DNA of 64,000 nucleotides from Chondrocystis sp. NIES-4102. Its GTDB lineage: Bacteria; Cyanobacteriota; Cyanobacteriia; Cyanobacteriales; Xenococcaceae. This document shows positions 1-64,000 of the stretch, piece after piece. The notes beneath the pieces are model-generated. The model had not been told where the DNA came from. It worked only from the letters and a program-made list of their open reading frames with translations, and did no database searches. The stretch's first letter is position 1, and the number at the start of each line of letters is the position of its first letter. The translations under genes and the position numbers were made by a program. Location of the stretch: positions 682,001 to 746,000 of the forward strand of contig AP018281.1 in assembly GCA_002368355.1 (NCBI GenBank), read 5' to 3'.

Positions 1-992
1 CTGTCAAAATTACCCAAGAAGAAGGATTAATTCTCTATGAAGATATGGTTTTAGGACGCTTATTTGAAGATAAGTGTGCTGAAATGTATTATCGAGGCAA
101 AATGTTTGGTTTTGTCCACCTTTATAACGGTCAGGAAGCAGTTTCGTCTGGTATAGTTAAAGCCTTACGTACCAAAGGTGATTATGTCTGTAGTACCTAC
201 CGCGATCATGTTCATGCCCTAAGTGCTGGAGTGCCTGCCAAACAAGTAATGGCGGAGCTATTTGGTAAAGAAACTGGTTGTAGTAAAGGTCGTGGCGGTT
301 CGATGCATATGTTTTCTGCCGAACATGGACTTTTAGGGGGTTATGCTTTTGTCGCCGAAGGAATTCCCGTGGCAACTGGGGCAGCTTTTCAAAGTAAATA
401 TCGTCGTGAAGCGATGGGAGACGCTAATTCTGATTCTGTAGCAGTTTGCTTTTTTGGCGATGGTGCTAGCAATAATGGTCAGTTTTTTGAGTGTTTGAAC
501 ATGGCTGCGTTATGGAAACTGCCAATTATCTATGTGGTAGAAAATAATAAGTGGGCAATTGGTATGGCTCATGAACGGGCAACATCTCAACCAGAAATTT
601 ATAAAAAAGCCAGTGTTTTTAATATGGCAGGTTATGAAGTGGATGGTATGGATGTTTTAGCTGTTAATACCCTCGCCAAAGAAGCTGTAGCGCGCGCTCG
701 TGCTGGAGAAGGCCCTACCTTAATTGAAGCTCTAACCTATCGTTTTCGAGGTCATTCTTTAGCAGATCCAGATGAATTGAGAGATCCTGCGGAAAAAGAA
801 TTTTGGGGTAAACGAGATCCTATTAAAAAATTTGCTGCCTATATGATTGAACAGAATTTGGCGACAGAGGCACAATTGCAAGAAATAGACGATAAAGTTA
901 AAGCAACCATCGAAGAGGCGGTTAGTTTTGCTGAAAACAGCCCAGAACCAAATCCTCAAGATTTACGTCGTTATATTTTTGCTGAAGATTAA
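1..992 (+). CDS. pdhA: Pyruvate dehydrogenase E1 component, alpha subunit (5' end outside window)
   Basis: E1 alpha subunit of the pyruvate dehydrogenase complex. With thiamine diphosphate it decarboxylates pyruvate and passes the acetyl group to the E2 lipoyl domain. The reading frame is open from base 3, so the start codon and roughly the first 15 residues lie before the window. The thiamine diphosphate motif is visible as GDGASNNG, closed by VVENNKW. The conserved stretches [14 protein letters not shown] and [11 protein letters not shown] are typical of cyanobacterial and plastid E1 alpha. The protein ends in a plain helical tail at the family's usual length. No beta subunit gene follows, so in this genome pdhB is elsewhere, as is common in cyanobacteria. 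Confidence 0.95.
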
Positions 993-1018
993 TTTTAATT
1001 AGGACTATTTGGGGAATT

Positions 1019-1045
1019 TTAGTTGGGGTTTAAATCCCCATCTAA
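1019..1045 (+). terminator. Hairpin downstream of pdhA
   Basis: An inverted repeat with arms TTAGTTGGGG and CCCCATCTAA (one mismatch) closes a seven-base loop 27 bases after the pdhA stop. No strong T tract follows, so it may be a weak terminator or an RNA 3'-end stabiliser. Confidence 0.35.
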
Positions 1046-1059
1046 CTTAACCCTACACG

Positions 1060-1215
1060 GTAGAAGTCAGGAGACAGGACATAGGAGACAGGAGTCGGGA
1101 GACTGAAGTTAGGTAGTAGGTAGTAGGTAGTGGGTAGTGGGGAATGGGTTAGCTACTAAAAGCTAAAAGCTAACAGCTTTAAAATTTCCCTTAATTACCT
1201 AGTATTGTTGCTGAA
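1060..1215. repeat. Mosaic intergenic repeat, copy 1
   Basis: Low-complexity direct-repeat tract built from AGTCAGGAGACAGGA-type units, then TAGGTAGTAGG units, then AGCTAAAAGC units. It closes with a conserved tail, CCCTTAATTACCTAGTATTG. The same modules in the same order recur near 8.0-8.4, 11.7, 12.4, 15.1, 25.3-25.9 and 62.8 kb. It has no coding potential. Confidence 0.75.
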
Positions 1216-1226
1216 ACAAACGGAAT

Positions 1227-1778
1227 TTGCTTTTAAAATATAAGAACTTGGTGCAAATAATAGCAGAAAAATTAGTAACCTCTCTTGTTACTTTACCCAC
1301 TCTAACTAATTGGCTGGAAGGATTTTTTTTTCTTTTAATTTATGCTGCGATTGTTTTACCAATTGGTTTTATAACTGAATTTATACATTGCTCTTGGCAA
1401 AGATCACCCAAATTAATTATTAAAATTATCCTAACTTCTTTATTTACTCCAGCTATATTAGAAGAAATATTTTTTCGAGTTATTTTATTACCATCCCCAA
1501 TAGTAGAAACAACAGCTAATACATTATATTGTTGGATTATAGTTAGCTTAGTTTTGTTTATTATTTATCATCCTCTCAATGCCCTTACCTTTTTTCCCGC
1601 AGGCAGAAAAACTTTTTTTCAACCAGTATTTCTTTTTAGTGCAGGCTTATTAGGTTTTATTAACTCTATTTCTTATCTTACTAGTGGTTCAATTTGGCAA
1701 GCTATTTTTATACATTGGATTATCGTTATTATTTGGCTGATTTTTTTAGGCGGTTACGAGAAAATTACACCCGTATAA
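1227..1778 (+). CDS. CPBP-family intramembrane protease-like protein
   Basis: Small, strongly hydrophobic protein (about 183 residues) with several predicted membrane spans. It carries the diagnostic glutamate-arginine motif EEIFFR near residue 80, a second conserved block, HPLNALTF, near residue 115, and a C-terminal membrane histidine in FIHWIIV. These are the three motifs of CPBP (Abi/CAAX-processing-like) intramembrane glutamate proteases. The substrate is unknown. No ATG is available: the frame offers TTG at 1227, TTG at 1248 and GTG at 1251, none with a clear ribosome binding site, so the true start may be 21-24 bases later. It is convergent with the next gene. Confidence 0.75.
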   Translation: MLLKYKNLVQIIAEKLVTSLVTLPTLTNWLEGFFFLLIYAAIVLPIGFITEFIHCSWQRSPKLIIKIILTSLFTPAILEEIFFRVILLPSPIVETTANTLYCWIIVSLVLFIIYHPLNALTFFPAGRKTFFQPVFLFSAGLLGFINSISYLTSGSIWQAIFIHWIIVIIWLIFLGGYEKITPV

Positions 1779-1830
1779 AATTAAATATTTAACATCAACA
1801 ATAATGATTCAGTAATGCCATAGACAATAG

Positions 1831-1883
1831 CCAAAAAAATAAGGAGTAGACATCAAAGCATCGGCTTTAAAGTGATTACTCCT
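1831..1883 (-). terminator. Rho-independent terminator of the RPV-repeat gene
   Basis: Read on the minus strand, arms AGGAGTA and TACTCCT enclose an inner complementary stem (ATCA/TGAT and AAGC/GCTT), and the structure is followed by a run of seven T in TTATTTTTTT. It sits 24 bases past the stop of the minus-strand gene at 1907. Confidence 0.7.
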
Positions 1884-1906
1884 AAAAGGAAATTAAAATT
1901 AATAGA

Positions 1907-2377
1907 TTAATCGAGATATCCCATAAGAGAAGCAGGATCATCTATTTCATTTGATGCTACAGGACGATTACCCATAACAAGATAGGAATTACTAATCTTA
2001 AGTGTACTAGCAGCGATCGGGCGATTACCAGATATTACAATAGAACTATTGAATTTTACATTACCCTGAGTAACAGGACGCGCTGAACCTACGGAAGAAT
2101 AAGTGTGAACCACTTTGAGATGACTAGGTTCAACTGGTCGATTTTGAGGCAACAAGGTTGTTGCTGGTGTGGAAAAAGTTGATAGGGCGAGTAATTTACT
2201 ATCGTCTTCTTGAGTTTTAGTACTAATGACCGTAGTTTGAACTTGAGGTTCTACTGCTGGGGTGTTTGTACTAATAATTGTGGTTTGAACTTTGGGTTCA
2301 GCCTGACTCTTAGCTGTTGAAGTTCTAGATCTAGTTTCTTTAGCTTGGGGGTTATTATTGATATTTCCTTCAGCCAT
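1907..2377 (-). CDS. Conserved-type hypothetical protein built of short RPV repeats
   Basis: A 156-residue soluble protein without a signal peptide, not assigned to a named family. The first 60 residues are polar and low-complexity and contain a duplicated block (EPKVQTTIIST at 28-38, EPQVQTTVIST at 43-53). From residue 80 to 138 there are three repeats of 19-20 residues, each starting RP(V/I), carrying an LK or VK-x(3)-SY-like strand and ending in G-N or G-S. A fourth partial repeat leads to a conserved-looking tail ending LMGYLD. The start is supported by the ribosome binding site AGGAGA eight bases before the ATG. The alternating hydrophobic pattern suggests short beta strands. Function is unknown. 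Confidence 0.7.
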   Translation of the reverse strand: MAEGNINNNPQAKETRSRTSTAKSQAEPKVQTTIISTNTPAVEPQVQTTVISTKTQEDDSKLLALSTFSTPATTLLPQNRPVEPSHLKVVHTYSSVGSARPVTQGNVKFNSSIVISGNRPIAASTLKISNSYLVMGNRPVASNEIDDPASLMGYLD

Positions 2378-2535
2378 TAGGATTGTCTCCTGAATTTAAT
2401 TTGATAAAGTTATTGGTTAAGTTACTAATTATCTACTGCTCTTATTCTTTTTTTAATAACTCCTTTTATTTTTGCATTCTATGGATTTAGCGACAAGAGT
2501 TAGATTAATTTATGGTTATTTATAGTAATGAGGGA

Positions 2536-2898
2536 CTACTCTAAATCTAAGGCTTTTGACCCACCTTGTTCTAGTTGTAATAAAACTTTACCTATTTGAT
2601 CCCAAATAAATCCACCAGTAAAAAGAGTTAGTAAAAGTGCAACTCCATAGGAAGGAATAATCCCGAAGCCAAGTATTAATAAGCCCCCACCTAAGAATAC
2701 TAAAACTCCCAAAGAAATACCTAAATAAGTTGCAATTGTAGCTGATTCTTTAATTTTAAAAGCATTTTGCTTACTCGGATTTTTATAAGCATCTCTTAAC
2801 TTTTGCGACATGAGATTTTCAAATGCTGAACCACAGGTTATAGCAATAAATATCCCAAGCAAGGCTACTAAAAAAGGGGGATGAGGTGTGTAATACAT
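2536..2898 (-). CDS. Small integral membrane protein, cyanobacterial type
   Basis: About 120 residues with an N-terminal membrane segment (FLVALLGIFIAITCG), a basic cytoplasmic stretch (QKLRDAYKNPSKQNAFK), and two closely spaced glycine-rich membrane segments in the C-terminal half. I do not recognise a named family. The ATG at 2898 is preferred over an upstream GTG (2982), because the upstream start would add a non-membrane leader and overlap the kinase gene. It lies 43 bases downstream of the ABC1 kinase gene on the same strand and may be cotranscribed with it. Function unknown. Confidence 0.65.
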   Translation of the reverse strand: MYYTPHPPFLVALLGIFIAITCGSAFENLMSQKLRDAYKNPSKQNAFKIKESATIATYLGISLGVLVFLGGGLLILGFGIIPSYGVALLLTLFTGGFIWDQIGKVLLQLEQGGSKALDLE

Positions 2899-2941
2899 AA
2901 AAATCTCTAAGTTTTTTCTAAAAAGGCAATGCTTTATTACT

Positions 2942-4639
2942 TTAACTTGAAGTGGTGGCAGAGGGAATAATTGCTGCAACACTATTAGCAGAAATTTGGC
3001 GGAATGTATTAAAGGCTAATTCTATTATTTTTTGTGGTTTAATGTCGTCTTGAATCAAACTCCAAATTCTTTGTACTTCGTCGGTATGTAATCGATCGCC
3101 TTCAGTTAGAGCAATAAGTAGTTGTTGACGCAGATATTTACCTTCTTCTGAAAGCAAATATTGTAGCCCTAAACGAGCAGTAGGTAATAAATCAAAATTG
3201 CCATCAGTGCTTGCGATCGCAATCATATTTTCCAATCTTTGCCATTGGAATTTACCGTCTTTTATTAAGACATCTAGTAAACGTCGGCGCAATTGTGGAG
3301 ACTCCCCTGTTAACAATCTTTGGGATACATAGGGATAGGATACTTCCACGATTTTAAAATTAGGATTAAGACTTAAAGCTAACCCCTCTTGAGTAATTAA
3401 AGAACGAATAATTAAAGCGAATTTAGCAGGTAGACGGAAAGGATATTCATACATTAATTCTGAAAACTCATCGGTAATCGTCTTAAAGTTGAAATCAGCA
3501 ACACTTTCACTAATTGCTCTACCTAAAACTTTTTCTAATGCGGGTACAATAGGTTGAATATTGGTATCAGGAGTTAAAAATCCTAAGTTAACAAAATCTT
3601 GTGCTAAAGCTTGATAATCTCGGTTAATTAACTGCACTACAGCACTAGCAATAGTTTCCTTCATATCTTCGTCTAATTGATCCATCATCCCAAAGTCGAT
3701 ATATGCCATACGACCATCGAGGGTAGCAAAAAGATTACCAGGGTGTGGATCTGCATGAAAGAAGCCATACTCTAATAGTTGACGTAACCCAGAAGTTACA
3801 CCAATTCTAATCAACTCATCCGTATCTAAGCCTGCTGCTTCTAATCTAGGGCGATCGGTTAATTTAATACCATTAATCCATTCTAAAGTTAGAACGCGAC
3901 TGGTACTATACTGAGTATAAATAATGGGTACTTTAACTTCAGGATCACCATCAAAATTTAGGGCAAATTTTTGAGCATTTCTGGCTTCGTTAACATAGTC
4001 GATTTCTTCAAATAATTTCATCCCAAATTCATCGACAATCAAACTCAAGTCATGACCTAAATTCAATGGTAGCCAAGGTTCAACCCAAGCAGCTATATTT
4101 CTCATTAAATAAAGATCTAAACTCAGTATGGGGCGTAAATTAGGACGTTGTACTTTAACTGCTACCTCTTCCCCACTATGTAGGACAGCTTTATATACTT
4201 GACCCAAACTAGCAGCAGCTATAGGTTGAGGTGAAAATTCTCGATAAACATCTTCAATGCTTGTACCCAATTCCGACTCAATAATCTCAAAAGCGAGACG
4301 ATTATCGAAAGGTGGTAATTGATCTTGTAATTTAATTAATTCGTCTAAATAATCCTTACGAATTAAATCAGGTCTAGTAGAGAGAGCTTGACCAACCTTA
4401 ATATAAGTAGGACCAAGCTTAGTCAGAATTTTGCGTAATTCACTAGCTCGCTTTTGCTGATTAACTCTGGTTCGATTAGTCCATTTATCCCAAGACAGGT
4501 GCAAAATGAAATTACCAAACAACCAGATAATGGCAAGCATCCGCCAAATTATTCGCCAGGGTTGGAAACGATAGCGAGACGCGATCGCCTCAGCATTATA
4601 ACGATAGGAATGACTAAGTTCTAACTGCGAATTATTCAT
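2942..4639 (-). CDS. ABC1/UbiB (AarF) family atypical protein kinase
   Basis: A 565-residue member of the ABC1/ADCK/UbiB family, ATP-binding proteins linked to isoprenoid-quinone metabolism and, in plastids, to plastoglobules. The family hallmarks are present: KVGQ at residues 81-84 with the following RPDLI helix, an alanine-rich nucleotide loop (AAASLGQVYKA) replacing the usual glycine loop, an invariant lysine in VAVKVQRP, the catalytic segment HADPHPGN, and the metal-binding DFG in YIDFGMMD. Hydrophobic residues 30-50 could associate with membrane. Cyanobacteria carry several paralogues and the sequence alone does not say which one this is. Confidence 0.9.
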   Translation of the reverse strand: MNNSQLELSHSYRYNAEAIASRYRFQPWRIIWRMLAIIWLFGNFILHLSWDKWTNRTRVNQQKRASELRKILTKLGPTYIKVGQALSTRPDLIRKDYLDELIKLQDQLPPFDNRLAFEIIESELGTSIEDVYREFSPQPIAAASLGQVYKAVLHSGEEVAVKVQRPNLRPILSLDLYLMRNIAAWVEPWLPLNLGHDLSLIVDEFGMKLFEEIDYVNEARNAQKFALNFDGDPEVKVPIIYTQYSTSRVLTLEWINGIKLTDRPRLEAAGLDTDELIRIGVTSGLRQLLEYGFFHADPHPGNLFATLDGRMAYIDFGMMDQLDEDMKETIASAVVQLINRDYQALAQDFVNLGFLTPDTNIQPIVPALEKVLGRAISESVADFNFKTITDEFSELMYEYPFRLPAKFALIIRSLITQEGLALSLNPNFKIVEVSYPYVSQRLLTGESPQLRRRLLDVLIKDGKFQWQRLENMIAIASTDGNFDLLPTARLGLQYLLSEEGKYLRQQLLIALTEGDRLHTDEVQRIWSLIQDDIKPQKIIELAFNTFRQISANSVAAIIPSATTSS

Positions 4640-4680
4640 CTTTATTTGTTGACACCAGGGCGTACAATAAATGCGTTTCG

Positions 4681-4716
4681 CTCTTAAACTTGGTCTTTTT
4701 TGGTCTAGCTTAAGAG
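4681..4716. other. Inverted repeat upstream of the ABC1 kinase gene
   Basis: Perfect 7-bp arms CTCTTAA and TTAAGAG flank a loop that contains the direct repeat TTGGTC / TTGGTC. It lies 42-77 bases upstream of the kinase start, so it could be an operator or leader structure. There is no further support. Confidence 0.25.
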
Positions 4717-4861
4717 ATTAATTTTACCCTTCTCGTTAAAAAGACGATTAATGGTGATTAATAATTATACTAGTATACAAAACTACATTTTACTTAGTAT
4801 TATATTATCTTTTAAGTTACGATTCTTCTAATTTTCAGTAGATCTAACCAATAACTGTAAT

Positions 4862-5611
4862 TTAGTAGGAAGCGATCGCCACGCTTAACATTTCTTCAGG
4901 GGAAAGACGATCATGAATTATTTTGCCATCTTTAAACCAAACAATTCTTTGGGTTAATTTAGCAACTTCAGGTTCGTGAGTAACCATAACCACGGTAATA
5001 CCACTACTGTTTAACTGACCAAAAATATCCAAAACTTCTTTAGTCGTTTGAGAGTCTAACGCACCTGTCGGCTCATCCGCCAGTAATAATAATGGTTCAT
5101 TAACAATAGCTCTGGCGATCGCTACTCGTTGTTGTTGTCCACCAGAAAGTTGATTAGGGCGATTATTAATTCTATTACCCAAGCCGACTTTTTTTAGGGC
5201 TTCAGTAGCGCGATCGCGTCTTTCGTTACTGGGTACTCCTGCATAAACCATTGGTAACATCACATTTTCTAGCGCACTAATCTGTGGTAGTAAATGAAAT
5301 TGCTGGAATACAAAACCAATTTTACGGTTACGAATTTCTGCTAGTTGTTCATCTGCTAATCCTGCTACGGCAACATTATCTAAATAATATCTACCTGCTG
5401 TAGGTCTATCTAAGCAACCAATAATATTCATGGCGGTCGATTTACCCGAACCAGATGCCCCCATAATTGAGCAATAATCCCCTTGATGGATTAATAGGTC
5501 GATTTTATCTAGGGCGTGAACTATTGTATTACCACTACCATAGATTTTCTCCACTTCTTCTAAGCGGATAACTACAGGTTTAGATTCGTGAGGCTGTTTT
5601 GATAAATTCAT
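4862..5611 (-). CDS. ABC transporter ATP-binding protein, MacB/LolD (DevA-like) family
   Basis: Cytoplasmic ATPase of a MacB/LolD-type (type VII) ABC transporter. It has Walker [11 protein letters not shown]-loop [10 protein letters not shown], signature LSGGQQQR, Walker [10 protein letters not shown] and the switch histidine in VTHEP. The LTG-type spacing before the signature and the [10 protein letters not shown] sequence are typical of the MacB/LolD/DevA group, which drives export of lipids, lipoproteins or glycolipids with an MFP partner. The ATG at 5611 is preferred over a TTG 33 bases upstream. No permease or membrane-fusion gene is adjacent, so this is an orphan ATPase in the window. 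Confidence 0.88.
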
Positions 5612-5667
5612 AAAAATCTCAGAACTATATTTATATTCTGGCAATAATTATTTACTTTTGTATATCT

Positions 5668-5699
5668 AAAATAAAAAGCGATCCCCAAAGAGCGATCGC
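5668..5699 (-). terminator. Terminator of desA
   Basis: On the minus strand, arms GCGATC and GATCGC separated by ten bases are followed directly by TTTTTATTTT. It lies about 64 bases after the desA stop. The stem is made of two HIP1-like half sites. Confidence 0.6.
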
Positions 5700-5762
5700 C
5701 AAAATGTTATTTCTATTTTTTTTAACTAATGTGATGCAAATATTTTGCCCACCAGGATTAAA

Positions 5763-6824
5763 TTAGGAATTTAATTTTGCTAAACGGTACTTTTCAATAC
5801 TTTGATAATTATCTTGTTCTTCGTACAGATGGCAGGTTTTAGTTACCTTCTGGATTAATTCCCAGTTAAAACTACAGTCAGGATAAAGATAATCACCCCA
5901 ATTCTCAACTAAACTCTGATGTGCTTGACGTAGGTTATACCAAGGAATAGCAGTAGTAAGGTGATGGGGAATATGAACATTGATATCATGGCAAAGAAAT
6001 TCCACCCACCAAGGATACTTACAATTAACAGTACCCGATAATTGAGCGCGTGCCTCATTCCATTGTTCTTCTGGTTTAAAGGGGATTTCAGGCATTGTGT
6101 GGTGGAACATTGTAAAGGTACTCATCCAAAAATGATAAACCAGCCAAGGCATCAACCAAAACTTAATTACACCAGTAACACCTGTGGTAATAAATAAAAT
6201 AGGAAACCCAATTGCTGCACCAATTAAAACTACTAATACCGACAAACGAACTTGTTCTCTTTGAGTGCCTTCAAATTGTCCCCAATTAAAGTGTAATTTT
6301 GCCCAATGAGCAATTGACCCTAACCACCAGAATTTACCTCGCATTTGACGATATAACCACTTGAGAGTTGGTGAGGAATTATCAAAAATTTCAGTGGTAA
6401 AAGGGTCCCAGGCATTATCTACACCCAACTTATTAGTATGCTTGTGGTGATGATTATGTAAGATTCGCCAAGCATGAAACGGATAAATGATCGGTAGCGT
6501 TACTATATGTCCTACCAAGTCATTCACCCACATACGATTAGAAAAAGAGCGATGACCACAATCATGAGCAATTACAAAAAAACCTTGTAAACTTGTTCCC
6601 AAAAATATCCAAGCAACAGGTAATAAGTACCAAGGAGAAATTGCTACTACCCAATAACCTAACGCAACACATAAAACGTTAATCACTAATTTTGACCAGG
6701 CTTTACGGGGATTTTTTATAAATACTTCTTTTGGTAAGGTATTAATAATGTCCCTAATCTTAATATTTTCATCTAGTTGTGCAGGCGACGGAGATTCAAT
6801 AGCTTGTGGCGATATTGCTGTCAT
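5763..6824 (-). CDS. desA: Acyl-lipid omega-6 (delta-12) desaturase, DesA type
   Basis: Membrane di-iron desaturase that introduces the second double bond into oleoyl chains of membrane glycerolipids, with ferredoxin as electron donor. The three histidine boxes are present: HDCGH at residues 87-91, HNHHH at 123-127 and HIPHH near 287. The hydrophobic pattern gives two membrane hairpins. The 353-residue length and sequences such as WLVYHFWMSTFTMFHHT match my memory of cyanobacterial DesA closely, better than the omega-3 enzyme DesB. The gene is monocistronic with its own terminator. desA of other cyanobacteria is cold-regulated, but no such signal can be read here. Confidence 0.88.
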   Translation of the reverse strand: MTAISPQAIESPSPAQLDENIKIRDIINTLPKEVFIKNPRKAWSKLVINVLCVALGYWVVAISPWYLLPVAWIFLGTSLQGFFVIAHDCGHRSFSNRMWVNDLVGHIVTLPIIYPFHAWRILHNHHHKHTNKLGVDNAWDPFTTEIFDNSSPTLKWLYRQMRGKFWWLGSIAHWAKLHFNWGQFEGTQREQVRLSVLVVLIGAAIGFPILFITTGVTGVIKFWLMPWLVYHFWMSTFTMFHHTMPEIPFKPEEQWNEARAQLSGTVNCKYPWWVEFLCHDINVHIPHHLTTAIPWYNLRQAHQSLVENWGDYLYPDCSFNWELIQKVTKTCHLYEEQDNYQSIEKYRLAKLNS

Positions 6825-7296
6825 AAAATTTATTCGACTTTAATGATGATATTTTGCTAGCTTGTCAACGATCTCATCGAACCAGTTGTTGTCTAAGAAC
6901 GCATCTGGATATGCAGAGATAATCTAGCCTTGGTTTTTGCCTTAGAACTTGATTTTTGTTTAAGTCCCGCTATCAGCTTTTTAAGGTATTGCCGATGGAA
7001 AAATCAAAAAATAATACTTTTCCAATTCTTTTGCTTATCCTTCACCGCAAAGCGGTCATCGCAGGCTTCGCCGTGAAAAGGCGGAGTACCGATGACTCAG
7101 GTTGTATTTATACCACCAAACAAAAATATCAGTGGCAGGAGTTGATCGGTAATTTAGGTAAAGCTCAAGCAGCTAATTGGCAATAAGCTAGAAATATCAT
7201 TGAATATGGCTATTTATTTTACAATCCTTAATCTTTATATCACAGTTACGTAATCTCTAAAGAAATAGATAAAATATTTCCATTCATATCAAACTA
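6825..7296. other. Gene-poor spacer between desA and tsaB
   Basis: No convincing gene. A 76-codon open frame on the plus strand (6956-7186) is interrupted in the middle by a GC-rich palindromic patch (about 7040-7090, containing CGCAAAGCGGTCATCGC and GGCTTCGCC). Its composition differs from neighbouring genes, and it is most simply a decayed fragment or chance frame. The region should also contain the desA promoter, which was not identifiable. Confidence 0.4.
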
Positions 7297-7932
7297 TTAT
7301 TGGTTAACTGGATGTTGACCGTAAAAAGGCACAATTTCAGACCAATGAGGCGATTTACCGCTACGCCAACTAACATAAGCAAGATCTAAGACATTGGTAA
7401 CGGTGCTAGCAATACTACCTTCAGCTTTAATCAAGCGGTATGGCAGATCTAATTTATTTAATGTTGCCTGCCACCCCTGCTGAGTCATTAAGGTATCTTC
7501 TAAATATATTTGCAGATGATTAAGCTTATCTACTTGATAAATAGCGACATATAATTGCTCCCGTCTTGCATCCATCTCAACAGCTAATAACTCCTCACCC
7601 TGATAATTTTGGGCTGCTGCCACTGCTGCTAAATTAGAAATACCAAATAAAGGGATATCTAACTGTTGGGCGATAGTTCGAGCGGTCACAACCCCTACCC
7701 TAGTCCCCGTAAAACCTCCTGGTCCTTTGGCAACAGCTAGCCAAGCAAGATCTTGCCAGGTTTGGGGATAAATAATTTTTGCAAGAGATGAATGTAAAAC
7801 TGAGGCTAAATCTCTACCGAGATCCCAAACTTGACTACGATAATCACCTTGATAATTATTGATAGCTATACCCAGTTCTGCTGTACTAGTGTGAAGGGCG
7901 ATCGCATATTTATTATTATTGAGGATGGGCAT
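7297..7932 (-). CDS. tsaB: tRNA threonylcarbamoyladenosine biosynthesis protein TsaB
   Basis: TsaB (YeaZ) is the ASKHA-fold partner of TsaD in forming t6A at position 37 of ANN-decoding tRNAs. The N terminus ALHTSTAELGIAI is the usual phosphate-loop-like strand pair. GPGGFTGTRVG, the hallmark of the family, follows at about residue 70. The 211-residue length is normal for the bacterial protein without the TsaD catalytic domain. The start is an ATG. It is not in an operon with other t6A genes here. Confidence 0.92.
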   Translation of the reverse strand: MPILNNNKYAIALHTSTAELGIAINNYQGDYRSQVWDLGRDLASVLHSSLAKIIYPQTWQDLAWLAVAKGPGGFTGTRVGVVTARTIAQQLDIPLFGISNLAAVAAAQNYQGEELLAVEMDARREQLYVAIYQVDKLNHLQIYLEDTLMTQQGWQATLNKLDLPYRLIKAEGSIASTVTNVLDLAYVSWRSGKSPHWSEIVPFYGQHPVNQ

Positions 7933-8005
7933 AAACTAAAGTCTTACTGATTTCTTTGAACTGTGGCGAATATTATATTTTTATAGGCGTACATGATTAG
8001 TTTAA

Positions 8006-8412
8006 GACAATTCGGGCGATTATCGGGTCGTAGTTAGTAGGAGACAGCTAAAAGCTAAATCATTTTTATAAATTATTGTGCCAAGTAGTAAATAAAGAGT
8101 AACGAGTCTGGAGTAGCCAAATTGGGTACTGGGAGATTGGTTAGCGACTAAAAGCTAAAAAAAGGAGACAGGAGTCAGGAGCGATGCAGCGCGGTCTTGG
8201 GGGTTTCCCTCATAAGCGACTGCATCAAGAAGTCAGGAGTCAGGAGTCAGGAGTGTGGTAATCCCACAAGGGGACAATGTAGGTAATAGATAGTGGGGAA
8301 TGAGTTAGCCACTAAAAGCTAAAAGCTAAAAGCTAAGAGCTAATACTTAATAGCCGTGCATGGCAAATGCAATCGTGATCTAAAAAATGCCCCTTAATTA
8401 TCTTGTATTGAT
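8006..8412. repeat. Mosaic intergenic repeat, copy 2 (fullest copy)
   Basis: A roughly 400-bp non-coding element. It opens with AATTCGGGCGATTATCGGGT, a block also found near 11.71 kb. It then runs through AGCTAAA units, GGAGACAGGAGTCAGGA units with a nested palindrome insert, the block TAATCCCACAAGGGGACAAT, TAGGTAATAGGTAGTGG-like units and a long AGCTAAA heptamer array. It closes with CCCTTAATTATCTTGTATTG. The ends are shared with copy 3 while the interior varies in repeat number. Confidence 0.7.
8183..8226. repeat. Palindrome-bounded insert in heptamer array, copy I
   Basis: A 44-bp segment bounded by GATGCAG and its inverted complement CTGCATC. Inside is the complement of the GGGGGAAACCC-like core found in the other copies (GGGGGTTTCCC). 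On both sides lie GTCAGGA-type heptamers. Related inserts are at 25824-25912 and 62785-62830. Confidence 0.65.
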
Positions 8413-8538
8413 ATAGGTTTTAAACCTTTAATTTGAGGAGTGTAGCCAGATATTTGGTTTATGATAAATCCCCCTCTCCATTCAAAACGAACGAAGTGGA
8501 GGAAATTTAATCTCTTTGAGATCTCTATGTACCCTAGG

Positions 8539-10137
8539 TTATACCCCTACTTGTGAGGCTATTTTCTGCTCATCTTGCAAAGCAGCATAAAGACGGTTAA
8601 GGGCTTTAATATAAGCTCTAGCAGAAGCCACAATAATATCAGTGTTGGCAGCACGACCAGAATATACCCGATCCTGATGACGTAAACGAATAGTAACTTC
8701 GCCTATAGCATCAATACCTGCGGTGACTGACTGGACGGAAAACTCAATAAGCTCATTAGGAATATTAGTGACTCGATTGATCGCTTTATAAATAGCATCC
8801 ACTGGGCCTGTACCAATGGCAGCATCTGTTAATTCTTCTCCCTCTGGGGTGCGAATAGTAACTGTTGCTGTCGGACGAGAGCGATCGCCACAGGAAATTT
8901 GTACTAGTTCTAAACGGAATAATTCGGGGGGTTGTCTGATTTCATCACTAACAATTGCCTCGATATCCCAGTCGCTAATTTCTTTTTTCTTATCGGCAAC
9001 ATCTTTAAAACGTACAAAGGCTTTATTGAGATCTGTTTCTGAAAGTTCGTAACCTAATTCGCTCAAGCGAGTACGAAAAGCATTACGACCAGAATGTTTA
9101 CCTAAGATAATTTGATTATCATTTAAACCAATTGACTGGGCATCCATGATTTCATAGGTAAGCTTGTTCTTAAGTACCCCATCTTGATGAATTCCAGATT
9201 CATGGGCAAAAGCATTAGCCCCTACAATGGCTTTATTGGGCTGGACAATTACCCCTGTACGATTGGAAACTAAACGAGAAGTTTTATATATTTGTTTGGT
9301 GTCAATATTAGTTAAAGGTTCAGTAGATTCTGCAGGTCTACCTAAAAAGGGATTAAAATACTGCCGACGTACATGAAGAGCCATGACTAATTCTTCTAAG
9401 GCTGCATTACCTGCCCTTTCCCCAATCCCATTGATGGTACATTCTAACTGTCTTGCACCGTTTTTAACCGCCTCTAGGAAGTTAGCCACCGCCAAACCTA
9501 AATCATTATGACCGTGTACTGAAACTACAGCTTGGTTGATATTTGGTACATTCTCACAAATCCCTTTGATCAAAGCTCCAAATTCACTAGGAGTCGTATA
9601 ACCAACCGTATCAGGAATATTAATTGTAGTTGCCCCTGCTGCGATCGCTGCTTCTAACACTTGATATAGATATTCTGAGTCTGTCCGCACTGCATCCATG
9701 GGTGAAAACTCAACATCATCCATAAATGACTTGGCATAAGCAACCATTTCTTGGGCAATATCTAATACTTCTGCACGGGATTTTTTAAGTTGATATTCTA
9801 AATGAATATCTGAGGTGGAAATAAATGTATGAATTCGCCCTTTAGCAGCAGGTTTTAGTGCCTCCGCAGCAGCCTTAATATCCGCTTTTATCGCTCTGGC
9901 TAAACTACAGATTACAGGGCCTTTCTCTGTGCCAACCTCTGCTGCAATTTTCTGCACAGCTTCAAAATCCCCAGGACTCGCAAAGGCAAACCCAGCTTCT
10001 ATTACATCAACTCCCAGTCGAGATAAAGCATGGGCAATTTCTAGTTTCTCCTCAACGTTTAATGTTGCGCCAGGGGATTGTTCTCCATCTCTTAATGTGG
10101 TGTCGAAAATAATGATGCGGTCTTTTGAATTGTCCAT
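8539..10137 (-). CDS. leuA: 2-isopropylmalate synthase
   Basis: First committed enzyme of leucine biosynthesis, condensing acetyl-CoA with 2-oxoisovalerate. The DRE-TIM metallolyase signature [12 protein letters not shown] is at the N terminus, with the metal-binding histidines in VHGHNDLG and the [12 protein letters not shown] segment that follows the barrel. The C-terminal third, about residues 395-520, is the LeuA dimerisation domain that binds the feedback inhibitor leucine. The 532-residue length is typical. The gene stands alone, with no leuBCD nearby. An open frame on the opposite strand inside it is a shadow. Confidence 0.96.
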
Positions 10138-10283
10138 AACCCGAAATTTACTTTAAAGGGAATTTATAATATTAAGAATTATAAGTTATTTGTCCAGTAG
10201 GAGGAATTGCCAAATCATCACTTTAAACTTCTATTATTTATTAGTAATGTTTGCTATCTTTAATATAGTAAATTATCTATATT

Positions 10284-10814
10284 TTAAAAGTCATTCTTTT
10301 CTATATAATTGCGAACATCATTTAGATCTATATAGCGATCTGTGGCATTGCGTAATTCACGAGCAATCATACCTTCGGTTGAAACAACGGTGATATGAGT
10401 ACTTTTAGAACGTAATAGTTCGATCGCCCGTTCAAAATCCCCATCTCCACTAAATAGAATCACCCGATCATATTGCTCAACTGTGTTAAACATATCTACC
10501 ACAATCTCGATATCTAAATTGGCTTTTTGGGAATAGCGACCTGAAGCATCGTCATAATATTCCTTTAATATTTTCGTTCTGACTGTATAACCCAAGCTAA
10601 TTAAAGCATCCCTAAAACCTCTTTGATCTTGTGCATCCTTTAAGCCTGTATACCAAAAAGCATTAATTAAAACTACTGTCGGATCTTTTGTAAAGTACTC
10701 TAGTACTCTTCTTGGATCAAAAAACCAGCCATTTTTCTGTTGAGCATAAAACATATTGTTGCCGTCAACAAATATTGATAGCCGATCTCTCACGTACTTG
10801 TTATGAGATTCCAT
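10284..10814 (-). CDS. NYN domain protein, LabA-like (DUF88)
   Basis: A 176-residue single-domain NYN (PIN-like) putative RNase. Acidic residues that would bind metal are seen in IFVDGNNMFY at the N terminus, in KANLDIEIVVDM in the middle and in ILFSGDGDFE near residue 125, as expected for this fold. LabA of Synechococcus elongatus, a circadian output regulator, belongs to the same family, and cyanobacteria usually carry more than one paralogue. No partner gene is adjacent, so a clock role is only a family-level possibility. Confidence 0.85.
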   Translation of the reverse strand: MESHNKYVRDRLSIFVDGNNMFYAQQKNGWFFDPRRVLEYFTKDPTVVLINAFWYTGLKDAQDQRGFRDALISLGYTVRTKILKEYYDDASGRYSQKANLDIEIVVDMFNTVEQYDRVILFSGDGDFERAIELLRSKSTHITVVSTEGMIARELRNATDRYIDLNDVRNYIEKNDF

Positions 10815-10842
10815 ATAATTTTACCTATAAAATTAAATATAT

Positions 10843-10992
10843 TTATTGATCAAATACACAGCACAATTGACTGCTATCACTAAGATTAGTCATAACAATT
10901 AAACGAATAGATTCGTAGTAATAACCATGATGCCTTTGCCAAGCACCATTAACTACGACCAAATATTTATGATGAAGATTGGAAGATAAGCA
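10843..10992 (-). pseudogene. Coding-like remnant of about 49 codons
   Basis: An open frame of 49 codons just upstream of the NYN gene and on the same strand. It has no ATG at its beginning, and its composition looks protein-like (for example WQRHHGYYYESIRLIVM). It ends at a TAA. I cannot name a parent family. It could be the 3' end of a decayed gene or a short TTG-started gene. Confidence 0.25.
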
Positions 10993-11704
10993 TCAATTTA
11001 TCAAGGGAATTACCCGAATAAGATTTAATTTAGGTCTATTTCATATACATCCCAGTTTAAAACAAAAAAAACCCTGATAACAATTTAATTTAGTTCAGTA
11101 AGATTTTTTTACATCTATTGCGGGTATTCTAGGTAAAAAAAAGTAAATTTTTTGATCTTGAGTGGAGATAAATTTATTCAATCAGAATATAAACAGTAGC
11201 TTGAAGGGGATATAAAAAAGCGATCGCTCTCCTATTAAGACATTAAAGAAAGATTATTTTTTTGGCGTAATATTGATAGTTAAATTATCAAGAGCGAAAG
11301 TGCGATCGCTCTTCATCAAAATAAAGATAATTAAGACAACTTGAATTTTCTCTCAGTAATTTTGGAGATTTACGAGAAGACCTATCAATCAAACGCCGAT
11401 ATTCCCCATCCAATGTATTCTTACTATATTTATATAGGATGTTCACCTAATTTGATAGGGTGAGGGTTATCTATCATATAACTATCATTGGCGACAAGCA
11501 AGCTAAATCAACAGTTTCCACTCAAAAGATCTGGAGGATTTCGGTTTTATCCTTAATTAGAAAGATAAAATAATGCGACTCGTTATTTAAAACTGAAGCT
11601 ACGGGAATTTGAGGCTGCAACTGTGGCTACAGGTTTATATAACAGTCTATTTACTTGCATTTAGCATAACAAGTATCTATACCAGTCATAGATTAATTGC
11701 TTGA

Positions 11705-11866
11705 TAATTCGGGTGATTATCGGGTCTTAGTCAAGTTAGGTAGTCAAGTAAGGATAAGATAAAGCAAATAGGTAGTGGGGAAGTGTGACGATAGTAATAA
11801 TCAGTCAACAGCTAAGAATCTAACGGCTACAAAATGTCTCTTAATTATCTCGTCTTGCTATCTTAT
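11705..11866. repeat. Mosaic intergenic repeat, copy 3 (short)
   Basis: It starts with AATTCGGGTGATTATCGGGT and ends with CTCTTAATTATCTCGTCTTG, matching both ends of the 8-kb copy. The inner arrays are nearly lost: one GTTAGGTAGTCAAGTAAGG patch and degenerate CAGCTAAGAATC units remain. It is useful for defining the element ends. Confidence 0.6.
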
Positions 11867-12067
11867 TAAATCCCCAGCACGCTTACTATATAACTACTTT
11901 AGCAAGTGCTGTGCTAATTCCCCAGATGAGCGACTTTACTAGCTAAATAGGTATTCCTAATGTCTTGGCTACAGAAACTATTATCTAAAGCTGTTTTTGC
12001 AGTCAGATATCTATGATTATTTGACTATGTACTAATTCCTTTGTTCCTGTGGAGGCGAGAAGACAAA

Positions 12068-12205
12068 TTAACTACGATTACTACGTTTATCCCTAGCTTC
12101 TACTATCTGCCAAATTTCCTGCCATCTTTCGGAAATCATGGTTTTCATTTTATCTGATTGCCACTGAGGAATACCGTTTTTCGGATTATTCTTGATGATA
12201 CTCAT
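12068..12205 (-). CDS. Possible 45-residue small protein
   Basis: An ATG-started frame of 45 codons preceded by AAAGGATAA, a plausible though close ribosome binding site. The predicted protein starts MSIIKNNPKNGIPQW, is charged, ends in a basic tail (ARDKRSNRS) and contains two WQ-I/E pairs. It has no transmembrane segment. No family is recognised and chance cannot be excluded. Confidence 0.35.
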   Translation of the reverse strand: MSIIKNNPKNGIPQWQSDKMKTMISERWQEIWQIVEARDKRSNRS

Positions 12206-12359
12206 TTATCCTTTACTCTATAACTAGTTTTTCACCCTTAGTTAATAAGTTACTGATTAGATAACCTAAAATAGTATAACATTATTGCAAATAAATCTTA
12301 ATAAATAATACTGTTTCATTGCTTACTAAATAACTAGCTACGCATTTCAATAACAATTA

Positions 12360-12465
12360 TGAGTCAGTGGTAGTAGTGAGGAGTAGTCAAGTCAGGAAGG
12401 GGGAGAGGCTAGAAAGCCCAAAGCTAAAAACTAAAAAATATCCCGTGAGTTATCTAGTATTGCTA
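12360..12465. repeat. Mosaic intergenic repeat, copy 4 (degenerate)
   Basis: A GAGTCAGTGG / GTCAAGTCAGGAAGG tract, then AAGCTAAAAACTAAAA, closed by GTTATCTAGTATTGCTATAT. It matches the tail of the other copies. Confidence 0.5.
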
Positions 12466-12645
12466 TATTAGCTTTCCCATAACTGTTATAGAGATACAGA
12501 AAAAAACCTGCTCACCTTCACCAATATTAAAAATGAATAACATTGCGTGTTTTCACAATTTACCTGGTAACGAATAGGCAAAACTAGATCCTAACAAGCG
12601 GAGAGTTAAAATAATAAATTTAACACTTAACTTACTATCTAATAT

Positions 12646-14604
12646 ATGTATTTAAAATCTAAGTTATTTAAAACAACTTATAAATTACGTAAAGTGAGGC
12701 AAATTATAGTAGGAATGCTAACTTTACTAATAATTGTACTAAATTGGACTCCCACAACCAGTAAAACTACCCATAATTATGGCGAAGCCTTACAAAAATC
12801 AATTTTATTCTATGAAGCTCAACAAGCAGGGAAATTACCCCAGTGGAATAGAGTACCTTGGCGAGATGATGCCACCCTTCAAGATGGGGCAGATGTAGGG
12901 GTAGATCTTAGTGGTGGTTGGTTGGATGCAGGAGATAATGTTAAATTCAACTTTCCTATGGCATATAGCGTCACGACCTTAGCGTGGGGAGGAATTGAAT
13001 ATTATGATGCTTATCAAAAATCAGGACAATTAATTCATTTGGTACAAAATATTAAATGGGCAACGGATTATTTACTAAATTCCTTCGTCAATGATCAACC
13101 AGGTGAATACATTCTTTATGGGCAAGTGGGGGATGGGGAAAAAGATCATCAATGGTGGGGAGCGGCAGAGGTGGTTCACTACCAAATGGCAAGACCTGCA
13201 TATAAGATTGATACTAGTTGTCCTGGGACAGATTTAGCTGGTGAAACCTCCGCAGCCTTGGCATCTAGTTCTATATTGTTTCGTCAGTCTGGTGATATTG
13301 AATATGCAGATTTACTAGTAGATAAAGCTGAGAAATTGTTTGATTTTGCTAATACTTATCGAGGTAAATATTCCGATTGCTTAAAGGCAGCAGTACCTTT
13401 TTATACTTCCAATAATGGTTATCAAGATGAATTGGTTTGGAGTGCAATTTGGCTACATAAGGCTAAACAAGCTCAAGATCAGAACTATACAGACAAGTAT
13501 CTAGCGATCGCTGAAACTGAATATCAGCAGATGTCAAAACCTTTTGACTATACCTATCAATTTGATGATAAATCCTATGGTATATATGTATTATTAGCTC
13601 AAGCAACAGGCAATATTGAATATCAACAGCGTACTGAAGCTTGGTTAGATTATTGGACAATCGGACATGAAGGCAAAAGAATAAAATATACTCCAGGTGG
13701 GTTAGCTTTCTTGGTTAAATGGGGTTCACTACCTTTAGCAGCTAATACTAGCTTTATAGCTTTTGTTTATAGTGATTGGTTAAAAAGCCAAGGAAATTAT
13801 ACTAAAGCACAACTAATTTATGATTTTGCAGTAGGACAAATAAACTATATTTTGGGTGAAAATCCCGCCCAACGCAGTTATCTAATTGGATACGGTAAAA
13901 ATTATCCTCGTAACCCTCATCACCGCACGGCTCATGGAAGCTGGAGCAACTCGATGGAAGAGCCGACAGACAACCGTAATCTTTTGATAGGTGCATTAGT
14001 AGGGGGTCCTGATGATCTTGAAAAATGGGAAGACGATCGCACTGACTGGATACGTAATGAAGTGGGAGTGGGTTATAACGCTGGATTTACAGGTGCTTTA
14101 GCCAAAATGTATGCTGAATTTGGTGGTGAAGCTAATAAAGCAATAGTTTTTCCTCAATTAGATGAGCCTGAAATTTATGTAGAAACTCAGGTAGTGGCTG
14201 CTAATGATTCTGCGACTGAACTTAATATAAATATTATTAATAAATCTGCTGCTCCTGCTAAAGGTATAGAAAATCCTGTGGTGCGCCTAGCTTATGATAC
14301 TAGATATGCCCAAGAAAATATGTCAATCTCGGCAATATCTCAAACTTGTTCCCATATTACATCTAAATTAGTTGAAATTGAATCAGTTTACTATACTGAG
14401 GTGGGGTGCGAAGATACAGTTATTTACCCAGGTGGAGATACGAATTATCGTAAACAGATTAATTTAAAGCTTAAGTTGAATAATTTAGATAATAATAATT
14501 TGGGTTGGTTAAATAGATTAAGTAATTTGTTTACTAAACCTTTAGAAGTTACTAAAATTTCTTTATATGATCAAAAGAAACTAGTTTGGTCATCGCCATT
14601 ATAA
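12646..14604 (+). CDS. Secreted GH9 endoglucanase with C-terminal CBM3c-like domain
   Basis: Glycoside hydrolase family 9, which cleaves beta-1,4-glucan with inversion. A signal peptide or anchor covers residues 15-38 (basic stretch, then [15 protein letters not shown]). The catalytic domain spans about 43-500. The catalytic-base motif DAGD is at 94-97. The histidine signature [12 protein letters not shown] lies near 424-435, followed by ALVGGPDD, and the proton-donor glutamate is E472 in [12 protein letters not shown]. Residues about 505-652 resemble the CBM3c module of processive clostridial and Thermobifida GH9 enzymes, beginning DEPEIYVET. Such enzymes act on cellulose or other beta-glucans outside the cell. 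The gene is monocistronic and flanked by a repeat-rich spacer. A role in remodelling the organism's own exopolysaccharide is as likely as feeding. Confidence 0.9.
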
Positions 14605-14622
14605 TAAATTTAATAGTCAGTT

Positions 14623-14829
14623 ATGGGTAAAAAAGCCAAAATAAAAAAAGAGCGAAAACAGCAACAACCCCTTGATAAACTAGAGCGAAAATATGATCAA
14701 ACTCAGTTTGTCAAACAATTTGAAAGTATGGGTTACCAAGTACAAATAGATCCAAAATTATTACCTAAAACTAACAGAGGTAATGTTGCTCCAGAAATTC
14801 CTCAAAATAGAATTGAGCCACAATTATAG
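14623..14829 (+). CDS. Small basic hypothetical protein
   Basis: 68 residues with a very basic N terminus (MGKKAKIKKERKQQQ), an amphipathic middle (KYDQTQFVKQFESMGYQVQ) and a polar tail. It is ATG-started, 18 bases after the cellulase stop and in the same direction, so possibly cotranscribed. Short proteins of this appearance are common in cyanobacteria. It may bind nucleic acid, judging only from charge. It overlaps the convergent next gene by six bases. Confidence 0.6.
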   Translation: MGKKAKIKKERKQQQPLDKLERKYDQTQFVKQFESMGYQVQIDPKLLPKTNRGNVAPEIPQNRIEPQL

Positions 14830-15048
14830 TAAAACATTTTTGAGTGCCTTAATACTTAACTCCCAACTAGAAATTGGCAAAACAATGGGCCAAAATAAAG
14901 GGGCTATTAATAGAATTATCCATGAGATTGCATGATTTTTAGGTGTAGTATTGTCTTGGAAAAACAGCATTGACCAATAAATTAAAACCATTAGTACAAT
15001 TGTCCAATACCAACTAGTTAGATTTTCTAGCATTATTAAATAACTCAT
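14824..15048 (-). CDS. Small two-span membrane protein
   Basis: 74 residues with two predicted membrane helices (WTIVLMVLIYWSMLFF and ISWIILLIAPLFWPIVLPI) linked by a short polar loop. A second ATG five codons in (15033) is an equally good start. I do not recognise a named family, though the WPIVLPISSWE segment looks conserved. It is convergent with the small basic protein gene. Confidence 0.55.
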   Translation of the reverse strand: MSYLIMLENLTSWYWTIVLMVLIYWSMLFFQDNTTPKNHAISWIILLIAPLFWPIVLPISSWELSIKALKNVLL

Positions 15049-15119
15049 TGTAAATTCTTGCTACTTATTATTGTTCAGTTAAGTTTGAAATCGTAAGGTG
15101 TATAAATACCTAATTTGAT

Positions 15120-15260
15120 TAAGTAGTCAGGAGACAGGAAGGGGGTAGTAGGTAGGAGTTGAGTAACGAGTAATCCCACAAGGGGACAATGAGAGTAAAG
15201 CTAAAAGCTAAAAGCTAAAAGCTAAGAGCTAAAAGATAAGAGCTAAAAGCTACCAGTTTA
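15120..15260. repeat. Mosaic intergenic repeat, copy 5
   Basis: AGTCAGGAGACAGGA, then GGTAGTAGGTAGGAG, the block TAATCCCACAAGGGGACAAT, and eight or so AGCTAAA/AGCTAAG heptamers. It lies between two gene ends, immediately downstream of coaX. The module order is identical to the larger copies. Confidence 0.7.
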
Positions 15261-15276
15261 ATATCGAGTTAACAAA

Positions 15277-16050
15277 TTAAATAACAATTCTGTTTTGATA
15301 AATCTTTTTAATCCCCCAAAAGATCAAATTTTGCTCAACAAGAATGCTTCTAGCTATAAGTGGTGATTGTAATTTTAAATATAGAGAGAGTAATTGAGCA
15401 TCACCGCCAGTTAAGATTATTTGACTATTAGGGAATTGTCGTTGCCAATCAATAATATAACTAATTATCCCAGCGATCGCCGTATAAATAATACCACTAG
15501 CGATCGCGTCTTGAGTGTTTAGTCCCCAACGTGGGGGTAAAGTCTTGGGTAGATTTATTGTGGGTAATTGCGCGCCTTTTTGATCTAGGGTAAGTAATTG
15601 GGAGTTTAAACCAGGTAAAATTGCACCTCCTTGTAATTGCTCAAGCTCGTCAACTCCTGTAAAAGTTAGAGCAGTACCACCGTCAATTACTAAACAAGCC
15701 CGTTTATAAGTTGCAACTGCGCCCCAAACCGCCAAAGCGCGATCGAGTCCTAAAGTAGGATAGATATTTTTTAATTGTATATCTTGTAAACTAATTAAAT
15801 ATAATTGCTGATAGTTTTGCCACAATTTACTTTGCCCTGGGACAACAGAAGCCAAATAAACAGGAATTGGGGTTAAACCTTGTCTTATGTAACTTTGAGC
15901 TAAAAAAGCCTCTGGCAATTGCTCAGGTTCAACTAGAGATGATAAATGTGGTGTATCCCAAGTCTCAACTACAGTATCATCTTTAAACCACGCCCAATGT
16001 AGTCGAGAATTACCAATCATTACCCCAAACCAATTATTTAAAAGTGTCAT
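15277..16050 (-). CDS. coaX: Type III pantothenate kinase
   Basis: Phosphorylates pantothenate, the first step of coenzyme A synthesis. It is an ASKHA-fold enzyme with the N-terminal phosphate motif in IGNSRLHWAWF (the usual DxGNT aspartate position is occupied by M-I-G-N-S here, a known cyanobacterial variation to verify). LGLDRALAVWGA, the central VIDGGTALTFT and GGAILPGLNSQL identify type III. The length of 257 residues is normal. It is divergent from the PAS gene. Confidence 0.88.
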   Translation of the reverse strand: MTLLNNWFGVMIGNSRLHWAWFKDDTVVETWDTPHLSSLVEPEQLPEAFLAQSYIRQGLTPIPVYLASVVPGQSKLWQNYQQLYLISLQDIQLKNIYPTLGLDRALAVWGAVATYKRACLVIDGGTALTFTGVDELEQLQGGAILPGLNSQLLTLDQKGAQLPTINLPKTLPPRWGLNTQDAIASGIIYTAIAGIISYIIDWQRQFPNSQIILTGGDAQLLSLYLKLQSPLIARSILVEQNLIFWGIKKIYQNRIVI

Positions 16051-16136
16051 TGCGATTGACTACACTCTATAATTGTTAATTTTTCCAGCGTTTTCGGGAA
16101 CTCTAGCAATAATAGTTCCATTCATTACAGCTATCA

Positions 16137-18098
16137 ATGGCACAGCAATCATCTAAGCAGTTAGCCACCTCAAATCTAAATCGAGAAGATCATCAAGTCT
16201 TGTGGGTAAACTCTCCTATTCCTCAAGCCGTATATCAGTTAGACGGCATAATTATAGATGCTAACCCAGCTTTTGCTAATTTAATTGGTTGCAAGCTCAT
16301 TGAGACAGTGGGAAGGAACATCTGGTCTATTATTCCACTCGATGATATTCAAACACAAATTCAAAGGTTTGGTTCGCAAGAAGATAACAAGTTAACCATA
16401 GAAAGAGTCTATATAAAGCTAAATAATCAACTCTTATTGGTTAAATTATCAACGGTTAAAATAAAACTGGAAGATAATAATTTATTTCTCTTAACTATTG
16501 AAATTGTCAATTCCTTACCCACCCTATGTTTTCATCCCGATGCTCTACAATTAATTTTAAATGACCTACCTTTGGGGATTTCATGGAAGGATAGTAATTC
16601 TGTATATTTAGGATGTAATCAGGTATTTGCTGATATCTTAGGTTTAACAAATCCTCAAGAAATTGTGGGTAAAACAGATCATGATTTAGCCTGGCAAAAA
16701 AAAGCCAATTGGTTACAAGAATGCGATCGCACTATTTTAGAATCAGAAATTGCTCAACAAAATATTATTAAGGCGCAACCACAGTCGGATACCACCCCTA
16801 AATGGCTCAAGCTTAATAGTATGCTTTTACGGGATGCTAGTAATGATATTCTGGGTATTTTAGTTACCCTAGAAGATATCACCGCCAGGGTTGATTTAGA
16901 AAAGCAACTTAAACAACAAACTCAAGAATTAGAAAATTTGGTGACACAAAGAACTCAGGAATTAATTTCTAGCAAAGCTGAGTTTGAAAAACTAGTACTT
17001 AATGTACCAGGGGCTATTTATAAATTTAAAATTGCGACTGATGGAACTTATTCTTTCCCCTACATTAGTTCTGACTGTGAAGAAATATGTGAATATACCT
17101 CTGATCAAGTGATGAAAAATCCAGAACTAGTTATGTCTCAAATACATCCTGGTGACATATCTAATTTTGAAAAAGTAGTCCAAAGATCAGCCCAAACCTT
17201 GAACCCAAAACATTGGGAAGGTAGGATTATTAACCCTTCAGGTAAAACTAAATGGATACAAACCGCTTCTAAACCCGAAAGACAGCCCGACGGTTCGATT
17301 ATCTGGGATGGACTGATGAGCGATATTAGCGATCGCAAGCGAGCAGAACAAGCATTAAGGGAATCTCAACAGTTGTTACATCTGGTTTTTGATACTTTGC
17401 CTCAAAGAGTCTTTTGGAAAGATTGTAACTCTAAATATTTAGGTTGTAATCAATTATTTGCCCAAGATGCAGGTTTAAAATCCCCAGCAGAAATTGTTGG
17501 TAAAACCGACTTTGATCTAACTTGGAGACAATCTGCTCATTTATATCGTGCTGATGATCGGGTTATTTTAGCAGGGGGCAGACCTAAAATTAATTATGAA
17601 GAATCGCAAATTCGAGAAAATAGAGCCAGAATTACCCTCAGAACTAGTAAACTGCCTTTGAAGGATAAAAATGGTAATATCATTGGTGTATTTGGCTGTT
17701 ATGAAGATATTAGTGATATCAGTCGCCAAAAACAACAAGTTGAAAACACTAGATTCTTTTTAGAACAAGCGATCGATAGCATTAAGCAGCCAATCTTTAT
17801 TAAAAATACTCAACATCAATGGGTACTACTCAATAATGCTTATTGTGAGTTTTTGGGGTATCCTAAAGCGGAAATGATCGGTAAATCCGAACGTGACTTT
17901 TTTTCTCCCCAAGATGCAGATATCTACTGGGCAAAAGATGAACTGGTAATGCTCTCAGGTAATAGTGAAACCGACGAAGAACCCTATACAAATCCCGAAG
18001 GTTATGAACAAATCATCGTCACTCAAAAATCCTGTTTCCAAGATCTCAATGGTGATACATTCTTACTAGGAATGATTATTGATATCAGACCTGCCTAA
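16137..18098 (+). CDS. Multi-PAS protein without an output domain
   Basis: A 653-residue soluble protein with five PAS/PAC units at about 28-125, 140-250, 285-400, 412-526 and 541-651. A short coiled coil (about 252-284, KQLKQQTQELENLVTQRTQEL) links units two and three. Units two and four are close relatives: both contain WKD-x-NS-x-YLGCNQ and IVGKTD-x-DL-x-W. There is no histidine kinase, GGDEF, EAL, HAMP or membrane segment, and the stop is followed six bases later by the end of the convergent ccmO gene. It may sense redox or a ligand and act through a partner, or be a truncated sensor kinase. Confidence 0.85.
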   Translation: MAQQSSKQLATSNLNREDHQVLWVNSPIPQAVYQLDGIIIDANPAFANLIGCKLIETVGRNIWSIIPLDDIQTQIQRFGSQEDNKLTIERVYIKLNNQLLLVKLSTVKIKLEDNNLFLLTIEIVNSLPTLCFHPDALQLILNDLPLGISWKDSNSVYLGCNQVFADILGLTNPQEIVGKTDHDLAWQKKANWLQECDRTILESEIAQQNIIKAQPQSDTTPKWLKLNSMLLRDASNDILGILVTLEDITARVDLEKQLKQQTQELENLVTQRTQELISSKAEFEKLVLNVPGAIYKFKIATDGTYSFPYISSDCEEICEYTSDQVMKNPELVMSQIHPGDISNFEKVVQRSAQTLNPKHWEGRIINPSGKTKWIQTASKPERQPDGSIIWDGLMSDISDRKRAEQALRESQQLLHLVFDTLPQRVFWKDCNSKYLGCNQLFAQDAGLKSPAEIVGKTDFDLTWRQSAHLYRADDRVILAGGRPKINYEESQIRENRARITLRTSKLPLKDKNGNIIGVFGCYEDISDISRQKQQVENTRFFLEQAIDSIKQPIFIKNTQHQWVLLNNAYCEFLGYPKAEMIGKSERDFFSPQDADIYWAKDELVMLSGNSETDEEPYTNPEGYEQIIVTQKSCFQDLNGDTFLLGMIIDIRPA

Positions 18099-18103
18099 AG
18101 CTC

Positions 18104-18934
18104 TTATAATTCTTCTATTTCTACAGTTCTTCTAAGGGGTACAGACATTGGTTGAGCGTCAGCTTGAGGTAATTCAATCAATTCTTTCTCTTTCTGTCTG
18201 ACTTGTTTAGGTAGCATAATAGGTAGAGGTTCTTGTTCATCTTCTAGCCAGTAACTAGCTACAGGTAAGGTATGTTCTAAGTCTTCTAAGAGTCGAGGAA
18301 TAACCATGACTGCGTGTAGTTCGCCAATACGTTCTGCTTCCTGCATTCCTGCTTCAATAGCGATCGCAACATTAGCTACCGAACCCCGAATGATTGCTGT
18401 ACATAAACCATCCCCAATTTTTTCGTAGGAAGCCAATTGAACATCGGCTGATTTTAACATGGCATCTGCACCACCCACCATAGCAGGAAAGCCTCTAGTC
18501 TCTAATAAACCAATAGAATGATTACTTAAACGACTATAACCCCTTCTTTTTTGGGTTAATTCCACCAAATGACTACCAATAGGAAATATTGCCTCTAAAT
18601 TTGGCATTGGGCGTGGTATTACTAGTTTAGAAATTAGTTGTCCAAACTTTTCTGCCGTTTTTGCCCCTTCTTCTACTGCTAATCTCACATCCGCAATATT
18701 ACCTCGAATAACTGCGGTACAATGTCCACTGCCAATCTTTTCGTAACCCACCATAGTTACTTCCGATGACTTTAGCATCATGTCCGCCGTACCCACAATT
18801 GCAGGAAAACTTTTAGTCGATACTAAACCTAGCGCGCTGTCTTTGAAAGGATGTTCGCCAACATAGCTTTTTGGTTGTTGACGGTGCTTGCTGACTCTGC
18901 CTAGTGGTGTGCCTCTATATTCTAAATTAGACAT
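18104..18934 (-). CDS. ccmO: Carboxysome shell protein CcmO (tandem BMC domains)
   Basis: Trimer-forming shell protein of the beta-carboxysome. It has two BMC (Pfam00936-type) domains, at about 34-116 (LGLVSTKSFPAIVGTADMM) and 139-222 (IGLLETRGFPAMVGGADAM). Both include the EKIG-G-CTA-I-RG stretch seen in CcmK hexamers. The C-terminal 50 residues are a charged tail, and the 30-residue N-terminal extension is basic. The length of 276 agrees with CcmO. No ccmKLMN or rubisco genes are in view, so ccmO is a satellite locus here, as in several cyanobacteria. Confidence 0.92.
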   Translation of the reverse strand: MSNLEYRGTPLGRVSKHRQQPKSYVGEHPFKDSALGLVSTKSFPAIVGTADMMLKSSEVTMVGYEKIGSGHCTAVIRGNIADVRLAVEEGAKTAEKFGQLISKLVIPRPMPNLEAIFPIGSHLVELTQKRRGYSRLSNHSIGLLETRGFPAMVGGADAMLKSADVQLASYEKIGDGLCTAIIRGSVANVAIAIEAGMQEAERIGELHAVMVIPRLLEDLEHTLPVASYWLEDEQEPLPIMLPKQVRQKEKELIELPQADAQPMSVPLRRTVEIEEL

Positions 18935-19105
18935 TAAATATTTCTTTCCTCTACAAATATGCCACGCTGAGTAAGTATTTAGTTTCTTGTATTCAGTGTA
19001 GTCAGAAAAATGAATTATAGCGTCAGTTATAGTTTAGCTGATTGTCTTAAAGCTAGAGCAGATCTAAACAATCTAATATATGATATCAATCATTAGTTAT
19101 TTTGA

Positions 19106-20617
19106 TTATTCAAGGGCAATAGCTTGAGTTAGACCTTCTAAAGTATATTCTTTTGCTTCTATATCAATTCTACCTAGTAATTCACAACAAGTTTGGGATG
19201 TTTGGGGCCCAATGGAAGCTATATTAACATTAGCTAACAAAGATTTGATGGCATTATCCGACGATAATTGCTGTTTTAATAACTGATAAAAGTTGCGTAC
19301 GGTTTTAGAACTGGCAAAGGTAATGATGTTAACTTGCTGTTGCTGTAAAGCTTGCCAGGCGGTGGGTTCAATTGCGTCAGGGCATCGAGATTGATAGGCT
19401 GCCACTTCTACTACTTTAGCCCCACCCTTAGTTAATTCGGCTACTAACAATTCTCTGCCACCAGTTTCCACACGGGGAAATAAAATATTTTTGCCACTCA
19501 AATTTTCGGGAAAATTAGCAACTAAAGAATCTGCTATATAGTCTGGGGGATAAAAATCGCAATTAAGACCTCTTTGTTTTAAAACTTCGGCAGTTTTTCG
19601 CCCAACAACCGCAATTTTTATGTTACCTAAAATTCGCAGATCATAACCTAAATTATACAGACGCTCAAAAAAGTAATCTACAGCATTGGCTGAAGTCAGA
19701 ATTAACCACTGAAATTGCCTTATATTAGCGATCGCTTGATCTAAATCTGCCCAACTAGAAGGAGGTGTAATAGCTAAGGCTGGCATCTCAATTACTTTTG
19801 CCCCTTTTGCCTCCAATAAGTTAGTAAATTTACTTGCTTGATCTAAAGCCCTAGTCACTAAAATAGTCTGATCACTTAAAGGATAAGCAGATTTGGCTGT
19901 ATAAAAGTCTTGTTTACTCAGTTTCACAACTTTACCAATAATAATAACTGCGGGAGAAAGGGATACTTTAATCGTTTTTTCTACTATATCGGTTAAAGTA
20001 CCCCAAAAAAATTGTTGTTGTGGTCGTCCACAGTTATGAATTATGGCAATTGGTTCACAAGGCGATCGCCCGTTAACCAGTAAATTTTGAATTATTTCGG
20101 CAAGACAACGTCCTCCCATCAAAATTACCACAGTGTCTATTTTAGCTAAAGCTGACCAATTTAGTTGTTCTGGTTGATGTCCACTGACTACTGCAAAACA
20201 ACTACTTAAATGTTTATCGGTTAAAGGAATTCCTGCAAGTAAAGGTGCAGCTAGGGCGGAGGAGATCCCAGGAATTAGTTCAAAGTTGCATTTTGCTTGT
20301 TGCAGGGCTGCTATTTCTTCATTCGCACGTCCAAAAATCAAGGGATCGCCACTTTTTAATCTAATTACCTGTTTTCCCTCAAGACAGTATGCCACTAATA
20401 GTTGATTAATTCTTGCTTGGGGGGTACTAGGTTGTCCTCCTCGCTTACCTACGCAGATTTTTAAGGAGTCTGATGGGGCTAAATCTAAGAGAGATTGGTC
20501 TATTAAAGCGTCATATATTACGATATCTGCTACGGATAATCTTTGTTTCCCCTTAATGGTTAAGTATTCTTGGCTACCTATACCCGCACCAACTAAATAA
20601 ACTTGACCCAACTGCAT
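19106..20617 (-). CDS. cobA/hemD: Fused uroporphyrinogen-III C-methyltransferase / uroporphyrinogen-III synthase
   Basis: A bifunctional tetrapyrrole enzyme. Residues 1-240 are SUMT (CobA), which methylates uroporphyrinogen III at C2 and C7 with SAM to give precorrin-2 for siroheme and cobalamin. Motifs are VYLVGAGIGSQEYLTIKG, VGKRGG, RLKSGDPLIFGR (the common GGDP is SGDP here), and PGISSALAAPLLAGIPLT. Residues about 250-503 are uroporphyrinogen-III synthase (HemD), beginning ILVTRALDQA and including LTSANAVDYFFERL and ITFASSKTVRNF. A fusion of these two steps places both activities at the siroheme branch point. Start is ATG; it is monocistronic. Confidence 0.93.
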   Translation of the reverse strand: MQLGQVYLVGAGIGSQEYLTIKGKQRLSVADIVIYDALIDQSLLDLAPSDSLKICVGKRGGQPSTPQARINQLLVAYCLEGKQVIRLKSGDPLIFGRANEEIAALQQAKCNFELIPGISSALAAPLLAGIPLTDKHLSSCFAVVSGHQPEQLNWSALAKIDTVVILMGGRCLAEIIQNLLVNGRSPCEPIAIIHNCGRPQQQFFWGTLTDIVEKTIKVSLSPAVIIIGKVVKLSKQDFYTAKSAYPLSDQTILVTRALDQASKFTNLLEAKGAKVIEMPALAITPPSSWADLDQAIANIRQFQWLILTSANAVDYFFERLYNLGYDLRILGNIKIAVVGRKTAEVLKQRGLNCDFYPPDYIADSLVANFPENLSGKNILFPRVETGGRELLVAELTKGGAKVVEVAAYQSRCPDAIEPTAWQALQQQQVNIITFASSKTVRNFYQLLKQQLSSDNAIKSLLANVNIASIGPQTSQTCCELLGRIDIEAKEYTLEGLTQAIALE

Positions 20618-20749
20618 CTGCGCTTTTCTTTGATTATTGATTGTTAGTTGTTAATTGATTTTAAATTATCATTTTGATAAAAAGCTCTTAGCTATTACGC
20701 CTCCTAATACTAAACTTCTAATAGTGAGCAAAATAATGATCTTAAAAAG

Positions 20750-21604
20750 GTGAATTTTTATTTAGGGTGTGCAGTTTGGTCATATAAAGAGTGGGTAGGT
20801 AATTTATATCCTCCTAAAACTAAAGCTGCTGATTTTTTGAGTTTATATAGTCGCCGTTTTACAACAGTCGAAGGGAATACAACTTTTTATGCTATTCCAA
20901 GTTTAGCGACAATTGCCAAATGGATCGCCCAAACCCCCGTGGGCTTTAAGTTTTGTCCAAAATTATATCGTCAGTACACCCATCAAGGTTTATTATCTCC
21001 CCATATTGCTAAAACCTTAGATTTTTTGCAGATCATGGCAAATCTAGGCGATCGCTTAGGCACTATTTTTATTCAATTACCCCCAAGCTATACCCCAGAA
21101 TATTTTGAGGATTTGACTCAATTTTTAACCCCTTGTAGTCAGTCTGGTTTGGCTTTGGCTTTAGAAGTACGTCATCAGAATTGGTTTTGTGATCCTTACC
21201 GCGATCGCTTGCAATCTTTACTCACTCGGCTTAACATTTCTACAGTTCTACTCGATACTCGCCCAATTTATAATTGTCCTGATGATCCCCAGTTAAACAT
21301 CGAACGTCGTAAGCCTCAAGTCCCTCTACAAGTCAATCTTACAGACGACACTGGTTTTATCCGTTTTATCTCTCACCCTCAGCAACAATATAACCTACTT
21401 TATCTGCAACAATGGGTTACAACTTGCCACCATTGGTTAAACCAAGGCAAAACTATCTACTTTTTTGTTCATTGCCCCCAAGAGGTATATTCCCCCAATA
21501 CTGCTAAATACTTTTTTTCCTTACTACAACAGCAAAATAATACTATCCCTAATCTACCCTGGAATGAAATAGATCTTCCGCCAACCCAACTAAACTTGTT
21601 TTAA
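20750..21604 (+). CDS. DUF72 (YecE-like) protein
   Basis: A 284-residue TIM-barrel-like protein of the DUF72 family. The N terminus FYLGCAVWSYKEWVGNLYPP and the segments EGNTTFYAIP, FKFCPKLYRQYTH, LGTIFIQLPPSY and ALEVRHQNWF are the conserved blocks. No biochemical function is established for the family to my knowledge. The only usable start is GTG at 20750, since the frame is closed by TAA at 20711. That GTG overlaps the purine run AAAAAGG that would act as its ribosome binding site. Confidence 0.85.
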   Translation: MNFYLGCAVWSYKEWVGNLYPPKTKAADFLSLYSRRFTTVEGNTTFYAIPSLATIAKWIAQTPVGFKFCPKLYRQYTHQGLLSPHIAKTLDFLQIMANLGDRLGTIFIQLPPSYTPEYFEDLTQFLTPCSQSGLALALEVRHQNWFCDPYRDRLQSLLTRLNISTVLLDTRPIYNCPDDPQLNIERRKPQVPLQVNLTDDTGFIRFISHPQQQYNLLYLQQWVTTCHHWLNQGKTIYFFVHCPQEVYSPNTAKYFFSLLQQQNNTIPNLPWNEIDLPPTQLNLF

Positions 21605-21740
21605 AGACCATAACGGACGTTTATTAAAAAATGTAAACTTGATCCCCACGATTGAAATATAAAGTTTTCGTTAAGCGTATAATAATATTTAGATAGAGAA
21701 AGATAGTTGACTCTAAAAAGTTGGGCTAGCTCAATCTCGA

Positions 21741-21830
21741 TTTACGACTCAATCAAGATATTGCTTAACAGTTCTATAGAAATAGTAGTAGGGGCATTGT
21801 TTGGCTGACTTTGCCTCTATATTTTTTTTG
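21741..21830 (+). ncRNA. Candidate small RNA, unit 1 of a tandem pair
   Basis: A 90-base unit whose start (TTTACGACTCAATCAAGATA) and middle (TTGCTTAACAGTTCTATA) are repeated at 22024. It ends in a hairpin with arms AGGGGCA and TGCCTCT around the loop TTGTTTGGCTGACTT, followed by eight T. The loop is identical in both units while the stem bases differ, as expected for a regulatory RNA with a conserved loop. Size and layout resemble the cyanobacterial Yfr2 family, but this was not checked. Confidence 0.5.
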
Positions 21831-22023
21831 AGTGAGATTGGCTAAAAAGTTTACAAAAATTAACAATAGCTGAAATTAAATCTACTAAAGTAATTTAGGC
21901 ATTTTAAGCTAAAGAAATTATACTCTCGACTGTGACTTTTAACTGGTCTCTGTTTACAATAGTTAGTTTAATGGAATCGCTTCCCAGAAGTAGATAGATG
22001 GCAACTAAGCTACTTTAAAGGAT

Positions 22024-22113
22024 TTTACGACTCAATTAAGATATTGCTTAACGGTTCTATATGGTTGGTATTCAGGGGTGTTGTTTGGCTGACAACGCTC
22101 CTGTTTTTTTTTA
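22024..22113 (+). ncRNA. Candidate small RNA, unit 2 of a tandem pair
   Basis: Second unit, 283 bases downstream of the first. It shares TTTACGACTCAATTAAGATA and TTGCTTAACGGTTCTATA. The terminal hairpin has arms AGGGGTGTTG and CAACGCTCCT (with G-T wobble pairs) around TTTGGCTGA, followed by nine T after CTG. The stem has changed on both sides relative to unit 1 and still pairs, which supports a structured RNA with an intrinsic terminator. Confidence 0.5.
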
Positions 22114-22243
22114 CGTTTTTTTAACTAAGCTATAGGTTAATTTGAAATCTTATCTAATGTCTTCCGTAAATATACTCGTTTTTTTAATCCTTTTAACCAT
22201 CATAAATTAAAGTTTTGATGATTTTTTGTAGATGAACATCAAT

Positions 22244-22762
22244 CTACTTCATCAAATCTTCATAAAACTGGGAAGCAAATTGAGCAATGTGAGTTTTTTC
22301 ATAGATTTCAAAAGGCTGGTGTATCCAAGGATTATCAGCTAAATACTCAGCATAGTAATCAGGTATTTTTACGGATGTACTTTTGTACCAAATAACGGCA
22401 GTACGTATTTCTGTAATCTCACCATATTGAGATTGAAGCCAATTAATAGATTCTGCTAAACTCACCCCAGAATCAACCAAATCATCGACGAGAAGAAGAC
22501 GACCTGCTAAAGGTTCAATGGAGGTAAGATGTTCAGAAAACCTAATTTTACCGCGATCGCGATTATCTTTCCCCCCGTAGGAAGCAGTGGACAAAATAGC
22601 CAGGGGTTTATTATACAAACGACAGAGAAGATCACCAACTCTTAATCCTCCCTTTGCCAAACAAACAATATGATCAAATTGCCAATTAGATTGATAGATC
22701 TTGACAGCTAGGGTTTCAATTTTATGATGATATTCTGACCAAGATATATATAAATCTGTCAT
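22244..22762 (-). CDS. Phosphoribosyltransferase domain protein
   Basis: A 172-residue type I phosphoribosyltransferase. The PRPP-binding loop is LLLVDDLVDSGVSL near residue 95, and an upstream ICLAKGGLRVGDLLCRL-like block (VCLAKGGLRVGDLL) forms the PPi loop. It is similar in size to Gpt-type xanthine or hypoxanthine transferases, so purine salvage is likely, but the substrate cannot be read. The ATG at 22762 (MTDLYISWSEY) is preferred to a start 63 bases upstream, which would run into the divergent transporter gene. Only 22 bases separate the two starts. Confidence 0.82.
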   Translation of the reverse strand: MTDLYISWSEYHHKIETLAVKIYQSNWQFDHIVCLAKGGLRVGDLLCRLYNKPLAILSTASYGGKDNRDRGKIRFSEHLTSIEPLAGRLLLVDDLVDSGVSLAESINWLQSQYGEITEIRTAVIWYKSTSVKIPDYYAEYLADNPWIHQPFEIYEKTHIAQFASQFYEDLMK

Positions 22763-22784
22763 AAAAATAAGGGATAAGAAAAAA

Positions 22785-24422
22785 TTGGATAATATAGAGC
22801 GAGAAAGGCTTAATTTTACTACCAAACTTGCCTATGGATCTGGAGATATGGGTCCTGCGATTACGGCTAATATTTTAATATTTTTCTTGTTATATTTCTT
22901 TACTAATGTGGCTGGTTTACCTGCGGGATTATCAGGAAGCATTTTAGCAATAGGTAAAGTTGGGGATGCGATTAACGATCCAATTGTGGGGATAATGAGC
23001 GATCGCACAAGGAATCGTTGGGGAAGGCGTATACCTTGGATGCTGTTTGGGGCGATTCCCTTTGGAATTCTATATTTTCTCCAGTGGATAGTACCGCGAT
23101 TTAGTAGTAACCTCAGTGTTAATAATTGGTGTTTATTTGTCTATTACGTAATTATTGGAATTCTTTTTAATATTGCTTATACCGTTGTCAATTTACCCTA
23201 TACAGCCTTAACCCCAGATTTAACTCAAGACTATAACGAAAGAACCAATCTTAATAGTTTCCGCTTTGCCTTTTCCATTGGGGGTAGTATTTTATCTCTA
23301 GTTTTGGCAACTTTTATTTTTCAAGCTTACCCCGATGATCCACGACAGCAATATATAGCCTTGGGAATAGTTACCAGTCTGCTTTCAACCATAGCGATCT
23401 TTTGGTGTAGCTTCCGTATTCAAGAAAGGGGGACATCGCCAGTTTTAAACCAACAAGCCAAAAAAGTTCTGGGTTTTATTTTAGCTGCGGTAGGCACAAT
23501 AGGTGTGGTCTATGGCATTGCGCAATTTAGTAGTAATAAATCCAACGCTAGTTTATACGGTGTTTCAGGTATTTTATTGGGTATAGAATTTATTGCTTTT
23601 GGGCTTACTCTGATCTTTGCCAAAACCGAAGCACATCTAAATAATTCTCAAGCAATTGCTGCTAGAAATGAAGCAAATAATCTACCGATAACCCCTATTA
23701 AAGAACAGCTAAAAATAGCTTTTGCTAATAAAGCCTTCCTGTATGTAATTGGCATATATTTATGTTCTTGGCTTGCAGTTCAACTAACAGCGTCGATTTT
23801 AATTTACTTTGTCGTCAGTTGGATGGGGATGAAAGAATCAGACTTTCCCTTAGTGGCGATCGCTGTCCAGGGAACATCTTTACTAATGTTATTTTTCTGG
23901 CAATATGTCAGCGAAAAACTTGGTAAAAAAGCCGTTTACTATCTGGGTATGATTATCTGGATTATGGCACAAGCAGCATTATTTTTAATAAAACCAGGTC
24001 AAATCACGCTATTATATATTGCTGCAATTATGGCTGGGGTGGGTGTATCGGTTGCTTATCTAATTCCTTGGTCAATGATTCCCGATGTAGTTGATTCTGA
24101 TGAATTAGAAACAGGCGAAAGAAGAGAAGGAATATTTTATAGCTTTATGGTGTTGTTGCAAAAATTTGGGTTAGCGATCGCTTTACTAGTAGTCGGTCAA
24201 GCCTTAGAGTTTTCAGGTTTTATACAAGAAATTCCAGGTAAGCCGATTCCCATACAGCCAGATAGTGCTTTACTAGCAATTAGAATTGCGATCGCTCCTT
24301 TACCAACCGTATTTTTAATTATTGGTTTGGTTTTAACCTATTTTTACCCAATTACCAAACAAGTCCACGCCAATATTCGCATTAGACTACAAGCGAGGAA
24401 AATCAACCAAGATAATCAATAA
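22785..24422 (+). CDS. GPH (MelB-like) family sugar:cation symporter, MFS
   Basis: A 545-residue, 12-span transporter of the glycoside-pentoside-hexuronide family. The N-terminal block KLAYGSGDMGPAI, the conserved aspartate loop DAINDPIVGIMSDRTRNRWGR and IPWSMIPDVVDSDELETG in the second half are family signatures. It is about 70 residues longer than MelB, the extra length lying between helices six and seven. Cation-coupled sugar uptake is the family role. The start is a TTG (22785) eleven bases after AAGGGA, and no ATG fits the conserved N terminus. Its stop overlaps the pyrF start by one base, so the two are probably cotranscribed. Confidence 0.85.
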   Translation: MDNIERERLNFTTKLAYGSGDMGPAITANILIFFLLYFFTNVAGLPAGLSGSILAIGKVGDAINDPIVGIMSDRTRNRWGRRIPWMLFGAIPFGILYFLQWIVPRFSSNLSVNNWCLFVYYVIIGILFNIAYTVVNLPYTALTPDLTQDYNERTNLNSFRFAFSIGGSILSLVLATFIFQAYPDDPRQQYIALGIVTSLLSTIAIFWCSFRIQERGTSPVLNQQAKKVLGFILAAVGTIGVVYGIAQFSSNKSNASLYGVSGILLGIEFIAFGLTLIFAKTEAHLNNSQAIAARNEANNLPITPIKEQLKIAFANKAFLYVIGIYLCSWLAVQLTASILIYFVVSWMGMKESDFPLVAIAVQGTSLLMLFFWQYVSEKLGKKAVYYLGMIIWIMAQAALFLIKPGQITLLYIAAIMAGVGVSVAYLIPWSMIPDVVDSDELETGERREGIFYSFMVLLQKFGLAIALLVVGQALEFSGFIQEIPGKPIPIQPDSALLAIRIAIAPLPTVFLIIGLVLTYFYPITKQVHANIRIRLQARKINQDNQ

Positions 24423-25330
24423 TGACTCAACTATTTATCGATCAGTTAATCGAACAAATTAAGCTTAAAAAGACCCCTTGTATAGTGGGGTTAGATCCAG
24501 CTTTAGATCGAATGCCTACTAGTTGGCTGCAAGCACAAGGAATAAACCAAGAAAGTAGTTTAAGCGACTGTGCAGCAGCAATTTATCAATATAACTTGAT
24601 GATCTTAGATGCGATCGCCGAGCTTGTACCTGCGGTTAAACCTCAAGCTGCTTATTACGAATTATATGGATCGGCAGGATTTCTCGCCTTAGAAAAAACC
24701 ATCATGGCTGCACGCGATCGCGATCTTTTAGTAGTATTAGATGTTAAACGGGGCGATATCGCCTCTACTGCTACCGCCTACGCCCAAAGCTATCTACCGT
24801 CGCAACCAGCCCGAAATTTTGAAGCTGATGCCATAACAATTGTTCCCTATTTAGGTAAAGATTGTCTTGATCCTTTTTTCGCAGAAGCCATTAAATGGGG
24901 AAAGGGAATTTTCGTCTGTGTGAAAACATCTAATCCTGGGGCTTCCATAATTCAACAACAGCAGATCAATGACCGTTATTTATATGAAATTGTTGCCGAT
25001 TTAATAAAACCTGCTGCCACTAATAGTATTGGTAAGTATGGATATAGTGGAATTGGGGCGGTAGTTGGTGCTACCTATCCCGAAGCAGCCCAACGCTTAC
25101 GTCAACAACTACCAAATAGTCTATTTCTTGTTCCTGGAGTCGGGGCGCAGGGAGGCGGTGAGGCTGGCATTAAAGCCTGTTTTAACCCTGATGGCTTAGG
25201 GGCGATCGTCAGTAGTTCACGGGCAATTATGTATCCCCATTTGTACGGTGAATCGGAATCTAACCAAACAACCATCAGACAGGCTACTTTAGATTTAATT
25301 AGTCAAGTGGCAGGCATTGTGGATATTTAA
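24422..25330 (+). CDS. pyrF: Orotidine 5'-phosphate decarboxylase (long type)
   Basis: Last step of UMP synthesis, decarboxylating orotidine 5'-phosphate. The catalytic block is DVKRGDIASTATAYA, with the substrate lysine, and the N terminus has the phosphate-side sequence IVGLDPALDRMP. VPGVGAQGG closes the barrel. At 302 residues it is the longer type found in cyanobacteria, actinobacteria and myxobacteria rather than the 240-residue enterobacterial form. It starts within the stop codon of the transporter gene (TAATG), indicating translational coupling. Confidence 0.94.
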   Translation: MTQLFIDQLIEQIKLKKTPCIVGLDPALDRMPTSWLQAQGINQESSLSDCAAAIYQYNLMILDAIAELVPAVKPQAAYYELYGSAGFLALEKTIMAARDRDLLVVLDVKRGDIASTATAYAQSYLPSQPARNFEADAITIVPYLGKDCLDPFFAEAIKWGKGIFVCVKTSNPGASIIQQQQINDRYLYEIVADLIKPAATNSIGKYGYSGIGAVVGATYPEAAQRLRQQLPNSLFLVPGVGAQGGGEAGIKACFNPDGLGAIVSSSRAIMYPHLYGESESNQTTIRQATLDLISQVAGIVDI

Positions 25331-25720
25331 TGTACGGGAGAGGGGAGGTAGGGGGTAGTAGGTAGAGCGGAGACCCCGCGTACCACAAGGGCATAATATC
25401 GACGTAAGGCGCGTCTTGAAAAAGTTGCTCATGAGGGAAACCCCCAAGACCGCACTTTTTCGCAAGGGAATGCTCCGCTCCCGAAGGGTAGGTAGGGGGT
25501 AGGGGGTAGCCCTAAAGGATAAGCTTCGCAAATAGGTAGGGGGTAATAGGTAGTAGGTAGTAGGTAGGGGAGTAATCCCACAAGGGGACAATGAGAGTAA
25601 CGCGCTACTTATTACTTGTAAGGAGTCAGTAGTTAGAAGGTAATGTTATTTGAAAGCTAAAAGCTAAAAGCTAAAGGCTAAAAGCTAATAGCTAATAGCT
25701 ACCAAAAGTAGACGGTAAGC
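25331..25720. repeat. Mosaic intergenic repeat, copy 6
   Basis: Starts right after pyrF. It contains GTAGGTAG-like tracts in two long blocks and a patch related to the palindrome insert core (CATGAGGGAAACCCCCAAGA) but without flanking GATGCAG. The block TAATCCCACAAGGGGACAAT follows, then AGTCAGTAGTTAG and about eight AGCTAAA units. Open frames on the minus strand here are repeat translation, not genes. Confidence 0.7.
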
Positions 25721-25779
25721 TTATAACGTATTTAAATTGCATACTATTCTTTTAGAAAATCAGATTGAAACCCTTATCT

Positions 25780-25945
<166 letters not shown>

Positions 25946-25974
25946 ACCAGTAATTTAAATGCGTAACAGCTTAT

Positions 25975-28122
25975 CTAACTAGATAATGCCATTTCCATAA
26001 AGATATCTTGACTACTACGAGTTTCAGCATCTGTGGGTGGTTTTCTCTGAACAAATTTACCATCAGATTGTAGATCCCAAGCCTGACGGTTATCTGCCAA
26101 CATCACACCTAAAATCTCCTGTAAGTCCTTAAACAATTCGGGAGATTCAATGGGTGTCACTGCTTCAACTCGGCGACTTAAATTACGAGTCATCCAGTCG
26201 GCACTACCTATATATATTTCCTCCTTACCGTCATTATGAAAGTAGAAAATACGAGCGTGTTCAAGAAAACGTCCAATAATGCTAACTACACGGATTTTTT
26301 CACTAATATCGGGTAATCCAGGACGTAAACAACAAATACCTCTAATTATTAAATCTATTTCAACTCCTGCTTGGGAAGCTTGGTAAAGAGCTTGTATTAC
26401 TTGTTGATCTACTAAAGAATTCATCTTGGCAATAATGCGTCCAGTTTTGCCTTGACGACAATTTTCTGCCTCACGATTAATCATTTCAATCATGCGTTCA
26501 CGCAGACTTACAGGGGAAACTAATAACTTGTGATAGGATTTTTGTCGGGAATAACCTGTTAAATAATTGAATAAATCCGTTAAATCCGCCCCTAATTCCT
26601 CACGACAGCTTAAAAGACCCAAATCGGTATATATTTTAGCTGTTTTCGGATTATAGTTACCTGTGCCAATATGTACATAACGACGTATTTTTTCGTGTTC
26701 CTGACGTACTACGAGAGTGATTTTAGTGTGAGTTTTTAACCCAGCCACCCCATAAACCACGTGTACCCCAGATTTTTCTAATTTTTTCGCCCAGATGATA
26801 TTATTTTCCTCATCAAAACGAGCCTTGAGTTCGACTAAAACAACTACCTGTTTATTATTTTGGGCTGCTGCAATTAGGGCTTTGAGGATAGGAGAGTCGC
26901 CAGAAGTACGATACAAAGTCATCTTAATTGCCAAGACATGAGGATCGTAAGCAGCTTCAGTCACAAAGCGCAAGACGGTATTGCTAAAGGAATGATAGGG
27001 ATGATGAACTAAAATATCTCCTTGACGAATGACATCAAAAAAGTTTTGCCCCTCACTACTTTTATCTTCTTCTTCTACTTGTGCTTGTAATTGGCGCAGA
27101 CGACTAGGTAAAACGGAATGCCAAGGTTTATCTTTTAATTCAGGTAGGGGTAAACTCATAAAAGACATCAAACTCCCCAAACTGAGTAAACCGTCGATAT
27201 CGTAAACGTCATTTTCTTCCAAATCCAATTCTTCAATGATAGTAGAACGTAAATCTGGGGGGACAGAGGCTTCAATTTCCAATCTTACAGAAGATCCGCC
27301 AATGCGACGTTTTTGCAGTTCTTTTTCGATCGCCAGTAATAAATCATCTGCTTCATCTTCTTCCACCGACAAGTCTGCATTACGAGTAACGCGGAAAACA
27401 TAAGACTCTAAAATATTCATTCCTGGAAATAAATATTCTAAATTATGGGTAACTACCTGTTCGATGGGTACACCAGTCCAAACACTAGTCTGACCTTTGT
27501 GTCGTTGTCTTAGTCCTTCTGGTAAGGTGACAAAACGATCAAGGACATTGGGAATTTTCACCCTAGCAAACAGTTCATCATCGAGGGTAGGATCTTTAAG
27601 TCCTACTGCCAAATTGAGACTGAGGTTAGAAATATAGGGAAAAGGATGGGAAGGATCTACGGCTAAGGGAGTAAGTACAGGAAAGATATGAGCTTCAAAA
27701 AATTGATTGATATAATTTCTTTGTTCTTGACTTAGATCTACATAGTTAAGAATATGAATTCCTGATTTTACCAATTCCTTTTTCAGAGCTTTTTCAAAAT
27801 GCTGATGCTGCTCTTGAATCATCGGTGTTAGGACTTTGGCGATCGCTTCTAATTGTTGTTGAGGATTGCGTCCATCGGCAGATAGCTTAGTTACCCCTGC
27901 TGATACCTGTTGCTTGAGGGCTGCGATCCTAACCATAAAGAATTCATCTAGGTTAGAACTAAAGATTGCCATAAATTTGAGACGCTCTAGCAAGGGAGTT
28001 CTTTTATCTAATGCTTCTGCTAACACTCGGCGGTTAAATTCCAGCCAGCTTAATTCTCGGTTGAAATAGTGTTGTGGATCAGCGAGATTGATTGCCTTAT
28101 CAAGAGATTTACTACTAGTCAT
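25975..28122 (-). CDS. ppk1: Polyphosphate kinase 1
   Basis: Reversibly polymerises the gamma phosphate of ATP into polyphosphate. At 715 residues it has the four-domain PPK1 layout. The N domain begins YFNRELSWLEFNRRVL. Conserved blocks are VHHPYHSFS, AIKMTLYRTS and VELKARFDEENNI, and the catalytic phospho-histidine region is GLKTHTKITLVVRQE. The C-terminal block has GTGNYNPKTAKIYTDLG and the second histidine region IYIGSADWMTRNL. The start is an ATG. It is monocistronic, followed by the repeat region. Confidence 0.96.
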   Translation of the reverse strand: MTSSKSLDKAINLADPQHYFNRELSWLEFNRRVLAEALDKRTPLLERLKFMAIFSSNLDEFFMVRIAALKQQVSAGVTKLSADGRNPQQQLEAIAKVLTPMIQEQHQHFEKALKKELVKSGIHILNYVDLSQEQRNYINQFFEAHIFPVLTPLAVDPSHPFPYISNLSLNLAVGLKDPTLDDELFARVKIPNVLDRFVTLPEGLRQRHKGQTSVWTGVPIEQVVTHNLEYLFPGMNILESYVFRVTRNADLSVEEDEADDLLLAIEKELQKRRIGGSSVRLEIEASVPPDLRSTIIEELDLEENDVYDIDGLLSLGSLMSFMSLPLPELKDKPWHSVLPSRLRQLQAQVEEEDKSSEGQNFFDVIRQGDILVHHPYHSFSNTVLRFVTEAAYDPHVLAIKMTLYRTSGDSPILKALIAAAQNNKQVVVLVELKARFDEENNIIWAKKLEKSGVHVVYGVAGLKTHTKITLVVRQEHEKIRRYVHIGTGNYNPKTAKIYTDLGLLSCREELGADLTDLFNYLTGYSRQKSYHKLLVSPVSLRERMIEMINREAENCRQGKTGRIIAKMNSLVDQQVIQALYQASQAGVEIDLIIRGICCLRPGLPDISEKIRVVSIIGRFLEHARIFYFHNDGKEEIYIGSADWMTRNLSRRVEAVTPIESPELFKDLQEILGVMLADNRQAWDLQSDGKFVQRKPPTDAETRSSQDIFMEMALSS

Positions 28123-28209
28123 AACCTTGTTGTTTTTTATAAGCTCAACAATGCCTAATCAATTTGATGGCAGAAGTATTATTTACAATACTTAGTCTTC
28201 ATACTTCTA

Positions 28210-29031
28210 TTATCTAACAGAATTAAGCTTCAAAAGCATTTTTGCATCATAAATTCCTTCAGACCAATTTTTTGCTGTTTTAATCTGTTCTACGCTAAGA
28301 TTTTCTACACCAAAAAACTTAGTTTTTCTCAAGTTGGCATCATTGAGCAGACACTCATTAAAGTTAACATCCCCAAAATAAGCCTGGGTTAAGTTCGCCC
28401 TAATAAAATTTGCCCCTACTATATTGGCACTGACAAAGTCTACATTTTGTAATTCTGCTTCAATAAAGTCTGTGTAGGTAAGATTTGCTCCTGTGAGTTG
28501 AGTATTACTAAGATTGGCGTTACTGAGTTTAGTTTCTGCTAAATTGGCATGACTGAGATTTGCATGACTTAAATTTGCATTACTCAAATCTGCTCCTGAT
28601 AAGTAAGCATAACTCAAATCTGCATAAGCTAGATTAATTCCTCTCAAATCTGCTTCTGGTGCAGTAAAACCTCTCAATGGCACGCGATCGTCATTTAAGT
28701 CTTGAAGAGCCTGTAGGCGTGCATAACTATTTCTTAACCCGTGGGCTGAATCTATTGTTTTCCATGCTTCGTAGTGGGCGTGTTTGTCTCTTTCGGGGGC
28801 TTCTAAAAAAAATAACCACACTGCTACGAGAATACTAAAACCTTCGAGAATATTTAGCAGTACCGACTCCCTTATCTGGCAAAATAGCCACGCTTCTTGA
28901 GGATGACAGGCTTTTGCTCCCCCGAACATTGTCTCTATGGCTAATATTATTGCAATGAGTAAGGTAGTTCCCCCAATAGCTAAGAAAATTCGGTATAAAG
29001 AACGTTGTAGTTTAGGATTACCAATTTTCAT
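28210..29031 (-). CDS. Membrane-anchored pentapeptide repeat protein
   Basis: 273 residues. Two membrane helices at about 13-33 and 50-70 (TTLLIAIILAIETMFG and ILEGFSILVAVWLFFLE) are followed by a linker and then about 20 pentapeptide repeats of the A(D/N)LxX type (about 120-240), including ADLSNANLSHANLSHANL. The repeats should form a right-handed quadrilateral beta helix exposed on one face of the membrane. Such proteins are abundant in cyanobacteria and most have unknown roles. No partner gene is adjacent. Confidence 0.88.
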   Translation of the reverse strand: MKIGNPKLQRSLYRIFLAIGGTTLLIAIILAIETMFGGAKACHPQEAWLFCQIRESVLLNILEGFSILVAVWLFFLEAPERDKHAHYEAWKTIDSAHGLRNSYARLQALQDLNDDRVPLRGFTAPEADLRGINLAYADLSYAYLSGADLSNANLSHANLSHANLAETKLSNANLSNTQLTGANLTYTDFIEAELQNVDFVSANIVGANFIRANLTQAYFGDVNFNECLLNDANLRKTKFFGVENLSVEQIKTAKNWSEGIYDAKMLLKLNSVR

Positions 29032-29152
29032 TATTTCCTGGGGGAGAGAAAATCTTATTCTACACTTGGGCTTTAATTTTGCCCTATATTTAATTTTCCC
29101 ACAGTGGATGTGAGATTTTACACTACTTTAAACAAAAACAACAATAGTCTGT

Positions 29153-29866
29153 TTAGGCTGTTTGTCCTTCTTTAATTAAAGATGTTCCGCGATCGCCACT
29201 GGTGATCATTTCTCCCACCACAGCAAACATGGCATCTATTTTACGTTTTCTCCACTCATCTACTAAATTATTTATTTGTGCTTGAGGTAATTGACGTTGC
29301 ATCGACTCATAAAGATAGGCTGCGTGACGAGTTTCGTCTTGAGCTACAGTCATAATACTGTGTTTGAGATTGCGACTTTTTGGTTCATCATCGGGTAAAG
29401 CTCTTGCCATGCGCACAAAATCCTTACTAGCATCTAATTCTAGGATATATGTACTAGCCATAAAGACTAGCCAATTGATATTTTCTGCTTTAAGAGATTC
29501 CGAATCATAATTACGAAAATATTGCGTAAAAAATCCGCTAGGGTTTTGCTTTTGTTGTGATTGTTGTTGTTTAAACTCCTCTGGGGTTTTTACCTGCTTA
29601 CCTAATTGTTTTAATCCGTGGGCAAATATTTGACCGTGACGTTTTTCATCTTCTGCGTGGATAGTTAATTTTTCTGCAAGCCATGTATCGCCTTCTGTTG
29701 CTGCCCTTTGAGCTAATTTAGTCAGAAAAGGTACTGATCCAGATTCTGCTAATTGAAACCCTGCTAAAGTATTGGGGCGAGTTTTGGGATCTCGGACTCG
29801 ACTGGCTAAAATATAAGCTGTTGCACCTGAACCTATAGTGTTGAGAAGGCTAGTAAATAAATCCAT
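29153..29866 (-). CDS. Ferritin-like di-iron protein
   Basis: 237-residue helical protein with two E-x-x-H motifs that fit a di-iron four-helix bundle: HAEDEKRHG near residue 73 and AQDETRHAAY near 178. Glutamates upstream (LAESGSVPF) and in the middle helix (STYILELDASKD) fit the other ligands. A 30-residue polar insert (QQQSQQKQNPSG) separates the halves. The family is widespread in cyanobacteria. The reaction is unknown; iron or peroxide handling, or a hydroxylase role, are possible. Confidence 0.75.
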   Translation of the reverse strand: MDLFTSLLNTIGSGATAYILASRVRDPKTRPNTLAGFQLAESGSVPFLTKLAQRAATEGDTWLAEKLTIHAEDEKRHGQIFAHGLKQLGKQVKTPEEFKQQQSQQKQNPSGFFTQYFRNYDSESLKAENINWLVFMASTYILELDASKDFVRMARALPDDEPKSRNLKHSIMTVAQDETRHAAYLYESMQRQLPQAQINNLVDEWRKRKIDAMFAVVGEMITSGDRGTSLIKEGQTA

Positions 29867-29981
29867 GTAGATTTTTATTTCAGTGTTGATTTGTCGGTGA
29901 TTAGTTATATTTTAGGCACAAGAAAAAGTAGAGGGGGATAAACGCCCTATCAAAGCAAAATCATAGGCACGCCGAAGGCAT

Positions 29982-30006
29982 GGTTTAAAGACAGGGGATT
30001 TAAACC
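29982..30006. other. Isolated perfect hairpin in the spacer
   Basis: Arms GGTTTAAA and TTTAAACC pair perfectly around nine bases. It lies in a spacer that also has a GC-rich palindromic patch, GCTTCGCGGAGCGCG. It resembles the subterminal hairpins of cyanobacterial IS200/IS605-like elements or a small palindromic repeat, but no transposase is next to it. Confidence 0.35.
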
Positions 30007-30051
30007 CTCCTAAAAACAAGCTTCGCGGAGCGCGTCGGTCGTCCCTAGAGC

Positions 30052-30726
30052 CTAGTGTAAGCGTGCCTCGTTCCTTAAAGCATATTGCTGTTGCCATAAA
30101 CGCAGCCTAACTAAAAACTGCTGCCAATAATTACTTAAATCTTCACTATTGAGATGAAATATTTGGGCTGGCTGAGATTCGAGAGCGATCGCAATTATTC
30201 CCTGGGTTATTTGAACCTGATAAAGATGATTAATAGCAGCCGTATAGGCAGCCACTTGTAAACAATAATCAGTTATCCATTCTTGCTTTTTAGGTTTTGA
30301 GGCGGTTTTCCAATCAAACACACATAAATTTCCTTCCCACTCTCCCAAACAGTCGAAACGTCCAGCATATTGCTGTTGATCATGATATACAGCCGACTCA
30401 ACTAAGTGTACTTGCTCAATTGATTCTAAGACTGGTTGAATTGAATGCCAATAAAGATTTTCTTCAAGATCATCAGGTAAACTACTACCCGTGAGAAAAT
30501 AATTAATTGCTTGATGTAGAGAAGTCCCACGGTTACAAGCTTGAGTGCTAATTTTTTGTGCCTGTTGTACTCCTACTCTTTGTCGCCACTTTTGTAGGGC
30601 TATACGATCTTGTTCGGGTTTAGTAGCGTTAAGAATGGTACTAACGGAGGGATAGGTTTGACCATTAAAACTCAAGCGACGTTGGCGATCGATATTTATA
30701 TATTTGGCAGGAATATAAGTGAACAT
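30052..30726 (-). CDS. PD-(D/E)XK superfamily nuclease (RecB/MGME1-like)
   Basis: 224 residues with the active-site blocks of the RecB-like PD-(D/E)XK exonucleases: GTSLHQAI (motif I histidine), YAGRFDCLGEW with the metal-binding aspartate, VFDWKTASKPKK (D-x-K), and LQVAAYTAAI (motif QxxxY). A single-domain protein of this length looks like the MGME1-type exonucleases that act on DNA ends. Helicase partners are not adjacent. The start is ATG. The stop lies in the palindrome-bearing spacer. Confidence 0.82.
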   Translation of the reverse strand: MFTYIPAKYINIDRQRRLSFNGQTYPSVSTILNATKPEQDRIALQKWRQRVGVQQAQKISTQACNRGTSLHQAINYFLTGSSLPDDLEENLYWHSIQPVLESIEQVHLVESAVYHDQQQYAGRFDCLGEWEGNLCVFDWKTASKPKKQEWITDYCLQVAAYTAAINHLYQVQITQGIIAIALESQPAQIFHLNSEDLSNYWQQFLVRLRLWQQQYALRNEARLH

Positions 30727-30890
30727 ATTTTATTTAACGTAAGTGTAGTTACAACACTAATTGAGGTGTAGTCGGAGGGTAAAGATCTTATATATTTTGT
30801 TTTAATGTAATTTTTCTTTGTGGTGCGTGGTGGGGGGAATAACTCAATACTAGTATGAAATTGAAATAGAAAGTTATAAAAATCTAAGTT

Positions 30891-32450
30891 ATGGGTAAAG
30901 GCTACCAAATACCAATTAAAGAACAAATAGAAAGTATTATTGTTTCTGCACAACAGATGCAGCAGATAGAAGCAAAAATGTTTGCCGATGGAATGCCTGT
31001 TGCAGCCCTAATGGAGAAAGCAGCCAGATTATGTAGCGATCGCCTGCAAGCTTTATATCCTTTATCCCAAGTAACTAATATAGGTATTTTAGTTGGGCCT
31101 GGGCATAATGGGGGAGATGCTTTAGTAATTGCCCGTGAACTGTATTTGGCTGGATATGAGGTGATGATTTATCGTCCTTTTACACAGTTAAAACCTCTAA
31201 CCGCCGATCATGCCAGTTATGCCAGTAGTTTGGGAATTACTATCTATGATGAAATTCAACCTCTACAAGAATGCCAATTGATAGTTGATGGTTTATTTGG
31301 TTTTGGGTTAACTCGCGATTTAACTGAAGAATTGATTACTGTAGTTAATTTAGTTAATAGTTGGTGGCAACCAATAATTAGTATCGATCTCCCTTCAGGA
31401 ATTCATACAGATACAGGAAACGTCTTAGGTGGTGCAATTAAAGCGAACCATACTTTTTGTCTGGGTTTATGGAAACGCGCTTTTTTCCAAGATTCTGCTT
31501 TAGAATATTTAGGCACAAGTGAAAGAATTGACTTTGGCATTACTCCTCATCAGATTTGGTCGGTTTTACCGCAAGTTGCACCCATTAAACAAATAACTAC
31601 GGCGATCGCTCAGAAATTTCTCCCCCTACCCCGTCCTCTTGTTACCTATAAATACCGTCAGGGACATCTATTACTCATTTGTGGTTCTCATCGCTATGCA
31701 GGGGCTGCTATTTTAACCGCTTTGGGTGCTAGGGCAAGTGGTGTAGGTATGTTATCGATCGCTGTGCCTCAATCCCTCAAAACTCTTTTAATTAGCCATT
31801 TACCCGAAGCCTTGGTTATTGCTTGTCCTGAAACTCAATCTGGGGCGATCGCTGAAATTCCTTTTTCTTTAGCAGATTTAACTCAATTTGATGTTATTGC
31901 TATGGGATCTGGTTTAACTATCGATGCTAACCCTGTCGTTGCCCAAGTATTAAAATCTGATTGTCCTCTAATTTTAGATGCTGATGGTTTAAATATTCTT
32001 GCAGATCTAGGCACGCTTGAATCTCTATCTTTAAGGACAGCCTCGACTATTTTAACCCCTCACTGGGGAGAATTTAAACGTTTATTTCCCACCATTAACT
32101 TAAAAGCAGATCGTCTAAGTTTAGTGCAACAGGCAGCACAGACAAGTAACAGTATCATCCTCTTAAAAGGTGCAAGAACAGCGATCGCTAATCCCGATGG
32201 TCTTACCTGGGTAGTTCCTGATAGTACTCCTGCCCTAGCTAGGGGTGGTAGTGGCGATGTCTTAACAGGTTTAACTGGTGGATTAGTTGCCCAAGCCATT
32301 CAAAAGGCAGATACTGATCTATTAAATACTGTAGCAACTGCTGCCTGGTGGCACGCTCAAGCAGGAATTATGGCAGCCCAACAACGTAGTGAGCTTGGAG
32401 TGGATGCAACTACCTTGGCGCAGTATCTTAATCAAATTGAATTAAATTAA
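30891..32450 (+). CDS. nnr: Bifunctional NAD(P)HX epimerase / dehydratase
   Basis: Repairs hydrated NAD(P)H. The N-terminal YjeF_N domain (about 15-220) epimerises R-NADPHX; it shows VGPGHNGGDALVIAREL and SIDLPSGIHTDTG. The C-terminal ribokinase-like domain (about 235-515) dehydrates S-NADHX with ADP or ATP, seen in GHLLLICGSHRYAGAAIL, MGSGLTIDANP, LDADGLNIL, LTPHWGEFKRL and ARGGSGDVLTGLTGGLVAQ. The length of 519 is typical for the bacterial fusion. The ATG used adds about 15 residues before the conserved start. It runs into gltX in the same direction with a 67-base gap. Confidence 0.93.
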   Translation: MGKGYQIPIKEQIESIIVSAQQMQQIEAKMFADGMPVAALMEKAARLCSDRLQALYPLSQVTNIGILVGPGHNGGDALVIARELYLAGYEVMIYRPFTQLKPLTADHASYASSLGITIYDEIQPLQECQLIVDGLFGFGLTRDLTEELITVVNLVNSWWQPIISIDLPSGIHTDTGNVLGGAIKANHTFCLGLWKRAFFQDSALEYLGTSERIDFGITPHQIWSVLPQVAPIKQITTAIAQKFLPLPRPLVTYKYRQGHLLLICGSHRYAGAAILTALGARASGVGMLSIAVPQSLKTLLISHLPEALVIACPETQSGAIAEIPFSLADLTQFDVIAMGSGLTIDANPVVAQVLKSDCPLILDADGLNILADLGTLESLSLRTASTILTPHWGEFKRLFPTINLKADRLSLVQQAAQTSNSIILLKGARTAIANPDGLTWVVPDSTPALARGGSGDVLTGLTGGLVAQAIQKADTDLLNTVATAAWWHAQAGIMAAQQRSELGVDATTLAQYLNQIELN

Positions 32451-32517
32451 TTTGTACAGATCTCGTTAGAATAAAAAACTGCAGAGAAATAATTTAATTG
32501 GAAATAAGAGGTATTTT

Positions 32518-33969
32518 GTGAGTGTAAGAGTCAGGATCGCTCCTTCACCAACAGGAAATTTACATATTGGTACAGCACGCACCGCCGTATTTAATTGGCT
32601 ATTTGCACGGCATCATCAAGGTACATTTATTCTGAGGGTGGAAGATACAGACGCAGCGCGATCGCGCCCTGAATATACGGAGAATATTACTTCTGGATTA
32701 ACTTGGTTAGGTTTAAATTGGGATGAAGGGCCCTTTTTTCAAACTCAGAGGTTGGATAAATATCAGCAAGCGGTACAAACTTTAATAGATAAAGATCTTG
32801 CTTATCCTTGTTATTGTAGCCCTGAAGAATTGGAAGCAATGCGAGAAGAGCAAAAGGCGAAAGGACAAGCCCCAGGTTATGATAATCGTCATCGTCATCT
32901 TACCACTGAGGAAAGACAAGCTTATGAAGCCCAAGGACGCAAGCCCGTAATTCGCTTTAAAATTGATAGCGATCGCTCTATTGTTTGGCAAGATCAGATT
33001 CGTGATACTGTCACTTGGAAAGGTAGTGATCTTGGTGGCGACATGGTAATTGCTAGGACAGCAGAAAGCGATGAAGAACCTTACGGACAGGCTTTATATA
33101 ATTTGGCTGTGGTAGTAGACGATATTGATATGCAAATTTCCCATGTTATTCGTGGTGAAGATCATATTGCTAATACAGCTAAACAAATTTTACTTTACGA
33201 GGCTTTGGGGGCAACAATTCCCAGTTTTGCCCATACTCCTTTAATTCTTAATCAGGAAGGACGTAAGTTATCTAAACGCGATGGGGTAACTTCTATTGAT
33301 GATTTCCGCAAAATGGGGTTTGTACCTTCCGCTTTAGTTAATTATATGACTCTGTTGGGTTGGACTTTTCCCGACTCGACTAAGGAAATTTTTACCCTAG
33401 ATGAAGCTGCAACTGAATTTGACTTGGAAAGGGTTAATAAGGCTGGGGCTAAATTTGATTGGGATAAACTTGATTGGATTAATAGTCAGTATCTCCACTC
33501 TATGCCCATTCCTCAATTGACTGATTTGTTAATTCCTTATTGGCAGGAGGCTGGTTATCCTGTAGATCAAATGGATCGATCCTGGTTGGAGGATTTAACC
33601 GCTTTAACTGCACCTACTTTAACTCGTTTGACTGATGTGATTAAGGAAACTAGTTTTTTCTTTAATGATTTAGAATATGGTTCTGAAGCTACTGAGTTAC
33701 TCCAACAAGAAGGTGTGGCAGCCGTTGTTACAGAAATTCTCGCAGGTATTAATGATACTCCTGAAATGAACCCAGAATCAGCCCAGGCTTTGATTAAACA
33801 GGTAACTAAAAATCAAAAGGTTAAAAAGGGTTTGGTAATGCGATCGCTACGGGCTAGTTTGACAGGTGAGTTACATGGTCCCGATCTTACTCAAACTTGG
33901 TTACTCTTGAATCAGTTGGGAGTAGATAAAACTCGTCTGCAACAAAGCTTAGATAAAATCTCTAGTTAA
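32518..33969 (+). CDS. gltX: Glutamyl-tRNA synthetase (class I)
   Basis: Charges tRNA-Glu. In cyanobacteria the enzyme is non-discriminating and also supplies glutamyl-tRNA for tetrapyrrole synthesis and for glutamine by transamidation. The HIGH motif appears as HIGTART near residue 18, and the KMSKS motif as KLSKRDG near 257. The C-terminal anticodon-binding domain is present and total length (483) is normal. The start is GTG, eight bases after AAGAGG. A short AT-only hairpin (33988-34011) follows the stop. Confidence 0.96.
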
Positions 33970-34191
33970 TTAGAAATATTACTAAGTGTTAAAAAAAATG
34001 CTTTTTTTGACCTATCTTGCCAAATTATAGATACAACCATTAGTGTTCCTAATAGTATAGTTGTCAATTAGTATAAGAATACTATTAAAAACCGTGATTT
34101 TTACTGCGCTTTTTGGTTGAATAGACCATACAGATTAAACCTGGTAATTATAAGCGTAGTCCATTCAATTGAAAACTGCTGTAAATCGTTA

Positions 34192-37100
34192 ATGGTTCAT
34201 ATAAAGCGCATCGAACTATCTCATTTTAAATCCTTTGGGGGAACAACTAAAGTTCCCATCTTACCTGGCTTTACAGTGGTTTCAGGGCCCAATGGTTCAG
34301 GAAAATCGAATATTTTAGATGCACTGTTATTCTGTTTAGGTTTGGCAAGTTCTAAGGGAATGCGCGCTGATCGCTTACCTGACTTGGTTAATAATAGGCA
34401 AACTGGTAGTGGGAAAGTAGCCGAGGCGGTGGTTTCTGTTACTTTCGACTTGACTGATTTGGGTGATTTGTCGGATGTGGTGACAACGGTTACTCAAGAA
34501 TCTGATCTGGTTGCTACGGAAGATACTCAACAAGCTGTGGAAACGCCCGAAGATCTGGAGGAGGAAGTTACAACAGTAAATCACGAGGATAAAAAAATTA
34601 TTGCGATCGCCAATGGTAATAGTTTGGAGTGGCAAGTAACTAGAAGGTTGCGGGTGGGCAAAAATGGTAATTATACTTCGACTTTTTATATTAATGGACA
34701 GGTGGCTAGCGTTAGCGAAGTTCATGGATATTTAGAAAAGTTGAGGATTTACCCCGAAGGTTATAATGTGGTGTTGCAAGGGGATGTTACCAGTATTATT
34801 ACGATGAATTCCCGTCAAAGACGCGAGATCATTGATGAATTGGCAGGAGTAGCAGCATTTGACCGTAAAATTGAGCAAACCCGCAAAACTCTTGATAAGG
34901 TACAGGAAAGAGCCGAAAAATGTCAGATTATTGCTGTTGAATTAGTTGCTAATCGCGATCGCTTGGCAGCAGATCGGGTTAAGGCGGAAAAGTATCGTCA
35001 GTTAAAGGAAAAGGTACAAAATAAGAAGCATCTGGAAAAGGTTTTAGTTTGGCGATCGCTTACAACTCAGCAGGAAGAGTTACAGGCATTGATTAGTGCA
35101 GGGGAAACCCAAGCAGCAGAATTAGTTGTTAGTATTGGGCAATTGGATGGGGAAGTTACAGCCCATCGCCAAGGGTTAGATTCACTTAACGCTCAAGTAA
35201 AAGCCCTGGGGGAAGATGAACAATTAGCTGTCGCCTCGGATTTAGCTACCCAAAAAGCCAAGCAAAATCAATTACAGCAGAAGCAGGAAGAGTTAAATAG
35301 CACTAGGCAGAAAAAACAATTAGCTTTAGTGCAAACACAGCAGAATTTAGCCGAGTATCAGCAGGAAATTCGAGAACTTGAGCAACAAAAACAGCAGTTA
35401 GAGACAGAAATTATTCCCGTCTTGGAACAACAGACACAAACAGCCAGGGAAACTCTTAATCATAGTAAAGCTGATGCGGATGCGATCGCTATTGCCTCTG
35501 AGGCTTGGGTACAAGAGCAAGCTAATCTTTCTCGTCAGGTATCTGCTATCTTAGATATTCTTAGCCCCCAGCGTACTGAACAGGCTAGAATTAACGAGAA
35601 GTATAATCAGCTACAGCAAAATATTACTGAACAAACCCAGTCTTTAGCTACTGTCTCAGATGAACTTGAAGCTAAACAAACTGAATATGATGCCTTGGCT
35701 ACCCAAGTAGAGCAAGAACAAGCCCAGGTACAAGATATTGCTCAACAACTCGCAGCAATAGAAAGCGATCGCTCTGTGGTGGAGGAAACCCAGCAGCGTT
35801 TACTTACCGAACAGCGAGATAAGCAAAGGGAATTGGATAAGTTGGAGGCTAAAAGCCAAGCCCAACAAGAGATACAGGGAACTTATGCCAGCAAAGTTAT
35901 CCTCAATTCTCAGCTTGCAGGAGTGGAAGGGTTGGTAGTGCAGTTAGGACAAGTTGAACAGCCTTATCGTTTGGCATTAGAAACCGCAGCAGGAACTAGA
36001 TTAGGCTATATTGTGGTGGAAAATGATACGGTTGCAGCAGTTGGCATCGAACTTTTAAAACGAGAACGGGCTGGTAGAGCTACCTTCTTACCTTTAAATA
36101 AGATTCAAGTCCCCCAAATTCCTAACATTGCAACTATGCGTTTGGGACGAGGATTTATTGATTTGGCGGTTAATTTGGTTAAATGTGACCCTCGTTACCA
36201 GGATATCTTTGCCTATGTTTTTGGTAACACGGTTATCTTTGATTCTCTAGATAATGCTCGTTCTCAGTTAGGTAAACATCGTATTGTTACCCTAGAAGGG
36301 GAAATTTTAGAAGTTAGTGGGGCGATGAGTGGGGGAAGTATTTCTAGTCGTTCTGGGTTGCATTTTGGGGGTATTGCTAACGCTGAGTCGCAACAGGGAA
36401 TTAAATTAAAGGCTCGTTTGGCAGAGATTGCGCCCATCATAACTAACTATTCTCAAATAATAGCAGAACATTTGATCCAAATCAAGAATTTATCAGCACA
36501 ATTAAATGAAGCAAGACAATTAGGCAGAGATAATCAAATTTTGGCAACGCAGTTAGAAAAGGAAATAAAACGTTTAACTGCCCAACGGGAGTTATTAATT
36601 AATCAGCTACATAATAATCGCTCTCAACGGGATGAAATTGAAACTAGAATGGCAATTTTAAATAGCGAAATTCCCAGTTTAGAAAGTCAGTTAAACGCCC
36701 TACAAGAACAATTACAAGTATTAGAATCATCCCATTCCCAGAGCGAGTGGCAACAGGTACAAACAATTATTAAAGAGCAAGAAAACCAACTACAGCAACA
36801 GTCAGAAAATTTAAGACAAGCAGAAACCAAACTATTAGCTACAAATAATCAATATCAACGTCTAGGTGAAAAAATAACGGCAGCAGAAGAACATATTATC
36901 GGCATAAATAACGAACAGGAAACGATTAAAGAACAACAAACAACTATAGAATCGCAACTAATAGAAATTAAAGATAAAATTAACGAGTTAGAAACACAAC
37001 TACAACAACTAACAGAAAAATTAGGTGTAACCAAACAACTACGCGATAACCTAGAAAACAATCTAAACAAATTGCGCGATCGCCTGCACAAACAAACTTG

Positions 37101-37923
37101 GCAATTAGAAAAACTGCAACAGAATCAACAAGAAAGACAAACCAGCCTCAACACCATACAACAACAAATAATTGAGCAAGAACAAGAACTTCCTAATCCA
37201 CTTCCCGACATTCCACAACTAATCGATGAATCTGATCTAGAACCAGGAGACAAAATCACCTTTGCCAATCTCCAAGAGCAATTAGAACAACTACAAAAGC
37301 AAATTCGTCAAGGAGAAAAACGCTTAGAAGCAATGGAACCTGTCAATATGTTGGCATTAGAAGAATATGAAAAAACCGCAGCCAGGTTAGAACAATTATC
37401 TCAAAAATTAGACACCATCGAAGCAGAAAGAACTGAACTCTTATCGCGAGTAGAAAAATTTACCACCTTACGTTTACGGGCTTTTAAAGAATCCTACGAT
37501 GCGGTTAATGAAAACTTTCAAAAAATATATGCCGAACTTTCCGATGGTGATGGACATCTACAACTAGAAGACGAAACAGATCCCTTTAACGGAGGTTTAA
37601 ATTTAGTTGCCCATCCTAAAGGTAAAGCAGTACAAAAATTGAGTTCAATGTCTGGAGGAGAAAAATCCTTAACCGCATTAGGTTTTATCTTCTCACTCCA
37701 GAAATATCGTCCTTCCCCTTTCTATGCCTTTGATGAAGTAGATATGTTTCTCGATGGTGCAAACGTGGAAAAACTATCTCGTATGGTTAAAAAACAAGCA
37801 CAATCAGCCCAATTTATAGTTGTAAGTCTACGTCGTCCCATGATTGAAGCTTCCGAAAGAACTATCGGTGTAACTCAAGCAAGAGGCGCGCATACTCAAG
37901 TATTAGGTATAAAAATGAAGTAA
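34192..37923 (+). CDS. smc: Chromosome segregation protein SMC
   Basis: Bacterial condensin subunit that organises the chromosome with ScpAB. Walker A is VSGPNGSGKSNILDALLF. There are two long glutamine-rich coiled coils, about 200-530 and 680-1050, around a hinge at roughly 560-680 (GVEGLVVQLGQVEQPYRLALE, then LEVSGAMSGGS). The C-terminal head has LSSMSGGEKSLTALGF and Walker B YAFDEVDMFLDGAN. The first head carries an acidic insert of about 45 residues between the VSVTFDLTDL and WQVTRRLRVG strands. The ATG at 34192 (MVHIKRIELSHFKSF) is the family start; a TTG upstream adds 25 unlikely residues. Confidence 0.95.
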   Translation: MVHIKRIELSHFKSFGGTTKVPILPGFTVVSGPNGSGKSNILDALLFCLGLASSKGMRADRLPDLVNNRQTGSGKVAEAVVSVTFDLTDLGDLSDVVTTVTQESDLVATEDTQQAVETPEDLEEEVTTVNHEDKKIIAIANGNSLEWQVTRRLRVGKNGNYTSTFYINGQVASVSEVHGYLEKLRIYPEGYNVVLQGDVTSIITMNSRQRREIIDELAGVAAFDRKIEQTRKTLDKVQERAEKCQIIAVELVANRDRLAADRVKAEKYRQLKEKVQNKKHLEKVLVWRSLTTQQEELQALISAGETQAAELVVSIGQLDGEVTAHRQGLDSLNAQVKALGEDEQLAVASDLATQKAKQNQLQQKQEELNSTRQKKQLALVQTQQNLAEYQQEIRELEQQKQQLETEIIPVLEQQTQTARETLNHSKADADAIAIASEAWVQEQANLSRQVSAILDILSPQRTEQARINEKYNQLQQNITEQTQSLATVSDELEAKQTEYDALATQVEQEQAQVQDIAQQLAAIESDRSVVEETQQRLLTEQRDKQRELDKLEAKSQAQQEIQGTYASKVILNSQLAGVEGLVVQLGQVEQPYRLALETAAGTRLGYIVVENDTVAAVGIELLKRERAGRATFLPLNKIQVPQIPNIATMRLGRGFIDLAVNLVKCDPRYQDIFAYVFGNTVIFDSLDNARSQLGKHRIVTLEGEILEVSGAMSGGSISSRSGLHFGGIANAESQQGIKLKARLAEIAPIITNYSQIIAEHLIQIKNLSAQLNEARQLGRDNQILATQLEKEIKRLTAQRELLINQLHNNRSQRDEIETRMAILNSEIPSLESQLNALQEQLQVLESSHSQSEWQQVQTIIKEQENQLQQQSENLRQAETKLLATNNQYQRLGEKITAAEEHIIGINNEQETIKEQQTTIESQLIEIKDKINELETQLQQLTEKLGVTKQLRDNLENNLNKLRDRLHKQTWQLEKLQQNQQERQTSLNTIQQQIIEQEQELPNPLPDIPQLIDESDLEPGDKITFANLQEQLEQLQKQIRQGEKRLEAMEPVNMLALEEYEKTAARLEQLSQKLDTIEAERTELLSRVEKFTTLRLRAFKESYDAVNENFQKIYAELSDGDGHLQLEDETDPFNGGLNLVAHPKGKAVQKLSSMSGGEKSLTALGFIFSLQKYRPSPFYAFDEVDMFLDGANVEKLSRMVKKQAQSAQFIVVSLRRPMIEASERTIGVTQARGAHTQVLGIKMK

Positions 37924-37937
37924 AGAGCCAATTCAAA

Positions 37938-38624
37938 CTAGATTACTTGCTTTTTAAGTTCCGATTCGACAGTATATACTACTTGATAAAGATGATATTC
38001 ATTATCTGCAACACCTTGCCAATAGGGTTCATCCTTCCCAAAACCAGGTTCTTTTACTAGTTCTTCAATAGCCTGAGAATCTGTCCATTGACCATAGTTA
38101 ATTACCCTTGTACCATCCAAACTACGATGGAAGGTAGCGGAAATTAAACCAGCTTGCTCCATTGCAGGTTTAAGATGTTCAATAGCCAATTCAACCATCC
38201 GAGGCTGATTTTCTGGCTGCATACTAAATTCTGCAAAATGAACTATATATTCCCCTACTTTAATCTCAGGTGTGCCGACTTTAGATTCTGATGCCACAAT
38301 TTCATACACATGGGAGTCTGGAGGATCAAATTCAAATAGTTTTGTAGCTTCTACTTTATCTGAGGCATTTTGAATAAATTTCTCAAAAATTACTGCATCG
38401 TTAATAAACGTCTCAAAAGCTTCTACACTCTCCCACTGAGCATAATTAGCAACCTTAACCCCGTCTAAACTTTTATGCAAATTAGCTGAAACAAAACCAG
38501 GATAAGTCTTTAAAACGTTTAAAAACTCTTGAAGTATATCAATTAGTTCCTGTTGTTGTTCAGGTTTGACCGTAAAAATAATAATTACGATTGTCAAACT
38601 ATTGTCTAGAGAAAGAATAGCCAT
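37938..38624 (-). CDS. Tandem antibiotic biosynthesis monooxygenase (ABM) domain protein
   Basis: 228 residues made of two ferredoxin-like ABM domains: about 10-100 (IIIFTVKPEQQQELIDIL, then YPGFVSANLHKSLDG) and 125-220 (YIVHFAEFSMQPENQPRMVEL, then AGLISATFHRSLDGTRVINYGQW). Each has the SLDG-x-(K/R)V-NY-x-QW pattern. Family members include cofactor-free oxygenases and heme-degrading enzymes, but many are uncharacterised. The duplication is internal. It is convergent with smc (14-base gap). Confidence 0.82.
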   Translation of the reverse strand: MAILSLDNSLTIVIIIFTVKPEQQQELIDILQEFLNVLKTYPGFVSANLHKSLDGVKVANYAQWESVEAFETFINDAVIFEKFIQNASDKVEATKLFEFDPPDSHVYEIVASESKVGTPEIKVGEYIVHFAEFSMQPENQPRMVELAIEHLKPAMEQAGLISATFHRSLDGTRVINYGQWTDSQAIEELVKEPGFGKDEPYWQGVADNEYHLYQVVYTVESELKKQVI

Positions 38625-38886
38625 AATTTAATGTAAAATCAACAACTCGAATATCACAAATAATTAAACGACCTAAATTATAATTATTTTTCAAAGTCTT
38701 ACAACTACTATTAAATTGCCGTAAGCTGTTGTAACAATACAATTAAGATTGTCGTTGTTTGGTGTGTTTTATTTAAATACTTAATAAAAGAGTACCACTA
38801 AGAGTGACCAGTTATCAGTTACGAGCGGTTGCATTCGTAATACACAAATTAAATAACGTTTATTACTAAAAATTTATTACTTATCA

Positions 38887-39630
38887 GTGATTCAAATACA
38901 AACCTTAGAAGAATTATCACTTAACGCTTTCCCCAGCTTACAGCAGATTATTTATGATGGTTGGATTTTGCGCTTTGCTCAAGGATATACCAAGCGTGCC
39001 AATTCCATCACACCTTTATATCCTGGTACATTACCTTTAAACACCAAAATTCAATATTGCGAGCAAGTTTATTCTAGGTTTGCCCAAAAGCCCATCTTTC
39101 GTTTAACTAATACCAATCAAACAGCAACTTTAAACCAAACCCTAACCCAATTAGGATATCAACAGGAAGAAAATATTAGCCTGCAACTCAAAACCATAGT
39201 AGCCAAACAAACATCCTTCAATCAATCTTTGATCACGCTAAATGATGCAGTTTCCGAAGAATGGTTAGATCATTATGTCCATGCGGTTAATTTACCCATC
39301 CAACATTGGGATACCCTAGGGACAATTTTATCAATTATTCCCCATCCTACTTGCTATGCTTGGTTAAAAGATGCCCATCGCTTTTGTTGTTGTGGTTTGG
39401 GAGTGTTGCAAAATCAATATTTAGGTTTATATTTTATCGCTACAGCTAAACAACAGCGTCGTAAAGGTTATGCAGCACAATTAATCTCTGCCATGTTGCA
39501 TTGGGGTAAAAACAATGGTGCAACTCAGGCTTATTTACAAGTAGAAACCGAGAATCAAGCAGCAATTAATTTGTACAATAAATTAGGTTTTACTGAAGTT
39601 TATCAATATTTTTATCGTCTTAAACCATGA
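38887..39630 (+). CDS. GNAT-family N-acetyltransferase
   Basis: 247 residues. The C-terminal half is a GNAT domain, with the acetyl-CoA loop in QQRRKGYAAQLI and the following AINLYNKLGFTEVYQYFYRL strand-helix. The N-terminal half is a partner domain (YDGWILRFAQGYTKRANSI) often seen in two-domain GNATs. The substrate is unknown. The likely start is a GTG at 38887 without a clear ribosome binding site. Its stop overlaps the start of the S4 gene (ATGA), so the two are translationally coupled. Confidence 0.82.
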   Translation: MIQIQTLEELSLNAFPSLQQIIYDGWILRFAQGYTKRANSITPLYPGTLPLNTKIQYCEQVYSRFAQKPIFRLTNTNQTATLNQTLTQLGYQQEENISLQLKTIVAKQTSFNQSLITLNDAVSEEWLDHYVHAVNLPIQHWDTLGTILSIIPHPTCYAWLKDAHRFCCCGLGVLQNQYLGLYFIATAKQQRRKGYAAQLISAMLHWGKNNGATQAYLQVETENQAAINLYNKLGFTEVYQYFYRLKP

Positions 39631-39836
39631 ATGATCCCGTAACTCAGCCTTATATCAAACTCGATCAGTTTCTTAAGTGGCAAGGAATTGCCCAAACGGG
39701 AGGGGAAGCCAAAATTATCATTAAACAAGGGATAGTAGAAGTTAATGGCGAAGAAGAAATTAGACGAGGTAGAAAATTAGTAACAGGCGATCGCGTTACT
39801 GTGGCTGGAATTACTCACCGCGTCGAACTGTCTTAA
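39627..39836 (+). CDS. S4-domain RNA-binding protein (YbcJ-like)
   Basis: 69 residues covering one S4 RNA-binding fold: YIKLDQFLKWQGIAQTGGEA, then IIKQGIVEVNGE and RGRKLVTGDRV. It matches the small stand-alone S4 proteins (YbcJ/RlbA-type) thought to bind structured RNA. The ATG overlaps the GNAT stop by four bases and the VOC gene follows 29 bases later. Confidence 0.85.
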   Translation: MNDPVTQPYIKLDQFLKWQGIAQTGGEAKIIIKQGIVEVNGEEEIRRGRKLVTGDRVTVAGITHRVELS

Positions 39837-39865
39837 GTTTAAAAAAAATATTAGTCATAATCATC

Positions 39866-40324
39866 ATGTTGCCAAGTAAATTAACATCTCCTGCTATTGC
39901 TGTTGGTAGTTTAAGACGTATACATCATATCGCTCTCAACGTTAAAGATCTTGCAGCCTCGCGTTATTTTTATGGACAAGTTTTAGGGTTACATGAACTT
40001 ACAGGGGTAGAAATTCCTTCTACACTAATTGAATTGGTAGCAGCAGGTAAGGTGGCGAATTTTCAAACTCCCGACGGCATAATTATTGATTTATTTAGTG
40101 AACCTAATTTGTTTCCTCCTGATGCAGATCCCAAAAAAGAATTTACTCGCGCTAATCATTTAGCTTTTGATATCGATCCTAGTCATTTTGAACAGGCGGT
40201 AAATATACTTAAAGATCTTGAGATCCCTATCGCCTCCGATGTTGTAACTCGTCCTACGGGTAAAGGTTTTTATATTTATGATCCAGATGGTTTTATTGTG
40301 GAAATCCGTTGTGATCCGCTTTAG
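39866..40324 (+). CDS. VOC (glyoxalase / extradiol dioxygenase-like) family protein
   Basis: 152 residues with the paired beta-alpha-beta-beta-beta units of the VOC fold. Metal ligands expected at the strand ends are RIHHIALNV, TLIELVA, ANHLAFDI and GFIVEIRC, giving a His-Glu-His-Glu set like glyoxalase I and related enzymes. The substrate cannot be read. It is the third gene of a tightly packed GNAT-S4-VOC group. Confidence 0.82.
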   Translation: MLPSKLTSPAIAVGSLRRIHHIALNVKDLAASRYFYGQVLGLHELTGVEIPSTLIELVAAGKVANFQTPDGIIIDLFSEPNLFPPDADPKKEFTRANHLAFDIDPSHFEQAVNILKDLEIPIASDVVTRPTGKGFYIYDPDGFIVEIRCDPL

Positions 40325-40467
40325 TCATAGAATGTGGCTTGTTTAACCAATAATATGTTAAGCAATGTAAAAAAAAGATAAACTTCCGTAAGGTCGCGGA
40401 TGGCGATCCCTAAATATTTTTAAATAATTGTCATATAAGCTTACAAACTGACAAACAAGTGATGCGA

Positions 40468-40490
40468 CTACGGGATTTGACATCCCGTAG
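40468..40490. other. Isolated perfect hairpin, possible IS-end remnant
   Basis: CTACGGGAT and ATCCCGTAG pair perfectly around TTGAC. A second, shorter complementarity (ACCC...GGGT) follows at about 40500. The spacer 40325-40654 has no gene. Hairpins of this kind mark the ends of IS200/IS605-type elements, so this could be the scar of one. Confidence 0.35.
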
Positions 40491-40654
40491 CTTCCGTCAC
40501 CCTTGTACGGGTCAAAGAATTTCCAACTAATATTTAATATTAATAAATTTTAAGATTGAAAACTTAAAGCGGAATTTCTTTTGTAAGTAATAACGAAAAT
40601 GCGGTCTAGAAGCCTTTAGCTTTTAATACTAAGGTAATCGATCGCAACTGTTTG

Positions 40655-41521
40655 ATGAATTGTTTTGTAATTCTTATGGCTAATGACAATACTGAACCAT
40701 CTGCTTTAAGTGATGTGGAATGGGTGCAAATTGCGCCAGGTAAAGTTATAGTTGCAAACCGAGAGCGTGGCTGGTTATATCAACCTCGTTCAGCAGAAGA
40801 TCGCTTTTCTCTACCAATGCAAGGTGTTGGCAATATTGCTACATCTTACAAACTATTAGATACAGCGATCGCAGTGGCTAAATATACTATACAGTCTAAC
40901 CTTAGACCACCTACTTTAACACCCACTCGTTGGATATGGCGATTAGCAAGTGCTTATCATTTGACTTTCCCTGTATCCAAATTAATGACAGATGCAGCTA
41001 AAGGTTTTTCCGCCAGCAACCGTAATCATTTAGCAGCATGGGCTTTAGAAAAGGCTCAAGAAGAACAAGGTCATGATCGCCTCGCTTTACTTGATATTCA
41101 ATCTTTAGGATATGAAGCTGAAGCAGTCGTTAAGGCATTAGTTCCTTCCGCAGCAGTTTTATTGGTCGATTACTTGCGTCGTAGTACACAAGATGACGAT
41201 CCCATTGATTGTGTAGGCTATTCCTATACGATGGAGCGTTTATCTTTAGGTATTGGGGATGATTACATCGAAAAAATTGAGGCATTATTACCAGCCGATA
41301 TTAATGCGACTCGCTGTTTACGGGTACATAGCTCTGTGGGAGCAGATGCAGATCACGTAGATGAAACAGTTGCAATGGTAGCTTCTCTAACTCCTACTGA
41401 ACGAACCCGTGTAGCTAGAGCTTGTTATGAAACTGCGCTGATGTGTTTTAGTCCACCACCTGAAAATTATATTTTAGATCAACAACTTCAGGATATTTTA
41501 CAACCTTTAAAGTTTAGTTAA
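40655..41521 (+). CDS. Heme-oxygenase-like helical protein (possible HDO-type metalloenzyme)
   Basis: 288 residues, mostly helical, with no named family I can assign with certainty. An 80-residue N-terminal part precedes a region with spaced metal-ligand-like residues: E-x-x-H in EEQGH, a glutamate in YTMERLSLG, and two histidines with acidic residues in HSSVGADADHVDE. That order (ExxH, E, H, DxxH) fits heme-oxygenase-like di-iron oxidases and oxygenases, such as the enzymes that N-oxidise or cleave small substrates. ATG at 40655 or 40676 (MANDNTEP) is possible; neither has a strong ribosome binding site. It lies 86 bases upstream of a small acidic peptide gene and near the NRPS. Confidence 0.6.
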   Translation: MNCFVILMANDNTEPSALSDVEWVQIAPGKVIVANRERGWLYQPRSAEDRFSLPMQGVGNIATSYKLLDTAIAVAKYTIQSNLRPPTLTPTRWIWRLASAYHLTFPVSKLMTDAAKGFSASNRNHLAAWALEKAQEEQGHDRLALLDIQSLGYEAEAVVKALVPSAAVLLVDYLRRSTQDDDPIDCVGYSYTMERLSLGIGDDYIEKIEALLPADINATRCLRVHSSVGADADHVDETVAMVASLTPTERTRVARACYETALMCFSPPPENYILDQQLQDILQPLKFS

Positions 41522-41607
41522 TTTCATTAGCTGAATCAATAATTTAAGAATAAACAAACAATTTTTAATATTATCTATTGCCGTCAATACAAATTAGGAG
41601 AATTAAC

Positions 41608-41754
41608 ATGAATACTGCAACCGCTACTATAATCAAATCTGTTGATGATACTCTTGATATTTTAGCTCAATTTGCCCTTGAAATCGATTTGGAAAGTATT
41701 TTACATGAAGAATTAGAGTTAGGTTTAGCTAGTGATATTAGCAACGCTTTCTAA
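41608..41754 (+). CDS. 48-residue acidic peptide gene with strong RBS
   Basis: Begins MNTATATIIKSVDDTL and ends GLASDISNAF. The predicted peptide is strongly acidic (eleven Asp/Glu, one Lys) and lacks cysteine and aromatic residues apart from two Phe. It should form an amphipathic helix in the centre (DILAQFALEIDLESILHEEL). AGGAGA lies seven bases before the ATG, the clearest ribosome binding site in this part of the window, and an intrinsic terminator follows 42 bases after the stop. It is not seen elsewhere in the window. It could be a RiPP-type precursor or a small regulator of the preceding enzyme, or, less likely, a chance frame in an sRNA. Confidence 0.6.
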   Translation: MNTATATIIKSVDDTLDILAQFALEIDLESILHEELELGLASDISNAF

Positions 41755-41796
41755 TTGATTAAAGCTACGAGAAATCAAGATTAAGTCAATAATTGA

Positions 41797-41828
41797 GCAG
41801 GTGTTAAGGCATCTGCTTTTTATTTTTT
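41797..41828 (+). terminator. Intrinsic terminator after the small peptide gene
   Basis: Arms GCAGGTG and CATCTGC (one G-T pair) around TTAAGG are followed by TTTTTATTTTTT. This closes the transcription unit of the acidic peptide and possibly of the heme-oxygenase-like gene before it. Confidence 0.8.
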
Positions 41829-41898
41829 AAAATTAGATAAAAATATTGATAGGTAGATCAGGCGATCGCTAATTAAAGTTTAAAGGGAGATTAATATA

Positions 41899-42616
41899 TT
41901 GTTAGCTGATTATGAAATATTATCTTTGCCAAAAGTAAGCCTGGAAACTAAGGAGTTGCTCCCTGAATTTTCTGGTATATATTATGTCGTTGATGAAAAT
42001 AAAATAGTCTGGTATATCGGCAAGGCTAAAAATATTCGTAAACGTTGGCAAGGTAAATCTCATCATCGCATTTATCAATTAAAACTCTTAAAACATAAAT
42101 ATTTCGATATCTTCTATGAATATATTGATTTATTTCAGTTAGATATAAGAGAAAAACAACAAATAGCCAAATATATTCCACATCTTAATAATAGTCCTGT
42201 TAAAAGTAAAAAAGTTTATCCTACAGAAACTTTATTGCGAGAGACAATTGTTAAAGTATAAAATTTTGCTTTTATTTTAGGTATAGAACCACCTCGAAGA
42301 GAAATAAAAGAGCAAATTAATATAGCATGGGTAATTAAAGAACAATGGTTAGATTTACCAATTATTCATTTATCTTTCAACTTTTTAGATTTCCAAGCTA
42401 TATTCGAGCCTCAGTCTACAAATGAACAAGAAGCATTAATCAAAGCTGTATTTATTACTCGTAAAGCTTACCATTAGTAAATGGGAAAGTTTACCCAAAA
42501 AATATCCTTACATATTTCGCTTGCGTGTTGATGGCTATATTACTGAATTTAACTACGTAAATATTTGGATAGCTGATTGCCTGACACAAGTAGCTAAAAG
42601 TATTGATACCTGGTAA
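41899..42616 (+). pseudogene. GIY-YIG nuclease-domain gene broken by one stop and one frameshift
   Basis: The first 120 codons hold a GIY-YIG domain: SGIYYVVDENKIVWYIG, then KNIRKRW, with the glutamate in LREKQQ-like context. They start at TTG 41899, eight bases after AAAGGGAGA. A TAA at 42259 stops this frame. The same frame then stays open for 71 more codons (FAFILGIEPPRREIKEQ ... FITRKAYH) to a TAG at 42475. Deleting one T near 42474 joins it to a coding-like frame (SKWESLPKKYPYIFRLRVDG ... AKSIDTW) ending with TAA at 42614. Read across both lesions it is one protein of about 238 residues, so this is a recent pseudogene, unless the lesions are sequencing errors. Confidence 0.7.
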
Positions 42617-42671
42617 GAGAAAAGAAAAGGGGGAGTATTCATGGGAAGTCGCATTAGCCCTTTTGTTTTCT
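42573..42671. repeat. Direct repeat copy A, left of the NRPS
   Basis: 99 bases starting CTGATTGCCTGACACAAG and ending CCCTTTTGTTTTCT. It contains the last 14 codons of the broken GIY-YIG gene and a hairpin AAAAGGG...CCCTTTT followed by GTTTTCT. The second copy is at 52363-52456, on the other side of the NRPS gene, in the same orientation. Confidence 0.9.
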
Positions 42672-43004
42672 ACCGTTGATGGTATGACAATTCAAATTAA
42701 AGGAAAGAACTCAGACAAAGAGTCGATCCGCATTGAAAACGTGGTATTAGCTATCTCAAGATTGGCTGACGGTGGCTAAGAGGGGTATTACATAAAGATC
42801 GCCATTTATTCAAACCCACGGCTTTAATTAGTACAGATCTTTAACCTTGTTTCGCTTCCAAGAAAGCCAAAAGACAATACTATGGTGCTATTCGGTTTAG
42901 TGGGATTGATGAGATTAAAAGTTCTATTGTTTAGCTTTTTGGAGATGTGTCAGGCAGTCAGGATTATTGATAATAGTCTTTCATTTTTTGAGAGATTACT
43001 TTGC
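42672..43004 (+). pseudogene. Decayed coding scraps, possibly transposase-derived
   Basis: No intact gene. Short coding-like pieces appear in shifting plus-strand frames. One (ending 42779) reads through the repeat as WEVALALLFS and continues TVDGMTIQIKGKNSDKES. Another (to 42843) is VLHKDRHLFKPTALISTDL, which resembles the RDP-x-G-x-F-x-P-x-ALLCTDL segment of DDE transposases. A third (to 42939) has KRQYYGAIRFSGIDEIKSS. Together they look like the wreck of an insertion sequence, but no ends or target duplication could be defined. Confidence 0.35.
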
Positions 43005-46000
43005 TCAATCTGTTTCCAAGATCGCTTTTACCTCTCTTGTGTCGCCCTTACAGATATTTTTGTTAAGACAATTTTTAAGCACTTCTGCTAAGTGCTCTAC
43101 ATTAGGTTCTTCAAGCATGGAAAAGTGATGACCAGGAACAGGATAAATATCTATCTCTTGTCCGACTAAATTTTTCCAACCTAAATATTCATCTCTTTCA
43201 CGACCAACTCCACCAAAGGAGTCCTTTGTTCGCATCAGAATAACCTTACCTGGATAAAACTTGAGCTGGTGATTTTTTCTTGCTGTGTCGTTTCTAGCTT
43301 CGATGAATATGTTATGCAGTCTTAGAGATAAAGGAAGATCGAAATATTGGAACACTTTAACAGATAGCTTCTGGAAATTGTATTCTAAATCGTCTTGAAG
43401 CCATCTTTTCCAATCTAGAACTCTTTCTATAACGTAGTTATGTTTTCTTTCCAATAGATTATTAAAATGAATTATAATTCGTTGGGAGAATGGTAATCGT
43501 TTGCTGGAAGTTGGTGCGTTAGAATCAAGCAATATTAACTTGTCTACTTTTTCTCCTTGTTGATTGAGTTGTCGTGACATTTCAAAAGCTAATTGACCGC
43601 CGAAAGAATAACCTCCCAACAAGTAAGGACCAATGGGCTGAATTTTTTTTATCTCCTGAATATAATAAGCTGCCATCTCTTCAACTGTAGTCAGTATTTC
43701 TGCTTCTCCGTTTAATCCTTGTGGTTGTATCCCATAAACAGGTCGCTCCGTTCCAAGGTAGTTAGCTAAATTACGATAGACTAATACGCTAGTTCCTTTA
43801 GCGTGCAATAAGAACAAAGGTAGTTTAGAACCTTTAGGTTGAATGGGAACTAAACAAGATCCAGCAGCTAAAGATTGTTTTTGGTCAATAATATTAGATA
43901 AATCTTTAACAGTAGGAGCTTCAAAAAGAGTGGCTAGGGGAAAAACTCTACCAAATACTTGCTCGATTTTGGCAAATAGGCGCAATGCTAATAAAGAGTG
44001 CCCACCCAACTCAAAGAAATTGTCGTGAATACCTACTTGGTCGATACCCAGAACATTAGCCCAGATAGTTGCTAATATCTCTTCCGTACGATTACTAGGT
44101 GGAACAAATTCAGAATCTAATTGAATATTGGAGGCATCTGCTGCAGGTAGGACATGACGGTCGATTTTGCCATTGGGAGTCAGAGGCAAAGTGTCCAAGA
44201 ACACAAAGGCATTAGGCACCATGTAATTGGGTAGGCGTTCTTGCACAAAAGAGCGCAAATCACTACTGTTCAATTGTTCTTGTTGGGGAACAACATAGGC
44301 AACAAGGCGTTTATCACCAGGAATATCTTCTCTGACAATGACGACTTTTTCCCGAATACCGGGGTGTTGGGCAAGTACAGATTCTATTTCGCCAAGCTCA
44401 ATCCGAAAACCGCGTATTTTCACTTGGTAATCTTGACGACCGAGAAATTTAATGTTGCCATCAGGAAGATAGCAAGCTAAATCTCCCGTCTTGTAGAGGC
44501 GGGCTTGAGGGTCATCACTAAAAGGATTGGGTATAAATTTCTCAGCCGTGAGTTCCAGACGGTTGAGATAACCTTCGGCTAAACCATCGCCACCAAGATA
44601 TAGTTCTCCAGGAACCCCGATTGGCAAGAGTTGTAGATATGTATCTAAAATATAAACATTAGTGTTAGCGATCGCTCTGCCGATGGGAATTGTTACTGCC
44701 CCTTCTGATATATCTTCTACCCGATACCAGGTAGAAAAAGTGGTATTTTCCGTAGGTCCGTATACATTCAGTAAATTTTCTGGTGCACCATGTAGTAATA
44801 CTTTCTCCGCAGAACGGGGGTCAGCAGCTTCACCGCCAAACAGTACGTATCGCATAGTCTGGAAAGCTGTAGGCACTTCCTTGGTAATTTGGTTAAAAAG
44901 TGCTGTGGTCAAAAACATGACTGTCAAACCCTGCTCTTGGATAGAGGTAGCAAATTTTTGAGGCGAAAGAACAATATCCTGACTAATTATCACTAGGCAG
45001 GCTCCATTTAGTAATGCCCCCCAAATTTCAAAGGTGGCAGCATCGAAGGAGCAATTAGATACTTGAGCAATGACATCAGTAGAATTGATTTGTACGTAGT
45101 CAGTGTTAAGCACTAAACGATTGATACCTTTGTGAGGAATGATTGTCCCCTTGGGTTTGCCCGTAGAGCCTGATGTATAGATCACATAAGCAATATTTTC
45201 TGGAGTAGTAGTTGTTACCAGGTTATCTTGGCTATTATGTTTAATATTTTCCCAATCTAAATCCAGAACAACTTGTTTGATCCCAAGTTCGGGTAGTTGA
45301 TGGATCAGGTGTTTTTGTGTCAACAGCACGTATACTTGGGAGTCTGACAACATCAGATTTAGGCGTTCTTTAGGATACTTAGAATCTAAAGGCACATAAG
45401 CACCACCTGCCTTGAGAATTCCTAATAGTCCCACTAGCATTTCAATAGAACGTTCGATACAAATACCCACCAGCACATCTGGTTGGACACCCAATTTCTG
45501 CAAGTGATGGGCTAGTTGGTTGGCTCGCTGATTTAGTTCTCGGTAGGTGAGTTGCTGTCCTTCAAACTCTACCGCTACTGCATCTGGTGTACGCTCTACC
45601 TGCGACTCAAATAACTGATGAATACATTTTTGAGGATACTCTGTGGCAGTATCATTCCATTTGACCAACAATTGGTGTTTCTCATCTGTTGTCAGCAGGG
45701 GTAATTGGTCAATGGTTTGTTGGGGATTGTCGATAATGCCTTCGAGCAAAGTCTGGAAATGTGCCGTCATCCGTTCAATCGTGGCAGCATCAAATAAATC
45801 CGTGTTGTAGTTCCATGATCCTGCGAGTATCCCGTCCTTCTCGGTAACTGACAGAAGTAAGTCAAATTTCGACGTTTCTGCTTGCAATTCTAAGGGATTT
45901 TCCTTTAAGCCTAGCAGTTGTTTCGAGCGTCCTGGAGCATTCTGTAACACAAACATTACTTGGAACAAGGGACTATAACTCAAGGATCGTTCTGGGTTTA

Positions 46001-49000
46001 GTTCCTCAACTAGTTTCTCGAAGGGCAAATCTTGATGAGCATAGGCATCTAGTGTGATTGAACGCACTCCTCCTAGTAATTCCTGAAAACTGGGATTCCC
46101 CGATAAATCCGTGCGTAGCACTAAAGTATTAACAAAACAGCCAATTAAACCTTCTATCTCAACCCGATTACGCCCTGCAATGGGAGAGCCTACCACAACA
46201 TCATTTTGTCTGCTGTAGCGATATAGTAGGATTTGAAAAGCTGCTAACAAGGTCATATAAAGAGTGACCCCTTCCTGACGACAAAGATGTTTTAGTCCAT
46301 CCCTCAAGCCTTGGGAGAGGATGAAAGATTGGCTTGCACCACGATAAGTTTGAACTGCTGGACGGGGACGGTCTGTAGGTAATTCTAGTAGTGGTTTTGC
46401 ACCTGCTAGTTGCTGTTGCCAATAGCTCAGTTGCTGGTCTAATATTTCACCTGACAGCCATTCTCTCTGCCAAACCGCATAGTCAGCGTATTGAATGGGC
46501 AGTTTTTCTAATGGATTGGGTTGACCATCTAAGAAAGCTTGATAAAGTTGTGTTAATTGCTTCGAGAGGATGCCCATTGACCAACCATCGGCAGCAATAT
46601 GATGCATGACTAACAACAAGATATGCTCCTGTGGTGCTAATTTTAGCAAACAACCCCGTAGCATCATGTCTGATGATAGATCGAATGGTTGTTGACTTTC
46701 TTGTTGCAGTAGTTTTTGTATCTGGGTTTCCTGTTCTGCTTGCTCATACTGCTGTAGTTCAATAATAGGCAGTTCTACTAATTTAGGTGCAGTAATGACT
46801 TGTATGGGGTTGCCGTTTTCGGAAATATAATTGGTGTGGAGTACCTCGTGGTGAGCAACTATGGCATCTAGTGCTTGCTGTAGTACTGTAATGTTGAGGT
46901 CGCCACTTAATCTTACTGACCAGGGTATGGTGTAGAAGGGATTATTAGGTTCTAGTTGGGCTAAAAACCACAATCTTTGCTGGGCAAAGGACAATGGGAC
47001 ACTGTCGCGTTTTTCCCTAAGAGATATTATTTGGTATTTGGATAATTCAGCTGCTTGGTTCTGATGCTGAGCAATTGTTTGAGCTAATGTGATAATTGTC
47101 GGGTTTTCAAACAGCGATTGCAATGGTATTTCTAAGTTGAAGGCTTGTCGTATCCGTGAAATTACTTGAGTTGCCAGTAGGGAATGTCCACCTAACTTAA
47201 AGAAATCGTCGTTAATACCAACTTGATCGACACCCAGAACATCAGCCCAGATAGTGGCTAAGATCTCTTCTGTAGGATTACTGGGTGGAACAAATTCAGT
47301 ATCTAATTGAAGATTAGAGGCATCTGGTGCAGGTAAAGCGCGACGGTCTACTTTGCCGTTCGGGGTTAATGGCAGGGCATCCAAAACCATAAATTGCGTC
47401 GGTATCATGTAGTTTGGCAATCTTGCTTGGAGAAATTTGCGTAATACTGATATTTGATGGTGAGCAACCTGACCATTTTCTAGATCTCGAACAAAGTAAC
47501 CAACTAAAGTTTTGTTGATCCCTCTATCTTCTCGGACAATCGCTATCGCTTGTTTGACTCCAGGACAGTTGGTCATTGTCTGTTCAATTTCGCCAAGTTC
47601 AATGCGAAAGCCTCGAACTTTCACTTGGTAGTCAATCCGTCCCAAGCATTCAATCTGACCATTGGGTAAGAATCTGGCTAAGTCGCCAGTTTTATACAAT
47701 TTGCTTTCGGGTACTGCACTGAAAGGATTCGGGATGAATTTTTGCTCAGTAAGTTCGGGGCGATTGAGATATCCCCGTGCTACCCCTGCTCCAGCTATAT
47801 GTAGTTCCCCTAACACGCCAATCGGAACGGGCTGTAAATTTGGATCTAAGATGTATATTTGAGTATTGGCAATTGGATGTCCGATAGTTATTGCTTGATC
47901 GCCTGTTTGCACTTGACAACCAGTTGACCATATAGTAGTTTCTGTAGGGCCATAAAAATTCCACAGTTCGACACCCATTGATAGCAGCTTTTGGGCTAAA
48001 TCTTGAGGTAAAGCCTCGCCTCCAGAAATTATTTTTAGCTTGTTTTTAAAAGAACTTTGCTCCGCAGCTAATAATTGCCAAGTGACGGGCGTTGCTTGCA
48101 TAAAGGTAGTTCCATAGCGCTCAATCGCCTGTTTAAGCTTTGTGCGATCAACAGCAACTTCTCTGCTAACCACTACTAACTGCGCTCCCACAATTAAAGG
48201 AGTAAAAATTTCTAGTACAGAAATATCAAACGAAATAGTAGTAATTGCCAAGAATACATCATCTGCTGTCAAACCTGGTTTTTGTTTAATGCTGCTTAAA
48301 AGATTAACTGCATTTTTGTGAGAAACTAAAACTCCTTTGGGTTTGCCTGTGGAACCAGAAGTATAAATAACGTAAGCTAAATTATCGGGTTTAACCTCAA
48401 CAGAAATAGCTACTTGGTCATTAGCAATAGTTTCGCGATCGCCATCTAGGCAAACAACTGTTGCAGTAGACTCTGGCAGTCGGGATGCTAAAGATTTTTG
48501 CGTAACCAAAACTCTGACTTGTGCATCTTGCAGAATCAAGGAAATTCTCTCGGTCGGATAAGCTGGATCGAGAGGAACGTAAGCACCACCAGCCTTGAGA
48601 ACGCCCAACAGAGCTACAACCATTTCTAGAGAACGTTCGATACAAATACCCACCAGCACATCTGGTTGGACACCCAATTTCTGCAAGTGATGGGCTAGTT
48701 GGTTTGATCGCTGATTTAGTTCTCGGTAGGTGAGTTGCTGTCCTTCAAACTCTACCGCTACTGCATCTGGTGTACGCTCTACCTGCGACTCAAATAACTG
48801 ATGAATACATTTTTGAGGATACTCTGTGGCAGTATCATTCCATTTGACCAACAATTGCTGTCTCTCATCTGTTGTCAGCAGGGGTAATTGGTCAATGGTT
48901 TGTTGGGGATTGTCGACAATGCCTTCGAGCAAAGTCTGGAAATGTGCCGTCATCCGTTCAATCGTGGCAGCATCAAATAAATCCGTGTTGTAAGTAAAAG

Positions 49001-52000
49001 TACCCTGTAGCCCAGATTCTGACTTGACGAGCGACACATCTAAGTCAAATTTTGCAGCTACGTTTGCCACCTTGAGCAGTTTGACTGACAAATCTTCTAA
49101 CTCTTCATCGTAATCGGGGACGTTTTGCCAGGTAAACATCACTTGAAATACGGGATGGTGACTTACATTTCTGTCTAGCTCTAGCTGTTCGACTACTTTA
49201 CTAAAGGGTAGATCTTGATGGGCGTAGGCATCTAATGTGACTTGTCGAACTTGCTGTAGTAAAGCCGCAAAACTGGGTTGGTTAGCTAAATTAAGGCGCA
49301 AAGCTAGGGTATTGACAAAGAAGCCAATTAAAGATTCAACTTCTTGGTAATTACGATTAGCAATGGGAGAACCAATGACAATATCTTCCTGACGACTATA
49401 GCGGTGCATCAACACCCCAAATGCTGCCAATACGGTCATGTACAAAGTTGTACCTGATCGCTGAGAGAGAGTTTGCAGTTGGTTGGTCAACTCTTGAGAA
49501 AATTGGAACGAGTGACTATTACCGTCAAAGGTTTGTTTGGCTGAACGGGGACGGTCTAGGGGAAGTTCTAAAGTGGGAGGAATTCCTGCCAACTGATTTT
49601 GCCAATATTCTATTTGGGGAACTAAAGTCACATCATTAAAATGCTCCCGTTGCCAAAGGGCAAAATCGGCATATTGAATTGGTAAAGGTTTTAATTCTGC
49701 TTTGGTTTGAGCCATCAAAGCTCGATAGAACGTCCAAAGTTCGTCAACGAGCATATTCATCGACCAGCCATCGGCGACAATGTGATGAACTGTTAACAGA
49801 AGTACGTGGCTGTTGTCTTCTAAATAAAGCAATTTAGCTCGAATTAGAGGAGCTTGAGTCAGATCAAAAGATAGTTGCGCTTCTTCTTTTGCTAACTGAA
49901 TAACGCGCAAGTCGCGTTCATCTGGAGCAAATTCCCTGAGATCAATGAGCTTAAGCTCGATCGCTACTGCGGGTGCGGGTACAATTTCTTGTTGCCCAAT
50001 CCCCTCAACTGTAATAAACCTGGTGCGAAGAGCTTGATGGCGTTCTATAGTCGCTGCGATCGCTTTTTGTAAACAGTCACGGTTTAAACTACCTGTCAGG
50101 CGTATAATCTGCCTCTGATTATAGGTGGCATTTTGCCCTTCAAGTTGATCTAAAAACCATAATCCTTGTTGCATATAGGAAAGAGGTGCTTGTGCTTCTC
50201 CCCTAGCAGGAATTGTAGTTAATGGTGTATCGGTGGTTTTTTGAAGATTGCGCTCAATCAACTTACTTAATTGACCTATTGTGGGGGCTTGAAAAAGATC
50301 TAGAATTGGTAATTCGATCTTTAGCTCTTCTCTTAGGCGAGAGACAATCTGGAACACCAGTATGGAATGTCCCCCCAACTCAAAAAAGTCATCATGAATG
50401 CCAATTTCTGGCACATTTAACACTTTCTGCCATATATAAGCTAATTGTTGTTCTAACTCAGTTCGCGGTGCCACTCTCTCGACGGTTTTGCTTCTGGCAG
50501 CACCTAGCAAAGTTTCTATTCTTTGGACAATTGCCTCAAATTCACCCGCTTCAAAACTTTGTTTCAGTTGCGATCGCTGAATTTTGCCAATCGAAGTTTT
50601 GGGAATTGCTTCTGGCTCGACAGGAATTAAATAAGAGGGATTGATACCAATCTTACGAACGATCTGTTGCTGAATTTTTTTGAGTAATTCTAATAAAGCT
50701 ACATCCTCAGAGATAGTCGTATGGAAAAAGATCGCTAAGCGATCGGTGTTACTATGTGGTTGTCGGATTCCACAGGCAGCAGTGTAAGAGACCTCGACAC
50801 CCGCAATTTCTTCCACGACACCTTCAATTTCGTGACTGTAATAATTACTACCATTGATAATAACTACATCTTTAATTCTACCAGTAATCGTCAAACGTCC
50901 TTGAGCTAAAAAACCTAAGTCTCCAGTTTTAAACCAACCATCGGCAGTAAAAGCTTCTTGATTAGCCTCTAAGTTTTGCTCATAACCAGAGGTAACTGTA
51001 GCTCCTTTAACTTGCAGATAACCAGTAGTTGATTCTGTAACTATTTGATCTTGTTCGTCAACTATGCGTAGGCTAATACCAGGCACTGGCAAACCCAATT
51101 CGGCAAAAGAATTATTTTCAGCTATTGCCAAGTCGGACAAATACTGCTCTGAATGAGTCACTCCTGATGAAGTCTCTGCCATTCCCCAAGAAGAATGCAT
51201 TGCAGTCTTGCTCAGTCCATGAGGATTAAGTAATTCCCATAATTTAATTGCTGTCTGGGGTACGATTGGTTCAGCTGTATTGAGAAAAGATTTGAGGGAA
51301 GTTAAATTCCAATGCCGCTTTTTTATTTCCTCGGCGCGGTCATTGAGTAAAGCGAAAGCAAAATTTGGTGCCCAGGTAGTGGTGACTCGATAGCGTTCCA
51401 GCCAATCCAGCCATTGCAAAGGCTCTTGTAAAACCATTGCCGTAGGAGCGTGAATTTGCTTGCAACCTAAATAGACCATTCTGATGACACATCGAATCAA
51501 GGGACCAGGATGGTCTAAAGGAAGCCAATTTAACGAGATATCTTGACTGGTAAACCCTGCCATTTGAGATGTGGCAGCGATGCTGTTGATGATATTTTGA
51601 TGGCTTAACTTGACGGTTTTATGTGTACCAGTACTACCAGATGTTAGCAGCATCAATGCTACATCGTCAGGCTTGGCTAAATGATAATCAGTTGTTGATG
51701 TAGACGAAGGCAACTGATTCAAGGTTGCTAATTTTAAATTTTCGATCTTGAGTTGAGCGGCTAAATTTATAATGGGGGCAGCTAGTTTTTCATTAGTCAG
51801 TACTAAAGGTTGATCTAAAATTCGCCAAGCAGTGTGTAGTTTTTTTGCAGCACTGTTATCAGGCTCATAAATGGGTGCTATGGCAAGGGGGACTGGAACG
51901 AAACCTCCTAAAATACACGCCCAAAAAGCCGTAAGAAAATCTTGATTTTGATCTAGTTGCAGAATTATTTGATCTTTTGGTTTTAGCCCAAGCTGTTTCA

Positions 52001-52211
52001 ATCCTGTGAGGATTTTGGTGGCTGTTTCTCTTAACTCTAAATAACTTTGGAAATTTTTGCTTCCATCAAACTGAATATAGCTTATTCCTTCCGTAGAATT
52101 TTGTTCCGCAGTTTTTAATAAGATTTCAGTTAGATTTTGGGCGATACCTTCTGGCAACTGTAATGAGTCCCCATGGGAAATAGCTAGCCTACTTGTCTCA
52201 ACATCTTTCAT
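43005..52211 (-). CDS. Non-ribosomal peptide synthetase, AL-T-C-A-T-C-A-T-TE
   Basis: A 3068-residue multimodular enzyme. Approximate order: acyl-AMP ligase-type loading domain 1-575 (TSGSTGTHKTVKLSH), carrier 595-665 (ELGGHSILVF), condensation 680-1110 (HHIVADG), adenylation 1140-1630 (YTSGSTGKPKG), carrier 1645-1715 (KLGGHSLLAT), condensation 1735-2160 (HHIAADG), adenylation 2190-2690 (YTSGSTGKPKG), carrier 2705-2775 (ELGGHSLLAL), thioesterase 2795-3055 (serine in GYSFGG, histidine in GHHFSML). All carrier serines and condensation histidines are intact and there is no epimerase, so it should be functional. It predicts an acyl or aryl starter joined to two amino acids and released by the TE. 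By-eye specificity pockets suggest a Gly-like first residue (DILQ...) and a branched aliphatic second (DAFF...). No transporter, MbtH or PPTase is near. Confidence 0.93.
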   Translation of the reverse strand: MKDVETSRLAISHGDSLQLPEGIAQNLTEILLKTAEQNSTEGISYIQFDGSKNFQSYLELRETATKILTGLKQLGLKPKDQIILQLDQNQDFLTAFWACILGGFVPVPLAIAPIYEPDNSAAKKLHTAWRILDQPLVLTNEKLAAPIINLAAQLKIENLKLATLNQLPSSTSTTDYHLAKPDDVALMLLTSGSTGTHKTVKLSHQNIINSIAATSQMAGFTSQDISLNWLPLDHPGPLIRCVIRMVYLGCKQIHAPTAMVLQEPLQWLDWLERYRVTTTWAPNFAFALLNDRAEEIKKRHWNLTSLKSFLNTAEPIVPQTAIKLWELLNPHGLSKTAMHSSWGMAETSSGVTHSEQYLSDLAIAENNSFAELGLPVPGISLRIVDEQDQIVTESTTGYLQVKGATVTSGYEQNLEANQEAFTADGWFKTGDLGFLAQGRLTITGRIKDVVIINGSNYYSHEIEGVVEEIAGVEVSYTAACGIRQPHSNTDRLAIFFHTTISEDVALLELLKKIQQQIVRKIGINPSYLIPVEPEAIPKTSIGKIQRSQLKQSFEAGEFEAIVQRIETLLGAARSKTVERVAPRTELEQQLAYIWQKVLNVPEIGIHDDFFELGGHSILVFQIVSRLREELKIELPILDLFQAPTIGQLSKLIERNLQKTTDTPLTTIPARGEAQAPLSYMQQGLWFLDQLEGQNATYNQRQIIRLTGSLNRDCLQKAIAATIERHQALRTRFITVEGIGQQEIVPAPAVAIELKLIDLREFAPDERDLRVIQLAKEEAQLSFDLTQAPLIRAKLLYLEDNSHVLLLTVHHIVADGWSMNMLVDELWTFYRALMAQTKAELKPLPIQYADFALWQREHFNDVTLVPQIEYWQNQLAGIPPTLELPLDRPRSAKQTFDGNSHSFQFSQELTNQLQTLSQRSGTTLYMTVLAAFGVLMHRYSRQEDIVIGSPIANRNYQEVESLIGFFVNTLALRLNLANQPSFAALLQQVRQVTLDAYAHQDLPFSKVVEQLELDRNVSHHPVFQVMFTWQNVPDYDEELEDLSVKLLKVANVAAKFDLDVSLVKSESGLQGTFTYNTDLFDAATIERMTAHFQTLLEGIVDNPQQTIDQLPLLTTDERQQLLVKWNDTATEYPQKCIHQLFESQVERTPDAVAVEFEGQQLTYRELNQRSNQLAHHLQKLGVQPDVLVGICIERSLEMVVALLGVLKAGGAYVPLDPAYPTERISLILQDAQVRVLVTQKSLASRLPESTATVVCLDGDRETIANDQVAISVEVKPDNLAYVIYTSGSTGKPKGVLVSHKNAVNLLSSIKQKPGLTADDVFLAITTISFDISVLEIFTPLIVGAQLVVVSREVAVDRTKLKQAIERYGTTFMQATPVTWQLLAAEQSSFKNKLKIISGGEALPQDLAQKLLSMGVELWNFYGPTETTIWSTGCQVQTGDQAITIGHPIANTQIYILDPNLQPVPIGVLGELHIAGAGVARGYLNRPELTEQKFIPNPFSAVPESKLYKTGDLARFLPNGQIECLGRIDYQVKVRGFRIELGEIEQTMTNCPGVKQAIAIVREDRGINKTLVGYFVRDLENGQVAHHQISVLRKFLQARLPNYMIPTQFMVLDALPLTPNGKVDRRALPAPDASNLQLDTEFVPPSNPTEEILATIWADVLGVDQVGINDDFFKLGGHSLLATQVISRIRQAFNLEIPLQSLFENPTIITLAQTIAQHQNQAAELSKYQIISLREKRDSVPLSFAQQRLWFLAQLEPNNPFYTIPWSVRLSGDLNITVLQQALDAIVAHHEVLHTNYISENGNPIQVITAPKLVELPIIELQQYEQAEQETQIQKLLQQESQQPFDLSSDMMLRGCLLKLAPQEHILLLVMHHIAADGWSMGILSKQLTQLYQAFLDGQPNPLEKLPIQYADYAVWQREWLSGEILDQQLSYWQQQLAGAKPLLELPTDRPRPAVQTYRGASQSFILSQGLRDGLKHLCRQEGVTLYMTLLAAFQILLYRYSRQNDVVVGSPIAGRNRVEIEGLIGCFVNTLVLRTDLSGNPSFQELLGGVRSITLDAYAHQDLPFEKLVEELNPERSLSYSPLFQVMFVLQNAPGRSKQLLGLKENPLELQAETSKFDLLLSVTEKDGILAGSWNYNTDLFDAATIERMTAHFQTLLEGIIDNPQQTIDQLPLLTTDEKHQLLVKWNDTATEYPQKCIHQLFESQVERTPDAVAVEFEGQQLTYRELNQRANQLAHHLQKLGVQPDVLVGICIERSIEMLVGLLGILKAGGAYVPLDSKYPKERLNLMLSDSQVYVLLTQKHLIHQLPELGIKQVVLDLDWENIKHNSQDNLVTTTTPENIAYVIYTSGSTGKPKGTIIPHKGINRLVLNTDYVQINSTDVIAQVSNCSFDAATFEIWGALLNGACLVIISQDIVLSPQKFATSIQEQGLTVMFLTTALFNQITKEVPTAFQTMRYVLFGGEAADPRSAEKVLLHGAPENLLNVYGPTENTTFSTWYRVEDISEGAVTIPIGRAIANTNVYILDTYLQLLPIGVPGELYLGGDGLAEGYLNRLELTAEKFIPNPFSDDPQARLYKTGDLACYLPDGNIKFLGRQDYQVKIRGFRIELGEIESVLAQHPGIREKVVIVREDIPGDKRLVAYVVPQQEQLNSSDLRSFVQERLPNYMVPNAFVFLDTLPLTPNGKIDRHVLPAADASNIQLDSEFVPPSNRTEEILATIWANVLGIDQVGIHDNFFELGGHSLLALRLFAKIEQVFGRVFPLATLFEAPTVKDLSNIIDQKQSLAAGSCLVPIQPKGSKLPLFLLHAKGTSVLVYRNLANYLGTERPVYGIQPQGLNGEAEILTTVEEMAAYYIQEIKKIQPIGPYLLGGYSFGGQLAFEMSRQLNQQGEKVDKLILLDSNAPTSSKRLPFSQRIIIHFNNLLERKHNYVIERVLDWKRWLQDDLEYNFQKLSVKVFQYFDLPLSLRLHNIFIEARNDTARKNHQLKFYPGKVILMRTKDSFGGVGRERDEYLGWKNLVGQEIDIYPVPGHHFSMLEEPNVEHLAEVLKNCLNKNICKGDTREVKAILETD
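45447..45809. repeat. Intragenic NRPS repeat, module 2 copy
   Basis: A 363-bp segment coding the end of the C domain, the linker and the first part of the A domain (ESQVERTPDAVAVEFEG and neighbours). It aligns without gaps to 48630-48992, with five mismatches counted by eye. Confidence 0.85.
48630..48992. repeat. Intragenic NRPS repeat, module 1 copy
   Basis: Partner of the segment at 45447-45809. Identity falls off sharply on both sides: the rest of the A domains and the C domains are clearly different. So this is a localised conversion tract or recombination joint rather than a whole-module duplication. Confidence 0.85.
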
Positions 52212-52362
52212 ATTGTTACTTTTTAAGCCAAAAATTTGGATGCTTTAAAGTTTATTTAAGTTCTATTGCAATTTACTGAGTTATGCTAACACTTACTATT
52301 AAATAGAATCAACCAGGCTCAAATCAACTTCATGATTTCTTCACGGAGATATACTTCAGATC

Positions 52363-52456
52363 CTGATTGCCTGACACAAGTAGCTGAAAGTATTGATACC
52401 TGGTAAGAGAAAAGGGCGAGTATTCATGGGAAGTCGCATTAGCCCTTTTGTTTTCT
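52363..52456. repeat. Direct repeat copy B, right of the NRPS
   Basis: 94 bases matching 42573-42671 with one A-to-G change and a 5-base deletion plus small changes in the purine run. Here the hairpin is perfect (AAAAGGGC...GCCCTTTT) and followed by GTTTTCT. The frame containing WEVALALLFS continues differently on this side (QEIKNRLYEADLPGLK, ending 52537). The rest of the spacer 52212-52597 shows no gene. The NRPS promoter must lie between 52212 and 52360 and was not identifiable. Confidence 0.9.
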
Positions 52457-52597
52457 CAAGAAATTAAAAATAGGCTCTATGAGGCTGACTTACCAGGATT
52501 GAAATTGACATTTAACAAGGAAAGTATTGCTAAATAAAAAATAAAGACAATTTAATCATTGCCTTTACAGTTAGATTATTAATCTATCATTTATAAG

Positions 52598-54423
<1,826 letters not shown>

Positions 54424-54565
54424 TTTTCTAGTATAAATAAATTACTATTTGAATCTATTTTTCCCAGAAATAACATCAAAGTTGATTTATAAAAGTGTTT
54501 TAATTCTTCAAGCAGGCTTAAAGGACAATTAGTAATCAATTATCAATTATCAATTGTCCATTAAA

Positions 54566-55441
54566 TTAAACCATCATCATATCTAACTCATCTTCTTTCA
54601 CTTCTTCTTTCCCTGCTGGAGGATTGAGGTAGTAGTCTGATAATAGGGAGAATAAATCTCTGTCTTGTGCTTCGTTGGGTACAACTCCTTCAGGTGCTGC
54701 TAAAATCTGATCGGCAATGTTTAGATAGTAGTCACAGACGAAAGCTAGGGAAGGATCACTTTCTGCCATTTCAAATAAGGTTTTACCTTTAACACGAGAT
54801 ACGCGAATATCTTCGATTAATGGTAGGATTTCTAAAACTGGCATGGGTACGTGTTCAATATATTTATCTATTAAGTCACGTTTAGAAGTACGATTACCAA
54901 TTAAACCAGCTAGGCGCAAGGAGTGAGTACGAGCTTTTTCTCTAACTGAAGCAGCGATACGGTTAGCAGCAAACAAGGCATCAAAACCATTATCAGTAAC
55001 AATCATGCAGTAGTCTGCATAGTTTAAGGGTGCAGCAAAACCACCACATACCACGTCACCCAAGACATCAAATAAAATTACATCGTATTCGTCAAAAGCA
55101 TTTAATTCTTTGAGTAGTTTTACGGTTTCTCCCACTACATAACCACCGCAACCAGCACCCGCAGGTGGGCCCCCTGCTTCTACACAACTAACGCCACCAT
55201 ACCCTTGATAGATAACATCTTCTGGCCAAATGTCTTCGTAATGAAAGTCTTTTTCTTGCAAGGTATCAATAATGGTGGGAATAAGAAATCCTGTCAGAGT
55301 AAAGGTACTGTCGTGTTTAGGATCGCAGCCAATTTGTAAGACTTTTTTGCCTCTTTTTGCTAAGGCTGCGGATATGTTGCAGCTAGTTGTGGATTTGCCT
55401 ATTCCGCCTTTGCCGTAAACTGCTAATCTTATTTGTCCCAC
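54566..55441 (-). CDS. chlL: Light-independent protochlorophyllide reductase, ATP-binding iron-sulfur subunit L
   Basis: NifH-like homodimer that carries electrons to ChlNB using ATP. Walker A is [12 protein letters not shown]. The two cluster-binding cysteines are in [16 protein letters not shown] and [12 protein letters not shown], and the switch region is DVLGDV. The C-terminal tail runs to an acidic-methionine end. It starts at GTG 55441 with GAGGAG ten bases upstream, the usual ChlL N terminus. The order chlL-DUF5331-chlN with a 142-base gap indicates an operon. The enzyme is oxygen-sensitive, which fits expression in low-oxygen or dark conditions. Confidence 0.97.
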
Positions 55442-55933
55442 TTTAGATTATCTCCTCTGCTGTTATGTGTGTTTCGGTTTTACGTCTATGTCTGCATTAT
55501 CAGCTAATAATTGGGAAAAATAAAGGTGGCTTGTATCTATAAATCTATGTTTTTTACAGCTTTTAGTTTTATTTGTTAATCTGCTTTTGTTAAAGACTTT
55601 AAAAGGCTATTCAAGCTCTAAATACTTACTTCTAGGTTTTTTATGTACTTATTTATAATAATTGTGGACAATAGACAAAATAATCCAGCATCAGCTATAA
55701 ATACTCTGGTGATTTAAGCGACACACTGGAAATTTGATTAAGAGTTATACCGCTCTAAAGCATATATAGCAGACCTTTTAGCCCTTTTATCCGAGGCTTT
55801 GTGGCAACCGACATCTAAAAAGTAGCCTTACATACTAAGGGTTGAATAAAAAAATATCCCCAGTAAAATATTTATTGGTAAAGAAAAATTAATTTTTTCC
55901 CCCAGATACATGAACTATCAACTTTTATAAAGA
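55442..55933. other. Spacer between tamB and chlL
   Basis: 492 bases with no gene. It must hold the chlL promoter and the 3' end of tamB. An AT-only palindrome (AAAAATTAATTTTT) lies about 45 bases past the tamB stop and could be a weak terminator on the minus strand. No operator or riboswitch was recognised. Confidence 0.5.
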
Positions 55934-58900
55934 TTAAAATCTTGATTCAAATTCAATTAAAGTTCTACTGCCATCCCGTTCAAAATTACTCGATCCTCGT
56001 AGTACAAAGTTATTATTTAAGCGATAGCGAAAACCAAACTGGGCAGGAATATCAGTATTAAGAATTTTGAGGATAGAGAAAGAGAAATTATCAATCAAAT
56101 CAAAAGCAATCTCTCCTGCTATCCCATCATTGCGATCGCCATCACGTTTTTCGTCAATAATTTGTGTAGGAAACAGACGTAATTCGCCAATGGGAAAAGT
56201 ATTATTAAATTCTGCATTAAGACTACCAAAGAGGGCAGAACCTGCCAGGGTAGCCAATCCTAGAGTACCGTTACTATTAGCTAAAGTTTCCACAAATCCA
56301 CCCCCTAATAGGGCGATAATTTCTGCTTGGCTACGGGGAGGACTACTAGTAAGTTCGATTTTATTAGTAATTTGACTGGCGTGTCCTTTAACTTTGGCGG
56401 AAATTCTCACGGTTTCCAAAGTACCCAAACTAGAAGCAGGTATTTCTGACGGTAGTGCTTCACTAGGAATAGTTCGATCTTTGGTTTCTAAGGCTGAACC
56501 TATTAGTAATACATCGAGGAAAGGATCTAAAACATTATTGCTGGAAAAACGGGCGGTATTACGATAATCTCTGGAAAGATTAAGTTGAGTTGTAAAAAGA
56601 TTAACCTGACCTCGTTGTAAAGTAATTGTACCTTCGGGGCTTGGTTCTAAAAAAGTGCCGTTGACATTTAAATCCCCTGTAGCCACAAAAGTAAATATAG
56701 GTGGCTGACTTATCTGAATATCTTTCCCTAATTGCAACTTAAAATTTTTATACTGTGTAATGGCTTGGAGTCCTTGATTATTTTGCTGCTTAATTGCTGT
56801 GGGAATTTTCCTATTATTATTATTGGCTGCTGTAACTTCTGGATCTTCGGTGCTACTAGCTAAAAAGATTGTGCCGTCATAGAGGGTAACGTTGCCTGTA
56901 AGTATAGGTTCTGTAGCCTTGCCCAATACTTGTAGTCTACCTTGAACACCACCGTCATAAAGCTTGGGTAATTCAATTTTAATCTGATCAAAATCAATAG
57001 TTAGAGGGTTGGGGGCGTTATCACCTCGTAATGGTACAGTGCCAGCAGCCAAAATTGTACCACCGCCAAAATTCCCCTGAAAACTATTAACCCGAACATT
57101 ATCGAGATCAAAAAAGATCTGACTGTTAATATTAGTAATTAAATTTTTAGGCAAATTCTTAGCTGCAACGGTGGCATTTTCAATAGTAGCTATTCCTTGG
57201 GCGACCAACTGACGAGGTAAAATTTGATCAGGATCGAGGATACCAGAAATATCTAGCATAATTTCTCCTTGACCATCGATCCATTTAAGTTCACCACGGG
57301 AAAAAATATCTAATAAAGCCAACCCTTTATTTTTCACATTTAATTGTAATTGCAAGCGATCGCTTGTGGGTTTAGTTTTGCTAAAGGGCAGTTGATAGGG
57401 AAGATTACCTGTAACGGTTAGAGGTTCGGCATCTTGGGCGACAACACTACTGGCAGAAAAGTCTAAACGGGCATTATTATAATTAAAACTTCCCTTGGTA
57501 GATTGGATCGAAGTTTGATTGAGAGAGGCATTATCAATACTAATTTCCCCCCTAGCCTGCGGATCATCCTGTGTACCTGCAATGGTTGCTGAGGCGTTGA
57601 GTAACCCATCTAACCCCAATTCTGGAGGGAGAGAGAAAATTTGTTCAATTAATTTGATGGGAACTTCTAATAGTCGTAATTGTCCTGATTGTGTTTCTCC
57701 GCCGAAAATACCTGTAAATAGTAGGGTGGGGGTAGTCTTGTTTTTTTCCTTAGCGTTGGGAGTTGCGGGGGGTTCTAGTTGTAGGGAGATGGGTAATAGG
57801 GTGAGAATACCATCTTTAAGATTACCTTTGGCGATAATTTTTTTACTAGTTAAATTACCCCATTGCCACTTATCCCCAAGAAATTCAAATTCGGAATTTA
57901 AACCCGTATCCAGAGATCCAGACACATTTACTTTTCCGTCAAAAGTTCCAGTTAATTTTTTGATGTCGGGTATTAGGGCATCTTGTCGCCGTTTTTGGAT
58001 AGCTTTTAAATCAGCTTGGATGGCGGATAATAATTGTAATTGGTCTAAGATGGGAGAATCTTTAAGTCCTACCTCAAATAAAGGATCTTCTGGGGGTGAT
58101 TTTGGGGGTTGGTAGAGATCGGCTGCCTTAGCATAAAGGCGATCGCTTAATATTTTACTAAAATCGGTTAGTTCAAAGATTTGTAGGGCAATTAGGATAT
58201 CCTGAATTTGTCCTCCTTGAATGGAAATCTGACCATCAACAGCCAAATCATCGGGTTTTTGGGCAACACTACCCGTTAACTTATAAATACTATTGCGCTG
58301 TTTAAATTCCACGTTTTGCATCGCGAAATAACCATCGGCATATTGAAAATCTCCCACAAGCCGATCTCCTCGGATACTAGCGATCGCAGGGGCATCTATG
58401 ATCACGTTTTCTCCTGAAGTAGCCAGGGTATTAAGATTAAAAGTAAAATCCCCTGATATTTTTCCACTCATTGGTTGCAGGGCTATATTTTCAGGGAGTT
58501 TAAAGTCTTGATTTTTAAGGGCAACGGTTTTTAGCAAATTAATAGGGACATCTTGGATACTAAAAGCTAAGATTTCTTGTTCACCCGTAGCCTCGATCAC
58601 CGTATAATCTTGAGCGATCGCTACTTTTTTAGGGGAAAAATTGCTATCTAAAACCAGTTCGATCCTATCTAGGGTATTAAGATTATTACTGGCTGAGTCT
58701 TGGGAAATCTCAGGGGTTTCTTGTATTTGTAGTTTTACGCCTGTTTGGGGAGATATATCAACATTTCCTGCGAGTAATGGTGCAAAATTGGTATCTTCTA
58801 CTTTAAAATCCCTCACAGTTAGATTACCGTTAATAGTAATGGCGGAGGGAATACCACTAATTTTGCCTGAAAAGTCGCTTCTACCTGAATAATCTAAATT

Positions 58901-61528
58901 TATTGCCCAACTAGGTAAGGGTACACGTAACTTTTTAATATCTATCCATTGTGCTTTGGCTACATCAAACTCAAAGTATTCTACTGCTGCCAGTTTATCG
59001 GGAATATCGCCAAAAAACGACGGATCAAGCTGTATTTGCCCCCTAGCATCCAAACCGTCCCCTGTAGCTTGTAAAACATCCAAACGTTGACCATCCCAAG
59101 CAATAGCTGCCCCTAAAGGTTGTTCGAGTAGGTCAATTCCTTGACTAAAAGTTAAATTCCCTGTGGCTGCAACGGCGGTGGGGCTGAGGTTATCTACCTT
59201 ACCTGTAACGCTTAGTTGTCCTCCCAATTGCCCATTTAGCTGTATTTCATCGGAATTAGGATCGCTAAAAAGACTTAAATCAACTGCTTGAGGAATTACT
59301 AAGGATCGAAAACTTCCACTGGCGATCGCTATATTTTGGGCAGTAAATACCCCTTCTGGTAGAGTGAGGCTACCATTTCCCGAGGCTGTAATTGTTTGAG
59401 GGGTGATATTATCCGTCGTCCCAGCTAGTTTTAACTTACCGTTTACCAAACCTGCAAACTGATCTGGGGTAGTTGCGCTTAATTCTTTCAGTTTTAGATT
59501 TATTCCTTGAGTGTTAGCCGTCCAATTTTGATCAACAATTTTGAGATCCGTTACCTTAACCGTACCTTGGGCTAAAATTAAATCACCAAAACCATTAATT
59601 AAAGTCTGAGGTTGGGCAGTGTCAGGAATATTACCTGTAAGATAAAATGTGCCACTGAGATTATCGTTAAATTCCCTTGGTAAATCTGTAAATAAACGAC
59701 GTAATTTTAAATCTTGAGTTTTAGTATCCGCTTTCCAGTTACCATTAGCTACTGTAATTTGGGGTAAAGCAATTTGTCCCCCCACAGTTTTTAATTCTCC
59801 TCTACCCTGGACTTTTAATAGATTTAAATCTGCAACATTGCTTGTCCCCGAAACATCAAACACCCCATCAAGCAAACCCTTAGCAATAGTCGGCGCGCTA
59901 CCCTTACCAAAGGGTAAACTACCAAATTCCACCCCCGAAGTAGTTAACTGCGATCGCCATACCCCCTTAGCATAATTTAAATCCTTAACCTTAACTATCC
60001 CATTACCCAAACTAAAAGTACTTTCTCCCCCACGCAAACGTAGAGTGGCTATATCTCCTGCTTGGGCATATAGTTTAGTTTGACCCGATATACGACCTAT
60101 ATCTACAGGTAGTTGATTATTATAACTACGAGCGATCGCTTTACCTGAAACGTTATCGGCTGAAAGATTAAAAGCCAGTTCTTGTGTACTATCTAATTGT
60201 AATTTGCCATTGCCAAAAAACTTACCACCTGTTTGAGGGATGGCGGTAAACTGTCTCACAGCGAGAGTTGAGTCGATTAATTCTAAATCAGCCTCAAGAC
60301 TACTAAAATCAAGCTTATCAATTTTACTGGGGGTAGTACTAGCTATAGCAAACTTAATAACTGGTTGTGCTAATGTGCCTCTGACTGCAACATCCCCTTT
60401 AATATTAAGGGCGATCGCAACAGGACTTTCTAATTCTAAAGCTTTTATTACTTTACTTGCTGCTATGGGTTTTACTTTGGCATTAATTTGATAGTCTCCC
60501 TCTCCCGCCAAATCTAAAGATCCTAAAACCACCCCTGATACTTCCCCGAAATTGGTGGTTATGGCTTCTAATTCCACTTGCGACTTATTAAAATTTATTT
60601 GACCATCACTACCACTAAAAGGTTTGACTAAGTTGGGAATTTCCATACTCACATCATCGAGAGTCAAGCTACCATTTAATTCTGGAATGGGTGCATCCGT
60701 TAGCTTAACGTCAATTTTACCGTTAAGATCTCCCTGACTTAGTTTAATCGGCAAAACAATCAAATTACTAATCTCTTTAGCATTCAACTCTTTAGCTTTT
60801 ACAGTTAAATCGATCACTGATGTTTGATTATTACCTTCACCCTTAACAGTAAATTTTCCACCCTTAGTTAATTCGGCTAGTGCTTCAAAAGTAGTAATTT
60901 TCCCCAAAGGACGAATAACAACATTATCTATATCCGCAGCCACAGGAGGATTTAAAGCGGATGTTTCAGAATTATAAGCAACTAAATTAAGTTTTCCCCC
61001 CCGAAATTGAATAGAAGTAACTTCAACTTTAATACCCCCTTTGGGATCTTCCCCTGTGCCAAATTTAGTAGGAGTCCAAAGTTTCGACTCATCTTGTTCT
61101 ATATAAATATTAGGTTCAACAATAATAATGTCTAACTTTAATTGCCTTGTCCGCAAAAAATACAGTGGTGCTAAACTAACTTTAACTGTGGGGGCTGCTA
61201 AATAATCAGGGTTATCTGGAGTCGCTGGTAGTGAACTTTCCCCAAAACTTGCACCTGTAGGGGTAATAGTTTTAAGTTCTCCTAATTTTAAAGGACGATG
61301 AAGATAGTTACTTGCTTCCTTTTCAATTAGAGGTACTAATTTACGCTGTAAAAAATACCAACCATAAACTAAACTGCTACCTGTACCAGCCAAAAGTAGA
61401 ATAGTGATGGTGAGAGTTAGTTTGCGCCACCAATTATGAGTAGCAATCTTATTTTTTTTCGACTCACTTTCTATGTGACTGTCGGTATTGATTGCTTTAT
61501 CTGAATTACGATCAGCATTGTGATTCAT
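55934..61528 (-). CDS. tamB: TamB-like (DUF490) translocation and assembly protein, TIC236 homologue
   Basis: 1864 residues. A signal anchor at about 33-58 (LTLTITILLLAGTGSSLVYGW) is followed by an AsmA-like start, then a very long series of beta-strand repeats (many SGT-x-(D/N) / V-x-G-x-L patterns). These should make a hydrophobic tube spanning the periplasm. The C-terminal 400 residues form the TamB domain (IIALLGGGFVETL; GSLNAEFNNTFPIGELRLFPT), ending in a beta-barrel-like strand with terminal F, which would dock an Omp85 protein. The family moves lipids or proteins toward the outer membrane, and the plastid relative is TIC236. No Omp85 gene is adjacent. Confidence 0.9.
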   Translation of the reverse strand: MNHNADRNSDKAINTDSHIESESKKNKIATHNWWRKLTLTITILLLAGTGSSLVYGWYFLQRKLVPLIEKEASNYLHRPLKLGELKTITPTGASFGESSLPATPDNPDYLAAPTVKVSLAPLYFLRTRQLKLDIIIVEPNIYIEQDESKLWTPTKFGTGEDPKGGIKVEVTSIQFRGGKLNLVAYNSETSALNPPVAADIDNVVIRPLGKITTFEALAELTKGGKFTVKGEGNNQTSVIDLTVKAKELNAKEISNLIVLPIKLSQGDLNGKIDVKLTDAPIPELNGSLTLDDVSMEIPNLVKPFSGSDGQINFNKSQVELEAITTNFGEVSGVVLGSLDLAGEGDYQINAKVKPIAASKVIKALELESPVAIALNIKGDVAVRGTLAQPVIKFAIASTTPSKIDKLDFSSLEADLELIDSTLAVRQFTAIPQTGGKFFGNGKLQLDSTQELAFNLSADNVSGKAIARSYNNQLPVDIGRISGQTKLYAQAGDIATLRLRGGESTFSLGNGIVKVKDLNYAKGVWRSQLTTSGVEFGSLPFGKGSAPTIAKGLLDGVFDVSGTSNVADLNLLKVQGRGELKTVGGQIALPQITVANGNWKADTKTQDLKLRRLFTDLPREFNDNLSGTFYLTGNIPDTAQPQTLINGFGDLILAQGTVKVTDLKIVDQNWTANTQGINLKLKELSATTPDQFAGLVNGKLKLAGTTDNITPQTITASGNGSLTLPEGVFTAQNIAIASGSFRSLVIPQAVDLSLFSDPNSDEIQLNGQLGGQLSVTGKVDNLSPTAVAATGNLTFSQGIDLLEQPLGAAIAWDGQRLDVLQATGDGLDARGQIQLDPSFFGDIPDKLAAVEYFEFDVAKAQWIDIKKLRVPLPSWAINLDYSGRSDFSGKISGIPSAITINGNLTVRDFKVEDTNFAPLLAGNVDISPQTGVKLQIQETPEISQDSASNNLNTLDRIELVLDSNFSPKKVAIAQDYTVIEATGEQEILAFSIQDVPINLLKTVALKNQDFKLPENIALQPMSGKISGDFTFNLNTLATSGENVIIDAPAIASIRGDRLVGDFQYADGYFAMQNVEFKQRNSIYKLTGSVAQKPDDLAVDGQISIQGGQIQDILIALQIFELTDFSKILSDRLYAKAADLYQPPKSPPEDPLFEVGLKDSPILDQLQLLSAIQADLKAIQKRRQDALIPDIKKLTGTFDGKVNVSGSLDTGLNSEFEFLGDKWQWGNLTSKKIIAKGNLKDGILTLLPISLQLEPPATPNAKEKNKTTPTLLFTGIFGGETQSGQLRLLEVPIKLIEQIFSLPPELGLDGLLNASATIAGTQDDPQARGEISIDNASLNQTSIQSTKGSFNYNNARLDFSASSVVAQDAEPLTVTGNLPYQLPFSKTKPTSDRLQLQLNVKNKGLALLDIFSRGELKWIDGQGEIMLDISGILDPDQILPRQLVAQGIATIENATVAAKNLPKNLITNINSQIFFDLDNVRVNSFQGNFGGGTILAAGTVPLRGDNAPNPLTIDFDQIKIELPKLYDGGVQGRLQVLGKATEPILTGNVTLYDGTIFLASSTEDPEVTAANNNNRKIPTAIKQQNNQGLQAITQYKNFKLQLGKDIQISQPPIFTFVATGDLNVNGTFLEPSPEGTITLQRGQVNLFTTQLNLSRDYRNTARFSSNNVLDPFLDVLLIGSALETKDRTIPSEALPSEIPASSLGTLETVRISAKVKGHASQITNKIELTSSPPRSQAEIIALLGGGFVETLANSNGTLGLATLAGSALFGSLNAEFNNTFPIGELRLFPTQIIDEKRDGDRNDGIAGEIAFDLIDNFSFSILKILNTDIPAQFGFRYRLNNNFVLRGSSNFERDGSRTLIEFESRF

Positions 61529-61865
61529 CTTAATGATTGATATCTCTGGCTGGGGATGCCAATTACAAAAGCTATAATCCTTACCAATATGACTAGGTTT
61601 AATTGGCTCTAAATTCTATAAATTGGACAGATAAAGTTTACCAATTATTAGCACAATGTTAATTTTTTTAAATAAAACCAAGTATAGCTAATCTTTAGTG
61701 CTATCGCTATCAACAATTTCTAAGTTCAAGTAGTTGTTTATAGTAGGACATGACGGCGCAAAATGGATTATGGATATTTAATTTAATATGAAAAACTCAA
61801 GCTTGAAATATTCTTAATCCTTTAGGAACAAGAACTAACAAGTGTTGTGTCTTAAAATAAAGCTA
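61529..61865. other. Divergent promoter region of tamB and the DUF167 gene
   Basis: 337 bases of AT-rich sequence with no gene, repeat or clear hairpin. A GTG upstream of the DUF167 start (61842) keeps the frame open for eight more codons. Confidence 0.5.
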
Positions 61866-62087
61866 ATGATCAAACTACACCTTAAAGTTAAACCAAATTC
61901 TAGTCAACAAAAAATCGAAGAATTAGCAGATGGTAGCTTAATTGTTTTTCTAAAATCTTCCCCAGTTAAAAATAAAGCAAATCAAGAGTTGATTAAAATT
62001 TTGGCAAAAAAATATCAAGTCTCTCAGGCTCAGGTTAACATTAAAGCTGGTTTGAGTAGTAGAAATAAATTAATTGAGATTAATTAA
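61866..62087 (+). CDS. DUF167 (YggU-like) protein
   Basis: 73 residues from the ATG at 61866, a better fit than GTG 61842, because the family starts with a strand such as [16 protein letters not shown]. It also shows [22 protein letters not shown] and [16 protein letters not shown]-like segments. This is the small alpha-beta DUF167 fold, found in most bacteria and eukaryotes, with unknown function. It ends one base before the convergent tmk stop. Confidence 0.85.
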
Positions 62088-62088
62088 C

Positions 62089-62706
62089 TCAAAGTTGGGA
62101 AATATATTCAACTATCTGTTGATGAATTTGCTCTTGGCTTTGTGTACCATCAACATGGATATATTTACCTTGATATTGAGTAAATATTTTTTGATATTGT
62201 TCCCGCACTTTAGTTAATTTTGTCTGAGTTTCGTAAATTTCTTGGGAGGAGCGTTTTTGTAACCTGGTTAAAGCTACTTCTACAGGAATATCTATATAAA
62301 TAGTTATATCTGGATTAGGAAAGCGCGCATTTAATTGTTGAATAAATCTTAGTTTCTCTTCACTCTCACAGTTATAAGCCAGGGAAGAAAAATAATACCT
62401 CGTACTTATAACATGGTAATCCTTTTCAATTAATTTAAATACTCCATCAAAATCATTGTATAAATGATCATGGCGATCGCTGGCAAATAAATAAGCCATT
62501 TGTTCATCAAATAAGTCTTTATCCTTACTAAAAAGAATTCTCCTTTTTAAAGCTTGACGAATTAAATTACCAATGACACCATTAGAAGGCTCAGAACTAA
62601 TTATGGCTTTGTCTCCTGTAGCAATTAGGTATTCTTTTAGTAATTCCGCTTGGGTAGATTTACCACTACTATCTATTCCTTCAAAGACAATAAAAAGTTT
62701 TGACAT
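62089..62706 (-). CDS. tmk: Thymidylate kinase
   Basis: Phosphorylates dTMP to dTDP. The P-loop is FEGIDSSGKSTQAELL. The DR-x motif lies in LFASDRHDH (residues near 95), and the substrate-binding RYYFSSLAY follows. The lid region has LQKRSSQEIYETQTKL. The length of 205 is typical of bacterial Tmk. It is a single gene convergent with the DUF167 gene and upstream of a repeat tract. Confidence 0.94.
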   Translation of the reverse strand: MSKLFIVFEGIDSSGKSTQAELLKEYLIATGDKAIISSEPSNGVIGNLIRQALKRRILFSKDKDLFDEQMAYLFASDRHDHLYNDFDGVFKLIEKDYHVISTRYYFSSLAYNCESEEKLRFIQQLNARFPNPDITIYIDIPVEVALTRLQKRSSQEIYETQTKLTKVREQYQKIFTQYQGKYIHVDGTQSQEQIHQQIVEYISQL

Positions 62707-62734
62707 TGATCAATTGGGTTTTATATTTGAGCTT

Positions 62735-62855
62735 CTTAGCTTTTAGCCTTCAAATAATATCACCCTCCTGTCTCCTGTCTTCTTGATGCAGTCCAATACG
62801 GGGGAAACCCCCTTTTCTGCGTGCTGCATCGCTCCTGTCTCCTGTCTCCTGACTT
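62735..62855. repeat. TCCTGTC heptamer arrays with nested palindrome insert, copy III
   Basis: CTCCTGTCTCCTGTC, then an insert bounded by GATGCAG (62785) and CTGCATC (ending 62830) with GGGGGAAACCCCC inside, then TCCTGTCTCCTGTCTCCTGAC. A trace of AGCTTTTAGC lies at the tmk side (62736-62745), the reverse of the AGCTAAA modules. Confidence 0.7.
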
Positions 62856-62871
62856 AATAAACACAACTCAC

Positions 62872-64000
62872 TTATTTGCGCCAAGCAAACCAAGTTTGTA
62901 GACGTTTTAATAAATTGGGGTGGCGTTGTAACTTTTGTTGATAAAAATCATTACTAACGTGATGTAAGATTTCTGTCATGGTGGGGTAAATAGTAGGAAT
63001 GGAAACAGAGGTTAAGCCTCGCATGGGGTTAGAATCTAATTTTATTTGATGTTGCATCATTAAGGAAATAACTGTAATTAAATCCGCAGCGCGATCGCCT
63101 ATTAAACTACACCCAATTATTGTGCCATCTTCTAAAACAATTAACTTACATAAACCTGTGGTTTGATCTGATATTTGAGCTTGAGCAACTTGATTATAAT
63201 ATTGCTTGAGGATATAAATTTCACCATATTTTTGTCTGGCTTGTCTTTCGTTTAAACCGACTCTTGCTAAGTTTGGTTGGGTTAAAATTGCCCAAGGTTG
63301 AGGGTAATAATTAGTTTTATACCAAGGGAAAAATAAAGTATTTTTAAGTATTAAACCAACTTCATATTGAGCAATGCTAGGTAAACAATAACCCCCAATT
63401 AGATCACCACAAGCATATATATTAGGGTTAGTAGTTTGCAATTTTTGATTAACATAAACCCGTTGCTGATTGTATTTAACCTCAACACCAGCCAAATTTA
63501 AACCTTCAATATTCGGTTGTCGATAATCAGCGATTATAATCTCATCGGCGGATAAAGCGCGATCGCTTGCTTGTAACCATTTTTGGTTATTAATTATTTT
63601 TATTTGACTAACTTCTGAATTAGTAACAATATTTATCCCCTCTGCTTCCAATTGGGCTTGAATGAGGGTAGCAATTTCTAAATCTTCTTGGGGTAATATT
63701 CTAGAATGTTTAACAACTAGGGTTATTTTCTTACCAAATCTGGTTAATGTTTGGGCAAATTCTAAAGCAATTGGGTCACTACCAACGACAATAATATTAT
63801 CAGGTAACTGGGTTAATTTATTATTATCCCAATCTTTAAGAGTTAAATAACTATTAGATAGATCTTCAGATAAAAATTGTGGATTAAAAACAGAGCCAGT
63901 AGCCAATAAAAAATTACGCGATCGCAACTTTCTTTTATTAACCTGTAACCCTAATTTCGGTAATCTATAAAACTCTCCCATCCCCACAATTACATCCACC
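62872..64000 (-). CDS. Flavoprotein disulfide reductase family protein (mercuric reductase / LPD-like), N terminus beyond window
   Basis: C-terminal 375 residues of a pyridine nucleotide-disulfide oxidoreductase. The FAD strand LLATGS and the NAD-binding fold (NIIVVGSDPIALEFAQTLTRFG), where the usual G-x-G-x-x-G is VGSDPIA, are visible. The second FAD motif is NIYACGDLIGG, and a dimerisation domain carries the histidine-containing end (PTMTEILHHVSND). The first 95 or so residues, including the redox cysteine pair, lie past base 64000, so activity cannot be judged. It resembles the cyanobacterial mercuric-reductase-like proteins more than lipoamide dehydrogenase. The VGSDPIALE variant deserves checking. 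Confidence 0.8.
   Translation of the reverse strand, partial: VDVIVGMGEFYRLPKLGLQVNKRKLRSRNFLLATGSVFNPQFLSEDLSNSYLTLKDWDNNKLTQLPDNIIVVGSDPIALEFAQTLTRFGKKITLVVKHSRILPQEDLEIATLIQAQLEAEGINIVTNSEVSQIKIINNQKWLQASDRALSADEIIIADYRQPNIEGLNLAGVEVKYNQQRVYVNQKLQTTNPNIYACGDLIGGYCLPSIAQYEVGLILKNTLFFPWYKTNYYPQPWAILTQPNLARVGLNERQARQKYGEIYILKQYYNQVAQAQISDQTTGLCKLIVLEDGTIIGCSLIGDRAADLITVISLMMQHQIKLDSNPMRGLTSVSIPTIYPTMTEILHHVSNDFYQQKLQRHPNLLKRLQTWFAWRK

Follow-up and report, generated by a model that had tools for sequence, protein, structure and literature searches.

Within one clade of heme-oxygenase-like (HDO) enzymes from cyanobacteria, the enzyme gene is obligately paired with a downstream gene for a short acidic peptide, and the commonest neighbor of this pair encodes a STAND protein of HTH-NB-ARC-WD40 composition. 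The pair described here lies in a window of 64,000 nucleotides from Chondrocystis sp. NIES-4102, this being the whole stretch of DNA that was analyzed (Table 1). With its constant peptide pairing and usual STAND neighbor, the arrangement does not look like a chance pairing but like a module for peptide modification and sensing that has yet to be described, and we hold it marginally probable that it is a dedicated module in which the HDO oxidizes the tail of the peptide encoded beside it, with the STAND protein as sensor of the product. A preliminary description of this DNA had cast the small frame as either a precursor or a small protein partner, and these prove to be the right pair of options for the readings weighed below; neither the sorting of the tails into classes nor the peptide genes in tandem nor the STAND component figured in it.

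Table 1. Features of the enzyme-peptide locus, in window coordinates.
Feature	Position	Strand	Basis
TGCGGTC ... GATCGCA arms before the enzyme start	40600..40646	+	weak
HDO-type enzyme gene	40655..41521	+	PF14518 (below gathering), 3dde match, full-length homologues
Predicted iron ligands E130-x-x-H133	41063..41074	+	near-invariant in 76 homologues
Predicted iron ligand E187	41234..41236	+	invariant in 76 homologues; aligned to 3dde ligand Glu
Predicted iron ligands H218, D224, H227 (HSSVGADADH)	41327..41356	+	alignment with 3dde HSKIDAKH
AGGAGA, ribosome binding site before the peptide gene	41596..41601	+	read in the sequence
48-residue acidic peptide gene	41608..41754	+	downstream conservation, pS/pN, profile matches beside the enzyme
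Variable C-terminal tail LASDISNAF, candidate core	41725..41751	+	tail classes follow enzyme clades
Terminator-like hairpin and T-run	41795..41828	+	hairpin scan, position after the peptide stop

The pairing rests on a census of related loci. The enzyme is present in 16 of the 27 genomes of the window's own family (Xenococcaceae, judging by locus L009) and in 71 of the 218 genomes of the Nostocaceae, another family of the same order which includes Nostoc, and it is rare outside these two families. Most genomes with the enzyme carry one copy and some carry two; copies are found also on two Nostoc plasmids. About 100 loci were collected, 98 of them with a full-length enzyme, and a small same-strand frame lies downstream of the enzyme in all 98, either directly or past a tandem second enzyme. 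For the locus cut off by a contig edge (L141), the profile search still detects the beginning of the peptide. Across 245 genomes, matches to the main-type peptide profile lie next to an intact or broken enzyme gene, apart from a 43-residue short frame in G537 and a contig-end match in G543. HDOs outside the clade (L007, L034, L035, L156, L157, L158) have no acidic small frame downstream. Taken together, the 98 loci, the near-absence of orphan peptides and the lack of the frame beside outside HDOs establish that the pairing is obligate within this enzyme clade. The peptide evolves under purifying selection (pooled pS 0.64 versus pN 0.275 for its frame among near relatives). The frame is hence real and conserved, and a chance ORF is ruled out by its occurrence at 98 of 98 loci, by pS/pN and by the scarcity of orphan profile matches. 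Retention of the frame in the neighborhood and synonymous-biased substitution, both proposed as checks in the preliminary description, are thus borne out, and a search for clade enzymes lacking the frame found none among the 98. Tandem copies of the peptide gene occur at L024, L025, L098, L119, L149 and L084, with two or three copies each and the maximum of three seen at L024, L098 and L149. Tandem or divergent duplicate enzymes are also seen in near relatives (L084, L162, L163), L084 having two enzymes followed by two peptides.

The enzyme was previously assigned to the HDO family, and homology to solved structures supports this assignment. It matches PF14518 weakly (2.5e-5, under the gathering score) and PDB 3dde at 2e-9 with phmmer and at 2.6e-14 with a profile built from 76 homologues; the latter match implies a seven-helix heme-oxygenase fold. 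The second match of the same profile, weak when taken alone, is the HDO MboA (E 0.19). Homologues share 43-72% identity across the full enzyme length. Translation might begin at the ATG at 40655 (MNCFVILMAND...) or at an alternative ATG at 40676, with the stop at 41521, and the former is favored by the in-frame N-terminus kept among homologues (MNCFVILM in near relatives, MRNDFLID in Nostoc); residues are numbered here with M1 at 40676. The E-x-x-H, E, H and D-x-x-H motifs singled out earlier as candidates for a di-iron center correspond to E130, H133, E187, H218, D224 and H227, a 3-His/3-carboxylate set that matches the ligands of 3dde at all six aligned positions. Across the 76 aligned sequences E130, H133, E187, H218 and H227 reach full invariance or a conservation of 90% or more; D224 falls under this cut, with D or E in most of the sequences. 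The E130-x-x-H133 motif aligns with EEAGH of 3dde and DEFGHD of MboA, and D134, right after H133, is the equivalent of MboA D90; the H218-D224 spacing carries a two-residue insertion with respect to 3dde, that is, to the usual H-x3-D-x2-H. An AlphaFold2 model of the enzyme from a two-sequence input proved too poor for use (mean pLDDT 44, alignment depth too shallow), and the predicted metal site therefore rests on alignment to solved HDOs. On these grounds we describe the enzyme as a predicted HDO-type di-iron oxidase, in which the six residues would bind iron.

Upstream of the enzyme, the arms listed in Table 1 recur in several near relatives as the inverted repeat TGCGGTC...GACCGCA. Two further motifs, ATACTGAATC and GCGTAATGAC, are enriched before Nostoc enzymes, and the idea that they represent upstream operators was dropped because they are the coding start MRNDFLIDTES, their spacing is in multiples of three and they are absent upstream of STAND genes. 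About 17 Nostocaceae loci, in addition to L010 and L011, carry an AraC regulator and a 188-residue Pfam-less protein upstream on the other strand.

The observation as first described is confirmed, the signals reported for the peptide gene included, with one overstatement in its wording. The 86-base gap from the enzyme stop to the small frame and the AGGAGA site were both found again as described. For the intrinsic terminator, a hairpin (41795-41818) followed by TTTATTTTTT is indeed present; the terminator scan as such performs no better than chance (1 found versus 1.2 expected), and the terminator is made plausible by its position just past the peptide stop. The wording "almost purely acidic" was an overstatement, since 10 of the 48 residues are acidic (net charge about -9) and the peptide is otherwise hydrophobic. 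The peptide contains no canonical double-glycine site, and an NCBIfam scan returned a match to the ammosamide/lymphostin leader in 2 of 45 peptides, which at E 0.05 was taken as chance.

Across the clade, the acidic helix of the peptide is conserved and its C-terminal tail varies, the consensus being xExSLExLNxIExDLExIxxxEFxQG and then LPSDxxxxxx. The tails fall into about ten classes, including DISNAF, PSDIPMADF, PSDTEFGxM, PSDIDGSDV, ILISRCCF, LLTQLGSF and NIPSSF; a third peptide architecture ends, for example, in LLARGAV, and some classes bear a Sec-signal-like or membrane N-terminus. Mapped onto the enzyme tree, tail class changes 10 times, the minimum possible, against a mean of 53.8 for shuffled labels, and in genomes with two pairs (G474, G351, G638, G566, G585, G509, G510, G578, G564) each class stays with its own enzyme clade. 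A Nostoc sp. C052 peptide (L010:12798-13088) has repeated METTPATVIERQS before the conserved helix. Two hallmarks of RiPP systems can be recognized here: an encoded precursor with a conserved leader and a variable core (helix, about ten classes, tandem copies), and a dedicated co-occurring enzyme, one-to-one in 245 genomes bar one fragment and one contig end. We nonetheless describe the pair as RiPP-like and not as a RiPP, the peptide being a putative substrate of modification.

Several observations weigh against the tailoring reading, among them the missing double-glycine site and the quarter or so of loci with no STAND gene close by. A further one is that no peptidase, transporter or exporter, or second tailoring enzyme is common to the neighbors of the pair within 7 kb. 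Most RiPP clusters differ in this respect, although not every family has such genes locally. Another is that the helix is the most conserved part of the peptide, which would also suit a binding partner. The main rival explanation builds on the last two points, and takes the peptide as an obligate partner protein (an activator, an assembly factor or a redox-gating subunit) and not as a substrate, with the enzyme acting on a small molecule. The amphipathic acidic helix, modelled by AlphaFold2 from two sequences as two helices with moderate confidence (pLDDT 75), agrees with this explanation, as does the precedent of MboA, which needs a dedicated partner, MboB, for its full reaction (PMC13185094). 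A structural subunit, however, has no need of some ten unrelated tail classes or of tandem copies, Sec-signal-like or membrane N-termini would be odd on the partner of an enzyme that has no such signal, and most of the peptides lack cysteines or cofactor motifs. On balance, we regard a partner-protein role as somewhat unlikely.

The STAND protein that most commonly neighbors the pair is about 1174 residues long and combines PF00931 (NB-ARC, 9e-15), which places it with STAND/NB-ARC proteins, with C-terminal WD40 repeats and an HTH_3-like N-terminus (E 9e-5, just below threshold). Among the 89 loci with enough sequence, its gene is convergent and at most 1.5 kb downstream in 66, and is never upstream within 1.5 kb (four cases within 7 kb); in about a quarter of the loci it is not nearby. 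The window lacks it, and the same genome has an unlinked copy at about 2.56 Mb (G000:C1:2560261-2561913). In the position that the STAND gene takes at other loci, the window shows a GIY-YIG-like frame of 120 codons (41899-42261; UvrC-related, weak), and the stretch after it looks degenerate. In the 27 family genomes, STAND matches of at least 555 bits, a cut-off set after the data were seen, occur in exactly the 16 enzyme-positive genomes, the best match in the 11 enzyme-negative ones scoring 537.7 bits. In the STAND tree, a single group holds 62 of 63 linked copies and 6 of 6 unlinked copies of enzyme-positive genomes, and six other copies also fall into it, as does one copy of a genome that lacks the enzyme (G661, L245). 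L209 is a further unlinked STAND partner, that of locus L031. Proteins of the same STAND clade are found without an enzyme-peptide pair at L207, L208, L210 and L211, convergent to another operon that encodes a GDSL lipase, a KASIII-type synthase and a ThDP enzyme (Pfam-checked in L207 and identified by similar start sequences in the other three), so that the partners of this STAND clade include other small biosynthetic operons as well.

The two halves of the STAND protein have different histories. When tail classes were compared with the trees of the enzyme, the WD40 half and the NB-ARC half at 54 loci, they changed 6 times on the enzyme tree, 9 times on the WD40 tree and 16 times on the NB-ARC-half tree, against about 31.5 times when shuffled. 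Segments sliding along the protein yield 17-19 tail-class changes to about residue 550 and 8-10 beyond, and this step sits at the NB-ARC/WD40 domain boundary. The patristic correlation of enzyme and WD40 half is 0.82, that of enzyme and NB-ARC half 0.52, and that of the WD40 and NB-ARC halves of the same protein 0.49. Genus-wise gene conversion was rejected as the source of the N-terminal disagreement, the N-terminal tree fitting genus no better than the other trees do (24 versus 26 changes). A ligand-matched sensor with exchangeable switch modules would show the pattern observed. On the other hand, the WD40-coding end is the part of the STAND gene nearest the pair on the DNA, and linkage under recombination could therefore yield agreement between WD40 half and enzyme without recognition. 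The more ambitious proposal of a new peptide-signal/receptor system is in our opinion doubtful but conceivable: a self-contained oxidase would make a modified ribosomal peptide, which would serve as ligand for an APAF1-like switch of HTH-NB-ARC-WD40 type, whose WD40 half co-evolves with peptide class while its NB-ARC half is freely exchanged, and such systems would provide multicellular cyanobacteria with parallel, non-crossing signaling channels.

The exchange of WD40 and NB-ARC halves is also compatible with a conflict or immunity module, in which the STAND protein would act as an APAF1/NLR-like guard of the pair, or the peptide as an effector held in check as long as the STAND protein is not triggered. 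The patchy distribution and the plasmid copies point the same way; moreover, conflict systems of multicellular bacteria typically feature STAND AP-ATPases with repeats, and modified peptides serve as effectors in some of these systems (PMC7159879). Against this, the N-terminal domain is HTH-like and not a known killing domain, and PADLOC returned no match for the enzyme and only weak repeat or ATPase matches for the STAND protein. Nor were phage copies found: a phage or viral origin was rejected, since phage records held no relative and a viral-contig scan yielded none. We consequently judge a conflict role to be quite unlikely.

Proximity, in the window only, is what would place the enzyme in a small-molecule pathway with the NRPS located 1.2 kb away, the small frame being incidental. 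The NRPS is encoded on the other strand and no NRPS family is common to the neighbors of other loci, whereas the small frame is retained in all loci under purifying selection. This explanation is virtually untenable, having been refuted by the neighborhood census, and the NRPS mentioned in the preliminary description is incidental. Beyond the NRPS, the window carries genes of the Oxidored_nitro and NifH/frxC families (52598-55441), which are probably parts of a light-independent protochlorophyllide reductase.

Returning to the tailoring and sensing reading, the HDO-type di-iron oxidase would recognize its own ribosomal peptide by the conserved acidic helix, which would dock the peptide while the short variable C-terminal tail is oxidized. 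Both steps are proposed by analogy with MboA, the mangotoxin HDO, which holds a tripeptide on Fe1 through the carboxylate of its C-terminal residue and oxidizes that residue (PMC13185094); the terminal residue would likewise be the likely oxidation site here, its carboxylate ligating Fe1, and the tail might also be cleaved or released. The WD40 half of the STAND protein may then read the peptide or the enzyme, and its HTH half may switch transcription, the gene of the STAND partner normally lying a short way downstream in convergent orientation and, in the genome of the window, in trans. Should the peptide prove to be the substrate, the pair would form a two-gene pathway with an HDO as its class-defining enzyme, and about 100 natural enzyme-peptide pairs with ten tail classes would constitute a ready specificity series for a versatile oxidase fold. 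APAF1-like STAND proteins are abundant in multicellular cyanobacteria. The mostly open-access literature searched holds no record of ligands for such bacterial receptors, and if the STAND link is functional, the peptide would provide a defined candidate.

Among known systems, MboA (PDB 9YPI/9YPL/9YPM) resembles the enzyme in its HDO fold family, its E-x-x-H-D motif and its remaining ligands. It differs in that its tripeptide substrate comes from ATP-grasp ligases, with no ribosomal precursor and no STAND protein, and in that its partner is a flavin/Fe2S2 reductase; its match to the enzyme profile is, as noted, weak. In the literature consulted, the link of HDOs to ribosomal peptides consists so far of VarO, a heme-oxygenase-like protein of thiovarsolin biosynthesis whose deletion alters peptide oxidation (PMC6511847; reviewed in PMC13108848). 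Like the enzyme studied here, VarO belongs to a ribosomal peptide pathway, but it plays an accessory part to YcaO-TfuA in an actinobacterial cluster of seven genes, whereas here the HDO is the sole tailoring enzyme beside the peptide. The CADD-type self-sacrificing pABA synthase offers a precedent for an HDO acting on protein residues (PMC13108848), although those that it cuts are its own, and its match to the enzyme is partial, at 17 bits against a cut-off of 200. The nearest solved structure by sequence, 3dde, a Shewanella protein of heme-oxygenase fold and unknown function, has the same ligand pattern, but it and other PF14518 proteins are shorter, and the cyanobacterial HDOs that are related to the enzyme but fall outside its clade have no peptide frame downstream. 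STAND regulators and AP-ATPases such as AfsR and APAF-1 share with the STAND partner an NB-ARC switch and a repeat sensor, its N-terminus being HTH-like as in transcriptional STANDs, and differ from it in that the latter is linked to a peptide and HDO pair. As the preliminary description had anticipated for the pairing, we found no described system composed of HDO, peptide and STAND protein in the mostly open-access literature. The parts are of known kinds, and it is their combination that appears to be new.
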